A DNA stretch of 46,375 bases, from assembly GCA_025054615.1 (NCBI GenBank), contig JANWZO010000017.1, positions 1-46,375 on the forward strand, in the 5' to 3' direction. Origin of the DNA: Kiritimatiellia bacterium. GTDB taxonomy: Bacteria; Verrucomicrobiota; Kiritimatiellia; CAIVKH01. Under the pieces are notes generated by a model, which had not been told where the DNA came from, searched no databases, and worked only from the letters and a program-made list of their open reading frames with translations. A program made the translations under genes and the position numbers. Positions 1-46,375 of this stretch are shown here, piece after piece (the stretch's first letter is position 1; each line of letters begins with the position of its first letter).

Positions 1-347
1 TGGAAGTATTTCAAATCCAAAGCTTAATTCCACACCTGATGCAGATCTTCTCGAGTGAACCGGTTCGCTCCGACTTTAAATTCCAGCACAAAAGCGATAT
101 GCTGGCAGAGGATAACGGCATCGATTCTCCGCCCATCCGGGGAATGATGAATTCGAGGAAAAGTCCTCCCTCCAAACCTGAGAGCGTTTTTTTCAGAATT
201 CGAATCGTATCCAGGCATGCGTAGCGCTGAGGCAGATCGACAGAGGTTTCACAATGTTCCGCAAGTTGGCCTAAATGCGGTGAGGATTCGAATGCAAAAA
301 TGAGGCGATCGAATCGGCATACTGGGCTCGTTGCAGAAGCGGAATGA
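1..347 (-). pseudogene. Decayed 5' part of a DUF2075-like (nuclease plus Schlafen-type helicase) gene
   Basis: Read on the minus strand, three frames must be joined to recover one protein. Near 347-280 one frame gives QRAQYADSIASFLHSNP, like the N-terminus of this family. A second frame (about 285-135) gives QRYACLDTIRILKKTL and then FLEFIIPRMG. A third (about 135-27) gives RRIDAVILCQ, FVLEFKVG and DLHQVWN. The third frame then meets TAA at 24-26 where the family has a tyrosine codon (QVWDYALDLK), and the reading resumes as ALDLKYF to the window edge. The D...ExK pattern (RID, then EFK) is that of a PD-(D/E)XK-type nuclease fold. There are therefore at least two frameshifts and one nonsense change. 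No start codon is seen. The DNA is visibly richer in A+T than its surroundings, which suggests acquired and decaying DNA. Family assignment is from memory of conserved motifs; the 3' part lies outside the window. Confidence 0.72.
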
Positions 348-481
348 CCGACCGTCAAGGGTTGCCAGACGTCTACGTGTCGAGAATCGTGAAGACCTGC
401 AACCCCGATTCGAAGAACTGCTCCTTCCTGCTCATAGTTCGCTGAACCTCGCTCTTGACGAACGTAAGACGGATGCACGAA

Positions 482-1471
482 ATGAGATCCGTGATTACCG
501 CCGTCCGATTCGATTTTGAGCGGAAGATCGAGAGTTCCATTCCGCTTGGATCTCTGACTGACGCGATTCGCGATGGCTATTTCTGTTGGATCGACATCGA
601 CGGCTCGTCGGCGTCTGACCACGAGGAGGCGGCTCGAAAGACGGATGAACTGCTGCAATTGCTCCATGTGAACGAGATGGCGCGGCGCGAGGTGATCGGG
701 CCTGACAGGGAAGGCCGCTATGATGTCTATGAGGACTGCCTCCATTTCGCCGTCACCGAAGGTTCGATCTGCGACGGCCGCCTTCGCACGGCGCACCTGG
801 ATGTCCTGGTGAGCGGGTCATTCCTCGTGACCTATCGGCGGAAGCCGGTCGAGCTGATCGGGCGAATCCGCCGGACCTACCGCGAGGATTTCATCAAATT
901 TGCCAAAACCCCCGGCTTTTTGATTTATGAGCTGGCTGACCACCTGACGGAGATGTATCGGCGGGCGCTTCAGGCGCTGGCCGAAGAAGTCGAGCGCGTC
1001 CAGATTGAGTTGTACGGCGAGGTGGATGACTCCATCTTCAAGCGGGTGTCCACGACAATGACCGATTTGTTGGCGCTCCGAAAGGTGGTTACCGCGTCCC
1101 GCGAGTTGTTTCATGAACTGGCGACTCGCCGATCTCCGTTCGTGAGCGAAACCACGCAACCGTTCCTCGAAAATATTGCCGGGACCCTGGAGCGGTTGAG
1201 CGAAGACCTGCGCACGGAACGCGAGGTCCTCAATGAAATGTTGAACCTCTATATGGGCATGGTCAGCCATCGGACGAACAAGGTCATCAACCGGCTGACG
1301 GTGATCAGCGCGATCTTCCTGCCGCTGTCCTTCATTTGCGGGGTGTATGGGGTGAACCTGAAGGGCGTGCCGGAATTCGAGTGGGAACACGGATATCTGT
1401 TCTTTTGGATTCTTGTCCTGTCGATCTCCACGACGCTGCTGATCTACATGCGCAGGAAAAAATGGTTGTGA
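482..1471 (+). CDS. corA: CorA-family divalent cation (Mg2+/Co2+) transporter, GVN variant
   Basis: CorA proteins are homopentameric inner-membrane channels for Mg2+ and related ions. The product (329 residues from ATG 482) has the long helical cytoplasmic domain, including a stretch like ALAEEVERVQIELYG, and ends with two hydrophobic segments separated by a short loop. The signature at the end of TM1 reads YGVNL (GVN codons at 1349-1357) rather than the usual YGMNF. The C-terminus is basic (RRKKWL), as expected inside the cell. The start is uncertain: TTG 455, ATG 473 and ATG 482 are in frame and none has a strong Shine-Dalgarno sequence. The stop overlaps the start of the next gene, a K+ channel, so the two are probably co-translated. 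Family assignment is firm; the ion preference is not known because the GMN methionine is replaced. Confidence 0.93.
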   Translation: MRSVITAVRFDFERKIESSIPLGSLTDAIRDGYFCWIDIDGSSASDHEEAARKTDELLQLLHVNEMARREVIGPDREGRYDVYEDCLHFAVTEGSICDGRLRTAHLDVLVSGSFLVTYRRKPVELIGRIRRTYREDFIKFAKTPGFLIYELADHLTEMYRRALQALAEEVERVQIELYGEVDDSIFKRVSTTMTDLLALRKVVTASRELFHELATRRSPFVSETTQPFLENIAGTLERLSEDLRTEREVLNEMLNLYMGMVSHRTNKVINRLTVISAIFLPLSFICGVYGVNLKGVPEFEWEHGYLFFWILVLSISTTLLIYMRRKKWL

Positions 1472-2286
1472 AAGGCGCCAACGCGATCCGCCCGATGGTC
1501 TGGGCGTGGTGCGAGTCCTCCTCGACGTCCGGTCGGCTCGGGCGCGCGCTGCACGGCGGCTTGTTCGCGCTGATCGTTCTGAACGTGGTCGCGGTTGTCG
1601 CCGAGTCGATGCCCGAAGTCGCGAATCGCTATCGCGCCTTTTTTAGGGGCTTCGAGACCTTTTCGGTTCTGATCTTTTCCGTCGAGTATGCGGTGCGCCT
1701 CTGGGCGTGCACGGCCGACGGCCGATATGCTCATCCGTTGCTGGGCCGCGTGCGGTATGCGTTGTCGCCGATGGCTCTCATTGACCTCGCGGCGATTCTT
1801 CCGTTTTATGCCGCGGCGCTGAACGCGGATCTGCGGGTCATGCGGCTGTTGCGTCTGTTGCGCCTCGGGCGGATCGCTAAAATCGGTCGATATTCCGACG
1901 CCGCGGCGATCCTGTTCAAGGTTCTTCGCGCGAAGCGGGAGGAGATGATCCTGACCTTTTCGCTGGTGTTTCTGCTGGGGATTTTGTTCGCCACTCTGGC
2001 CTTTTACGCCGAACACGAGGCGCAGCCGCGCGCCTTTCGGGACATTCCGCACGCGATGTGGTGGGCCTTTGTTACGATTACGACCGTTGGGTATGGAGAT
2101 GTGGCGCCCGTTACTCCGCTCGGGAAAATCATCGGAATTTGCACGGCGATTCTGGGCATTCTGATGATCGCACTGCCGACCGGCGTCCTGGGTGCGGCTT
2201 TCGTGGAGGAGCTGAATCGGTCCCAAAAGAAGCAGACCCGGGTTTGCCCGCATTGCGGGAAGACGTTGGACCAGGAGTCGGACTAG
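1462..2286 (+). CDS. Voltage-gated potassium channel (six-TM Kv type)
   Basis: This is a 274-residue inner-membrane K+ channel. Segments S1-S4 occupy about residues 30-140. S4 carries five arginines at exact three-residue spacing (R125, 128, 131, 134, 137), a complete voltage sensor. S5, the pore helix and S6 follow, with selectivity filter TVGYGD at 208-213. The cytoplasmic tail ends in CPHC (262-265), a single CxxC pair that could make a zinc site between subunits. ATG 1462 is preceded by AGGA at 1453-1456 and overlaps the end of corA by 10 bases, suggesting translational coupling. The frame stays open upstream inside corA, but there is no reason to start earlier. The family is certain; gating and partners are unknown. 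Confidence 0.93.
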   Translation: MVVKGANAIRPMVWAWCESSSTSGRLGRALHGGLFALIVLNVVAVVAESMPEVANRYRAFFRGFETFSVLIFSVEYAVRLWACTADGRYAHPLLGRVRYALSPMALIDLAAILPFYAAALNADLRVMRLLRLLRLGRIAKIGRYSDAAAILFKVLRAKREEMILTFSLVFLLGILFATLAFYAEHEAQPRAFRDIPHAMWWAFVTITTVGYGDVAPVTPLGKIIGICTAILGILMIALPTGVLGAAFVEELNRSQKKQTRVCPHCGKTLDQESD

Positions 2287-2291
2287 GCGGC

Positions 2292-3056
2292 ATGCCGGAA
2301 GAAGTTGCCAGGAGTCGGCCCATGTTGCGGGAACAATTTTATGCGTTTTCCCGCCCCATGCGGGACGTTCCGCCCGAGGAACGTCCGCGCGAAATTTTCG
2401 ACCGCGTAGGCCCCGAAAACATGACCGACAAGCAGTTGCTCGCGCTGATCTTGCGAAGCGGCGTGCGGGGTCGCAGCGTCGCGGATCTCGCCGAAGGTCT
2501 TCTGCAGGAGTACGGGTCATTGTCGGCTCTCGCCGAAGTGTCGACCTCGGATCTCGCGTCGATCAAGGGGATGGGCCGAGTCCGGGCCCAGGTTCTCAAG
2601 GCGACCTTTGAACTGGCGCGCCGTCTCGCGGCGCGCGGCGACGCCGCGCCAGTCCCGATTCGCACACCAGCGGATGCGGCCGCCATCATGCGTTCGGAGG
2701 CTCTCGGGCTGGATGTGGAGTGTTTTTGGGTCCTTTTGCTGGATCGCCGCTACCGCCTTCGGCGTCCGCCCTTGCGAGTGACGCGAGGCATACTCGATTC
2801 GAGCCTGATCCATCCCCGGGAGGTTTTCAAGGAGGCCGTTCGGACCAGCAGTGCAGCGGTTGTACTCGTCCACAACCATCCCTCCGGCGATCCGAGCCCT
2901 TCCGCGGAGGATTTGCGGATCACTCGCCAACTGGTCGAAGCTGGCAAGGTCATGGACATCGAGGTCCTGGACCACATTATTATCGGCCGCGCCGAGCAGG
3001 GCCGCTCGTCCGATTATGTCTCCATTCGCGAAACCGGACTCGTCGCCTTCACCTGA
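2292..3056 (+). CDS. radC: RadC-family JAB/MPN domain protein
   Basis: The 254-residue product matches RadC (UPF0758) throughout. A helix-hairpin-helix region (IKGMGRVRAQVL, about 91-102) is followed by a JAB1/MPN metalloprotease-like domain with the metal-binding motif HNHPSGDPSPSAED at 194-207 and an upstream conserved glutamate in VECFWVLLLD. RadC was once linked to DNA repair, but its biochemical role is still unsettled. ATG 2292 lies 5 bases after the channel gene's stop. ATG 2322 and ATG 2358 are alternatives because the conserved core begins near RDVPPEERPRE. The stop is 2 bases before lpxA, so the two share a transcript. Confidence 0.93.
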   Translation: MPEEVARSRPMLREQFYAFSRPMRDVPPEERPREIFDRVGPENMTDKQLLALILRSGVRGRSVADLAEGLLQEYGSLSALAEVSTSDLASIKGMGRVRAQVLKATFELARRLAARGDAAPVPIRTPADAAAIMRSEALGLDVECFWVLLLDRRYRLRRPPLRVTRGILDSSLIHPREVFKEAVRTSSAAVVLVHNHPSGDPSPSAEDLRITRQLVEAGKVMDIEVLDHIIIGRAEQGRSSDYVSIRETGLVAFT

Positions 3057-3058
3057 AC

Positions 3059-3865
3059 ATGGCTGTACATCCCACTGCCATCATTGATCCTCGGGCTGAA
3101 GTTGCAACGGACGCGGAAATCGGCGCGTATACTGTGGTCGGGCCGTGGTCGGTCATCGGTCCGCGGGTGCGGCTCGGCCCGCATGTCGTGGTGGTCTCCC
3201 ATACGCGGATCGGCGAGGGGACGCAGGTCCATCCCCACGCCGTTCTCGGCGACGCCCCGCAGGACTTGGCGTTCGAGGACCGACAAAGTTGGGTAGACAT
3301 CGGGCGCAACGTCGTGATTCGGGAGGGAGTGACGATCCATCGCGGCACGAAGGCGGACAGTACAACACTGGTCGGTGACGGCTGTTTCCTGATGGCCAAT
3401 AGCCATGTCGCTCACAATGTTGTGCTGGGGCATCGGGTGATTCTGGCGAATGGAGCGCTGTTGGCAGGGTATGTGGAAGTGGGCCCTGGCGCGTTTATCA
3501 GCGGCAACGCGGTCGTGCATCAATTTTGCCGGATTGGGCGACTGGCGATGATATCAGGCGGCAGCGCAATTTCGCAGGATGTGGCCCCGTTTTGCACGAC
3601 CTATTCGGCTTCAAGAAACCGCTTGGCCGGTCTGAATGTCGTCGGCATGCGCCGCGCCGGTTTTTCCGCAGAAGAACGGCTGCAGGTGCGAAGGGCGTTC
3701 CGTCTGCTGTTTCGAGAAGGTCTGAGTCCGTCGGAGGCCGTGGCGAGGATTCGGGCCGAACTTCCAGCGGGACCCGCTTGGGAGATGGCCGATTTCGCCG
3801 CGGCTTCGAAGCGAGGACTTGTCAGCTTCGCGCCGGGACCGATGGGGGAGGGGGAGGACGAATAG
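3059..3865 (+). CDS. lpxA: UDP-N-acetylglucosamine acyltransferase (lipid A step 1)
   Basis: LpxA transfers an R-3-hydroxyacyl chain from acyl carrier protein to UDP-GlcNAc, the first step of lipid A synthesis, in the cytoplasm. The 268-residue product shows left-handed beta-helix hexapeptide repeats through about residue 185, the DAPQDLAF segment matching the E. coli DPQDL motif, and ANSHVAHN, in which H119 corresponds to catalytic H125 of E. coli. A C-terminal helical part (about 195-268) follows, as in the family. It starts 2 bases after radC. No other lpx genes are near, so it sits apart from the usual lpxD-fabZ-lpxA cluster. It shows that the organism makes LPS. Confidence 0.95.
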   Translation: MAVHPTAIIDPRAEVATDAEIGAYTVVGPWSVIGPRVRLGPHVVVVSHTRIGEGTQVHPHAVLGDAPQDLAFEDRQSWVDIGRNVVIREGVTIHRGTKADSTTLVGDGCFLMANSHVAHNVVLGHRVILANGALLAGYVEVGPGAFISGNAVVHQFCRIGRLAMISGGSAISQDVAPFCTTYSASRNRLAGLNVVGMRRAGFSAEERLQVRRAFRLLFREGLSPSEAVARIRAELPAGPAWEMADFAAASKRGLVSFAPGPMGEGEDE

Positions 3866-4022
3866 TGCGGCGGTGCTGCGGCTCCTGCCTCCGGCATGCC
3901 GTTCGCGAGCCATTCCATGCCCTCGAATCAATCCGCCGCGGATAGCTGACAACGCGCGGAACCGGTTGCGCGAGCGGTGACGGACAGATACGGTACTGGG
4001 CTTTCAGCCAAAGGACTGAGGC

Positions 4023-5765
4023 ATGATTCTCCGTTGGTCTCAACAACTGATCCCGACGCTTCGCGAGGTTCCGGGCGAGGCGGAAATTCCGAGCCATCAG
4101 ATGCTATTGCGCGCCGGCCTTATCCGGAAGCTGGGCGCCGGCATTTATACGTTCCTGCCGATAGGTCTGCGGGCGCTTCGGAAAGTCGAGCGGATTGTGA
4201 GAGAGGAAATGGACAGGGCCGGCGCACTGGAAATTCTGATGCCTGCCCTTCAGCCGCCGGAAATCTGGCACCAGAGCGGTCGTTACAAGACTGCTGCCGA
4301 GGTTCTCTACAAAGTGTCTGATCGGGCGGGCCGCGAATGGGTGTTGGGTCCGACTCATGAAGAGGTGGTGACCCATCTGGTCGCGAACGAGATCAGCTCC
4401 TACCGGCAGTTGCCGCGCAATTTCTACCAGATCCAGGTCAAGTTTCGGGACGAGATTCGACCGCGGTTCGGGCTGATGCGGGCCCGCGAATTCATCATGA
4501 AGGATGCCTACAGCTTCGACGCGACAGATGAGGGCGCCGCGGAGAGTTACCAGAAAATGTATGACGCCTATGTGCGGATCTTCCGGCGGTGCGGCCTGAA
4601 GACGATCGTCGTCGAGGCGGATACGGGTGTGATGGGCGGCAAATTCTCGCATGAATTCATGGTTCCCGCCGAGACGGGAGAGAATGAGGTGGCATACACG
4701 GAATCCGGCGATTACGCGGCGAATCTCGAAAAGGCAACCAGCCGCGGCCCCGTGGAGCCGACGCCGTCCGAAACGACCGGTCCCGCGCCGGAGCCGTTTG
4801 CGACGCCCGGCGTCACGACCATCGAAGACCTCGCGTCCCCGCCGTACGGGGTTCCGGCTCTCCGGCAGATCAAGACGCTGGTCTATATTGTCGAGAGCAG
4901 GCCCGTGATTGCGCTGGTTCGCGGGGATGATTCGCTCAACGAAGCAAAATTTGCCGCCGCAGTCGGCTCCACCATCTTTCGGCCCGCCACGCCGGAGGAA
5001 TGCCGATCCGCACTTGGCGCCTTGCCCGGCAGCCTCGGCGCGGTCGGCGTTACGCATCTCCCCGTCTACGGCGATCTCCAGCTTCGCCAGGCCCGCGGCA
5101 TGGTAACCGGAGCCAACCGCGACGGCTATCACCTTATGCATGTGGACGCGGACCGGGATCTTGTGAACGTGGTCTGGCGGGACCTGCGGACGGTGAGGGC
5201 GGGCGAACTGAGTGTGGAGTCCGGCCAGCCACTAAAGATCCGTCGTGCGATCGAGGTCGGCCACGTCTTCAAACTCGGCACGAAATACAGCGAAGCCATG
5301 AACGCATACTTCCTCGATGCCGACGGGAAACAGAAACCCTGCATCATGGGCTGCTATGGCATCGGCGTGACGCGCACGCTACAGGCCGTCATCGAGCAGC
5401 ACTGGGACGAGCACGGCATCCGATGGCCCGTTTCGGTGGCGCCCGTTGAAGTGGAATTGATGGCCATCAACACGCAACATGCGGAAAGTGTGCAGTTGGT
5501 GGAGAAGATCGCGAATGAGTTGTCGCGCCAGGGGCTCGATGTCCTGATCGACGACCGCGATGAGCGGGCGGGCGTGAAATTCAAGGACGCCGACCTGGTG
5601 GGGGCGCCCTTGCGATTGAGCGTGGGGGAGCGTTCCCTGTCGAAAGGGTGTGTCGAAATCAAACGGCGCCGCACTGGTGAACTGGAGCAGGTGCCGCTGG
5701 ATCACGCGGGCGACCGAGTACGCGCATTGCTGGACGACGAATGGAGAACGCTGCGGGACGGGTAA
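4023..5765 (+). CDS. proS: Prolyl-tRNA synthetase (bacterial type with editing domain)
   Basis: ProRS charges tRNA-Pro with proline. The 580-residue protein is the bacterial type: class II motif 1 and neighbours at the N-terminus (SHQMLLRAGLIRKLGAGIY), motif 2 around FRDEIRPRFGLMRAREFIMKD, an inserted editing (INS) domain between about residues 230 and 400 that removes Ala-tRNA-Pro, motif 3 near GCYGIGVTRT, and a C-terminal anticodon-binding domain. E. coli ProS has 572 residues, so length is normal. ATG 4023 agrees with the family N-terminus. The 157 bases upstream of it hold no gene. A tRNA-Pro(CGG), one possible substrate, is encoded 4.8 kb downstream. Confidence 0.97.
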   Translation: MILRWSQQLIPTLREVPGEAEIPSHQMLLRAGLIRKLGAGIYTFLPIGLRALRKVERIVREEMDRAGALEILMPALQPPEIWHQSGRYKTAAEVLYKVSDRAGREWVLGPTHEEVVTHLVANEISSYRQLPRNFYQIQVKFRDEIRPRFGLMRAREFIMKDAYSFDATDEGAAESYQKMYDAYVRIFRRCGLKTIVVEADTGVMGGKFSHEFMVPAETGENEVAYTESGDYAANLEKATSRGPVEPTPSETTGPAPEPFATPGVTTIEDLASPPYGVPALRQIKTLVYIVESRPVIALVRGDDSLNEAKFAAAVGSTIFRPATPEECRSALGALPGSLGAVGVTHLPVYGDLQLRQARGMVTGANRDGYHLMHVDADRDLVNVVWRDLRTVRAGELSVESGQPLKIRRAIEVGHVFKLGTKYSEAMNAYFLDADGKQKPCIMGCYGIGVTRTLQAVIEQHWDEHGIRWPVSVAPVEVELMAINTQHAESVQLVEKIANELSRQGLDVLIDDRDERAGVKFKDADLVGAPLRLSVGERSLSKGCVEIKRRRTGELEQVPLDHAGDRVRALLDDEWRTLRDG

Positions 5766-5787
5766 ATTGAATGAGGGATTTTATGCC

Positions 5788-6018
5788 ATGACGAAGCGCT
5801 TTACGGTCAAAGGAACGGATACCTTCTTTTACTGGTCGATTGGCCTGTTGATCCTGGGCTTGTGGTGCGTAAAGGATGGCTGGTTCCCGTCCCAATCGGT
5901 CATCGATCGGAAAACGGAAGAGGAGCTTCGGAATTTCATCTTATTTAACAGAAGCCTTGCATTTCTTTGTCTGCCCGCATCGGCCGTTTGCGCGTATATT
6001 CATCGGATTGTCCGATGA
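5788..6018 (+). CDS. Small two-TM membrane protein of unknown function
   Basis: A 76-residue protein that I cannot assign to a named family. It has a hydrophobic segment at about 12-29 (FFYWSIGLLILGLW), a short loop containing VKDGWFPS, a charged stretch (DRKTEEELRN), and a second hydrophobic segment at about 55-72. Both ends are basic. ATG 5788 has GAGGG about 10 bases upstream; TTG 5767 is an in-frame alternative. The gene lies 22 bases after proS and is probably cotranscribed with it. Good start, spacing and membrane topology support it as a real gene, but nothing in the sequence tells its role. Confidence 0.65.
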   Translation: MTKRFTVKGTDTFFYWSIGLLILGLWCVKDGWFPSQSVIDRKTEEELRNFILFNRSLAFLCLPASAVCAYIHRIVR

Positions 6019-6157
6019 CCACTCTTCAAGGCACGGACCGCAGGCCGAGAGCGAGAGGATGACCGGCCTCAATTCCCTTGACCGTCTAGCGGATGTATTT
6101 AGTATGGCGTGACTGTCGGCGGCAGGATTTTCCAGTTCCAATTCGCGGGGATCAGCC

Positions 6158-6463
6158 ATGGCGGAAAGCGATCAAAAGAATTTGACCAAGCGCGACCTTG
6201 TCGTGCGCATCTCCGAGGAGACGGGTCTCACCCAGCAGGACGTTTACAAGGTTATTCAGAAGACGCTCGATTACATCATTGAATCGCTTTCAAAGGGCGA
6301 GTCGATCGAATTCCGAAATTTCGGCGTCTTTGAAGTCAAAGTCCGCAAACAGCGTATCGGCCGCAACCCGAACAAACCGGAGCAGGTGGTGACCATACCC
6401 GAGCGGAAGGTCGTCAAGTTCAAGCCCGGTAAGATCATGAAGAAACTGATCACCGGGATTTGA
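6158..6463 (+). CDS. HU/IHF-family DNA-binding protein
   Basis: This 101-residue protein is a typical bacterial histone-like protein: an N-terminal helical dimerisation part (TKRDLVVRISEETGLTQQ), then FRNFGVFEV and the DNA-gripping beta arm with RIGRNPNKP, ending with VKFKPGK near the C-terminus. Such dimers bend and compact DNA. The RxGRNP arm is shared by HU and IHF subunits, so I do not choose a gene symbol. A short polar extension (about 9 residues) precedes the conserved start of the fold. It lies 21 bases before hisS and about 140 bases after the small membrane gene, so a promoter just upstream is possible. Confidence 0.93.
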   Translation: MAESDQKNLTKRDLVVRISEETGLTQQDVYKVIQKTLDYIIESLSKGESIEFRNFGVFEVKVRKQRIGRNPNKPEQVVTIPERKVVKFKPGKIMKKLITGI

Positions 6464-6484
6464 ATCGGACGGGTTGCGCACGGG

Positions 6485-7768
6485 ATGTCGAACGAAGAGC
6501 TTCAACCCCTTCAGGGGATGGCCGACATCGGCCCTCCGGAAATCAGCCGCTGGCAAGAGCTCGAAGCGGAGGCACGCCGGGTGCTCGCCTTGTATGGCTT
6601 CGAAGAGATCAGGACTCCGATTCTCGAAAGGCTGGATTTGTTTGTCCGTTCCTTAGGCGATTCGACGGATGTGGTTCAGAAGGAGATGTATAGCTTCACA
6701 GACCGGGGTGGCCGGCGGCTTGCCCTTCGGCCGGAGGGGACGGCGGGCGCCATCCGTTACCTTGCCTCCAAGGGCCAGGATGCGGCCGACGCACGCATCT
6801 ACTACATGGGACCCATGTTCCGCGCCGAACGCCCGCAGGCGGGGCGGCGGCGCCAGTTTCATCAGCTCGGCGTGGAGGCGCTCGGCCCGCCCAGCCCGGA
6901 GTTCGATGCCGAGATCATCGCCCTGCACACGGACCTGTTGCGAAGCTGGGGAATCTCCCGGTTTACCGTCCATGTCAACACCCGCGGCGCACCGGGCGAG
7001 CAGGCGACAGCCGGCCGACTGTTCCGGGAGCATCTGCTGCCCCGACAACAGGAATTGTGCGACGATTGTCGGCGCCGTTTCGATGTGAACGTCTTGCGAA
7101 TTCTGGACTGCAAGAATCCCTTGTGCCGGGCGATTGTGGAGGCCGTGCCGCCGCCGACCGATTTCCTCAGCCCCGAGTCCAAAGAGTATCTAAAACGCGT
7201 CCTGCAGGTTTTGGAGGCCTTTTCGATTCCGGTCACCCATAATGCCCGGTTGGTGCGCGGTCTGGATTACTATGTGCACACCATTTGGGAAATCACGCAT
7301 CCGGCCCTAGGCGCGCAGGATGCGATTGCCGGCGGCGGACGTTACACGCTCGAAGTGGCCGGCCGATCCCTAGAGGGTGTCGGTTTCGCCATCGGGATGG
7401 AGCGGGCCCTGATGGCGCTGGACGCGGAAAAACCGGCCGTCGAATCCGGCCGGGCGCCGTTGGTCTGGCTAGTCTCGCTGGGCGAGGCGGCTCGGCTCGA
7501 AAATCTGCGTCTGTTGCAGACGCTTAGGCGGCATCATGTAGCCAGCCGCATGTGTCTGGATGCTCGAAGCGTGAAGGCCCAATTCCGCGCCGCAGACCGC
7601 GCGGGCGCGTCCCTAGTGGTCATTCGCGGGGACGCCGAACTGGCGAAGGGCGTTTTCGCCCTCAAGAATCTCAGCACCGGCGAGCAGACCGAGGTCGATT
7701 TGAGCGAATTGATGCGGCAACTCATGCAGCTCCGGTCTTCCGCGCCGAAGCCAGAAGCGGTCCCCTAG
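6485..7768 (+). CDS. hisS: Histidyl-tRNA synthetase
   Basis: HisRS charges tRNA-His. The 427-residue class II enzyme has motif 1 (near RTPILERLDLFVRSLG), motif 2 with LRPEGTAGAIRYLA and MFRAERPQAGRRRQFHQLG, an insertion with a cysteine cluster (CDDC, then DCKNPLC) as in many bacterial HisRS, the histidine-binding motif RGLDYY, motif 3 with AGGGRY and GVGFAIGMERAL, and a C-terminal anticodon-binding domain (about 330-415). The last 18 or so residues are a non-conserved tail. The 3' 156 bases are also covered, on the other strand, by the end of the nuclease-like gene that converges on it. Confidence 0.96.
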   Translation: MSNEELQPLQGMADIGPPEISRWQELEAEARRVLALYGFEEIRTPILERLDLFVRSLGDSTDVVQKEMYSFTDRGGRRLALRPEGTAGAIRYLASKGQDAADARIYYMGPMFRAERPQAGRRRQFHQLGVEALGPPSPEFDAEIIALHTDLLRSWGISRFTVHVNTRGAPGEQATAGRLFREHLLPRQQELCDDCRRRFDVNVLRILDCKNPLCRAIVEAVPPPTDFLSPESKEYLKRVLQVLEAFSIPVTHNARLVRGLDYYVHTIWEITHPALGAQDAIAGGGRYTLEVAGRSLEGVGFAIGMERALMALDAEKPAVESGRAPLVWLVSLGEAARLENLRLLQTLRRHHVASRMCLDARSVKAQFRAADRAGASLVVIRGDAELAKGVFALKNLSTGEQTEVDLSELMRQLMQLRSSAPKPEAVP

Positions 7769-8440
7769 GCGTTCCTTTGTTCCTCCGGGCACGGCCCGCC
7801 CCAATCGCCGGCCCGTCTCGATGATGGCAGCCTGACGAAACGGCTCGTTCCTAAACCGGCCGAGTTCGCGAGCGTGTTTCCAGGCTCCGACGCGCCCTGC
7901 GCGCGCGGCAGCTTCAAGATCGAGCAAATGAGCACGATAGTGCGATGCTCGGCGTCCGTCCGGACGGTTGACACGGACGCCGTATACTCGGGCAAGACCT
8001 TGGATCACCAGCAGCTCTCCCAGATCTCCGGCTGTCGTCTCGACGTACGCGTAGAAACGAGGCACTAGGCTTCGACCCTGGGCGCCCTGCCATCGCGTGA
8101 TCACGGTGAACGACCCGGAGAGGAGATCCATGGCATAACGTGTGGCCTGGCGGCCATACTCCACGACCTCTTCCGTTGTAATACCGAAATGGAGGGCCTG
8201 ATCCCGTACCCGCTCCGGGAACTCCAGATCCTGTTCCGGCGCGTCCACAAAATACAGTCGGAACAGGTATTCTTTCCCCTCGTGGCGCACCCGGAAACTG
8301 TCGGCATCGTTGTAGGGGTTCGGTACGAGGGAGCAACCCTCCAGGCGCGTCCACTCGCGCGCGGCCTCAACCGGTTCGATCCAGACCGCGCCCGACAGGG
8401 CGGTGAGCAAGACGGCCGAAAGCAGCCGGAATCGGGTCAT
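7613..8440 (-). CDS. Exported thermonuclease-like (SNase-fold) protein
   Basis: The 275-residue product begins with a signal peptide (TRFRLLSAVLLTALSGAVW, cleavage probably after VEA at about residue 26). It then shows the staphylococcal nuclease pattern: NDADSFRV, FRLYFVDAPE (with the arginine, aspartate and glutamate of the SNase active site), a later GRSLVPRF, and GLARVYG. The FVDAPE...FPERVRDQA...FGIT form resembles thermonuclease-family proteins I know from Verrucomicrobia. Expected role: Ca2+-dependent nuclease outside the inner membrane; activity is not proven. ATG 8440 is chosen for the signal peptide. The frame has no stop until 7613, so the last 50 or so codons run antisense through the end of hisS. 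This tail looks unrelated to the fold and may be an overprinted extension. Confidence 0.8.
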   Translation of the reverse strand: MTRFRLLSAVLLTALSGAVWIEPVEAAREWTRLEGCSLVPNPYNDADSFRVRHEGKEYLFRLYFVDAPEQDLEFPERVRDQALHFGITTEEVVEYGRQATRYAMDLLSGSFTVITRWQGAQGRSLVPRFYAYVETTAGDLGELLVIQGLARVYGVRVNRPDGRRASHYRAHLLDLEAAARAGRVGAWKHARELGRFRNEPFRQAAIIETGRRLGRAVPGGTKERLGDRFWLRRGRPELHELPHQFAQIDLGLLAGAEILEGENALRQFGVPANDH

Positions 8441-8569
8441 CGGGACCGAACCATTTCTCCGATGTGAAATAATTTCTGCAGCATCAGTTGATTCTTCGAC
8501 GGCACGGGCTACGATACGCCGCTGAAAGAAATATAAATATATGTTCGGAGGGGCGAAGCTCAAACCTTC

Positions 8570-10483
8570 ATGAAGACAGATACGTTGACGCGGTGGACGA
8601 GTGCGGATTCCGCCGAACTCTACGGCGTGCGCAACTGGGGCAGCGGATATTTCGATGTTTCCGAATCGGGCGAACTGGTGGTTCGTCCACGCGGAAAGGG
8701 GAGTTCGGAAACGATCAGTATGATGCAGATCGTTGAGGGTCTCAAAGCCCGCGGCATCGGCCTTCCCGTTCTGCTTCGATTCGGAGATATCCTTGCCTCG
8801 CGAATCGCGACGATCAATCTGAGCTTCCAAAAGGCGATTCAGGAGGCCGGTTACAAGGCAATTTTCAAGGGCGTTTATCCCATCAAGGTCAATCAGCAGC
8901 AACAGGTCGTCGAGGATATTGTCGCCTATGGACGCCCCTACCACTATGGGCTGGAGGCCGGCAGCAAACCGGAGTTGATCACCGCGCTTGCCTACAGCCA
9001 GGACCGCGAGGCGCTAATCGTCTGCAACGGCTACAAGGATGAGGAGTTCATCGATCTAGCGCTGTATGCGCTGAAGATGGGGCTCCAGACGATTCTCGTC
9101 ATCGAGATGCCGAGCGAGCTTCCGATGATCATCGAGCGGTCGCGCAAGCTAAATGTCCGCCCCCGCATCGGCGTCCGCGCAAAGCTCGCAACGCGCGGCG
9201 GCGGGCACTGGAACGAGTCTGGCGGAGACCGCAGCCAATTCGGCCTCAACGCCGCACAGATCATCGACCTAGTGGACCATCTCCGCGCCCAGAACATGCT
9301 CGATTGCCTGGAGATGCTGCATTACCACCTCGGCTCCCAGATTCCCAACATACGGAACATTCAGGCGGGCATCGTCGAAGCGTCACGCATTTATGTCGAC
9401 CTCGTGCGGGAGGGCGCCCGAATGGGGATGCTGAATGTGGGCGGCGGGCTAGCGGTGGATTATGACGGGTCGCATTCCAATTTCGCGAGCAGCGCAAATT
9501 ACACGATCGATGAATACGCCGCGGACATAGTGGACGGGATCATGCGCCGATGCGACGCGGCGGGGATCCCTCATCCGCTGATCGTCAGCGAATCCGGCCG
9601 CGCGACGGTGGCTCACCACTCCGTGCTGCTGTTTGACATCTTCGATGTCAGCCGGTTCGAGCCCGATCGTCCGCTGGAGGAGATCCCTCCCACGGCCCAT
9701 GAGAGCCTGCGACGCCTGGCTGAAATCGGCCGCAGCCTGAATGCCAAGAACGCGCAGGAATGCTACCACGACGCGGTGTTTTATCGGGACGAGATGCGCT
9801 CGCTGTTCAACCAGGGGCTGGTCTCGCTTCGGGAGCGTGCGCTGGCCGAACGTTACTTCTGGAGCATCATCAATCGAATCGCGCAGGAGATCCGTGACCG
9901 GAAATACGTTCCCGACGAGCTGCAAGATCTGGAGGCGGCCATTGCCGACGTGTACTTCGGAAACTTCAGCGTCTTCCAATCTCTTCCCGATGCCTGGGCC
10001 ATCGAGCAGCTCTTCCCCATCATGCCGATCAACCGCCTGAACGAAATGCCGACGCGCCAGGCCGTCCTCGCCGACATTACCTGTGATTGCGACGGCAAAA
10101 TCGACCGATTCATCGACCTGCACGACGTCAAGCGGACGCTGCCGCTTCATGAATTGAACGGGCGGGAATACATCCTGGGCGTTTTCCTCGTCGGCGCCTA
10201 TCAGGAAACCCTGGGCGACCTGCACAACCTGCTGGGCGACACGAACGTCGTCAGCGTCAAACTGGGCGAGGGGGGACAAGTCGAATTCGCCGAGGAAATA
10301 GCCGGCGATACCGTGGCCGACGTGCTGTCCTATGTCGAATATGACGTTCAGGACCTCGTGGAGTTGATGCGCAAAACCGCTGAGCAGGCGGTTCGCGCGG
10401 GCCGCATTACCCCCGAGGAGCGCCGCGAAATTATGGAGGCTTATGAAAACGGGCTCCGGGGCTACACGTATTTTGAGAAATGA
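8570..10483 (+). CDS. speA: Biosynthetic arginine decarboxylase
   Basis: SpeA converts arginine to agmatine and CO2 with PLP and Mg2+, the first step of the agmatine route to putrescine. The 637-residue protein is the biosynthetic fold III (alanine racemase-like) type: PLP lysine K106 in YPIKVNQ, substrate or cofactor residues in HYHLGSQI and NVGGGLAVDYDG, the C-terminal active-site cysteine region DITCDCDGKID, and the family's helical insert after residue 340. E. coli SpeA has about 658 residues. ATG 8570 follows a GGAGGGG run (8547-8553) by 16 bases, which is long, but the N-terminus fits. The gene diverges from the nuclease-like gene. No agmatinase or agmatine deiminase gene is in the window. 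Confidence 0.96.
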   Translation: MKTDTLTRWTSADSAELYGVRNWGSGYFDVSESGELVVRPRGKGSSETISMMQIVEGLKARGIGLPVLLRFGDILASRIATINLSFQKAIQEAGYKAIFKGVYPIKVNQQQQVVEDIVAYGRPYHYGLEAGSKPELITALAYSQDREALIVCNGYKDEEFIDLALYALKMGLQTILVIEMPSELPMIIERSRKLNVRPRIGVRAKLATRGGGHWNESGGDRSQFGLNAAQIIDLVDHLRAQNMLDCLEMLHYHLGSQIPNIRNIQAGIVEASRIYVDLVREGARMGMLNVGGGLAVDYDGSHSNFASSANYTIDEYAADIVDGIMRRCDAAGIPHPLIVSESGRATVAHHSVLLFDIFDVSRFEPDRPLEEIPPTAHESLRRLAEIGRSLNAKNAQECYHDAVFYRDEMRSLFNQGLVSLRERALAERYFWSIINRIAQEIRDRKYVPDELQDLEAAIADVYFGNFSVFQSLPDAWAIEQLFPIMPINRLNEMPTRQAVLADITCDCDGKIDRFIDLHDVKRTLPLHELNGREYILGVFLVGAYQETLGDLHNLLGDTNVVSVKLGEGGQVEFAEEIAGDTVADVLSYVEYDVQDLVELMRKTAEQAVRAGRITPEERREIMEAYENGLRGYTYFEK

Positions 10484-10581
10484 ATGGAGGGACAGCCCCG
10501 ACGGCTGCGCGCCTGTGAAGATCCCAATCCGCTCTTGAGTTTTGCCGGCCGACCGATCATAAACCTCGTTTGCCGTGGACT

Positions 10582-10659
10582 CGGGGCGTGGCTCAGCCTG
10601 GCTAGAGCGCTTGGTTCGGGACCAAGAGGTCGCTGGTTCAAATCCAGTCGCCCCGACCA
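10582..10659 (+). tRNA. tRNA-Pro (anticodon CGG)
   Basis: A full cloverleaf is visible. The acceptor stem is CGGGGCG (10582-10588) paired with CGCCCCG (10649-10655). The anticodon arm is CTTGG, loop TTCGGGA, CCAAG, giving anticodon CGG at 10617-10619 and G at position 37. The T arm has GGTTCAAATCC. Discriminator A and an encoded CCA (10657-10659) end the gene. It reads codon CCG, common in this G+C-rich DNA. It lies about 100 bases after speA. Confidence 0.96.
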
Positions 10660-10828
10660 TTTTCCCGGCGACACCAACATCTGTTGTCCGGCTGCGGCTA
10701 TCGGCTTCTCTGAAGGCATCCTCACCATCCGGCCGGTGCCCCGCGACGTCAGATCGAATGGAAAAATCGAACGCGAGCCCTTTACTCGGGTCAATTCTGA
10801 CGTATCGTAAATGTACCGGAGGTAAAAC

Positions 10829-11140
10829 ATGAAAAAGTTTGCACTGATCGTAACACTCATTTTGGGCGCCTCGGTGGCGTCATGGGCGGGTAGCGCTTGC
10901 TGCGCGGCCGGCAAATCGAAGGCGAAATCAAAGACTTACGACACAGCCTGTACGCGGCCCTTGGCCAGCATTCAGCTGACGGAGGAACAAAAGGCGAAAA
11001 TCGCTGAAATCGAGGCCGCTTGCAAAGCCCAGGGATGCAGCAAGGAGATGTGCGAAAAATCGCGATCCCAGATCCGTGAGCTGCTGACCGCCGAACAGCG
11101 GGGCGTTTACGACGAGCAGCTTTCTAAGATTGCGAACTGA
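10829..11140 (+). CDS. Cysteine-rich exported Spy/CpxP-like (LTxxQ) protein
   Basis: A 103-residue protein with a clean signal peptide (MKKFALIVTLILGASVASWA, cleavage near residue 20). The mature part has six cysteines (24, 25, 41, 65, 70, 75), the last three evenly spaced by five. Two LTxEQ-type elements (LTEEQKAKIAEIE at 50-62 and LTAEQRGVYDEQ at 87-98) resemble the helical hairpin of Spy/CpxP and other LTxxQ periplasmic proteins, which act as chaperones or metal-stress sensors. Here the cysteines suggest metal binding or disulfides. The start has a strong GGAGG 7 bases upstream. It appears to be a single-gene unit closed by a terminator. Function beyond the export signal is inference. Confidence 0.8.
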   Translation: MKKFALIVTLILGASVASWAGSACCAAGKSKAKSKTYDTACTRPLASIQLTEEQKAKIAEIEAACKAQGCSKEMCEKSRSQIRELLTAEQRGVYDEQLSKIAN

Positions 11141-11169
11141 AATTATTGCATCCTTCTTTTTTGCGGGAT

Positions 11170-11213
11170 ACGCAGGCGACCCCCTCGTTTGAGGAGTCGT
11201 CTGCGTTTGTTTA
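11170..11213 (+). terminator. Rho-independent terminator after the cysteine-rich gene
   Basis: ACGCAGGCGAC (11170-11180) pairs with GTCGTCTGCGT (11196-11206) with one G-T pair. An inner CCTC/GAGG stem closes a short loop, and TTGTTT follows. It lies 30 bases after the stop at 11140. Confidence 0.75.
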
Positions 11214-11392
11214 CAGAGGTCGCAACAGACGATCGCTCGTGTACGGATCCTTCTATCTTGTGTTATTCGTTTCCTGCCAGGGGCAAGGAATTTGCAGATT
11301 ATGGAGGCCCACTCCAGGTTTTTTTACACACGATGGAAATCAACCCTCGCTTAGGTTCGGCATCGACGGATAGCGGCCACCCTGGACTCCAC

Positions 11393-11593
11393 TCATATGA
11401 ACCCGGCCAACAGCGCGAATAGAAAGATCGCTAGGAAGAGGAGAGCCCCACCGAGTCGAAGGCCCTTTTGGATTGGGGAAGGGTGGGGAAACTCATAACC
11501 GCAGATTGGGCACCGGTTGTTGTTGGCTTTTACCTCGGTTGCGCAGCCGGGACATTCACGGACCCCGAAATCCTTGGAGGGATCGATCCGCAT
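11393..11593 (-). CDS. Small zinc-ribbon protein with C-terminal membrane anchor
   Basis: A 66-residue protein. Residues 14-31 form a compact zinc ribbon (CPGC, then CPIC: C14, C17, C28, C31), followed by YEFPHPSP and a single hydrophobic segment (about 47-66) that reaches the C-terminus. The zinc knuckle should face the cytoplasm. ATG 11593 is 4 bases after the acnA stop on the same strand, so it is very likely translated from the acnA message. I do not recognise a named family, and nothing shows a functional tie to aconitase other than position. The 250 bases between this gene and the cysteine-rich gene hold the terminator and nothing else I can identify. Confidence 0.75.
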   Translation of the reverse strand: MRIDPSKDFGVRECPGCATEVKANNNRCPICGYEFPHPSPIQKGLRLGGALLFLAIFLFALLAGFI

Positions 11594-11597
11594 CCGG

Positions 11598-14288
<2,691 letters not shown>

Positions 14289-14415
14289 GCGAACTCCTCT
14301 TTCTGGGGAGACCCGTCGTTTTCCTGCACACACGCTAGGAGACGGCGCGAGCGTTGTCAATCAACGGTCGTTGCGCGACATTGCGCGTCGGCCCGGGCGA
14401 TGTATGCTGAATCGT

Positions 14416-16492
<2,077 letters not shown>

Positions 16493-16509
<17 letters not shown>

Positions 16510-17182
16510 AGGCCAGCGCGACGTCGCGTGGGAGGCGCGGCTCTCCGAAGGATTGTTGACCTCGCGGGTCGGCTGCCCAATTCTGGCGTTTCACGAGGTG
16601 GGTTCCACCAACGACATCGCCAAGCACTTGGCGGAAGCGGGGGGGCCCAGCGGATTGGCCGTGATTGCGCGGAACCAGACTGCCGGTCGTGGGCGCCGTG
16701 GCCGGCATTGGATTTCGTCTCCCGGACAATCGGTTCTGATGTCCGTGGTTTTGAGAACGCCGCTGCTGCCCGGTGAAAGCCCTTGGCTGGGTTTAGCGGC
16801 TGGAGTTGCGGTTGCCGATTCGCTGGAGACGCTCGGCTTGGGTCGGATTTCGATCAAGTGGCCGAATGATATTCTCGTAAACGGCCGGAAAATTGCAGGG
16901 ATCCTCGTGGAGCCGCGGCTGGGCCTCGAGCGTTTGGATTTTGCTGTGCTCGGGATCGGGGTGAATGTCCGTCAGCGGGAATCGGATTGGCCCGCCTCGC
17001 TTCGGGGGTTGGCGACGTCCTGCCTTCAGGAGGGCTGCGACGTGTCGCTGGAGCGCGTCGCGGCGGTTATTCTAAAGCATCTGGAGGCGTGCGAGGACCT
17101 GCTTCTCCGCGGCGAAAAGAGGTTGTTGATCGAACGTTGGATCGGGTGGGGCGGCTCCGAGGAACTTCCGCAACTCGACTGA
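16493..17182 (+). CDS. birA: Biotin--[acetyl-CoA-carboxylase] ligase, monofunctional and short
   Basis: This enzyme activates biotin to biotinyl-AMP and attaches it to carrier proteins such as AccB. The 229-residue product has the catalytic domain: GSTNDIAK, the biotin-binding loop [38 protein letters not shown] and GIGVNV. There is no N-terminal helix-turn-helix, so it cannot act as a repressor as in E. coli. The protein ends at [14 protein letters not shown], where relatives continue for about 40 residues into the small C-terminal domain; that domain seems to be missing or minimal. Start is ATG 16493, overlapping uvrB by 17 bases; GTG 16460 is an in-frame alternative. coaX follows, a common neighbour. 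Confidence 0.9.
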
Positions 17183-17230
17183 CGCTTGACCGGCGGCGCA
17201 AACCTCAAGAGACTGCGCGCTTTGCGCGTC

Positions 17231-17992
17231 ATGGTCGTTCTGGTTGTGGATGTGGGCAATACGAGCACGTCGGCAGCGAGCTATCGCGGCGGCCGGGTGT
17301 CGCGTGTTTTCAGGTTCTCGACGCCGGAGACCTCCGTACGATGCATCCAACGCGCGCTGCATGCCGTGATGGGCGGCCGGAGGCCGGACGGTGTCGCCAT
17401 CGCTTCGGTGGTTCCCCGCGTAGACGACATCTGGCGCCGGGCTTTGGCGATTCACAGATGGGCGCCCGTACACTTCGTGACGAGCCGCTCGGTGCTGGAC
17501 GTTCCGCTGGTGTATCCCCGACCGGAGACGATCGGGGCGGACCGGATTGCCAACGCCGTTGGAGGGGTCGCCCGATATGGTAAACCGCTGATCGTGGCGG
17601 ATTTTGGAACGGCGGTGACCTTCGACATTATTACGCGGCGCGGGTACGAAGGCGGGGTCATCGCGCCGGGCCTGCCGCTCGTGTTTGAGTACCTTGCGGA
17701 AAAAACGGCGAAATTGCCACGTGTGCGCTATGCCCCCGTTCGCGCCGCCTGGGGGCGATCGACGCTTCAAGCGATGCGACTGGGCGCGATGTGGGGATAT
17801 CCGGGCCTAGTGAGAGGGATTTTGGAGCAGTTGCGGGCGGCCCCTCCGCTCGAAGGGGCGAAACTGGTACTGACCGGAGGGTACGCGCGGGTGGTTGCAA
17901 CTTCCCTGGGAGAGGAGGTAAGGGTGGATCCCACGCTCACCCTGTTTGGCATCGGCCGTATTTTTGAACTCAACAGGGAGCGCCCAGCATGA
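17231..17992 (+). CDS. coaX: Type III pantothenate kinase
   Basis: CoaX phosphorylates pantothenate with ATP, the first step of coenzyme A synthesis. The 253-residue protein has the ASKHA-fold motifs of the type III family: DVGNTST (7-13), ASVVPRVD, the substrate-site run GADRIANAVGG, the catalytic DFGTAVTFDI, GGVIAPGL, the GRST motif, and LVLTGGYA. ATG 17231 is chosen because it places DVGNT at the usual distance; TTG 17186 is an upstream in-frame alternative. The stop overlaps trpA as ATGA, so the two are translationally coupled. CoaX needs a monovalent cation such as K+, known from the family. Confidence 0.94.
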   Translation: MVVLVVDVGNTSTSAASYRGGRVSRVFRFSTPETSVRCIQRALHAVMGGRRPDGVAIASVVPRVDDIWRRALAIHRWAPVHFVTSRSVLDVPLVYPRPETIGADRIANAVGGVARYGKPLIVADFGTAVTFDIITRRGYEGGVIAPGLPLVFEYLAEKTAKLPRVRYAPVRAAWGRSTLQAMRLGAMWGYPGLVRGILEQLRAAPPLEGAKLVLTGGYARVVATSLGEEVRVDPTLTLFGIGRIFELNRERPA

Positions 17993-18798
17993 ACACGCGC
18001 ATCGACCGGCGGTTTTCGGAACTGCGAGCCGAGGGGCGCAAAGGATTCATAGCCTACATTACGGCTGGAGATCCATCGCTGGATGCCACGGTGGACTTCG
18101 TCCTTCGCCTGGAAGATGCGGGCGTCGACGTGGTGGAGCTGGGCATACCGTTTTCAGACCCTTTAGCAGACGGCCGCGTCAATCAGGAATCGGCGTGCAG
18201 GGCGCTTGCCGCCGGGGCCACGCCGCGTGCGGTTTTCGACGCTGTTGAGCGGATTCGAAAGAAAAGCGAAGTCCCGCTGATGGGCTACACGTATGCGAAT
18301 CCCGTGCATGCGCGCGGCGCGGATCGGTTCATGGCGGATGCCGCTGCCGCGGGGTTTGACGGCCTGTTGATTCTGGACGTTCCGCCCGAGGAGGCGGCCC
18401 CTTATGTACGAGCGATGACGCGGCACAAACTCAACCACATCGTGCTGGTGACCCCGACCACGCCGGATGAACGCATCGCCTCCATCGTCCGTACGGCGAG
18501 CGGGTTTGTGTACTGCATTTCGAGGGAGGGCGTTACCGGCGCGCAGAAAACACTGAACCCATCGGCGCTTGATCTGGTCCGCCGCACGAAGGCGAAGACC
18601 GATTTACCCGTTGCGCTCGGTTTCGGAATCGGCACGCCGGAGTTGGCCCGGCTGGCGGCGACCGCGGCCGATGCGGTGGTCGTGGGCAGCGCGATTGTTC
18701 AGAGGCTGTTTGAGGCGCCCCACACGCGCGCGGGGCGCCGGGCCGTCGCGGATTGGGTTGCACGCCTCGTGAGGGCCGTGAAGGAGGTGTCCGCATGA
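17989..18798 (+). CDS. trpA: Tryptophan synthase alpha chain
   Basis: TrpA cleaves indole-3-glycerol phosphate to indole, which passes through a tunnel to TrpB. The 269-residue TIM barrel has catalytic E50 (VVELGIPFSDP) and D61 (DPLADG), then a phosphate-binding GFGIGTPE and VVGSAIV. After D61 the sequence reads ADGRVNQES rather than the usual ADGPxxQ, a small local variation. It overlaps coaX and manC by 4 bases on each side. There is no trpB or other trp gene here, which is unusual because trpA normally follows trpB. All catalytic residues are present, so it should be active. Confidence 0.95.
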   Translation: MNTRIDRRFSELRAEGRKGFIAYITAGDPSLDATVDFVLRLEDAGVDVVELGIPFSDPLADGRVNQESACRALAAGATPRAVFDAVERIRKKSEVPLMGYTYANPVHARGADRFMADAAAAGFDGLLILDVPPEEAAPYVRAMTRHKLNHIVLVTPTTPDERIASIVRTASGFVYCISREGVTGAQKTLNPSALDLVRRTKAKTDLPVALGFGIGTPELARLAATAADAVVVGSAIVQRLFEAPHTRAGRRAVADWVARLVRAVKEVSA

Positions 18799-19877
18799 CC
18801 GAACGGTTTGCCGTCATCCTTGCCGGCGGGCGCGGCGAACGGTTTTGGCCGTTGAGCCGATCGTCCCGTCCGAAACAGCTCCTCGACCTGGTGGGGGAAA
18901 AGACCCTGATTGCCCAATCGGTCGACCGCCTCCGCGGGTTGGTCGAGCCCGAAAAGATTCTCGTGCTGACCAACGCCGATTTGGTTGGGGCGACGCGTGC
19001 TGCGGTTCCGTCGCTGCCGCCCGAAAATGTGATCGGAGAACCTGTTGGGCGCGATACGGCCCCCGCCGTGGCGCTGGCGGCGGCGATTGTCAAATCGCGG
19101 GCGCCCGAAGACGCCGTATTCGCGATTCTCACGGCCGACCACGTGATTGGCGATGTGCCGGTATTTCAACGAACCCTCGCCGCGGCGATGGATGTTGCTG
19201 CAGCGGATTCTGTTCTGGTGACGATCGGCATCCGCCCGTTCGAACCGAGCACCGCCTACGGGTATATCGAAGTGGGCGAACATGTCCCATCCGTTGGGGG
19301 TGTCCGGTTTCGACGGGCGATTCGATTTGTCGAAAAACCTGACCGGCCAACAGCAGAACAGTACGTCTCCGGAGGGTGCCACGTTTGGAATTCCGGCATG
19401 TTTATCTGGCGGGTTTCGACGATTGAGCACTCCTTGGCGAAGCACTGCCCCGACCTCGGATCCCGAGTGAAGGGATGGGCTTTGAAAGCCGGCTCGTCGG
19501 ATTTTCCCGCATGCATCGCGGACGAGTTTGGGACCTGCACCAAAATCTCGATCGACTATGCGGTGATGGAAAAAGCGGATAACATCGTCGTCGCAGAGGC
19601 AGAGTTTTCGTGGGATGATGTGGGCTCATGGCCGGCGTTGGAGCGGCATTTTCCCGCGGATGCGCGCGGCAACGTCCACATCGGAGATGTCGCGGCGATC
19701 GATTGCTCCCGCAACATTGTGTATTCGCGGGGCCGACTGACCGCCCTGGTCGGCATCGAGGACGCAATCGTTGTGCAAACAGACGACGTCACGCTGATCT
19801 GCCGGCGCGAGAGCGCGCAGAACATCAAGTCGCTGCTTGCCCATCTGCGCGAGGCGGGACGGAACGAGGTGTTGTGA
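18795..19877 (+). CDS. manC: Mannose-1-phosphate guanylyltransferase
   Basis: The enzyme makes GDP-mannose from mannose-1-phosphate and GTP for polysaccharide or LPS synthesis. The 360-residue protein is the single-domain form without the C-terminal isomerase domain. It has the nucleotidyltransferase signature LAGGRGERFWPLSRSSRPKQ, TADHVIGD, the FVEKPDRP motif, GCHVWNSGMF and SIDYAVME, and ends with a short left-handed beta-helix region. A perfect AAGGAGGT (18781-18788) lies 6 bases before ATG 18795, inside trpA. It overlaps trpA as ATGA. Closely related families use other sugars, but KPxxFVEKPD with WNSGMF favours mannose. Confidence 0.93.
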   Translation: MTERFAVILAGGRGERFWPLSRSSRPKQLLDLVGEKTLIAQSVDRLRGLVEPEKILVLTNADLVGATRAAVPSLPPENVIGEPVGRDTAPAVALAAAIVKSRAPEDAVFAILTADHVIGDVPVFQRTLAAAMDVAAADSVLVTIGIRPFEPSTAYGYIEVGEHVPSVGGVRFRRAIRFVEKPDRPTAEQYVSGGCHVWNSGMFIWRVSTIEHSLAKHCPDLGSRVKGWALKAGSSDFPACIADEFGTCTKISIDYAVMEKADNIVVAEAEFSWDDVGSWPALERHFPADARGNVHIGDVAAIDCSRNIVYSRGRLTALVGIEDAIVVQTDDVTLICRRESAQNIKSLLAHLREAGRNEVL

Positions 19878-19878
19878 G

Positions 19879-20319
19879 ATGCCGCGCTGGGTCGGGATCG
19901 ACGTTGGCGAAAAGCGGATCGGGGTGGCGGTCAGCGACCCGGATGGATGGCTGGCGACGGCTCGGGAAGTAATTGAGATTTCGACCGCCGGAGAGGCGCT
20001 CCCGCGCGTTCTCGAGGCGTGTCGGGCGGTCGGCGCCACGGGCATTGTTGTCGGGCTGCCTCTCAACATGGACGGGTCGAGGGGGGAGGCGGCTCGAAAG
20101 GCGGAGACGTTCGCTCGGGAACTTCGCGCCGCGACGGGACTTCCGGTGCATCTGTGGGATGAGCGGTTGACCACGAGGAGCGCGCACGGCGCGATGCTTG
20201 AGGCGGGTCTTCGGGGCGAGCGGCGCCGGGGGCGAGTTGACATGGTGGCGGCCCAGATGATGCTCCAATCCTTTCTGGATGCGGGAGGGGCTGCGGGCCG
20301 TTTATCCGGACAGGAATGA
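19879..20319 (+). CDS. ruvX: RuvX/YqgF family Holliday-junction resolvase-like protein
   Basis: The 146-residue protein has the RNase H-like fold of RuvX/YqgF, with the acidic residue in GIDVGEKRIGVAVSD, IVVGLPLNMDG, the WDERLTT motif, and a final acidic helix with VDMVAAQMML. Members are involved in pre-16S rRNA 5' processing and perhaps Holliday junction resolution. It starts 1 base after the manC stop and overlaps truA as ATGA. Length is typical (about 140). Confidence 0.94.
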   Translation: MPRWVGIDVGEKRIGVAVSDPDGWLATAREVIEISTAGEALPRVLEACRAVGATGIVVGLPLNMDGSRGEAARKAETFARELRAATGLPVHLWDERLTTRSAHGAMLEAGLRGERRRGRVDMVAAQMMLQSFLDAGGAAGRLSGQE

Positions 20320-21068
20320 ACGGGGCCATGGGCGTGCGCTATCGCGCGGTGGTTTCCTACGACGGCACGGATTTTTACGGCTGGCAGGTTCAGTCGGGCC
20401 GCCGAACGGTCCAGGCGGCGATCGAAGAGGCGCTGCAGAAAGTGACCGGCGCCCGGGTGGCGGTCTTTTGCAGCGGGCGGACCGACTCCGGCGTTCATGC
20501 CCGCGGACAGGTGATTCATTTCGATCTGCCCGCCCCGCGACCAACGGAGAAGCTCTTTCTCGCCCTGAATGCGAATTTGCCGGAGGATGTCCGCGTGGAG
20601 CGCGTGGCGAGAGCGCCGGCGGGGTTCGACGCGCGGTTCAGCGCGAAGGCCAAGGAATACCGATATTTTATCTGGAACAATCCCGTGGCCACCCCGGATA
20701 CCCGACGAACGCATGCGCACGTGAGAGAACGGTTGGATGTCGGCGCCATGAAGGCCGCGGCAGCACTTTTGGTGGGGTGTCATGATTTCGCCGCATTTTG
20801 CGCGAACCCGGGCTATGAGCGGGGCAGCACGGTCCGTCGGGTGGATCAAATCACTGTGAGGAAGAGTGGTCGGACCGTCATCATCGTTGTGCGCGGGGAG
20901 GGATTTCTTTATCGGATGGTTCGGAGCCTCGCGGGTTTCCTCATCCGCGTCGGGCTGGGCGAGCTTCGCCCGGAAGATGCGGAACGCATCCTGGCGTCCA
21001 AGGTTCGAACGGCCCGCGTGCCGACCGCCCCGGCTCGTGGACTCTTTCTCTGGCGCGTGTATTATTGA
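20316..21068 (+). CDS. truA: tRNA pseudouridine synthase A
   Basis: TruA converts uridines 38-40 of tRNA anticodon stems to pseudouridine. The 250-residue protein has the N-terminal SYDGTDFYGWQ, the catalytic aspartate D57 in GRTDSGVHA, FSAKAKEYRYFIW, and the C-terminal GEGFLYRMVRSLAGFL. Length and motif order are normal. Start ATG 20316 overlaps ruvX by 4 bases. It is the last large gene of the uvrB-to-truA series, and the small basic protein gene lies 73 bases further on. Confidence 0.96.
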   Translation: MNGAMGVRYRAVVSYDGTDFYGWQVQSGRRTVQAAIEEALQKVTGARVAVFCSGRTDSGVHARGQVIHFDLPAPRPTEKLFLALNANLPEDVRVERVARAPAGFDARFSAKAKEYRYFIWNNPVATPDTRRTHAHVRERLDVGAMKAAAALLVGCHDFAAFCANPGYERGSTVRRVDQITVRKSGRTVIIVVRGEGFLYRMVRSLAGFLIRVGLGELRPEDAERILASKVRTARVPTAPARGLFLWRVYY

Positions 21069-21141
21069 CATCAGACCGCAAATTCGTATACCGCTCGCTG
21101 ATCTCCGCGGGATACGAGCCGGCGGAGGGGAGTAATCCGCC

Positions 21142-21294
21142 ATGTCGATGCATAGCAGTTTGAAGTCCGCCACGCGCATCGCCGCGAAGCGCAATGTGTT
21201 GAAGCGCTACGAGCGAATTGATTTGCTCCGCAAGAAGGGCAAGTGGAAAGACGGCGATCGCGCGTACGGACTGCCCAAGACCAAGCCTGTCTGA
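21142..21294 (+). CDS. Small basic protein of the Verrucomicrobia/Chlamydiae type
   Basis: A 50-residue, strongly basic protein. It starts MSMHSSLKS, continues KRNVLKRYERIDLLRKKG and KWKDGDR, and ends GLPKTKPV. The pattern (RNVLKRxERIxxL, GxW, GLPKxK) matches a short protein family known from Verrucomicrobia and Chlamydiae (TIGR04137 as I recall), suspected to be RNA- or ribosome-associated because of its charge. A purine-rich GGCGGAGGGGAG lies about 10 bases before ATG 21142. The gene is well below common size cut-offs and easily missed. It is a good taxonomic marker for the PVC group. Function is unknown. Confidence 0.85.
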   Translation: MSMHSSLKSATRIAAKRNVLKRYERIDLLRKKGKWKDGDRAYGLPKTKPV

Positions 21295-21577
21295 GCCGTC
21301 GGAAAGTGATTTTCGCTTGAATGCCTGCTCAAGGCCCGGCGCGACGGGGCCGGTATCCGGCGGAATTCTCTAGCCAGTGTGGTTTATGGGCCGGCGCAGG
21401 CCCACAATTGTGTATTTTGATGTTTCGCCGAGCACATCGCCAGTCGCATGCTTCGCGGTGGCGATGCTCCGAATATCGGAGCCTCATGGCGAAAATGCGA
21501 AGAGCATTCCGGCGATAAAGCTGTTGGAGCCTCCCAGCCGGTTTGATAAGGTCAGCCGCTCAAACGGAGGAAGGCAC

Positions 21578-23785
21578 ATGGTTCGCGCTTGCTTGGCGAT
21601 TGTTGTTCTCGCGCTGGCGGCCATGGGTGCGGCTCCGGTTTCGGCCCAGGTGCCAACCACCGCAGTCCCATCGGATCGCGCGGCCCAGACGCCATCGGAG
21701 ATCGACATCAGCGCGGACAGCCTCGAATACCTGGCCGATCAGCGGCTGATCATCGGAACGGGCAATGTCGTGATCCGAGAGGGCGACGACGTGCTGCAGG
21801 CAGACTACGTCAGCGTGAATCGGGAAACGCGAGACGTTCATGCCAAGGGAAATGTTGTTCTCCGGCGCGGAAAATCCATCTGGCAGGGTGAGGAGCTAAA
21901 ATACAACCTTAGAACTCGTACGGGGGATTTTGGGGCCTTTCAGGCGTATTACGAGCCCTTCTACATCCGTGCCGAGGGGTCGAAACGCATTTCGACCAAT
22001 CTCTATCAGCTTCAGGGGGTGATTCTGTCGACCTGCGAGGGGGACCCGCCCGATTTCTCGATTCGAGCACGGGAAGCCACCTTGATTCCCGGTGAGCGAA
22101 TTGTGGGCAAAGGGGTTACGATGAATTTCGGCAACGTGCCGGTCCTCTGGCTGCCCCGACTGAGCCGCGGTCTGAAAGACCGCCGGACCTACTGGGTGTT
22201 CGAACCGGGATACAGCTCGCGGATGGGCGTATATCTCCGTTCGCAATACAACATTCGCTGGGTCCCCGGGTTCCGTTCGTCAACCGACATCGATCTTTAC
22301 TCCCGAAAAGGGGTTGGGGTGGGTCAGGGGTTCCACTGGGATTCGGAGAATCGCACCGAGTTTCCGTATTCGGGTTATGTGAAGGGCTACTACATTGAGG
22401 ATCGGGAGCCGTTCCGTAGCGAAGCCGAGCGCGAGCGCGAAAAGGATCTGGTGGACAATGAACGTTATCGCATCAAGCTTGCTCACAACCAGAGCTATTC
22501 GGCGAGGGACTTCCTGATTTCCGAATTCAACTACCTGAGCGACCCCGAATTCCTCAAAGACTTCTTCCGGGACGAGCACATTTCCGGAGTCAGGCCGGAA
22601 AACCGCGCAACCCTGACCCATGTCGGTGACAATTACATCGCAGCCCTGCAGCTCAACCTGCGGTTGAATGATTTTTACGAAAACGTGAACCGAACGCCCG
22701 AGCTGCGGTTGAAGGCAAACCGGCAGCAATTGGGCGACTCCGGATTCTACTATGAGAGCGACAACACAGCGTCCTATCTCACGCGCGTCTTTCCGGAGGG
22801 CTCGGAGCGTAAGGACTATGACGCATTCCGGCTCGATTCGGGGCACATGCTGTATTACCCGACCCGGCATTTCGGGTTTTTGAATGTGACGCCGCGCGCG
22901 GGATACCGCGGAACGTATTACTCCGACACCATTTCCCGACGGACCGTCACAAACGATGTTGTGGTGACGGACACTAACGGGATCGTGAGCGTGGTCCGTG
23001 AGACGAATACGGTGGAGCTTGCCACCGGCGCCGACTTGCGGAACGTCTACGAGCTGGGGGCCGAGGTATCTTTCAAGGCGTTTCGAACTTGGGACGATTT
23101 GATCGTCCTGCAGGACGGCGACGGTCTCCGCCATGTGGCCGAACCGTTTGTACGACACACCTATGTCCCGGAGCCCAACCTGTTGCCGGAACGCCTGCCG
23201 CAGTTTGATGCCGTGGATCGCGTAAGAGATGAGCACACGCTGCGGCTCGGGATGCGCAACAAATGGCAGACGCGCCGGGACCGCGTGCCGGTCGACCTCG
23301 TAAACGCTCTCCTATTCACCGATTATCGGATTGAGAAGGATCGAGGTGAAGAGGATTTCAGCGACGTCTTTTTCGATGTGGAACTGCGTCTGGCACGTAC
23401 TCTCCCGATCGATTTCGATGGGGCGTACGACCCTTATGAGGGCGAGTTCTCCCGGTTCAGCCTTCAGGCGGCCCTGATTATGGCCGACGCCTCCACGCTT
23501 TCCCTCGACTACAATTACGGCCGCGACGACTACCATCAGGCTGGCGCCGAGCTCAAACTGTTTCCAAACAATAAGTGGTCGTTCCTGACATACGCCCGAT
23601 GGGATCTCGATGAGGGTGATTTGCAGGAGCACTCCTATTTTGTTCAGCGCAGCACGGCCTGCCTGGGCTACGGGGTGGGGTTCCGACAAATCCGTAAGGA
23701 GGATGGGGAGGAGGACGACAACCGGATATGGATTCAGATTTGGTTGACAGCCTTTCCAGAAGGCCGGATTCGGGCGGGCGGGTGA
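21578..23785 (+). CDS. lptD: LPS-assembly protein LptD (OstA/Imp)
   Basis: LptD is the outer-membrane beta-barrel that, with lipoprotein LptE, inserts LPS in the outer leaflet. The 735-residue product starts with a signal peptide (VRACLAIVVLALAAMGAAP, cleavage after VSA near residue 23). It has an OstA/LptA-like periplasmic domain at about 40-130 (SADSLEYLADQRLIIGTGNV), the transition region (STCEGDPPDFSIRA, NFGNVPVLWLP), and then a long aromatic-rich barrel with alternating strands. ATG 21578 has GGAGGAAGG (21566-21574). The frame is open for 67 codons more upstream, but that part lacks a signal peptide. The stop overlaps the next gene's GTG start. LptE is not recognisable nearby. Confidence 0.92.
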   Translation: MVRACLAIVVLALAAMGAAPVSAQVPTTAVPSDRAAQTPSEIDISADSLEYLADQRLIIGTGNVVIREGDDVLQADYVSVNRETRDVHAKGNVVLRRGKSIWQGEELKYNLRTRTGDFGAFQAYYEPFYIRAEGSKRISTNLYQLQGVILSTCEGDPPDFSIRAREATLIPGERIVGKGVTMNFGNVPVLWLPRLSRGLKDRRTYWVFEPGYSSRMGVYLRSQYNIRWVPGFRSSTDIDLYSRKGVGVGQGFHWDSENRTEFPYSGYVKGYYIEDREPFRSEAEREREKDLVDNERYRIKLAHNQSYSARDFLISEFNYLSDPEFLKDFFRDEHISGVRPENRATLTHVGDNYIAALQLNLRLNDFYENVNRTPELRLKANRQQLGDSGFYYESDNTASYLTRVFPEGSERKDYDAFRLDSGHMLYYPTRHFGFLNVTPRAGYRGTYYSDTISRRTVTNDVVVTDTNGIVSVVRETNTVELATGADLRNVYELGAEVSFKAFRTWDDLIVLQDGDGLRHVAEPFVRHTYVPEPNLLPERLPQFDAVDRVRDEHTLRLGMRNKWQTRRDRVPVDLVNALLFTDYRIEKDRGEEDFSDVFFDVELRLARTLPIDFDGAYDPYEGEFSRFSLQAALIMADASTLSLDYNYGRDDYHQAGAELKLFPNNKWSFLTYARWDLDEGDLQEHSYFVQRSTACLGYGVGFRQIRKEDGEEDDNRIWIQIWLTAFPEGRIRAGG

Positions 23786-24591
23786 CCGAGCCGCCCTTTT
23801 TCGAACTCCTCGCCTGCGCTGTCGAGGCGGTACGTCGGGCTGGCGAGCATGCGCGGCAGAATGGACACCGCCGCTCGGAGGTTGTGAGCCGGTCCGCCCA
23901 CGACGTGAAGCTGGCGCTGGACCACGAGTGCCAACAGGTAATCGAAAAGGTGATTCATGGGCGTTATCCTGCCCACGCGATCCTCGGCGAGGAGGGCTCC
24001 GCCGGCGAACGGGAGTCGGACATTTTGTGGATCGTGGACCCCCTCGACGGCACCGTGAACTTCTCGCATGGTCTGCCCTATTGGTGCCATTCGGTTGCGG
24101 TGCGGGTTCGCGGCGAGACGGTGGCCGCGGCGGTGTATTCGCCGCCGCTGGACGAGCTATACACGGCGGTGGTTGGCGATGCCGCGAGGCGAAACGGCGC
24201 GGTAATCCATGTTTCGGACGTAGCGCGCCTTGGCGATGCCGTCATTCTCACCGGCCTGGAAAAAAATTTCGACCAGTATGCGCAGTCCCTCGAAGTGGCC
24301 CGTGCCATTGCATCGAGGGCACAAAAGCTGCGCCTGATGGGCGCTGCGGCGCTGGATTTGTGCCAGGTGGCGTGCGGGCGCGCGGATGGTTTTTATGAGT
24401 CGGGATTGAACGTGTGGGACATGGCGGCGGGCGACCTGATTTGCCGGCTTGCGGGCGCGTCAACGCGTATCGTGGCAAAACTCAGCGAGACCAAATTGCG
24501 ATACCTCGCGACCAACGGCCGAATCGAAGCGGAGCTGATGGGCCTGTTGTCCTCCTATGGAGTCTGGCTTGAAGGAGGGCAGGGCGCTTGA
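23782..24591 (+). CDS. Inositol monophosphatase-family phosphatase
   Basis: A 269-residue Mg2+-dependent sugar-phosphate phosphatase. Metal-binding motifs are all present: GEEG (the glutamate of motif 1), WIVDPLDGTVNF (motif 2, aspartates and threonine) and NVWDMAAGDLI (motif 3). Members hydrolyse inositol-1-phosphate or related phosphates such as histidinol phosphate, PAP or fructose-1,6-bisphosphate; the substrate cannot be read from the sequence. GTG 23782 is chosen because it overlaps the lptD stop as GTGA and gives an N-terminus the same length as E. coli SuhB; ATG 23728 is an in-frame alternative 18 codons upstream. It is probably cotranscribed with lptD and the DUF420 gene. Confidence 0.9.
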   Translation: MTEPPFFELLACAVEAVRRAGEHARQNGHRRSEVVSRSAHDVKLALDHECQQVIEKVIHGRYPAHAILGEEGSAGERESDILWIVDPLDGTVNFSHGLPYWCHSVAVRVRGETVAAAVYSPPLDELYTAVVGDAARRNGAVIHVSDVARLGDAVILTGLEKNFDQYAQSLEVARAIASRAQKLRLMGAAALDLCQVACGRADGFYESGLNVWDMAAGDLICRLAGASTRIVAKLSETKLRYLATNGRIEAELMGLLSSYGVWLEGGQGA

Positions 24592-25112
24592 ACGAGCGGA
24601 TCGCTCTCCGCCTGATCTATGCGGTTTCGGGCGTGTTGCTCGTGGCGGTCGCCGTCATTTACAACCTGCCGAAAGCGGAGCAAATTCCGCCGTTCGTGCG
24701 GTGGCTGCCGCGGCTCAACGCCACGATCAATACGATTTGCTCCGTTCTCTTGCTTGCCTCCTTCGCGGCGATCCGGCGCGGCCGCGTTGAGCTCCACAAG
24801 AGGCTCAACATCGCCACCTTTGTGCTCTCCTGCGTCTTCCTGGTTTCTTACGTGACGTTTCACACCTTCGGGGTGGAAACGCGATTTCCCGCAGACAACC
24901 CGTGGCGTCCCGTGTACCTCACCATCCTGATCTCGCATATTATCCTTGCTGCGGTTGTGCTTCCGCTCGTTCTGGTCACGTTCTACCGGGGGTTGGTCGG
25001 ACCGGTCGACCGACATCGTCGAATCGCGCGGTGGACATTTCCGATCTGGCTTTACGTGACGGTGACCGGTGTGATGGTCTACCTGATGATTTCCCCGCAT
25101 TACGCCTTCTGA
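24588..25112 (+). CDS. DUF420 (YozB-like) membrane protein
   Basis: A 174-residue integral membrane protein with about five hydrophobic segments. It matches DUF420: VELHKRLNIATFVLSCVFLVSYV, then TFHTFGVE, YLTILISHIILAAVVLPLVL, and DRHRRIARWTFPIWLYVTVTG. Conserved histidines lie in LHKR, FHT, SHI and RHRR. Family members often neighbour cytochrome oxidase or SCO genes and are suspected to help oxidase assembly; no oxidase gene is visible here. The start is TTG 24588, overlapping the previous stop as TTGA; a later ATG would remove conserved residues. The 94 bases after it hold the probable promoter of the pilus genes. Confidence 0.85.
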   Translation: MNERIALRLIYAVSGVLLVAVAVIYNLPKAEQIPPFVRWLPRLNATINTICSVLLLASFAAIRRGRVELHKRLNIATFVLSCVFLVSYVTFHTFGVETRFPADNPWRPVYLTILISHIILAAVVLPLVLVTFYRGLVGPVDRHRRIARWTFPIWLYVTVTGVMVYLMISPHYAF

Positions 25113-25138
25113 CCGGGCTTCCACCGGAAGGCGACGAA

Positions 25139-25168
25139 TTGACATTCCCTTTGCCGGGCGGCTAGATT
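25139..25168 (+). promoter_or_regulatory. Possible sigma70-type promoter of the pilus gene cluster
   Basis: A perfect TTGACA (25139-25144) is followed after 18 bases by TAGATT (25163-25168, 4 of 6 matches to TATAAT). Transcription would start about 30 bases before the GTG at 25207. It lies in the only gap between the lptD group and the pilus genes. Confidence 0.45.
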
Positions 25169-25206
25169 ACCGACATCGTTCATCATATCGCCGCACCGAG
25201 ATAACC

Positions 25207-26916
25207 GTGACTGCAAACGACGAATACATCGTCGAGATTCTCGAAAGCGTTGGGCTGATTACGCACCAGCAGGGCGTTGAGGCCCTCAAAACGGCTCAGG
25301 ATGCTGACAAACCGGTTGTGGACGTGCTTGCCGAACGTCAGTTTGCGACGAAGAGCGATATTCTCAAAGCCCTCGCCAATCAGTTCGGCATGGAGTTCAT
25401 CCGGCTCAATGCGGCCGACATCGACCAGAGCGTGATCGACCTTGTCCCCGGCGAGATCGCGCGCCGATATCGCGTCGTCCCCGTTTACCGAATGGACAAC
25501 ACGATCGCCGTTGCAATCAGCGATCCCCTCGACGTCGAGACGCTCGACAGCCTGCGATATGTGCTCCGATGCGATGTCACCGGCGTCGTGGCCATGCCGG
25601 AAGAAATCGAAGCGGCAATCAACCAGTGTTACCCGGCCGCAGGGACGACCGTCGCCTCGATGTATGATGAATTGACGGAAGGCACAGTTACCATGCCCGG
25701 CGAAAAGCCGCCGAGCCTGGAGGGCGAGGACGAGGTGACCGAGGCCGACGCCCCGATCATCAAACTGGTTAGCCTGATCATCCTCGAGGCGTTCCGCAGC
25801 CGGGCATCGGACATACACCTCGAGCCGCTCGAGAAGAAATTCAGAGTGCGCTACCGCATCGATGGCGTATTGCACGAGGTCGAGAGCCCGCCCAAGCGGC
25901 TTCAATCCGCGATCATCAGCCGCGTTAAGATCATGGCGAACATGAGCATCGCCGAAAAGCGGTTGCCGCAGGACGGGCGCATCCAAATCAATGTTATGGG
26001 ACGTGACCTCGATCTACGTGTCTCGTCCGTCCCGTCGAACCACGGGGAGTCGATCGTGATGCGGATCCTCGACAAGGAGGGGCTGGCGCTCGGACTCCCC
26101 AAACTTGGATTCTTTTCCGATGACCAACAAACGTTTGAGCGGTTGATCGGCCTGTCCGACGGCATCATCCTCGTAACGGGTCCGACGGGATCTGGCAAGA
26201 CGACCACGCTGTATGCCTGCTTGAACCATATCAACAAACCCGACCGGAAGATCATCACGGTTGAGGATCCCGTCGAGTATCAGATCGCTGGCATCAACCA
26301 AGTTCATGTTCGCGCCGATATCGGCCTGACATTCGCGGCGGCGCTCCGGTCGATTTTGCGCCAGGCGCCGAATATCATCATGATCGGTGAGATTCGTGAC
26401 CTGGAAACCGCCGAGATCGCGGTCAATGCCTCGCTTACCGGGCATTTGGTGTTTTCAACGCTGCATACCAACGATGCGCCGAGCGCGGTGACCCGCCTGA
26501 TCGACATCGGCGTGAAACCCTTTCTGGTGGCGTCCTCGACCCGCGCGATCATGGCGCAACGCCTTGTGCGCCGGATTTGCGAGCGCTGCAAGGAGCCGGT
26601 TCGCCCGACGGACGCTGAATTGCGCGCTCTGGGCGCGCTCGCCGGCGAGGTCTCGGCCGCCCAACTGTTCCGCGGCCGGGGTTGCCCGGAATGCAACTAC
26701 ACCGGGTACCGAGGCCGCCTCGGCATCTTCGAAATTTTTGTGATCACGGACGAGATACGCCATATGATCTACGAGCGCGTCTCCGCGTCGCAATTGCGCG
26801 CCCGCGCCCGACAGTTGGGCATGCGCACGCTGCGGGAGGACGGAATCCGGAAGGTGGTTGCGGGATTGACGACGCTCGAGGAAGTGATCCGGGCGACGAT
26901 GGGAGATTCGAATTGA
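25207..26916 (+). CDS. PilB/GspE-type assembly ATPase, first copy
   Basis: A 569-residue hexameric secretion ATPase that powers filament extension at the inner membrane. Residues 1-140 form the MshEN/GspE N-terminal domain (about c-di-GMP-binding size). The conserved core follows: [31 protein letters not shown], Walker A GPTGSGKT (325-332), [12 protein letters not shown], and a His box ([13 protein letters not shown]). Four cysteines (C458, C461, C493, C496) form the zinc site. The Asp-box segment reads RQAPN (385-389) instead of the usual RQDPD. Start is GTG 25207; no closer ATG fits. It lies directly before pilT. A second copy lies after pilT; which copy is the main motor is unknown. Confidence 0.93.
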
Positions 26917-26917
26917 A

Positions 26918-28006
26918 ATGCCTGTCCCGGCGTCCCAGATACGCATGGCCGACCTGCTCGACCTCGTGATCGAGGAAGGAGCTTCGGATCTTCACGTAGG
27001 CGTCGGGCTGCCGCCGGTACTGCGCCTGCATGGGCGGCTGCATCCGATCGACACCGAGCCGCTCGAGCCCGCCGACACCGAGAGACTGATGGCCTCGATC
27101 ACGCCCCCCGAGCACGTGAAGCGGCTGCAGGAGATGGGCGGTGCGGATTTCGGCTTCGGCCATGGCGACAAGGGTCGATTTCGCGTGAGCGTGTTCCGTC
27201 AGAAAGGCGCGGTCGGCATCGTGTTGCGGCTGATCCCATCCCGCCTACTCACGCTCGAGGAAATCGGCCTGCCCCCGGGCATCCGGGATCTTCTCTACAA
27301 GCCGCGCGGTCTGATCCTCGTCACCGGTCCCACGGGATCTGGAAAAACCACCACGCTCGCCAGCATGCTGAACGTCATCAACGAAACTCGGGACGTTCAC
27401 ATCATTACAATCGAGGACCCCATCGAGTATTACCACCCGCACAAGCGGAGTGTGATCACGCAGCGCGAGGTCGGCGTGGACGTGCCGAGCTTTGGCGAGG
27501 CGTTGAAGCGGGCGTTGAGGCAGGACCCCGATGTGATTCTCGTCGGCGAAATGCGGGATCTCGAAACGATTCAGGCGGCCATCACGGCTGCGGAAACGGG
27601 GCATCTCGTTTTCGCCACGCTTCATACGACGGGCGCCGCTCGCACGGTGGACCGCATCGTGGACGCTTTCCCCATGGAGCAGCAAAACCAGGTGCGCACG
27701 CAACTGGCGGCAAGTCTCGAGGCCGTGATCTCGCAGTTGCTGCTCATTCGCAAGGACCGGCCGGGCCGCGTGGCCGCGTTCGAAATCATGGTGGCCACGC
27801 CCGCCATCCGGGCGCTGATCCGCGACAACAAGACCTATCGCATCACGTCCGACATCCAGACCGGCGCCAAGTATGGCATGATGACTCTGGACGATCACCT
27901 TGTCAGCCTCTACGAGCAGGGAATCATCGACTACGAGGAAGTGGTGACCAGCGCGCAAGACATCGAATCGGTCATGCAGAAAATCCAGCCGAAAGGCCGC
28001 CGATAG
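26918..28006 (+). CDS. pilT: Twitching motility / pilus retraction ATPase PilT
   Basis: PilT is the hexameric ATPase that retracts type IV pili. The 362-residue product has the N-terminal [12 protein letters not shown], Walker A GPTGSGKT (137-144), [24 protein letters not shown], and ATLHTTGA. The C-terminal AIRNLIRE-like motif appears as [12 protein letters not shown], which separates PilT from PilB. It starts 1 base after the stop of the first ATPase gene and ends 8 bases before the second, so all three form one transcript. Length is normal (about 345-370). Confidence 0.95.
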
Positions 28007-28014
28007 GAGCCGCC

Positions 28015-29727
28015 ATGTCAGACGTGGAATTTCGAGATCCTCTTCTGCAGCAGCTCGTGGACGACGGGCTGGTGACACGGGAACAGGCCCAGGAGGTCTT
28101 CGACGAGCACGAACGCACGGGCAAACCGGTCCGGCAGGTGCTGCTTGATATGCAGGTCGTGGAGGAGCCGGTCCTGTTGCAGGCGATCGCCACGCACTTG
28201 GGTACGCGTGTCGTGGACCTGAGCAGAACCGAAATCAGCCCGTATGTGCTGAAGGCAATTCCCTCGAGTATCGCCCGAATGTACAGCGTTGTGCCCGTAG
28301 AAGCGGATGCTCATTCGGTGACGCTGGCGACCTTTGATTTGATCAACCCCGAGGTCGTGGATGAGCTGAATTTCGTCCTCACACGGGATGTTTCGTTCGT
28401 CGTGGCCTCGGAGACAGACATCCGCGCGTTTCTGAACCAGCACTACGGCGATGCCGGCGAATCCATCAATGAGATGCTATCAGCGCTCGAAAGCGAGCTG
28501 GAGCACGTCGGGGAACAATCCATTCAGGTCAAGGGCGGGGATGAGATTGCCGAAATCCAGGAGATGGCAAACCAGGCGCCGGTTGTGCGTTTCGTCAATC
28601 TGGTCCTGTTCCAGGCGGTCAAGGATCGTGCGTCCGACATCCATTTTGAGCCGTTTGAAAACGAATTCCGAATCCGCTACCGGGTCGATGGGGCCCTTTA
28701 CGAAATGGCGCCGCCCCCCAAACACCTTGCGCTGCCCGTGATCTCGCGCCTGAAGGTCATTTCCGGGCTGAACATCGCGGAGCGCCGCCTGCCGCAGGAT
28801 GGGCGCATTCAGCTACCCGTCGCCGGCCGTACGATCGATTTTCGCGTGTCAACCCTACCGACGCAGTTCGGCGAAAGTGTGGTGCTGCGCGTCCTCGACC
28901 GAAGCTCGGTTCAACTGGAGCTGCAAAACCTCGGCATGCCGGAGGATGTGTTCAACGCGTTCACGGCGGACATCGAGAAACCCAACGGAATCGTGATTGT
29001 CACCGGTCCGACAGGTTCGGGGAAGACCACGACGCTGTATGCCGCCCTCCGCAAACTGAACACGATCGACAGCAAGCTCCTGACGGCGGAGGAGCCGGTG
29101 GAATACGACATCGAGGGCATCATCCAGATCCCGATCAACGAGGCGATCGGTCTGACGTTTGCCCGCGTCCTTCGCGCATTCCTGCGTCAGGACCCCGACA
29201 TCATCATGGTTGGCGAGATCCGCGACAAGGAAACCGCCGAGATCGCAATTCAGGCCTCCCTGACGGGTCACCTTGTATTTTCGACGCTTCACACCAATGA
29301 CGCGCCCGGCGCGGTCACCCGGTTGATCGACATGGGCGTCGAACCGTTTTTGATTTCATCGACGCTCGAAGGCGTTCTAGCCCAACGTCTGGTGAGGACG
29401 ATCTGCCAGGATTGCAAGACCCCTTACCAGCCGGACAAGGACGTGCTTGAGTTGCTGGGTCTGCGGCCGGACCAGGTTGAGGACCGGCCGTTCTATCACG
29501 GTGCCGGTTGCGTAAAATGTAACCAGACCGGTTATCGGGGTCGCCGCGGCATTTATGAGTACCTGCGGGTGACGGATCCGATCCGCGATTTGATCAACGA
29601 AAGGAAGCCCACGATCGTTATCCGGGACAAAGCCATGGAACTGGGCATGCGGACCCTGCGGCAGGACGGCATCCGATGCATTCTGGACGGTTACACCACT
29701 GTAGAAGAGGTGCTGAAATACACGTAG
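28015..29727 (+). CDS. PilB/GspE-type assembly ATPase, second copy
   Basis: A 570-residue homologue of the ATPase at 25207, with the same order: MshEN-type N-terminal domain (1-140), [31 protein letters not shown], Walker A GPTGSGKT (331-338), [20 protein letters not shown], and a CxxC...CxxC zinc site (ICQDC; CVKC). Unlike the first copy it keeps the canonical RQDPD but has [10 protein letters not shown] where the first has [10 protein letters not shown]. The two are clearly paralogues but far from identical, so the duplication is old and the copies probably have separate roles. An 80-base gap separates it from pilC. Confidence 0.93.
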
Positions 29728-29761
29728 CTGATGCGGCTTTGAATCCGGTGTTGCCCTGCCT

Positions 29762-29789
29762 TTGTAATTTTTTGTACAAACGATTTTAT
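29762..29789 (+). promoter_or_regulatory. Weak candidate promoter before pilC
   Basis: In the 82-base gap before pilC an A+T-rich stretch offers TTGTAA (29762-29767) and TTTTAT (29784-29789) with a 16-base spacer. It includes the palindrome TTTGTACAAA. It may allow separate expression of pilC; support is weak. Confidence 0.25.
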
Positions 29790-29809
29790 CGAACCTTTGA
29801 CGAGCGTTC

Positions 29810-31117
29810 ATGCCCAAATTCAACTACATAGCGCTTGACGCCCGCGGTCGGGAGAGCCAGGGCGAGATCGAGGCCGATAACCAGACCATGGCGATCGCCC
29901 GTATCCGAGAGCGCGGGCTTTTCCCAACTACAATCACAGAGGCGACGGCAAAAGCTCGCAAGACGGCCCCCACGAAACCGGGGGCGAAAACAAGAGGGTC
30001 GGCGCTCAATATGGAGATCAAGCTCCAGGCGCCGTCCTTCCTGCAGAAGGTCAAACCGAAAGAATTGATGGTGTTTACCCGCCAGCTCGCAACGCTCGTC
30101 GATGCTGGTTTGCCGCTCGTCCGCAGCCTGGAGGTTCTGGCCAAGCAGGAGCGCAATCCCATGTTGAAACGCGCTCTCATCGAGATGGCGGAGGCGATTC
30201 AGTCCGGCAGCACGTTTGCCGAAGCGCTCGCTCAGCATCCTCGGATTTTCAACAAACTCTACGTGAATATGGCCAAGGCAGGCGAGGTGGGCGGCGTATT
30301 GGACAAGGTCCTGCTTCGGTTGGCCGAGTTCATGGAAAAAGCCCAGAAGATTAAAAACAAGGTCGCGAGCGCCATGGTTTACCCCATCGTCGTCATGGTC
30401 ATGGCGGTCGGGATTTTGACCTTTCTGATGGTGTTTATTATTCCGAAGTTCAAGGAGATCTTCTCCGAACTACTGGAAGGGCAGGCGCTTCCCGGATTGA
30501 CTGAATTTGTGATGGGCGTCAGCGGTGCCGTGGCAGGCACGGTGGATCTCGGATTCGCGCGTGTTCCGGGGCTGTTGCTAGTGATCCTTGCGATTTTTCT
30601 GATCGTCAGCCTGGTGAAGCTGCTCGCGAAGACCAGCGCCGGGGCGTACATGATCGACAAATTGAAGTTCAACCTGCCCATATTCGGCCCGCTCATTCGA
30701 AAGACGGCGATCGGACGGTTTACGCGAACGCTTGGCACTTTGATGTCCTCCGGCGTTCCCGTGTTGCAGGCCCTCAACATTGTGCGCGATACTGCTGGGA
30801 ACGAGGTCCTGGCCCGTGCGGTCTCTATGGTGCACGACGCGGTCAAAGAGGGCGAAAACATGGCTCCGCCGATCGAGGCAACCAAGGTCTTTCCGCCGAT
30901 GGTCATCAGCATGGTGCAGGTCGGCGAGGAAACCGGCGAATTACCGGAAATGCTGATGAAGATCGCCGACAACTACGACGACGAGGTGGACAACGCAGTC
31001 GCCGGTCTAACGTCCGTCATTGAGCCGCTGCTGATCGTCTTCCTCGCGCTTGTGGTCGGAACCATCGTCATCGCCCTGTTCCTGCCGCTCATCTCGATCA
31101 TTGGTAAGTTGAGCTGA
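29810..31117 (+). CDS. pilC: Type IV pilus / type II secretion inner-membrane platform protein PilC/GspF
   Basis: PilC is the polytopic inner-membrane platform on which PilB and PilT act. The 435-residue product starts with FNYIALDARGRESQGEIEAD and has two T2SF repeats: ELMVFTRQLATLVDAGLPLVRSLEVL (about 85-110) and IGRFTRTLGTLMSSGVPVLQAL (about 305-326). Each is followed by a hydrophobic segment, and a last one lies at the C-terminus. MVQVGEETGELPEML is a further family motif. A short basic linker (about 45-65) is poorly conserved. Start ATG 29810. It is the natural partner of the ATPases upstream. Confidence 0.95.
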   Translation: MPKFNYIALDARGRESQGEIEADNQTMAIARIRERGLFPTTITEATAKARKTAPTKPGAKTRGSALNMEIKLQAPSFLQKVKPKELMVFTRQLATLVDAGLPLVRSLEVLAKQERNPMLKRALIEMAEAIQSGSTFAEALAQHPRIFNKLYVNMAKAGEVGGVLDKVLLRLAEFMEKAQKIKNKVASAMVYPIVVMVMAVGILTFLMVFIIPKFKEIFSELLEGQALPGLTEFVMGVSGAVAGTVDLGFARVPGLLLVILAIFLIVSLVKLLAKTSAGAYMIDKLKFNLPIFGPLIRKTAIGRFTRTLGTLMSSGVPVLQALNIVRDTAGNEVLARAVSMVHDAVKEGENMAPPIEATKVFPPMVISMVQVGEETGELPEMLMKIADNYDDEVDNAVAGLTSVIEPLLIVFLALVVGTIVIALFLPLISIIGKLS

Positions 31118-31147
31118 GGCTCGGAAAGCCGTGCCAGCGGCCCGCCC

Positions 31148-31765
31148 GTGCTGCCAATTACGAAAAGCCATCCCTCGCGTTGGAGCCGTGGCGAGCTGGC
31201 CATTGCGGCAGCAATCGGCCTGCTTGCGCTAGCCATCGCCTGGCCCGGTTGCCGAACCATTCACGCTCGCCGTCAGTTGGCGATGGTCCGACATGATATC
31301 GCCACGCTGGAAAGGGCCTTGGTCCGATATTTTCGGGAATACGGAGCGTGGCCCGTCCCGCCGAGTGTATCGCCTGGCGATGCGCACTTTGGAGGACTGC
31401 GTTCGAATTCGGAAATCGTCAGGGTCCTTCGGGCCAAAATGGCCCCAGGTGACCCCGAGGACGCATTGAATCCGCAACGGATCGTTTTTTTTGATGCCGA
31501 TTCGTATCGGCCCGGAGCGTCGGGTCTTGACGAAGACGGCTCGTTCCTCGATCCGTGGGGGACTCCTTACCAGATTGCGCTCGACGGGGACTATGACAAC
31601 GCCGTTACGCCGTCCCACGGCTCGACGGAGCGAATCTTGGGTTCCGGAGTGGCGATCCGATCATTTGGGCCGGACCGCCTACCCGATACGGCCGACGACC
31701 TTCGCTCATGGAAACAGGGCGCCGATGAACGGGTCAGAGCCGACGCAGGGATAACTTGGGAATGA
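31148..31765 (+). CDS. GspG-like pilin-fold protein with non-canonical N-terminus
   Basis: A 205-residue protein that looks like a major pseudopilin but lacks a standard prepilin signal. A hydrophobic helix runs from G15 E16 LAIAAAIGLLALAIAWP and leads into RALVRYFREYGAWP. The C-terminal half has LDPWGTPYQIALDGDYDN and SFGPDRLPDTADDLRSW, the Ca2+-loop type of GspG. Aligning E16 with pilin Glu5 and the P 17 residues later with Pro22 places arginine (R11, 31178-31180) where the cleaved glycine should be. It may therefore not be processed by prepilin peptidase, or the start or frame may differ. The start is taken as GTG 31148. It lies 30 bases after pilC. Confidence 0.75.
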   Translation: MLPITKSHPSRWSRGELAIAAAIGLLALAIAWPGCRTIHARRQLAMVRHDIATLERALVRYFREYGAWPVPPSVSPGDAHFGGLRSNSEIVRVLRAKMAPGDPEDALNPQRIVFFDADSYRPGASGLDEDGSFLDPWGTPYQIALDGDYDNAVTPSHGSTERILGSGVAIRSFGPDRLPDTADDLRSWKQGADERVRADAGITWE

Positions 31766-31799
31766 TGAAACCGCTACCTTTTCCATTTATGGGCAGCAC

Positions 31800-31845
31800 G
31801 GCGCTTCTGCGCCCAGATTCAGAGGGAAACGCCTCTTCATGGCGT
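31800..31845. terminator. Possible bidirectional terminator between convergent genes
   Basis: Between the pilin-like gene (+) and trkH (-) are two small hairpins: GGCGC-TTCT-GCGCC (31800-31813) and ACGCC-7 bases-GGCGT (31829-31845). Neither has a clear T run, so this is suggestive only. Confidence 0.25.
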
Positions 31846-31856
31846 CCCACAGTGAT

Positions 31857-33308
31857 CTAACGTCGCCAGAATCGAGGGATCAGAATCACGAGCAGCGTGT
31901 ATAACTCCAGACGCCCGAGGAGCATGCAAACCGACAGCAGCGCCTTCGCGGCGTCCGGGAAGAAGGCGTAATTTCCTGCGGGGCCCACGCTGCCCAGTCC
32001 CGGACCCACGTTGCCAAGGCAGCTTACGGCCGCGGAAACGGCGGTCTTGAGATCGGGGGTGAAGGCCGCAAGCATCGCGGAAGCCGTCGCCCAGATGAGC
32101 GTGTAAATCAAGAAAAACGCCGAAATCATGGACACGATTTCGGGATCAATGATTTGGCGGCCGATCTTTATGTTGAAAATCGCCTGGGGCTGGATGAAGA
32201 GCTTGATCTCGCGAGAAACCTGTTTGGCCAGGACCAGAACCCGCACCACCTTGATGCCGCCGGCGGTCGATCCCGCGCAGCCGCCGATCAGCATCAGGCC
32301 AAAGAGCAGATATTGCGAAAGCGCCGGCCAGAGGGTGTAGTCGTGCGTCGTGAAACCTGTCGTGGTCATGATGGAAACGACGGTGAAAAGGATTTCCCGC
32401 AAGCCGGGGGACATTTCGCCGCCGTAGTTTCGGAAGCCAGCGTTGGCGAGGATCACGGCCGCCGCCGCTGCGAGGATGAGGATGTAGAGTCGCCATTCCC
32501 GGTCCCGCGCCCAAGCGGACCACTCACCGCGCAGCAGGCGCCAGTGGAGGGCGAAATTGATGCCGCTGAGGAACATGACGACGAGGATGATCCATTCGAT
32601 CGCTGGATTCCCAAATGCGGAAACGCTGGCGGACCGCGTGGAAAATCCGCCGGTCGCCGTCGTTGCAAAGGCATGACAAACGGCGTCAAACCACCCCATC
32701 CCGGCCCATCGAAGCAGAGCAATCGTGACGACCGTCAACCCGATGTAGACGCCCCAAAGGAGCTTGGCCGTTACCGCGATTCTCGGCGTGAGACGGTCTT
32801 TGGCGGGGCCCGCGGCCTCTGCCTTGTAGATTTGCATGCCGCCGGAACCGAGCAGAGGGAGGATCGCAACGCAGAGGACGAGAATCCCCATCCCCCCGAG
32901 AAACTGGGTGACCGCCCGCCAGAGTAGAATCGAGCGTGGCGCTGACTCAAGGTCGCTCATCACGGAGGCGCCCGTCGTGGTGAATCCGGAGACCGATTCA
33001 AACCACGCATCCGCCAACGAAGGGGTTGCACCCGACAGCACAAACGGAATTGCCCCCAGCAACGTGCTTGTCAGCCAGCCGAATGCCACCACGCCCACGC
33101 CGTCACGGCGATTCAGGTCCACCGGTCCCCGAGTGAATGCCCATAATGCGGCGCCGCTGGCCAGAGAGAAGCCGGCGGCCAGGGCAAAGGCGAGCTGGGC
33201 ATTCGGGGAATCGCCGAGCGCGGCTCCCACGCCAAGGCAAACGAGCATCGCCGCGCCCATGACAAGGGGCAGGAACGAAATCAGGTGGAAGACCGCGCGG
33301 AAGTTCAC
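31857..33308 (-). CDS. trkH: Trk/Ktr potassium uptake protein, TrkH
   Basis: TrkH is the membrane-spanning K+ channel subunit of the Trk system, gated by TrkA. The 483-residue protein has about ten hydrophobic helices and four filter loops, each centred on a glycine: SGFTTTGASV, FATTATGGFSTR, SIMTTTGFTT, and CLGNVGPGLGSVG. The GGCAGSTAGGIK run is also typical. ATG 33308. It begins 6 bases after trkA on the same strand, so the two are one operon. K+ uptake driven by membrane potential is known for the family. A Kv-type channel near 1462 may provide the opposite flux. Confidence 0.95.
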   Translation of the reverse strand: MNFRAVFHLISFLPLVMGAAMLVCLGVGAALGDSPNAQLAFALAAGFSLASGAALWAFTRGPVDLNRRDGVGVVAFGWLTSTLLGAIPFVLSGATPSLADAWFESVSGFTTTGASVMSDLESAPRSILLWRAVTQFLGGMGILVLCVAILPLLGSGGMQIYKAEAAGPAKDRLTPRIAVTAKLLWGVYIGLTVVTIALLRWAGMGWFDAVCHAFATTATGGFSTRSASVSAFGNPAIEWIILVVMFLSGINFALHWRLLRGEWSAWARDREWRLYILILAAAAAVILANAGFRNYGGEMSPGLREILFTVVSIMTTTGFTTHDYTLWPALSQYLLFGLMLIGGCAGSTAGGIKVVRVLVLAKQVSREIKLFIQPQAIFNIKIGRQIIDPEIVSMISAFFLIYTLIWATASAMLAAFTPDLKTAVSAAVSCLGNVGPGLGSVGPAGNYAFFPDAAKALLSVCMLLGRLELYTLLVILIPRFWRR

Positions 33309-33314
33309 GAATGA

Positions 33315-34664
33315 TCAGCCCCGAAACAAATCCTCCACGCGCTCGACCCCGCTCGGGAGGGCAAACAGCACCAGCCGATCCTGGATGCGCAACACAAGGT
33401 CGCCGGTGGGGGGCAGTACATTCTCCCCGCGCAGAACCGTCGCAATGACGATATCCTCCGGTACTTTTAGCGCGCGGATGGGCTTGTCGGCCCAACGATG
33501 TCCGGGCGCGATCACTACGTCGAGGAGCTCGCCCGGGAGATTGTGCAGCATGGCGGCCGCTTTCACGTTTTTCCCGCGCACAAAGTGAAGGATCGAGTTG
33601 ATCATCGACATGTGGGCGCTGACCGCGCGGTCCAGGAGGCTCAGGCTTCCGATGATCGGGACGTATTCCGGACGGGTCACTTGCGCCAGGGTGAATGCCG
33701 CGCCAGCCTTTTCGGCCAGAAGACAAATGATGATGTTGTTCTCATCGGAACCTGTGGCGGCCACAAATGCCGAACCTCGAACCACGCCGGCGTTTTCGAG
33801 CGTTTCCTGCTCCAGAGCATTGCCTTTGATGACGAGCGCCTTGTCTAGGGCCTGTGAGCAAAATTGTGCGCGTTCAGCGTCTCGCTCGATCAACACAACG
33901 GGCATGTCGGCCTTTTCCAACCGAAGAGCAATTTGCAGGCCAAGATCTCCTCCACCGGCAATGACCACCTTCTCGAAGCGTTTGTGTTCCGGGTGGGCCC
34001 ACTCGAGGAACGCGTTCACATCGTCCGGGGTGCCGCACAGATAAAGTTCATCGCCGATCATCAACTGGGTGTCCCCTCGGGGAATCATCAGTTCATTCGC
34101 GCGCATCAGAGCCATCATTCGGATACGTTGGAGCAGGTCGGGCCGCGGAAAATTCTTCAAGGTCTGAAGGATCAGCGGGCTGTCCATGTGGATTTTGAAG
34201 CCGACTGCCAAGACCCGGTTTTCAAACAAGTCGACCGCCTCGAGCGTTCCCGGCATGCGAAGGATAGTGAAAATTTCGTCGGCGCACTCCTCCTTTTGAC
34301 TGATCACCAGGTCGATCCCCATACGCCTGAGGTCAAATTTGGCCCGCGTATGGGTCAGATCGGGATTGGAAACCCGCGCGACCTTGTGCCGGACCCCCGC
34401 TGCGTTCGCGAACAGGCAGGCGAGGATGTTGACTTCGTCCCGGTCGGTCACCGCCACTAGCAAGTCGGTTTGGGACAAACCTGCCCGGTCCAGGACTCTG
34501 GGGCTCGAACCCTCGCCCGCGACCGCCTGGATGTCCAGTTGTGACGACAGCTCAGTCAGCGCCGACTCGTCCCGGTCGACAACGACAATATCGTGGCGTT
34601 CCTCGCTAAGTTTAGCGGCCAAATAGCGTCCGGCGTTGCCGGCACCTACAATCAGGATGCGCAT
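33315..34664 (-). CDS. trkA: Trk system regulatory subunit TrkA
   Basis: TrkA is the cytosolic nucleotide-binding ring of the Trk K+ uptake system; NAD(H), ATP or ADP bind its RCK domains. The 449-residue protein has two RCK units: N-terminal VGAGNAGRYLAAKLSEERHD with VVDRDE about 15 residues on, and a second Rossmann unit starting IAGGGDLGLQIALRLE. Each is followed by a TrkA_C domain (about 140-215 and 370-449). Length is normal (E. coli 458). It precedes trkH by 6 bases. The gap of about 170 bases to divergent psuG should contain its promoter; I see no clear box there. Confidence 0.95.
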   Translation of the reverse strand: MRILIVGAGNAGRYLAAKLSEERHDIVVVDRDESALTELSSQLDIQAVAGEGSSPRVLDRAGLSQTDLLVAVTDRDEVNILACLFANAAGVRHKVARVSNPDLTHTRAKFDLRRMGIDLVISQKEECADEIFTILRMPGTLEAVDLFENRVLAVGFKIHMDSPLILQTLKNFPRPDLLQRIRMMALMRANELMIPRGDTQLMIGDELYLCGTPDDVNAFLEWAHPEHKRFEKVVIAGGGDLGLQIALRLEKADMPVVLIERDAERAQFCSQALDKALVIKGNALEQETLENAGVVRGSAFVAATGSDENNIIICLLAEKAGAAFTLAQVTRPEYVPIIGSLSLLDRAVSAHMSMINSILHFVRGKNVKAAAMLHNLPGELLDVVIAPGHRWADKPIRALKVPEDIVIATVLRGENVLPPTGDLVLRIQDRLVLFALPSGVERVEDLFRG

Positions 34665-34835
34665 GAATAACGTCCAATTCGAAATTCAAAAGGAATATGC
34701 TGGACCAAGAGACCCGCGTCTTCAATCCCGAAAGCGCTCGACGGGGGACCAGCCCCCATTCAGGGTCAGGGCTGGATCTGGCTTCGTTGAGATGCTGGTT
34801 TGACGCGGGCCGAGACAACGCAAGAATGCTGCCTT

Positions 34836-35753
34836 ATGGATTTGATGTTCAGCCGCGAGACCTCGGGGGCGAGGCTGGAAGGTCGGCCGATCGTGGCCTT
34901 GGAAAGCGCCCTTCTCACGCACGGGCTTCCATTTCCGGCGAACCTCGAAACGGTCCAGAGGATGGAGGCCGCGATCCGCTCCGAAGGGGCCGAGCCCGCG
35001 CTCATCGCCGTGGTCGGGGGGCAGATCCGGATCGGCGTCGAGGCGGAGGACCTGGAACGGCTCGCACGCGGCAGATCGGCAAGAAAGTGCAGCGTTCGGG
35101 AACTGCCGATTGCCGCCGCGAGAAAGGAAGATGGAGGGACGACCGTGGCGGCAACCGCCTGGCTTGCCCATCTTGCCGGCATTCGGATCATGGTGACGGG
35201 GGGCATCGGTGGCGTGCATCGCGGTCAGCCGTTTGATGTGAGCGCCGATCTGGACGCGCTCGCCCGCACGCCGCTGATCGTGGTCTGCTCGGGGGCGAAG
35301 GCGATCCTCGATCTGCCTCTGACAATCGAGGCGCTCGAAACGCGGGGCGTGCCGGTTGTCGGATATGGATGCGATGAATTCCCCGCCTTTTACTCGCGAC
35401 GGTCGGGGTTGCCAGTTGATGTGCGGGTGGATACGCCGCAGGAGGTCGCGGATCTGGCGGTCGCGCGGGACAGTCTCGGATTGAGCGAGTCCCTTTTGGT
35501 GTGCGTGCCGGTTCCTAAGGAATTTGACATTCCGGCCGAGGAGATCGCCGACTCGGTTGCGCAAGCCGTAGCGGATGCGGAAAAGATGGGCATCCGGGGC
35601 AAGGCGATCACCCCATTTCTGCTCGCCCGCGTATCCGAGTTGACCGGCCAGCGAAGTGAGAGGGCGAACCGGGCCTTGCTGGAGAACAATGCGAGGGTAT
35701 CGGCTCAAATCGCGGCCGCGGTTCAGAGCCTCCCGCGCGCTCGCAACCGTTGA
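34836..35753 (+). CDS. psuG: Pseudouridine-5'-phosphate glycosidase
   Basis: PsuG cleaves pseudouridine 5'-phosphate to uracil and ribose 5-phosphate in the cytoplasm, in the catabolism of pseudouridine from RNA. The 305-residue protein has the family motifs: VALESALLTHGLPFP with E23, TGGIGGVHRG, FDVSADL with D138, CSGAKAILDL with catalytic-type K155, and NRALLENNARVSAQIA. These match E. coli Glu31, Asp149 and Lys166. ATG 34836 fits; TTG 34800 is upstream in frame. The kinase that makes the substrate (psuK, PfkB family) is not in the window. The stop lies immediately before two ABC permease genes. Confidence 0.94.
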   Translation: MDLMFSRETSGARLEGRPIVALESALLTHGLPFPANLETVQRMEAAIRSEGAEPALIAVVGGQIRIGVEAEDLERLARGRSARKCSVRELPIAAARKEDGGTTVAATAWLAHLAGIRIMVTGGIGGVHRGQPFDVSADLDALARTPLIVVCSGAKAILDLPLTIEALETRGVPVVGYGCDEFPAFYSRRSGLPVDVRVDTPQEVADLAVARDSLGLSESLLVCVPVPKEFDIPAEEIADSVAQAVADAEKMGIRGKAITPFLLARVSELTGQRSERANRALLENNARVSAQIAAAVQSLPRARNR

Positions 35754-35767
35754 GGGACATCCCGGCC

Positions 35768-37027
35768 ATGCTGCGGTACATCGCAAGGCGCCTGCTGCAA
35801 ATGATCCCGACGATGTTCGGCGTGATCCTCGTGACGTTCCTGCTGTTCAACTGGGTAGGGGGCAGTCCGGCCCGTATGAAGTTGGGGGATAAGGCCTCAC
35901 CGGCCGCGCTTGAGGAATTCGACGAAATTCGCGGATTCAACAAGCCGCTCATCTGGGGGCGTTATGTCAAAACTCGTGCATTGCCGGATGTCGATTTTGA
36001 CCTTGGGCCGGGCGGTTGGGCGGCAGGCGAGGGTGCGGTCTGGCACGGCGAAGTTCTTCGTGTCCCAGCGGGAGTGCCGTTGAAACCGCCGTTTGCGTTC
36101 GAGCCCCCGCGGGATCGGGCCCACGAGTGGCGGATCCGATGGCGGAACCCGGGAGAAAAACGCTGGCGCGTCGAGCGAGTGCCGGTGGCGAGAGGTGACG
36201 CGGCCGCTGACGCTCTCACAAGGTGGAGGAACGACCGTGAGCTCGAACTCGGATCGGTCGCCCTGCGGAGGGTTGTGGACGCGCCATGGGATTCGCAGTT
36301 GTTTTTCTTTCTCAAGCAGTTGGCTCGCCTCGATTTTGGCGTGTCCAGCAGCGCGAACCAGCCGGTCCGAGACCTCCTTCTGGATGGAATCGGCCCCACG
36401 ATCTCCCTGGCCCTTCCAATTCTGATGTTGGAGACGGCATTGGCGATTTCGCTCGGTCTGTATAGCGCTGTCTATCGGGGCCGTCTTCCGGACCGGATTC
36501 TCGTCATCGGATCCGTGGCCCTGATGAGCGTCAACTATTTGGTGTGGATCGTTGCCGGACAATATGTGCTGGCATTTCGTCTCGGATGGTTTCCCGTGTG
36601 GGGATTTGAATCGTTTGCCTATTTGTTGTTGCCCATTTTGGTCGGCGTAGTAAGCGGGCTTGGGGCCGGTGTCCGTTTTTATCGGACAATTTTGCTGGAG
36701 GAATTGAACAAGGATTATGTGCGGACAGCTTATGCCAAGGGGTTGAGCCGCGCGCGTGTTCTCTTCGTGCACGTACTCCGCAACGCTGCGGCGCCGATCA
36801 TCACGCAGGTGGTGCTCTCGCTGCCGTTTCTCTACACCGGCAGCTTGTTGCTCGAATCTTTTTTTGGGATTCCGGGGCTCGGTTATCTCAGCGTCAATGC
36901 GATCAATGAGAGCGATGTGGATGTGGTGCGCGCGGTGGTCGTGATCGGATCGGCGTTGTACCTCGTTGCCAATTTGATTGCCGATGTGTTGTGCGCGGCG
37001 GCGGACCCCCGCGTCAAACTCTCATGA
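35768..37027 (+). CDS. Dipeptide/oligopeptide-type ABC transporter permease (OppB/DppB type) with inserted domain
   Basis: A 419-residue inner-membrane permease subunit. The first membrane helix is at about 5-30 (IARRLLQMIPTMFGVILVTFLLF). The conserved periplasmic part begins (GFNKPLIWGRY) but then a stretch of about 110 residues is inserted before it resumes (SQLFFFLKQLARLDFG). The insert contains charged, beta-rich sequence such as HEWRIRWRN and EKRWRVERV. Standard helices follow, with the EAA loop DYVRTAYAKGLSRARVLFVHVLRNA that contacts the ATPase. OppB proteins usually have 306-340 residues. Start ATG 35768, or TTG 35750 overlapping the psuG stop. Partner ATPase and binding protein are not in the window. 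Confidence 0.88.
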   Translation: MLRYIARRLLQMIPTMFGVILVTFLLFNWVGGSPARMKLGDKASPAALEEFDEIRGFNKPLIWGRYVKTRALPDVDFDLGPGGWAAGEGAVWHGEVLRVPAGVPLKPPFAFEPPRDRAHEWRIRWRNPGEKRWRVERVPVARGDAAADALTRWRNDRELELGSVALRRVVDAPWDSQLFFFLKQLARLDFGVSSSANQPVRDLLLDGIGPTISLALPILMLETALAISLGLYSAVYRGRLPDRILVIGSVALMSVNYLVWIVAGQYVLAFRLGWFPVWGFESFAYLLLPILVGVVSGLGAGVRFYRTILLEELNKDYVRTAYAKGLSRARVLFVHVLRNAAAPIITQVVLSLPFLYTGSLLLESFFGIPGLGYLSVNAINESDVDVVRAVVVIGSALYLVANLIADVLCAAADPRVKLS

Positions 37028-37899
37028 CGTGGCTTCGACACCTGTGGAAGGCCGGCTGGCCGGAGCGGTTCGCTCTCTGCATCGTTGCGGCGTTTGCGGC
37101 CATGGCGGTTTACGGCGAGGTTGTGTATCGCCTGCATCGGATTTGGGATCAAACGCCTCCGTATCAGCTTCAAGACCTGGATCGCCGCCACCAGCCCCCG
37201 TCGGTGGAGCACTGGATGGGAACCGACGGGCTCGGACGCGATGTCTTCCAGCGTTTGGTACAAGGCGCGCGAATCGCGTTTTATGTCGGGATCATCACCT
37301 CGTGCATTGCCATCCCGATTGGGGTGCTGCTTGGATTGCTGGCCGGATATTTTGGTGGCAGGGTGGATGACGCGATTGTCTGGTTGTATTCAACGTTTGC
37401 AGCGATCCCCGGCCTGTTGTTTATCCTGGCTGTCTCGTTGGTCGTAGGGAAGGGGTTGCTCGGTGTGTTTCTAGGAATCGGGTTAACCACCTGGGTGGGG
37501 ATCTGCCGGCTCATTCGCGCGGAAACGATGTCGCACCGGGAACGGGCCTACGTGCAGGCTGCGCGCGTGCTGGGCTATTCCGCGCCGCGAATCTTGTTTC
37601 GGCACATTTTCCCCAACGTCTTTCATATCGTGCTGGTGACGTTTACACTCCGTTTTCCCGCTTCAGTAGGAACCGAGGTGTTTATGAGTTTCCTGGGTCT
37701 CGGCGTCCAGGGTGAGCCTTCGTGGGGCATCATGCTGAACGACGCCCGCGCACGGCTATGGCAGGGCGTGTGGTGGGAAATGACCTTCGTGACCGCCGCG
37801 ATTTTTTTGCTGGTGCTGTCCTTCAATATCCTTGGCGACCGTCTCCGTGATCTGCTCGATCCGAGAACACGGCTCGCCGAATCATCGGGAGCAGCTTGA
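37024..37899 (+). CDS. Dipeptide/oligopeptide-type ABC transporter permease (OppC/DppC type)
   Basis: A 291-residue second permease subunit. It has the OppC-type N-terminal helix, the conserved HWMGTDGLGRDVFQRLVQGARIAFYVG, five further membrane segments, and the EAA loop RERAYVQAARVLGYSAPRILFRHIFPN. The C-terminus FMSFLGLGVQGEPSWGIML and NILGDRLRDLLDPRTR is also typical. ATG 37024 overlaps the first permease stop as ATGA, so the two are a heterodimer made together. Peptide is the usual substrate of this class, but nickel, opines and other solutes occur, and the link with psuG is unexplained. Confidence 0.92.
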   Translation: MTWLRHLWKAGWPERFALCIVAAFAAMAVYGEVVYRLHRIWDQTPPYQLQDLDRRHQPPSVEHWMGTDGLGRDVFQRLVQGARIAFYVGIITSCIAIPIGVLLGLLAGYFGGRVDDAIVWLYSTFAAIPGLLFILAVSLVVGKGLLGVFLGIGLTTWVGICRLIRAETMSHRERAYVQAARVLGYSAPRILFRHIFPNVFHIVLVTFTLRFPASVGTEVFMSFLGLGVQGEPSWGIMLNDARARLWQGVWWEMTFVTAAIFLLVLSFNILGDRLRDLLDPRTRLAESSGAA

Positions 37900-37916
37900 T
37901 CGGGTGTAGGCGTCCG

Positions 37917-38120
37917 TCAGCGGTGCAGCCACCACCTGGCGCTCGCGGAGATAAAAAAGAGTCCTGAAAAAATCACTGTGACCATCAGGATGTGGCGGAT
38001 CCAGGTCTTTTGATACAGGATGTTTCCGTATTCGTGGACGAAATAAATCGCAAGGGCCCCGGCCGCCATAATCAGCAGGCCGGTGATCCACAATCCCCTC
38101 GATGAGTGAGGCGCGCGCAT
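37917..38120 (-). CDS. Small two-TM membrane protein at the end of the Bat cluster
   Basis: A 67-residue protein with two hydrophobic segments (about 9-27, GLWITGLLIMAAGALAIYF, and 43-60, MVTVIFSGLFFIS), each flanked by basic residues, and the end SARWWLHR. It is not recognised. ATG 38120 is 29 bases after the batE stop on the same strand and lacks a clear Shine-Dalgarno sequence. It is opposed by the end of the OppC gene 17 bases away. It is probably the last gene of the bat transcript, but whether it belongs to the system functionally is unknown. Confidence 0.6.
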   Translation of the reverse strand: MRAPHSSRGLWITGLLIMAAGALAIYFVHEYGNILYQKTWIRHILMVTVIFSGLFFISASARWWLHR

Positions 38121-38149
38121 ACGGCGAATGAATATATCTTGAGCTTCAA

Positions 38150-38905
38150 TTATTCCAATCGGACAATTTGGACTGCTTTTTGGGGAAGCCAACCCGACCG
38201 CGAACCATCCTGCACGCGAAGCCACTCGCCTTCGGTTGCGGTTACCCGCAAGGTAAATCCCTCGGGAACGTCAAAGTGAGGGGTCGCGTCGGGAAGCGGC
38301 GCGAAGAGGACCTGCTGGCCCGTCGCGGTAACAACTGCCCAGGGCTGCCGCTCATACCAGATCCAATATCCGACCCCGCATACGGCTACCAATGCCACCG
38401 CCAAAAGCAACCATCCGATGGAGCGAAGAAGGCGCGGAGCGCCGCGCATCAGCAGAGAGAGTATGAACAGGGCGGATCCCGCCCACCATGAAGCGGTGGC
38501 CGCGGATTCCCACTCGTCGCGCGAAAGGCGGGAAAACGCATACTCGAGCATCGAGGGGTCCGCGGGGGAGGGCAAGCCGCGGGATTCGCGAAGAAATCGC
38601 ACATTGGCCTGCGCATCCGGATCGCGGGGCGCCAACAGGAGGGCGCGGAGATAAGCGGCCATCGCCTCTCCCACACGTCCCTGCCTGGCCAGGGCATTCC
38701 CGAGGTTGAAGTGCAGCGCCGGCTCGGAAGGAAACTCGCGGATAAGCTCGCCAAAGATGCGTCCAGCTTCGGAGTAGTTTCCGTTGTCATAGGCCTGTTT
38801 GGCTGCGTCAAAACGTGATTCCGGTGATTCATCGCCGGCCTGTGCCGGCGGGGCGACAACAGACAGCCACCAGAGCGCCGCCAAGAGCCACGCAAGGCCT
38901 TTCAT
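38150..38905 (-). CDS. batE: BatE-like TPR and SH3 domain membrane protein
   Basis: A 251-residue protein with a signal peptide (LAWLLAALWWLSVVAPPAQA), two or more TPR units (about 30-105: FDAAKQAYDNGNYSEAGRIF and LHFNLGNALARQGRVGEAMAAY), and two hydrophobic segments (about 145-185). A bacterial SH3-like domain ends the protein (VVTATGQQVLFAPLPDA to GEWLRVQDGSRSGWLPQ). This order is that of BatE in Bacteroides aerotolerance operons. The start has GGAGG at good spacing and overlaps batD as ATGA. Such proteins are thought to act in the periplasm with BatA-D. Confidence 0.82.
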   Translation of the reverse strand: MKGLAWLLAALWWLSVVAPPAQAGDESPESRFDAAKQAYDNGNYSEAGRIFGELIREFPSEPALHFNLGNALARQGRVGEAMAAYLRALLLAPRDPDAQANVRFLRESRGLPSPADPSMLEYAFSRLSRDEWESAATASWWAGSALFILSLLMRGAPRLLRSIGWLLLAVALVAVCGVGYWIWYERQPWAVVTATGQQVLFAPLPDATPHFDVPEGFTLRVTATEGEWLRVQDGSRSGWLPQKAVQIVRLE

Positions 38906-40686
38906 CGCGCATACCTCCTGCTGGCGCGCAAGAGGTCGGGAGCGCGCTCGATCGCGCGGGCAAGGGCTTCGCGATCCGAGTCGCCGGCCGCCGCAGCCGG
39001 TCCGGCAAACTGCAGGCGCTCGCACAACGAGAACAGCGCCTCAAGCTCCTTGCACAAAGCATCGGGCATCCCGCCCGCGCGCAAGCGGCTGCACACGGAG
39101 ATGGCCGAAATTTGGCCCGGTTCGATCCCCAGTAGCGGCCCGAAATAATCTGCCAAGGCCCGGGAAAGCGAGGCGGCGGCCGACCGCGGGTCATCCAACG
39201 ATTTTCTCGCCCGGTCCAGACCTGCGCGGGCCCGTCGCGGCGCGCGTCTCCGCGCGGATGCAAGCGGATCGCGCTCCAACCTCTCTCGTCGGCGCGCGAA
39301 AAGCGCACCGGCCAGCAGACCAATCGCAGGAAGCACGTGGAGGAAAGGCGGGACGCCGGAATTGTTGGACCGTGGACGCCAGATTTTTGGGGCCGGTTTC
39401 AGATACACCAGATCCGTGCCACGAATCGTCTCCCAGTCGGTCTGATCAGAGCGAGGGCGCATCGCAAGGGCGGGAGTGGCCGGATCGCTCTCCACCGCGA
39501 TCGGAATCGGCCCGCGCACAAGCGTCTCGTATCGTTCTGAGAGCGGGTTGAAGAAACTGAATGACAAAGCGGGTATTTCTGGAAGACCTGGCCGACGCGG
39601 AATTACCGCCTGCTCGAAAACGAGTACGCCCTCGTTGCGGTTCTGCTCCGTCAGTTGTGCATCGAAAGCGCGGAAGTCGTGATCGGCCTGGAGCGCCGGG
39701 GCTCGTATGCCATCCATATTGCCCGATCCCTGAATTCGATAGCGAATCGTGATGGGTTCACCCACCCGGACGCGGGTTGGCGAAACCGTCACGTCAAATG
39801 AATACTGTCCCACGGCCCCGGAAAAGTTCGAGGGACGACCTTCCGTCGGAAGCTCGTGGATCTGCAGCCGGAGGGGCCTTGTGGGTAATGTATGGGCGCG
39901 AACATCCACCCGAGGAGAGAAGACGTCGAAGAAGCTGTCGCCAAAAAACGGATCCTGCAGACGCGGGCGTTCGCGTCGGACGAACACGTTAACCCGGACC
40001 TTGGGCTGTAATTCGATCACGCCGGGCGCCAGTGCAGTGACCCGCGCTCGAAAACGTCGGACGTCATAAACGCGCCCATCGACAACTGTCCGGTCCCCTG
40101 CAATTTCCTCAAAACCGCCGATCGATAGGCCGGGTGGATCAAAATTGAGCAGCGAAAGGTACCGGTCCAGGTTGATGCCCGGCAGCGTAAACACCGACAG
40201 CGTGAGATCAAAGACTTGTTGGACGTACACCTTTTCCCGATCCACCTCGAGTGTGGCGAACATCCATTCATCGAGGGAGGATGCGGGGTTCTGGCCTCCA
40301 GGAGACTCGGCAGGCAGAACCTTGATCCGCACCGGGGCGACCTGTTGGTTCCGCCCTTGGAAGCTGTATTCAAAGGGACCGATTTGATAATCCCCCGCTT
40401 TCTGAGGGATCAGATGGTAACGATACGCGATCGAGAGGGATTGTTGGCCGTTGACGATGGAAATGTTTTGCTCCGTGCCGGCCGGCTCCATGGACAGTCC
40501 GTCCAAGGATGGCAGTTGTGGCGGGGGGGCGCCTTGCGCGCCTCGGATGACAAACCGGCACATAGCCGATTCACCGACCCGCAGCACGCTTGGCGAGACC
40601 TCAAGTTCCACCTCAAATGCGCCCGCGCGCGCGGGAAGGCCTGCGATCGCGAAGGCGCATAAAAGGCTGCAAAAGATTCCGCGCAT
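38902..40686 (-). CDS. batD: BatD-like (oxygen tolerance) membrane protein
   Basis: A 594-residue protein of the BatD (DUF11-like, oxygen tolerance) family. It has a signal peptide (IFCSLLCAFAIAGLPARAGA), then beta-sandwich repeats: VELEVSPSVLRVGESAMCRFVI, EVDREKVYVQQVFDLTLSVF, and VTVSPTRVRVGEPITIRYRIQGSGN. These are typical of BatD. A membrane helix follows near residue 445 (FLHVLPAIGLLAGALFARR), and the last 150 or so residues are cytoplasmic and helical (SLSRALADYFGPLLG). ATG 40686 was chosen for the signal peptide. It starts 10 bases after the BatC-like gene and overlaps batE. Its partners in the family are BatA, B, C and E. Confidence 0.88.
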   Translation of the reverse strand: MRGIFCSLLCAFAIAGLPARAGAFEVELEVSPSVLRVGESAMCRFVIRGAQGAPPPQLPSLDGLSMEPAGTEQNISIVNGQQSLSIAYRYHLIPQKAGDYQIGPFEYSFQGRNQQVAPVRIKVLPAESPGGQNPASSLDEWMFATLEVDREKVYVQQVFDLTLSVFTLPGINLDRYLSLLNFDPPGLSIGGFEEIAGDRTVVDGRVYDVRRFRARVTALAPGVIELQPKVRVNVFVRRERPRLQDPFFGDSFFDVFSPRVDVRAHTLPTRPLRLQIHELPTEGRPSNFSGAVGQYSFDVTVSPTRVRVGEPITIRYRIQGSGNMDGIRAPALQADHDFRAFDAQLTEQNRNEGVLVFEQAVIPRRPGLPEIPALSFSFFNPLSERYETLVRGPIPIAVESDPATPALAMRPRSDQTDWETIRGTDLVYLKPAPKIWRPRSNNSGVPPFLHVLPAIGLLAGALFARRRERLERDPLASARRRAPRRARAGLDRARKSLDDPRSAAASLSRALADYFGPLLGIEPGQISAISVCSRLRAGGMPDALCKELEALFSLCERLQFAGPAAAAGDSDREALARAIERAPDLLRASRRYAR

Positions 40687-40696
40687 GGCCAGATCC

Positions 40697-41221
40697 TCAC
40701 CAATCTTTTTCAACCGGAGGGAGCCTGCCCATTTGGCGACGTATCCGGTCCGCACCCATCCGCGCCCGCTCCGCAAGTTCCCGGTTGCTCAGCGCGTCGA
40801 GCAGTTGTTCGGCGTCTTCCTTAGACATCGACGCAAGGGTCTCGCTGGTTGAATCGGGCGGTGCGGATCGATCATGCTCTTCACCATTCGCAGACCCATG
40901 CGTCTTTGATTCTTCCTGTTCCTGAGACGAGGTCTCAGACTTGTTCTGGTCGCTCTGGTCGGGCTGAGGTGTCGAGGACGCCTGCGGCTGCGGCGGCTTT
41001 TCGAGCAATTGCTTCAACAGAATTAACTTCGGTTCGGATGGGTACTGCGCCAACCCTTCATTGACCCAGCGTCGAGCTGATTCAACATCGTCCCGGCTGT
41101 ATCGCTCCGCTCCTCGGTTGAAAAAGTAATCGGCATCTGCGTCCGAGGGCTGCTGGGCAGGGGCGCCCAAGGCGAGCAGCAGGGCAGTGACGGCGATTCT
41201 TCTGGTCTGGCTGAACATCAT
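40697..41221 (-). CDS. batC: BatC-like TPR protein with acidic linker
   Basis: A 174-residue exported protein: short hydrophobic N-terminus (TRRIAVTALLLALGAPA), a TPR-like pair (about 30-70), and a long Q/S/D/E-rich linker (about 75-125). The conserved end is MSKEDAEQLLDALSNRELAERAR then PPVEKDW. The LLDAL...E tail with VEKDW is what BatC-type proteins carry. ATG 41221 (or the next codon, ATG 41218) overlaps the upstream TPR gene as ATGA. The role of BatC is not settled; it is considered a scaffold. Confidence 0.75.
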   Translation of the reverse strand: MMFSQTRRIAVTALLLALGAPAQQPSDADADYFFNRGAERYSRDDVESARRWVNEGLAQYPSEPKLILLKQLLEKPPQPQASSTPQPDQSDQNKSETSSQEQEESKTHGSANGEEHDRSAPPDSTSETLASMSKEDAEQLLDALSNRELAERARMGADRIRRQMGRLPPVEKDW

Positions 41222-41925
41222 GGAGCCACATTGCCGGTTTGGCCGGCGTTGAGGATCGCAACAATTTGACCGGTTCGCTCCATCATTTGCTCAAACGCCT
41301 TGGTTTTCTCATTCGGGAGAAGAAGTGCAAGACCCACCTCTTCTCTGGAATCCATCAAGATGCGATGCGCCTTTTCGAACTCAAATGCCTCCAGCAATCG
41401 GCTTACTTCGGCTAGAACCCTGTCCAATTGTTGAACCGAAGCCAGCAGGCGTTCGCGGCGCTCCAGGGCCACCTCAAGCTGCCGCCTGACGTGTTCCTGA
41501 TCCGGTCGGATGACAAGGGAGCGTTCAAGATAGTGGATGGCTTCGGCCAGATAAGTCTCCAGCTTGGCGCCATCACGCCGTTCCACCGCAGCATCGAATT
41601 GCCGGAGGCGGGTGGTTCCTGCGTTATACAGCGCGCGGGCTTGCCGATCCAGGTCCGTGGTGTTGCGGGCCCGAAGAAAGGCTTCAACGGCCGCATCGAG
41701 CAATCCCTTCCGGTAGAGAGCCACGCCCTGGTTGAACCAGGGCACGGAGGGGTCCAGATCGGATCCTCGCGCCTGCGCAGCGGCCTGCTCGAATTGGGCG
41801 GCCGCCTCCGCAAAATCCCCCCGCTCGAACGCCTGTATCCCCTGTTGCAGAATCGCGCGAGGATCCGCGAGGGCGGGCGCCGACATCACGATGAGGAGAT
41901 GAAGCGAAATCGGGACCGACCTCAT
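41218..41925 (-). CDS. TPR protein of the Bat cluster
   Basis: A 235-residue protein with a signal peptide (VPISLHLLIVMSAPALA). Three TPR-like units follow at about 22-125: AILQQGIQAFERGDFAEAAAQFEQAA, VPWFNQGVALYRKGLLDAAVEAF, and ALYNAGTTRLRQFDAA. A helical C-terminal half ends with KTKAFEQMMERTGQIVAIL. It lies between batB and the BatC-like gene, overlapping both as ATGA. Several PVC and related Bat clusters have additional TPR genes here; I give no symbol. A scaffold role in the envelope is inference. Confidence 0.78.
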   Translation of the reverse strand: MRSVPISLHLLIVMSAPALADPRAILQQGIQAFERGDFAEAAAQFEQAAAQARGSDLDPSVPWFNQGVALYRKGLLDAAVEAFLRARNTTDLDRQARALYNAGTTRLRQFDAAVERRDGAKLETYLAEAIHYLERSLVIRPDQEHVRRQLEVALERRERLLASVQQLDRVLAEVSRLLEAFEFEKAHRILMDSREEVGLALLLPNEKTKAFEQMMERTGQIVAILNAGQTGNVAP

Positions 41926-42926
41926 CCCTCATCCCTCCCGCCGCGCTCTCGAAGCGCGCTTTCCGCAGCAAGCAAAAGGAGGCCGAACGCAATGAACCAG
42001 CCGGCCTGTTCCTCATAGGTTTTGGAGAGTCGACTCTCCGACTCCGCTCGCACCAAATTCGAAAGGTGATCCGAAATGAGTTTATCCAGTCCGAGGTCGC
42101 CTGGGGCAGCCCGTATGTAGGTGCCGCCGGTTTCACGGGCCAGCATCTGGAGGGGCTCCTCGCGCAACGCGCTAAGGATGATGTTGCCGGCAGCATCTTT
42201 TTGAAAGCCTGGCGCGCCATCAGGAGCCGGCAGGGGCTCCCCCTCGGGGGTTCCCACGCCGATAGCGAAAATTCGAATCTTGCGCTCTTTGAGCGCCGGC
42301 AACCATCGGTCCAGATTGCCCTCGTGGTCTTCACCGTCAGTGACCAGCAGGATGACCCGATCGGCGATCGATTCCTTGTCGAAGGTCTCTACGGCGACGC
42401 GAAGCGCGGCGGCGATCGCCGTGCCGCCGCGCGGCACCGAACCGATGTTTGCGTCCTCCACGCTCATGAGAAAAGCGGCATAATCGGTGGTCAGCGGGCA
42501 CAGCAGAAAAGCGGCGCCCGCAAACGGAACGAGCCCGATTCGATCACCCTGCAGGCGTTGCGCCAGCTCTCGAAGACCCCACTTGGCCTGTTGGAGCCTC
42601 GACGGCTTGAAGTCCGCGGCGAGCATGCTCCGGGAGGTATCGAGCAACACCAGGATGTCCAGACCCCGCGTGCGAACCTGCTCCCATCGAAGTCCCCATT
42701 GGGGCCTGGCCAGCGCGACGATAAGGGAGGTCACAGCGAGTAGCCACAGACACAATCGAACGATGCGCCGGCCAATTCGCGCGCCGGGGGCGAGCCGCGC
42801 GAACGCAGCCGGCGGAAGGAACCTGCCGAGTTGGGCTCGGCGCCGTCTCGCCAGCAGCAAAAGCAGCGAAGCAGTCAGCGCTAACGCCCACAACCACTGA
42901 AGTTGCGATGGGTCACCGAAACGCAT
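41922..42926 (-). CDS. batB: BatB-like von Willebrand factor A membrane protein
   Basis: A 334-residue protein: hydrophobic segments at about 10-25 and 55-75, then a vWA domain with an intact MIDAS motif (LLDTSRSM, D96, S98, S100), a conserved GDRIGLVPFAGAAFLLCPLT, and VTDGEDHEGN. A last hydrophobic segment lies near residue 305-325. This arrangement, with the LTTDY after the P-loop region and the GVGTPEG, is that of BatB/BatA. ATG 42926 lies 5 bases after batA. The vWA domain binds a divalent metal and probably a partner protein. Confidence 0.87.
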   Translation of the reverse strand: MRFGDPSQLQWLWALALTASLLLLLARRRRAQLGRFLPPAAFARLAPGARIGRRIVRLCLWLLAVTSLIVALARPQWGLRWEQVRTRGLDILVLLDTSRSMLAADFKPSRLQQAKWGLRELAQRLQGDRIGLVPFAGAAFLLCPLTTDYAAFLMSVEDANIGSVPRGGTAIAAALRVAVETFDKESIADRVILLVTDGEDHEGNLDRWLPALKERKIRIFAIGVGTPEGEPLPAPDGAPGFQKDAAGNIILSALREEPLQMLARETGGTYIRAAPGDLGLDKLISDHLSNLVRAESESRLSKTYEEQAGWFIAFGLLLLAAESALRERGGRDEG

Positions 42927-42931
42927 GGCGA

Positions 42932-43930
42932 TTATGGAAACCGCTCGAGACGCCACAGACCGAGCGCCTGTTCCGCGATCAGCAACAGGATCGCTGCGGC
43001 CAGAAAAGGCTGGAAGCGTTCGTCCCACCTCACGAAGTGTTCGACCTCAATTTCTGTTTTCTCCATGCGGTCGATTTCCTCGAACGTGCGGTTGAGCGCC
43101 TCCATATCAGTGGCTCGAAAGAAAGAGGCCCCAGTAATCTCAGCGACGCGTTGTAGCGTCGCCACATCAACATCCGACCGTTCCCAAACGTAGCGGACGT
43201 TGCCGAAGGGGTCCTGAATGGGGATTCGAGACATGCCCTCGGCCCCGGCCCCGATGGTGTACACCTTGATGCCCAGCGCCTTCGCGGCGAGCGCCGCGTT
43301 TAGCGGCGCGATGGTCCCCGTGTTGTTTACGCCGTCGGTAAGAGCGATGATGATGCGGCTCTTCGCAGGGCTTTCGCGCAAACGATTAAGCCCTGTCGCG
43401 ATGCCGTCGCCGATTGCCGTTGCGTTTCCGAGTTCGCCCTCTCGCAGCCGCTCCAATTGGGCCAGAAGCCATCCATGATCCAGGGTCAACGGCGCAATCG
43501 TGTACGGGAGCGCTCCAAAGGCGACGAGGCCGATGCGGTCATTTTTTCTTGATCGGATGAATCGTTCGGCCACGCGCTTGGCAGCCTCCAGACGGTTGAA
43601 TTCACGCCCGTTCTCCTCATAGTCGAGAGCCGCCATGGAAGGTGAGACGTCGATGACGAGCACGATGTCGATCCCCTCGGTCAGTACACGTTCCTGACCA
43701 AGCATTCGTTGAGGGCGCGCGAGCGCGAGGACGATCAGCGTGAGTGCCACACCAAAAAGTATCGGCAAGATTGGACGCAAGTGGACGCCCAGCCCGCCGC
43801 CGATGCCCGTCAGTCGGCCGACAGCGGGGTGGCGGATGGCCGCACGCAGGGACCGCAGTCCGTAGCGCAGGTAGAGCACGACTGGCAGAAGCAAAAGCAA
43901 CGCAAAGAAAATGGGGTAGCGGAAGATCAT
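42932..43930 (-). CDS. batA: BatA-like von Willebrand factor A membrane protein
   Basis: A 332-residue vWA protein. Hydrophobic segments lie at about 5-20 and 52-70. The MIDAS motif is complete (LVIDVSPSM, D94, S96, S98), and further conserved parts are NDRIGLVAFGALPYTIAPLT, TDGVNNTGTIAPL, and YTIGAGAEG. A C-terminal hydrophobic segment (about 308-325) closes it. It overlaps the upstream DUF4381-like gene as ATGA. BatA is distinguished from BatB by DVSPSM, by the GVNN after the MIDAS aspartate, and by gene order. Confidence 0.87.
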   Translation of the reverse strand: MIFRYPIFFALLLLLPVVLYLRYGLRSLRAAIRHPAVGRLTGIGGGLGVHLRPILPILFGVALTLIVLALARPQRMLGQERVLTEGIDIVLVIDVSPSMAALDYEENGREFNRLEAAKRVAERFIRSRKNDRIGLVAFGALPYTIAPLTLDHGWLLAQLERLREGELGNATAIGDGIATGLNRLRESPAKSRIIIALTDGVNNTGTIAPLNAALAAKALGIKVYTIGAGAEGMSRIPIQDPFGNVRYVWERSDVDVATLQRVAEITGASFFRATDMEALNRTFEEIDRMEKTEIEVEHFVRWDERFQPFLAAAILLLIAEQALGLWRLERFP

Positions 43931-44865
43931 GGCTGAGTGGGCGCCACCTGAGGGTGATCGCTTCGAGGCATCGTTTCGGTCACCAGCCGTTCGGCGGATA
44001 GGAGGGCCGATTCGATCTCCTGGGCGCCGGGCCGATGTCGCGCGAATTTGACCAGGTCGCTCTGTTCAAGAAAGTCAGCGATCAACTGCCGGTGCTCGAG
44101 GGCGAGAGCGGTCGAATCCGCTGCCGCCCGAATGAATTCTTCGGTCGTTTGCTCGGGCGCATGAAGCCCAAAAGCTTCCTCCACATACCGGCGAACGATG
44201 GCGGACAAATCAACGTAGAAGTCTTCGACGGCTTCGCCCTCTGGAATGCCTTTTGCGCGCAGCGAGCGAATGGCGGCAAGGGCAATTTCATGGGGTGGAA
44301 TCCTCCGCGCCGGGGGCGGTGGTTTACGGGGCCGGCGCAGCGCGATGGCTATCAGCGCTGTTGCCAGGGCAATTCCGGCAACCAACGCGATCCCGATGGC
44401 CAGCCGTTTCCATCTCGGGTCAGACCATCTCTCAAGTCCCTCGATGTCGGCGGGCTCGTGTTGAGTTTCCGAAAGAGTTGGGCGAACAACCAGATTCAAG
44501 AAGGGCACTGGACGCTCAACACGCTTTCCGCCAGCTTCAGTCACTGCGACGATGCCTGTCCAGACCACATGGGATCCGGTCCGCAGGGGCAAAATTTCCC
44601 ATTCGTAAGCCGATCCGACTTCCGACTTCACGGACCGGGATGATCGAACCACTAATGCGGGTAGGTTGCCAGGGGTGGACCAGGATACGTTGGTTCCGAG
44701 GATCGCTGCCCGGAGGAATACCGGGCGTCCGATCACCGTCTCCTTCTCGCTCAGTTGGACGACCAGTGGTTGATCTTCAGTGGGAGAGGGCAGGTCGTGG
44801 CGCTGGCAACCGCCGAGCGTTAGCGCGGGAATAACCGCCAAAGGAATCATCCATGGGCGTCTCAT
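43927..44865 (-). CDS. Lipoprotein-like single-pass protein, DUF4381-like
   Basis: A 312-residue protein. The N-terminus has a lipobox-like TLGGC (cysteine about residue 20), which would lipidate it. A periplasmic beta-rich domain (about 30-140) precedes a hydrophobic segment at about 158-178 (IALVAGIALATALIAIAL). The C-terminal cytoplasmic part (ALAAIRSLRAKG, FYVDLSAIVRRYVEEAFGL, QTTEEFI) is typical of proteins encoded between the DUF58 and BatA genes. It overlaps both neighbours by 4 bases. If both the lipid and the helix are real, the protein crosses the inner membrane once. Confidence 0.72.
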   Translation of the reverse strand: MRRPWMIPLAVIPALTLGGCQRHDLPSPTEDQPLVVQLSEKETVIGRPVFLRAAILGTNVSWSTPGNLPALVVRSSRSVKSEVGSAYEWEILPLRTGSHVVWTGIVAVTEAGGKRVERPVPFLNLVVRPTLSETQHEPADIEGLERWSDPRWKRLAIGIALVAGIALATALIAIALRRPRKPPPPARRIPPHEIALAAIRSLRAKGIPEGEAVEDFYVDLSAIVRRYVEEAFGLHAPEQTTEEFIRAAADSTALALEHRQLIADFLEQSDLVKFARHRPGAQEIESALLSAERLVTETMPRSDHPQVAPTQP

Positions 44866-45743
44866 GGGGCTAGACGGCTTTCGCGCATTTTGAAAAAGCG
44901 GATAAGTTCGCCCACGTAGGGCTGCCCTGCCTGCAAATCAATGAGATCCACGCCAGAAGACCGCAGCATCTTTTCAATGTTTGACCGCTGGGTCTGTCGT
45001 CGCCGCGAAAGAGCTGCCCGAACGTGGCGATCGCTCGTGTCGATGAGTTGGCGACGGCCGGATTCGGGGTCGACCCATTCCATCACGCCGGCGCTCAGCC
45101 AATCGTATTCGGCACGGTCTTCGATGCGGATGGCAATGACATCGTGCCGACGAGCGGCGGCGGCAAGCGGTCGTGAAAACTCGTCGTCATCAAAATCGCT
45201 GAGGATAAACGCAACGCAACGCCGTGGGATGACTCGGTTGAGATAATGCAGCGCGGAGGCGATGGAGGTGCCCTTCCGTTGGGGTGAGAAATAAAGGGCA
45301 TCCCGGATTATTCGGAGAACGTGCCGGGGCCCCTTCGCGGGCGGAAGGTAGTGCTCCACCTGGTCGGTGAACAAGATGAGGCCGATTCGGTCATTGTTCT
45401 TGATCGCGGCGAAGGCGAGGACTCCTGCGAGCTCTGCTGCCAGGTCCTTTTTGAATTGGGCGCCGCTGCCGAATTGAACCGATCCGCTGATGTCGACGAG
45501 CAGGATTACCGTCAGTTCGCGCTCCTCTATGAATTTTTTGATGAACGGGTGTCCGAGGCGCGCCGTGACATTCCAGTCAATCGCGCGAACATCGTCGCCC
45601 GGGACATATTCGCGGACCTCGTGAAATTCCATACCGCGGCCCTTGAAAACGCTGTGGTACTGGCCTGCGAATACGTCGGACACGAGACGTGACGTCCGGA
45701 TCTCCAACTGGCGAATTTTTCGGATGACGTCCGGCGGAATCAT
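44862..45743 (-). CDS. DUF58 family protein (vWA-like)
   Basis: A 293-residue soluble protein. The DUF58 core is plain: FKGRGMEFHEVREYVPGDDVRAIDWNVTARLGHPFIKKFIEERE (about 33-76). A vWA-like half follows with VDISGS (D84, S86, S88), DRIGLILFTDQVEHYLPP, and ILSDFDDDEF. It starts 25 bases after moxR and overlaps the next gene as ATGA. DUF58 proteins are encoded next to MoxR almost universally and are thought to be partners of the ATPase. Confidence 0.92.
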   Translation of the reverse strand: MIPPDVIRKIRQLEIRTSRLVSDVFAGQYHSVFKGRGMEFHEVREYVPGDDVRAIDWNVTARLGHPFIKKFIEERELTVILLVDISGSVQFGSGAQFKKDLAAELAGVLAFAAIKNNDRIGLILFTDQVEHYLPPAKGPRHVLRIIRDALYFSPQRKGTSIASALHYLNRVIPRRCVAFILSDFDDDEFSRPLAAAARRHDVIAIRIEDRAEYDWLSAGVMEWVDPESGRRQLIDTSDRHVRAALSRRRQTQRSNIEKMLRSSGVDLIDLQAGQPYVGELIRFFKMRESRLAP

Positions 45744-45768
45744 CGGCGCGAGGCAATCCCCGCCCTCG

Positions 45769-46375
45769 TTATGGCACGGGCAGCGAGGACAGAATGCGGT
45801 GAATAATGTCGTCGGACGTCAATTGCTCAGCCTCGGCTTCATAGGACACGATAATCCGGTGCCGCAACACATCCGGCGCGAGCGATTTGACGTCTTGCGG
45901 AATAACATATCCACGACCATGGAGAAACGCATGGGACCGGGCCGCGATGGTGAGATTCAGCGTGGCCCGCGGCGAGGCGCCGTAACGGATATACGGCTTG
46001 AGGTCAAGTTTGAAGGAGGCGGGGTCCCGTGTGGCGAAGATGATGCTCAGGATGTAATCCTTGATTTTCTCGTCCACATAAATGTCATCTACGACGGATC
46101 GGGCGCGGAGCAATGTCGGCGGATCTACAACAGGTCGGACGCTTACCTGCGCGTCCGTCCGGGCCATGAGGTCAAGGATTCGGCGCTCTTCTTCGCGAGT
46201 GGGATAGGTGACCACCAGCTTCATCATGAACCGGTCCACCTGCGCTTCCGGGAGTGGATATGTCCCCTCCTGCTCAATCGGGTTTTGCGTGGCCATCACT
46301 AGAAAAGGTTTGGGGAGTTGAAACGTATCCTGACCGATTGTGACTTGTCGTTCCTGCATGGCCTCGAGCAGGGCA
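45769..46375 (-). CDS. moxR: MoxR-family AAA+ ATPase (5' part beyond the window)
   Basis: The last about 200 residues of a MoxR-type ATPase. The window edge cuts it upstream of ALLEAMQERQVTIG. The part present has FLVMATQNPIEQEGTYPLPEAQVDRFMMKL (sensor 1 and the arginine-finger region), TREEERRILDLMAR, and the C-terminal lid YIRYGASPRATLNLTIAARSHAFLHGRGYVIPQDV. Walker A and B lie outside. MoxR proteins act as chaperone-like ATPases that help vWA partners mature. It heads the visible bat transcript; its promoter is outside. Confidence 0.93.
   Translation of the reverse strand, partial: ALLEAMQERQVTIGQDTFQLPKPFLVMATQNPIEQEGTYPLPEAQVDRFMMKLVVTYPTREEERRILDLMARTDAQVSVRPVVDPPTLLRARSVVDDIYVDEKIKDYILSIIFATRDPASFKLDLKPYIRYGASPRATLNLTIAARSHAFLHGRGYVIPQDVKSLAPDVLRHRIIVSYEAEAEQLTSDDIIHRILSSLPVP

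Follow-up and report, generated by a model that had tools for sequence, protein, structure and literature searches.

A pilin-like protein with a degenerate prepilin peptidase site, encoded mostly next to pilC in the Kiritimatiellia

We describe a clade of pilin-like proteins in the Kiritimatiellia, labelled KPL in the present analysis, which keeps a predicted GspG-type fold and Glu5 and yet frees the prepilin peptidase cleavage site, separating two features that normally travel together. The member studied lies in the window (the whole analysed stretch of 46,375 nucleotides, on contig C17 of a genome of 2.48 Mb), directly behind pilC. We consider it somewhat probable that KPL, with its GspG fold and its origin from a pilin or pseudopilin, is no longer a substrate of prepilin peptidase and stays in the membrane as a partner of PilC.

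The KPL gene and its cleavage-site region

The operon in the window has the order pilB-type ATPase, pilT, pilB-type ATPase, pilC, KPL. The KPL ORF starts with GTG after a gap of 30 nt from the pilC stop. The features are as follows, with their basis in brackets.

25207-26916, + strand: pilB/gspE-type ATPase, first copy (family search)
26918-28006, + strand: pilT-type retraction ATPase (family search)
28015-29727, + strand: pilB/gspE-type ATPase, second copy (family search)
29810-31117, + strand: pilC, platform protein of the T2SSF family, directly upstream of KPL (family search)
31148-31765, + strand: KPL, GspG-fold pilin-like protein, 205 aa (sequence, orthologues, predicted model)
31148-31180, + strand: hydrophilic 11-aa leader MLPITKSHPSR (low confidence in the model)
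31178-31180, + strand: Arg (R11, codon CGT) at -1 of the expected prepilin peptidase site (sequence, orthologues, structure alignment)
31187-31342, + strand: long N-terminal helix, model residues 14-65 (AlphaFold model)
31193-31195, + strand: Glu5 (E16 of the window KPL), kept in 24 of 26 KPL members
31550-31561, + strand: DPWG motif of the GspG-type head (sequence, family profile)
31661-31699, + strand: SFGPDRLPDTADD, aligned with the GPDG..DD loop seen in GspG (PulG) chains of known structure (family profile)

The two pilB/gspE-type ATPase genes on either side of pilT are distinct, and a third gspE-type gene was found on contig C31 of the same genome.

Only one in-frame ATG, GTG or TTG start is available to the window KPL, and it gives the 11-aa leader and an N-terminus of MLPITKSHPSR-WSRGELAIAAAIGLLALAIAWP..., with W12 at +1 and Pro22 (P33) at 31244-31246. 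A preliminary description of this DNA had pointed out Arg at -1, Trp at +1, Glu5, Pro22 and a GspG-like C-terminus, all of which are confirmed in the sequence. For class III signal peptides a leader of 6-26 residues has been described, the last of which is called absolutely critical (PMC4471445). The hydrophilic leader of the window KPL falls within this range and a hydrophobic helix with Glu5 follows it, with Arg at -1 in place of Gly or Ala.

Two other sites in the N-terminal region were considered and rejected. Cleavage shifted to after Gly15 (between SRG and ELA in the window) does not agree with the family, as residue +4 is P in 13, A in 7 and G in 2 of the 26 KPLs, and otherwise T, N, C or Y. 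The sequence WPGC (residues 32-35) is not a lipoprotein site, the Cys being absent there in the six nearest relatives.

Distribution and conservation

A profile made from seven orthologues was run against 345 Kiritimatiellia genomes and, at E <= 1e-38, detected KPL in 25 of them. A more divergent 26th member (G386, L212), weaker than this cut-off, was found behind pilC, and further divergent KPLs were probably missed by the same cut-off. KPL lies directly 3' of pilC on the same strand in 18 of the 25 genomes. In the other seven (G164 and six genomes of family f16) there is no pilC within the fetched stretch and the gene is still kept. Within family f16, KPL follows a frame whose C-terminus, judged by eye, resembles alanyl-tRNA synthetase (L079, L083, L078, L168).

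Pilin genes behind pilC are also found apart from KPL. Of 28 Kiritimatiellia genomes examined, nine have in this position a pilin whose N-terminus is of the ordinary FTLIE type (L219, L221-L224, L226, L228, L231, L233), suggesting that a pilin gene there is common in the class. One of the nine, the pilin of G347, has Ser at -1.

The seven orthologues share 31 invariant columns, and the other six are 32-47% identical to the window KPL; that Glu5 and the C-terminal motif are kept at this identity in independent assemblies is more than would be expected by chance. Such conservation bears on the possibility that KPL is a decaying pilin relic and its changed -1 residue a symptom of lost function. 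The drift of the -1 site and the 320 of 345 class genomes without a match at E <= 1e-38 would fit decay, but the reading frames are open in all 25 genes and KPL is retained even where it has moved from pilC. Together with the invariant columns, this makes a relic highly improbable, and the conservation already contradicts it.

Conservation of the helix is selective. Glu5 is found in 24 and Pro22 in 20 of the 26 KPLs, and 20 of 26 have S or T at +2; Glu5 could thus be kept solely as part of a Ser/Thr-x-x-Glu helix cap. In its membrane part the helix has the family consensus S/T2-x-P/A4-E5, G11, S18 and P22, the window KPL having S2, G4, E5, A11, A18 and P22. The small residues at +11 and +18 resemble a helix-packing face and are present in canonical pilins too. 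The core FTLIELLVVIAII, near-invariant in 23 canonical pilins of the tree (rows of our own choice; L226 was left out, its motif being unmatched), is gone in KPL, which argues against ordinary polymerization of the protein.

The residue at -1 in KPL and in other pilins

Two reviews regard the -1 residue of bacterial pilins as invariably Gly, or Gly/Ala (PMC4471445, PMC10191384), the review from 2023 giving it as "Gly or Ala" (PMC10191384). The 26 KPLs have R in 10, G in 5, K in 4, P in 3, A in 2 and H and L in one each, so that Gly or Ala is found in seven and another residue in 19. The N-termini of other pilins were surveyed with the regular expression [FLMIVWY][ST].[IVLAFM]E in fetched loci, at most 30 for each search, among the matches listed. 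In the window's own genome all 19 matches to the N-terminal methylation motif carry Gly (14) or Ala (5). For a wider comparison we sampled 18 Kiritimatiellia genomes, eight of the window's family (seven of them with KPL) and ten further KPL-bearing ones, 17 thus carrying KPL. Their other pilin N-termini, among the matches listed, had Gly or Ala in 119 of 120 and Ser in one, a difference from KPL with a Fisher p of 3.9e-17, a value that ignores relatedness. A less strict survey gave 110 rows among the matches listed, with G in 62, A in 18, R in 10, S in 2, V, Q and N in one each and 15 unreadable; of the ten R rows, one was a KPL (L124) and nine were of rumen Lentisphaeria type.

The claim in the preliminary description that prepilin peptidase requires glycine was too strict, given Ala at -1 in 5 of 19 pilin N-termini of the same genome and the "Gly or Ala" of the review (PMC10191384). 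Its main proposal, a pilin helix that has lost its site, is likely retained in the membrane and is encoded beside pilC, agrees with the sequence data, the site being degenerate across the clade and the rest of the genome keeping Gly or Ala. The description had also named what would speak against it, glycine in the same column of homologues together with a sequencing error. The glycine is indeed present in 5 of 26 homologues, but we saw no sign of a sequencing error. Such an error is excluded by the same trait in independent assemblies, and no frameshift or read error needs to be invoked, since a residue other than Gly or Ala recurs in 19 of the 26 KPLs.

In a tree from which the trait columns had been left out, KPL formed one clade (bootstrap 100, SH-aLRT 99), inside which the -1 state changed between Gly/Ala and other residues at least six times. 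That the site was lost once was rejected by the AU test of a single clade of all 19 rows without Gly or Ala (p 2.6e-71; the group was named after seeing the tips). In G164 and G577 the sole possible start lies two residues before +1 (as in MR before LSRPE), which leaves these members no cleavable leader. At least six changes of state together with two leaderless members suggest that the constraint by prepilin peptidase is gone in KPL. Judging from these sequences, it is unlikely that cleavage matters even in the Gly-bearing KPLs, while some of the five Gly and two Ala members may be cleaved.

The short leaders raise the question of whether a mature N-terminus is produced without prepilin peptidase, by a start near +1 or by another protease, and the protein then polymerizes. 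Besides the two leaderless members, several other KPLs could start 2-5 residues before +1, and for a mitochondrial GspG described without a GspO homologue the authors propose another protease (PMC8134430). However, in 22 of 25 KPLs a leader of at least six residues would result from one of the possible starts, the only start of the window KPL lies 11 residues before +1, and the filament core is not conserved, making this route very unlikely.

A relaxed -1 residue is not a trait of the whole lineage, as the 119 of 120 sampled Kiritimatiellia N-termini with Gly or Ala show. It is true of five rumen genomes of Lentisphaeria type (G601-G605; L178-L207, L238-L245), four of them titled Lentisphaeria or Lentisphaerae and one untitled, in which ordinary FTLIE pilins have almost any residue at -1. 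Among the matches listed, their 42 N-termini had G in 7, S in 6, P in 6, A in 5, L in 5, R in 3, N in 3, H in 2 and others in 5 (Gly or Ala in 12 of 42). All five genomes have a Peptidase_A24 gene, and in the full-length ones IDMKVRLIPN replaces IDLDFMIIPD while GLGD is kept; from these sequences, the specificity of prepilin peptidase may be relaxed in this class. Thus, some peptidases of the phylum may accept residues other than Gly and Ala.

KPL could by the same token still be an ordinary minor pilin, if the peptidase of these bacteria tolerates its Arg, Lys, Pro or His at -1 and the cleaved product enters the fibre. The rumen pilins with R, S, P, L, N or H at -1 in peptidase-bearing genomes point this way, as does the conserved Glu5, which is described as required for filament assembly in known systems (PMC4471445, PMC10191384). 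Nevertheless, the other pilins of the sampled Kiritimatiellia keep Gly or Ala, and the one prepilin peptidase gene found in the window's genome has CxxC pairs and both catalytic motifs (IDLDFMIIPD and GLGD), which are canonical, unlike those of the Lentisphaeria. The part of the helix core that packs inside the filament is lost and the leader has only two residues in two KPLs, and we therefore regard an ordinary minor pilin as rather unlikely, though less so than maturation by another route. Our literature search, in which subscription papers were poorly covered, found no bacterial pilin-like protein reported to have lost its cleavage site.

Predicted fold

An AlphaFold model of the window KPL, based on an alignment of 11 rows, had a mean pLDDT of 85, a helix of 52 residues and a PulG/EpsG fold. 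With Z from 8.4 to 6.4, the structures nearest to the model were GspG pseudopilins from Vibrio, E. coli and Klebsiella, the best being 3fu1, 3gn9, 4lw9 and 3g20 (Z 8.2-8.4); the top seven rows were all GspG, a Z near 8 being modest. Foldseek searches with the model gave a best E of 8.7e-3 and no match under 1e-3. The sequence profile of KPL also retrieves PulG (E 1.5e-6), and this alignment includes the GPD..DD loop. Model residue 12 corresponds to residue 1 of 9iuf, 3sok and 2hi2 in the structure-based alignment, while for PulG 5wda the aligned range begins at model residue 8 instead. The C-terminal part contains DPWGTPYQ at 31550 and SFGPDRLPDTADDLRSW, and a GspG head fold with the C-terminal GPD..DD loop is seen, on the predicted model only.

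Family models did not recognize the protein. A Pfam search of the window KPL returned no family, PF07963 (N-terminal methylation motif) included, and TIGR02532 had no match in five KPLs and matched a pilin of the same genome (L002). In NCBIfam the window KPL matched solely GspG, apart from one chance-level match, and with 15.4 bits it did not reach the equivalog cut-off of TIGR01710 (88.85).

Contig C31 of the same genome has a separate T2SS-like cluster, in which a GspE of its own is accompanied by a GspF-like frame and by frames resembling GspG to GspK, and contig C1 a pilin cluster with GspH and a large GspK-like frame (GspE, GspH and the C31 GspK are family matches, the remaining names being assigned by eye). 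These separate clusters suggest that KPL is an extra GspG-fold protein beyond the usual major and minor subunits. Near the C1 cluster there is also a frame of 1311 aa (L177:4289-8224, - strand) with a sub-threshold match to an F5/8 type C domain; it is possibly a pilus-associated adhesin.

Proposed role

The model of KPL builds on its sequence, the clade, the drift of the site, the linkage to pilC and the fold prediction, and from these we infer non-cleavage, a location at PilC and a docking role. KPL would be a bitopic inner-membrane protein with a short cytoplasmic leader, one membrane helix and a periplasmic GspG-type head, descended from a pilin or pseudopilin, its head and Glu5 presumably still under selection. 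With the leader retained, it would be stuck in the membrane and not drawn into the fibre. Its place would be with PilC at the base of the pilus machine of type IV, where it might dock, hold or gate mature pilins. GspG is reported to contact GspF, the counterpart of PilC (PMC8134430), and this contact, the pilC linkage and a Glu5 without a freed N-terminus favour a fixed partner of the platform.

Each Glu5 in a type 4 filament pairs with the amine at the N-terminus of the next subunit above it (PMC10191384, PMC10790768). An uncleaved KPL would thus accept a subunit above and none below, and be held in the membrane. The boldest form of the idea of a fixed platform partner is a dedicated subunit of the pilus base, a mirror image of the tip subunit GspK, which we consider doubtful. 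The lowest pilin of the fibre would there find the partner of its N-terminal amine in the Glu5 of KPL, and having no freed N-terminus KPL could neither receive a subunit below nor leave the membrane; it might close the lower end of the fibre on PilC and determine the stop of growth or the end of retraction. An "initiating" pilin, as the preliminary description suggested, is unlikely, because the tip subunit is described as lacking Glu5 but being cleaved (PMC10790768), and KPL is the opposite.

KPL is of moderate interest, since a whole clade shows the trait and it is not a single oddity. It offers a natural test of the role of Glu5 without a freed N-terminus, and with a fixed pilin-like protein encoded next to pilC the question of what, if anything, marks the pilus base would become directly testable.

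Comparison with known systems

With GspG/PulG/EpsG, the major pseudopilin of type II secretion, KPL shares the predicted fold, DPWG, the GPD...DD loop, Glu5 and Pro22. In contrast to it, 19 of 26 KPLs have a -1 residue other than Gly or Ala; KPL also has no FTLIELLVV core, its gene lies close to pilC and pilT, and its score does not reach the cut-off of the GspG model. The tip-capping minor (pseudo)pilins GspK/PilK/ComGG resemble KPL in having a pilin fold with one of two assembly determinants missing, but the missing one differs. The tip-capping subunit is described as having no Glu5 and nothing above it, yet being cleaved (PMC10790768), whereas KPL has Glu at +5 and lacks the cleavage site. 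The mitochondrial GspG is likewise a pseudopilin with Glu5; it belongs to a system that has no recognized peptidase, and it interacts with GspF (PMC8134430). There, however, GspO is described as missing from the whole system and peptides suggest maturation, while the genome with KPL has a peptidase and a single protein that would lie outside its reach.
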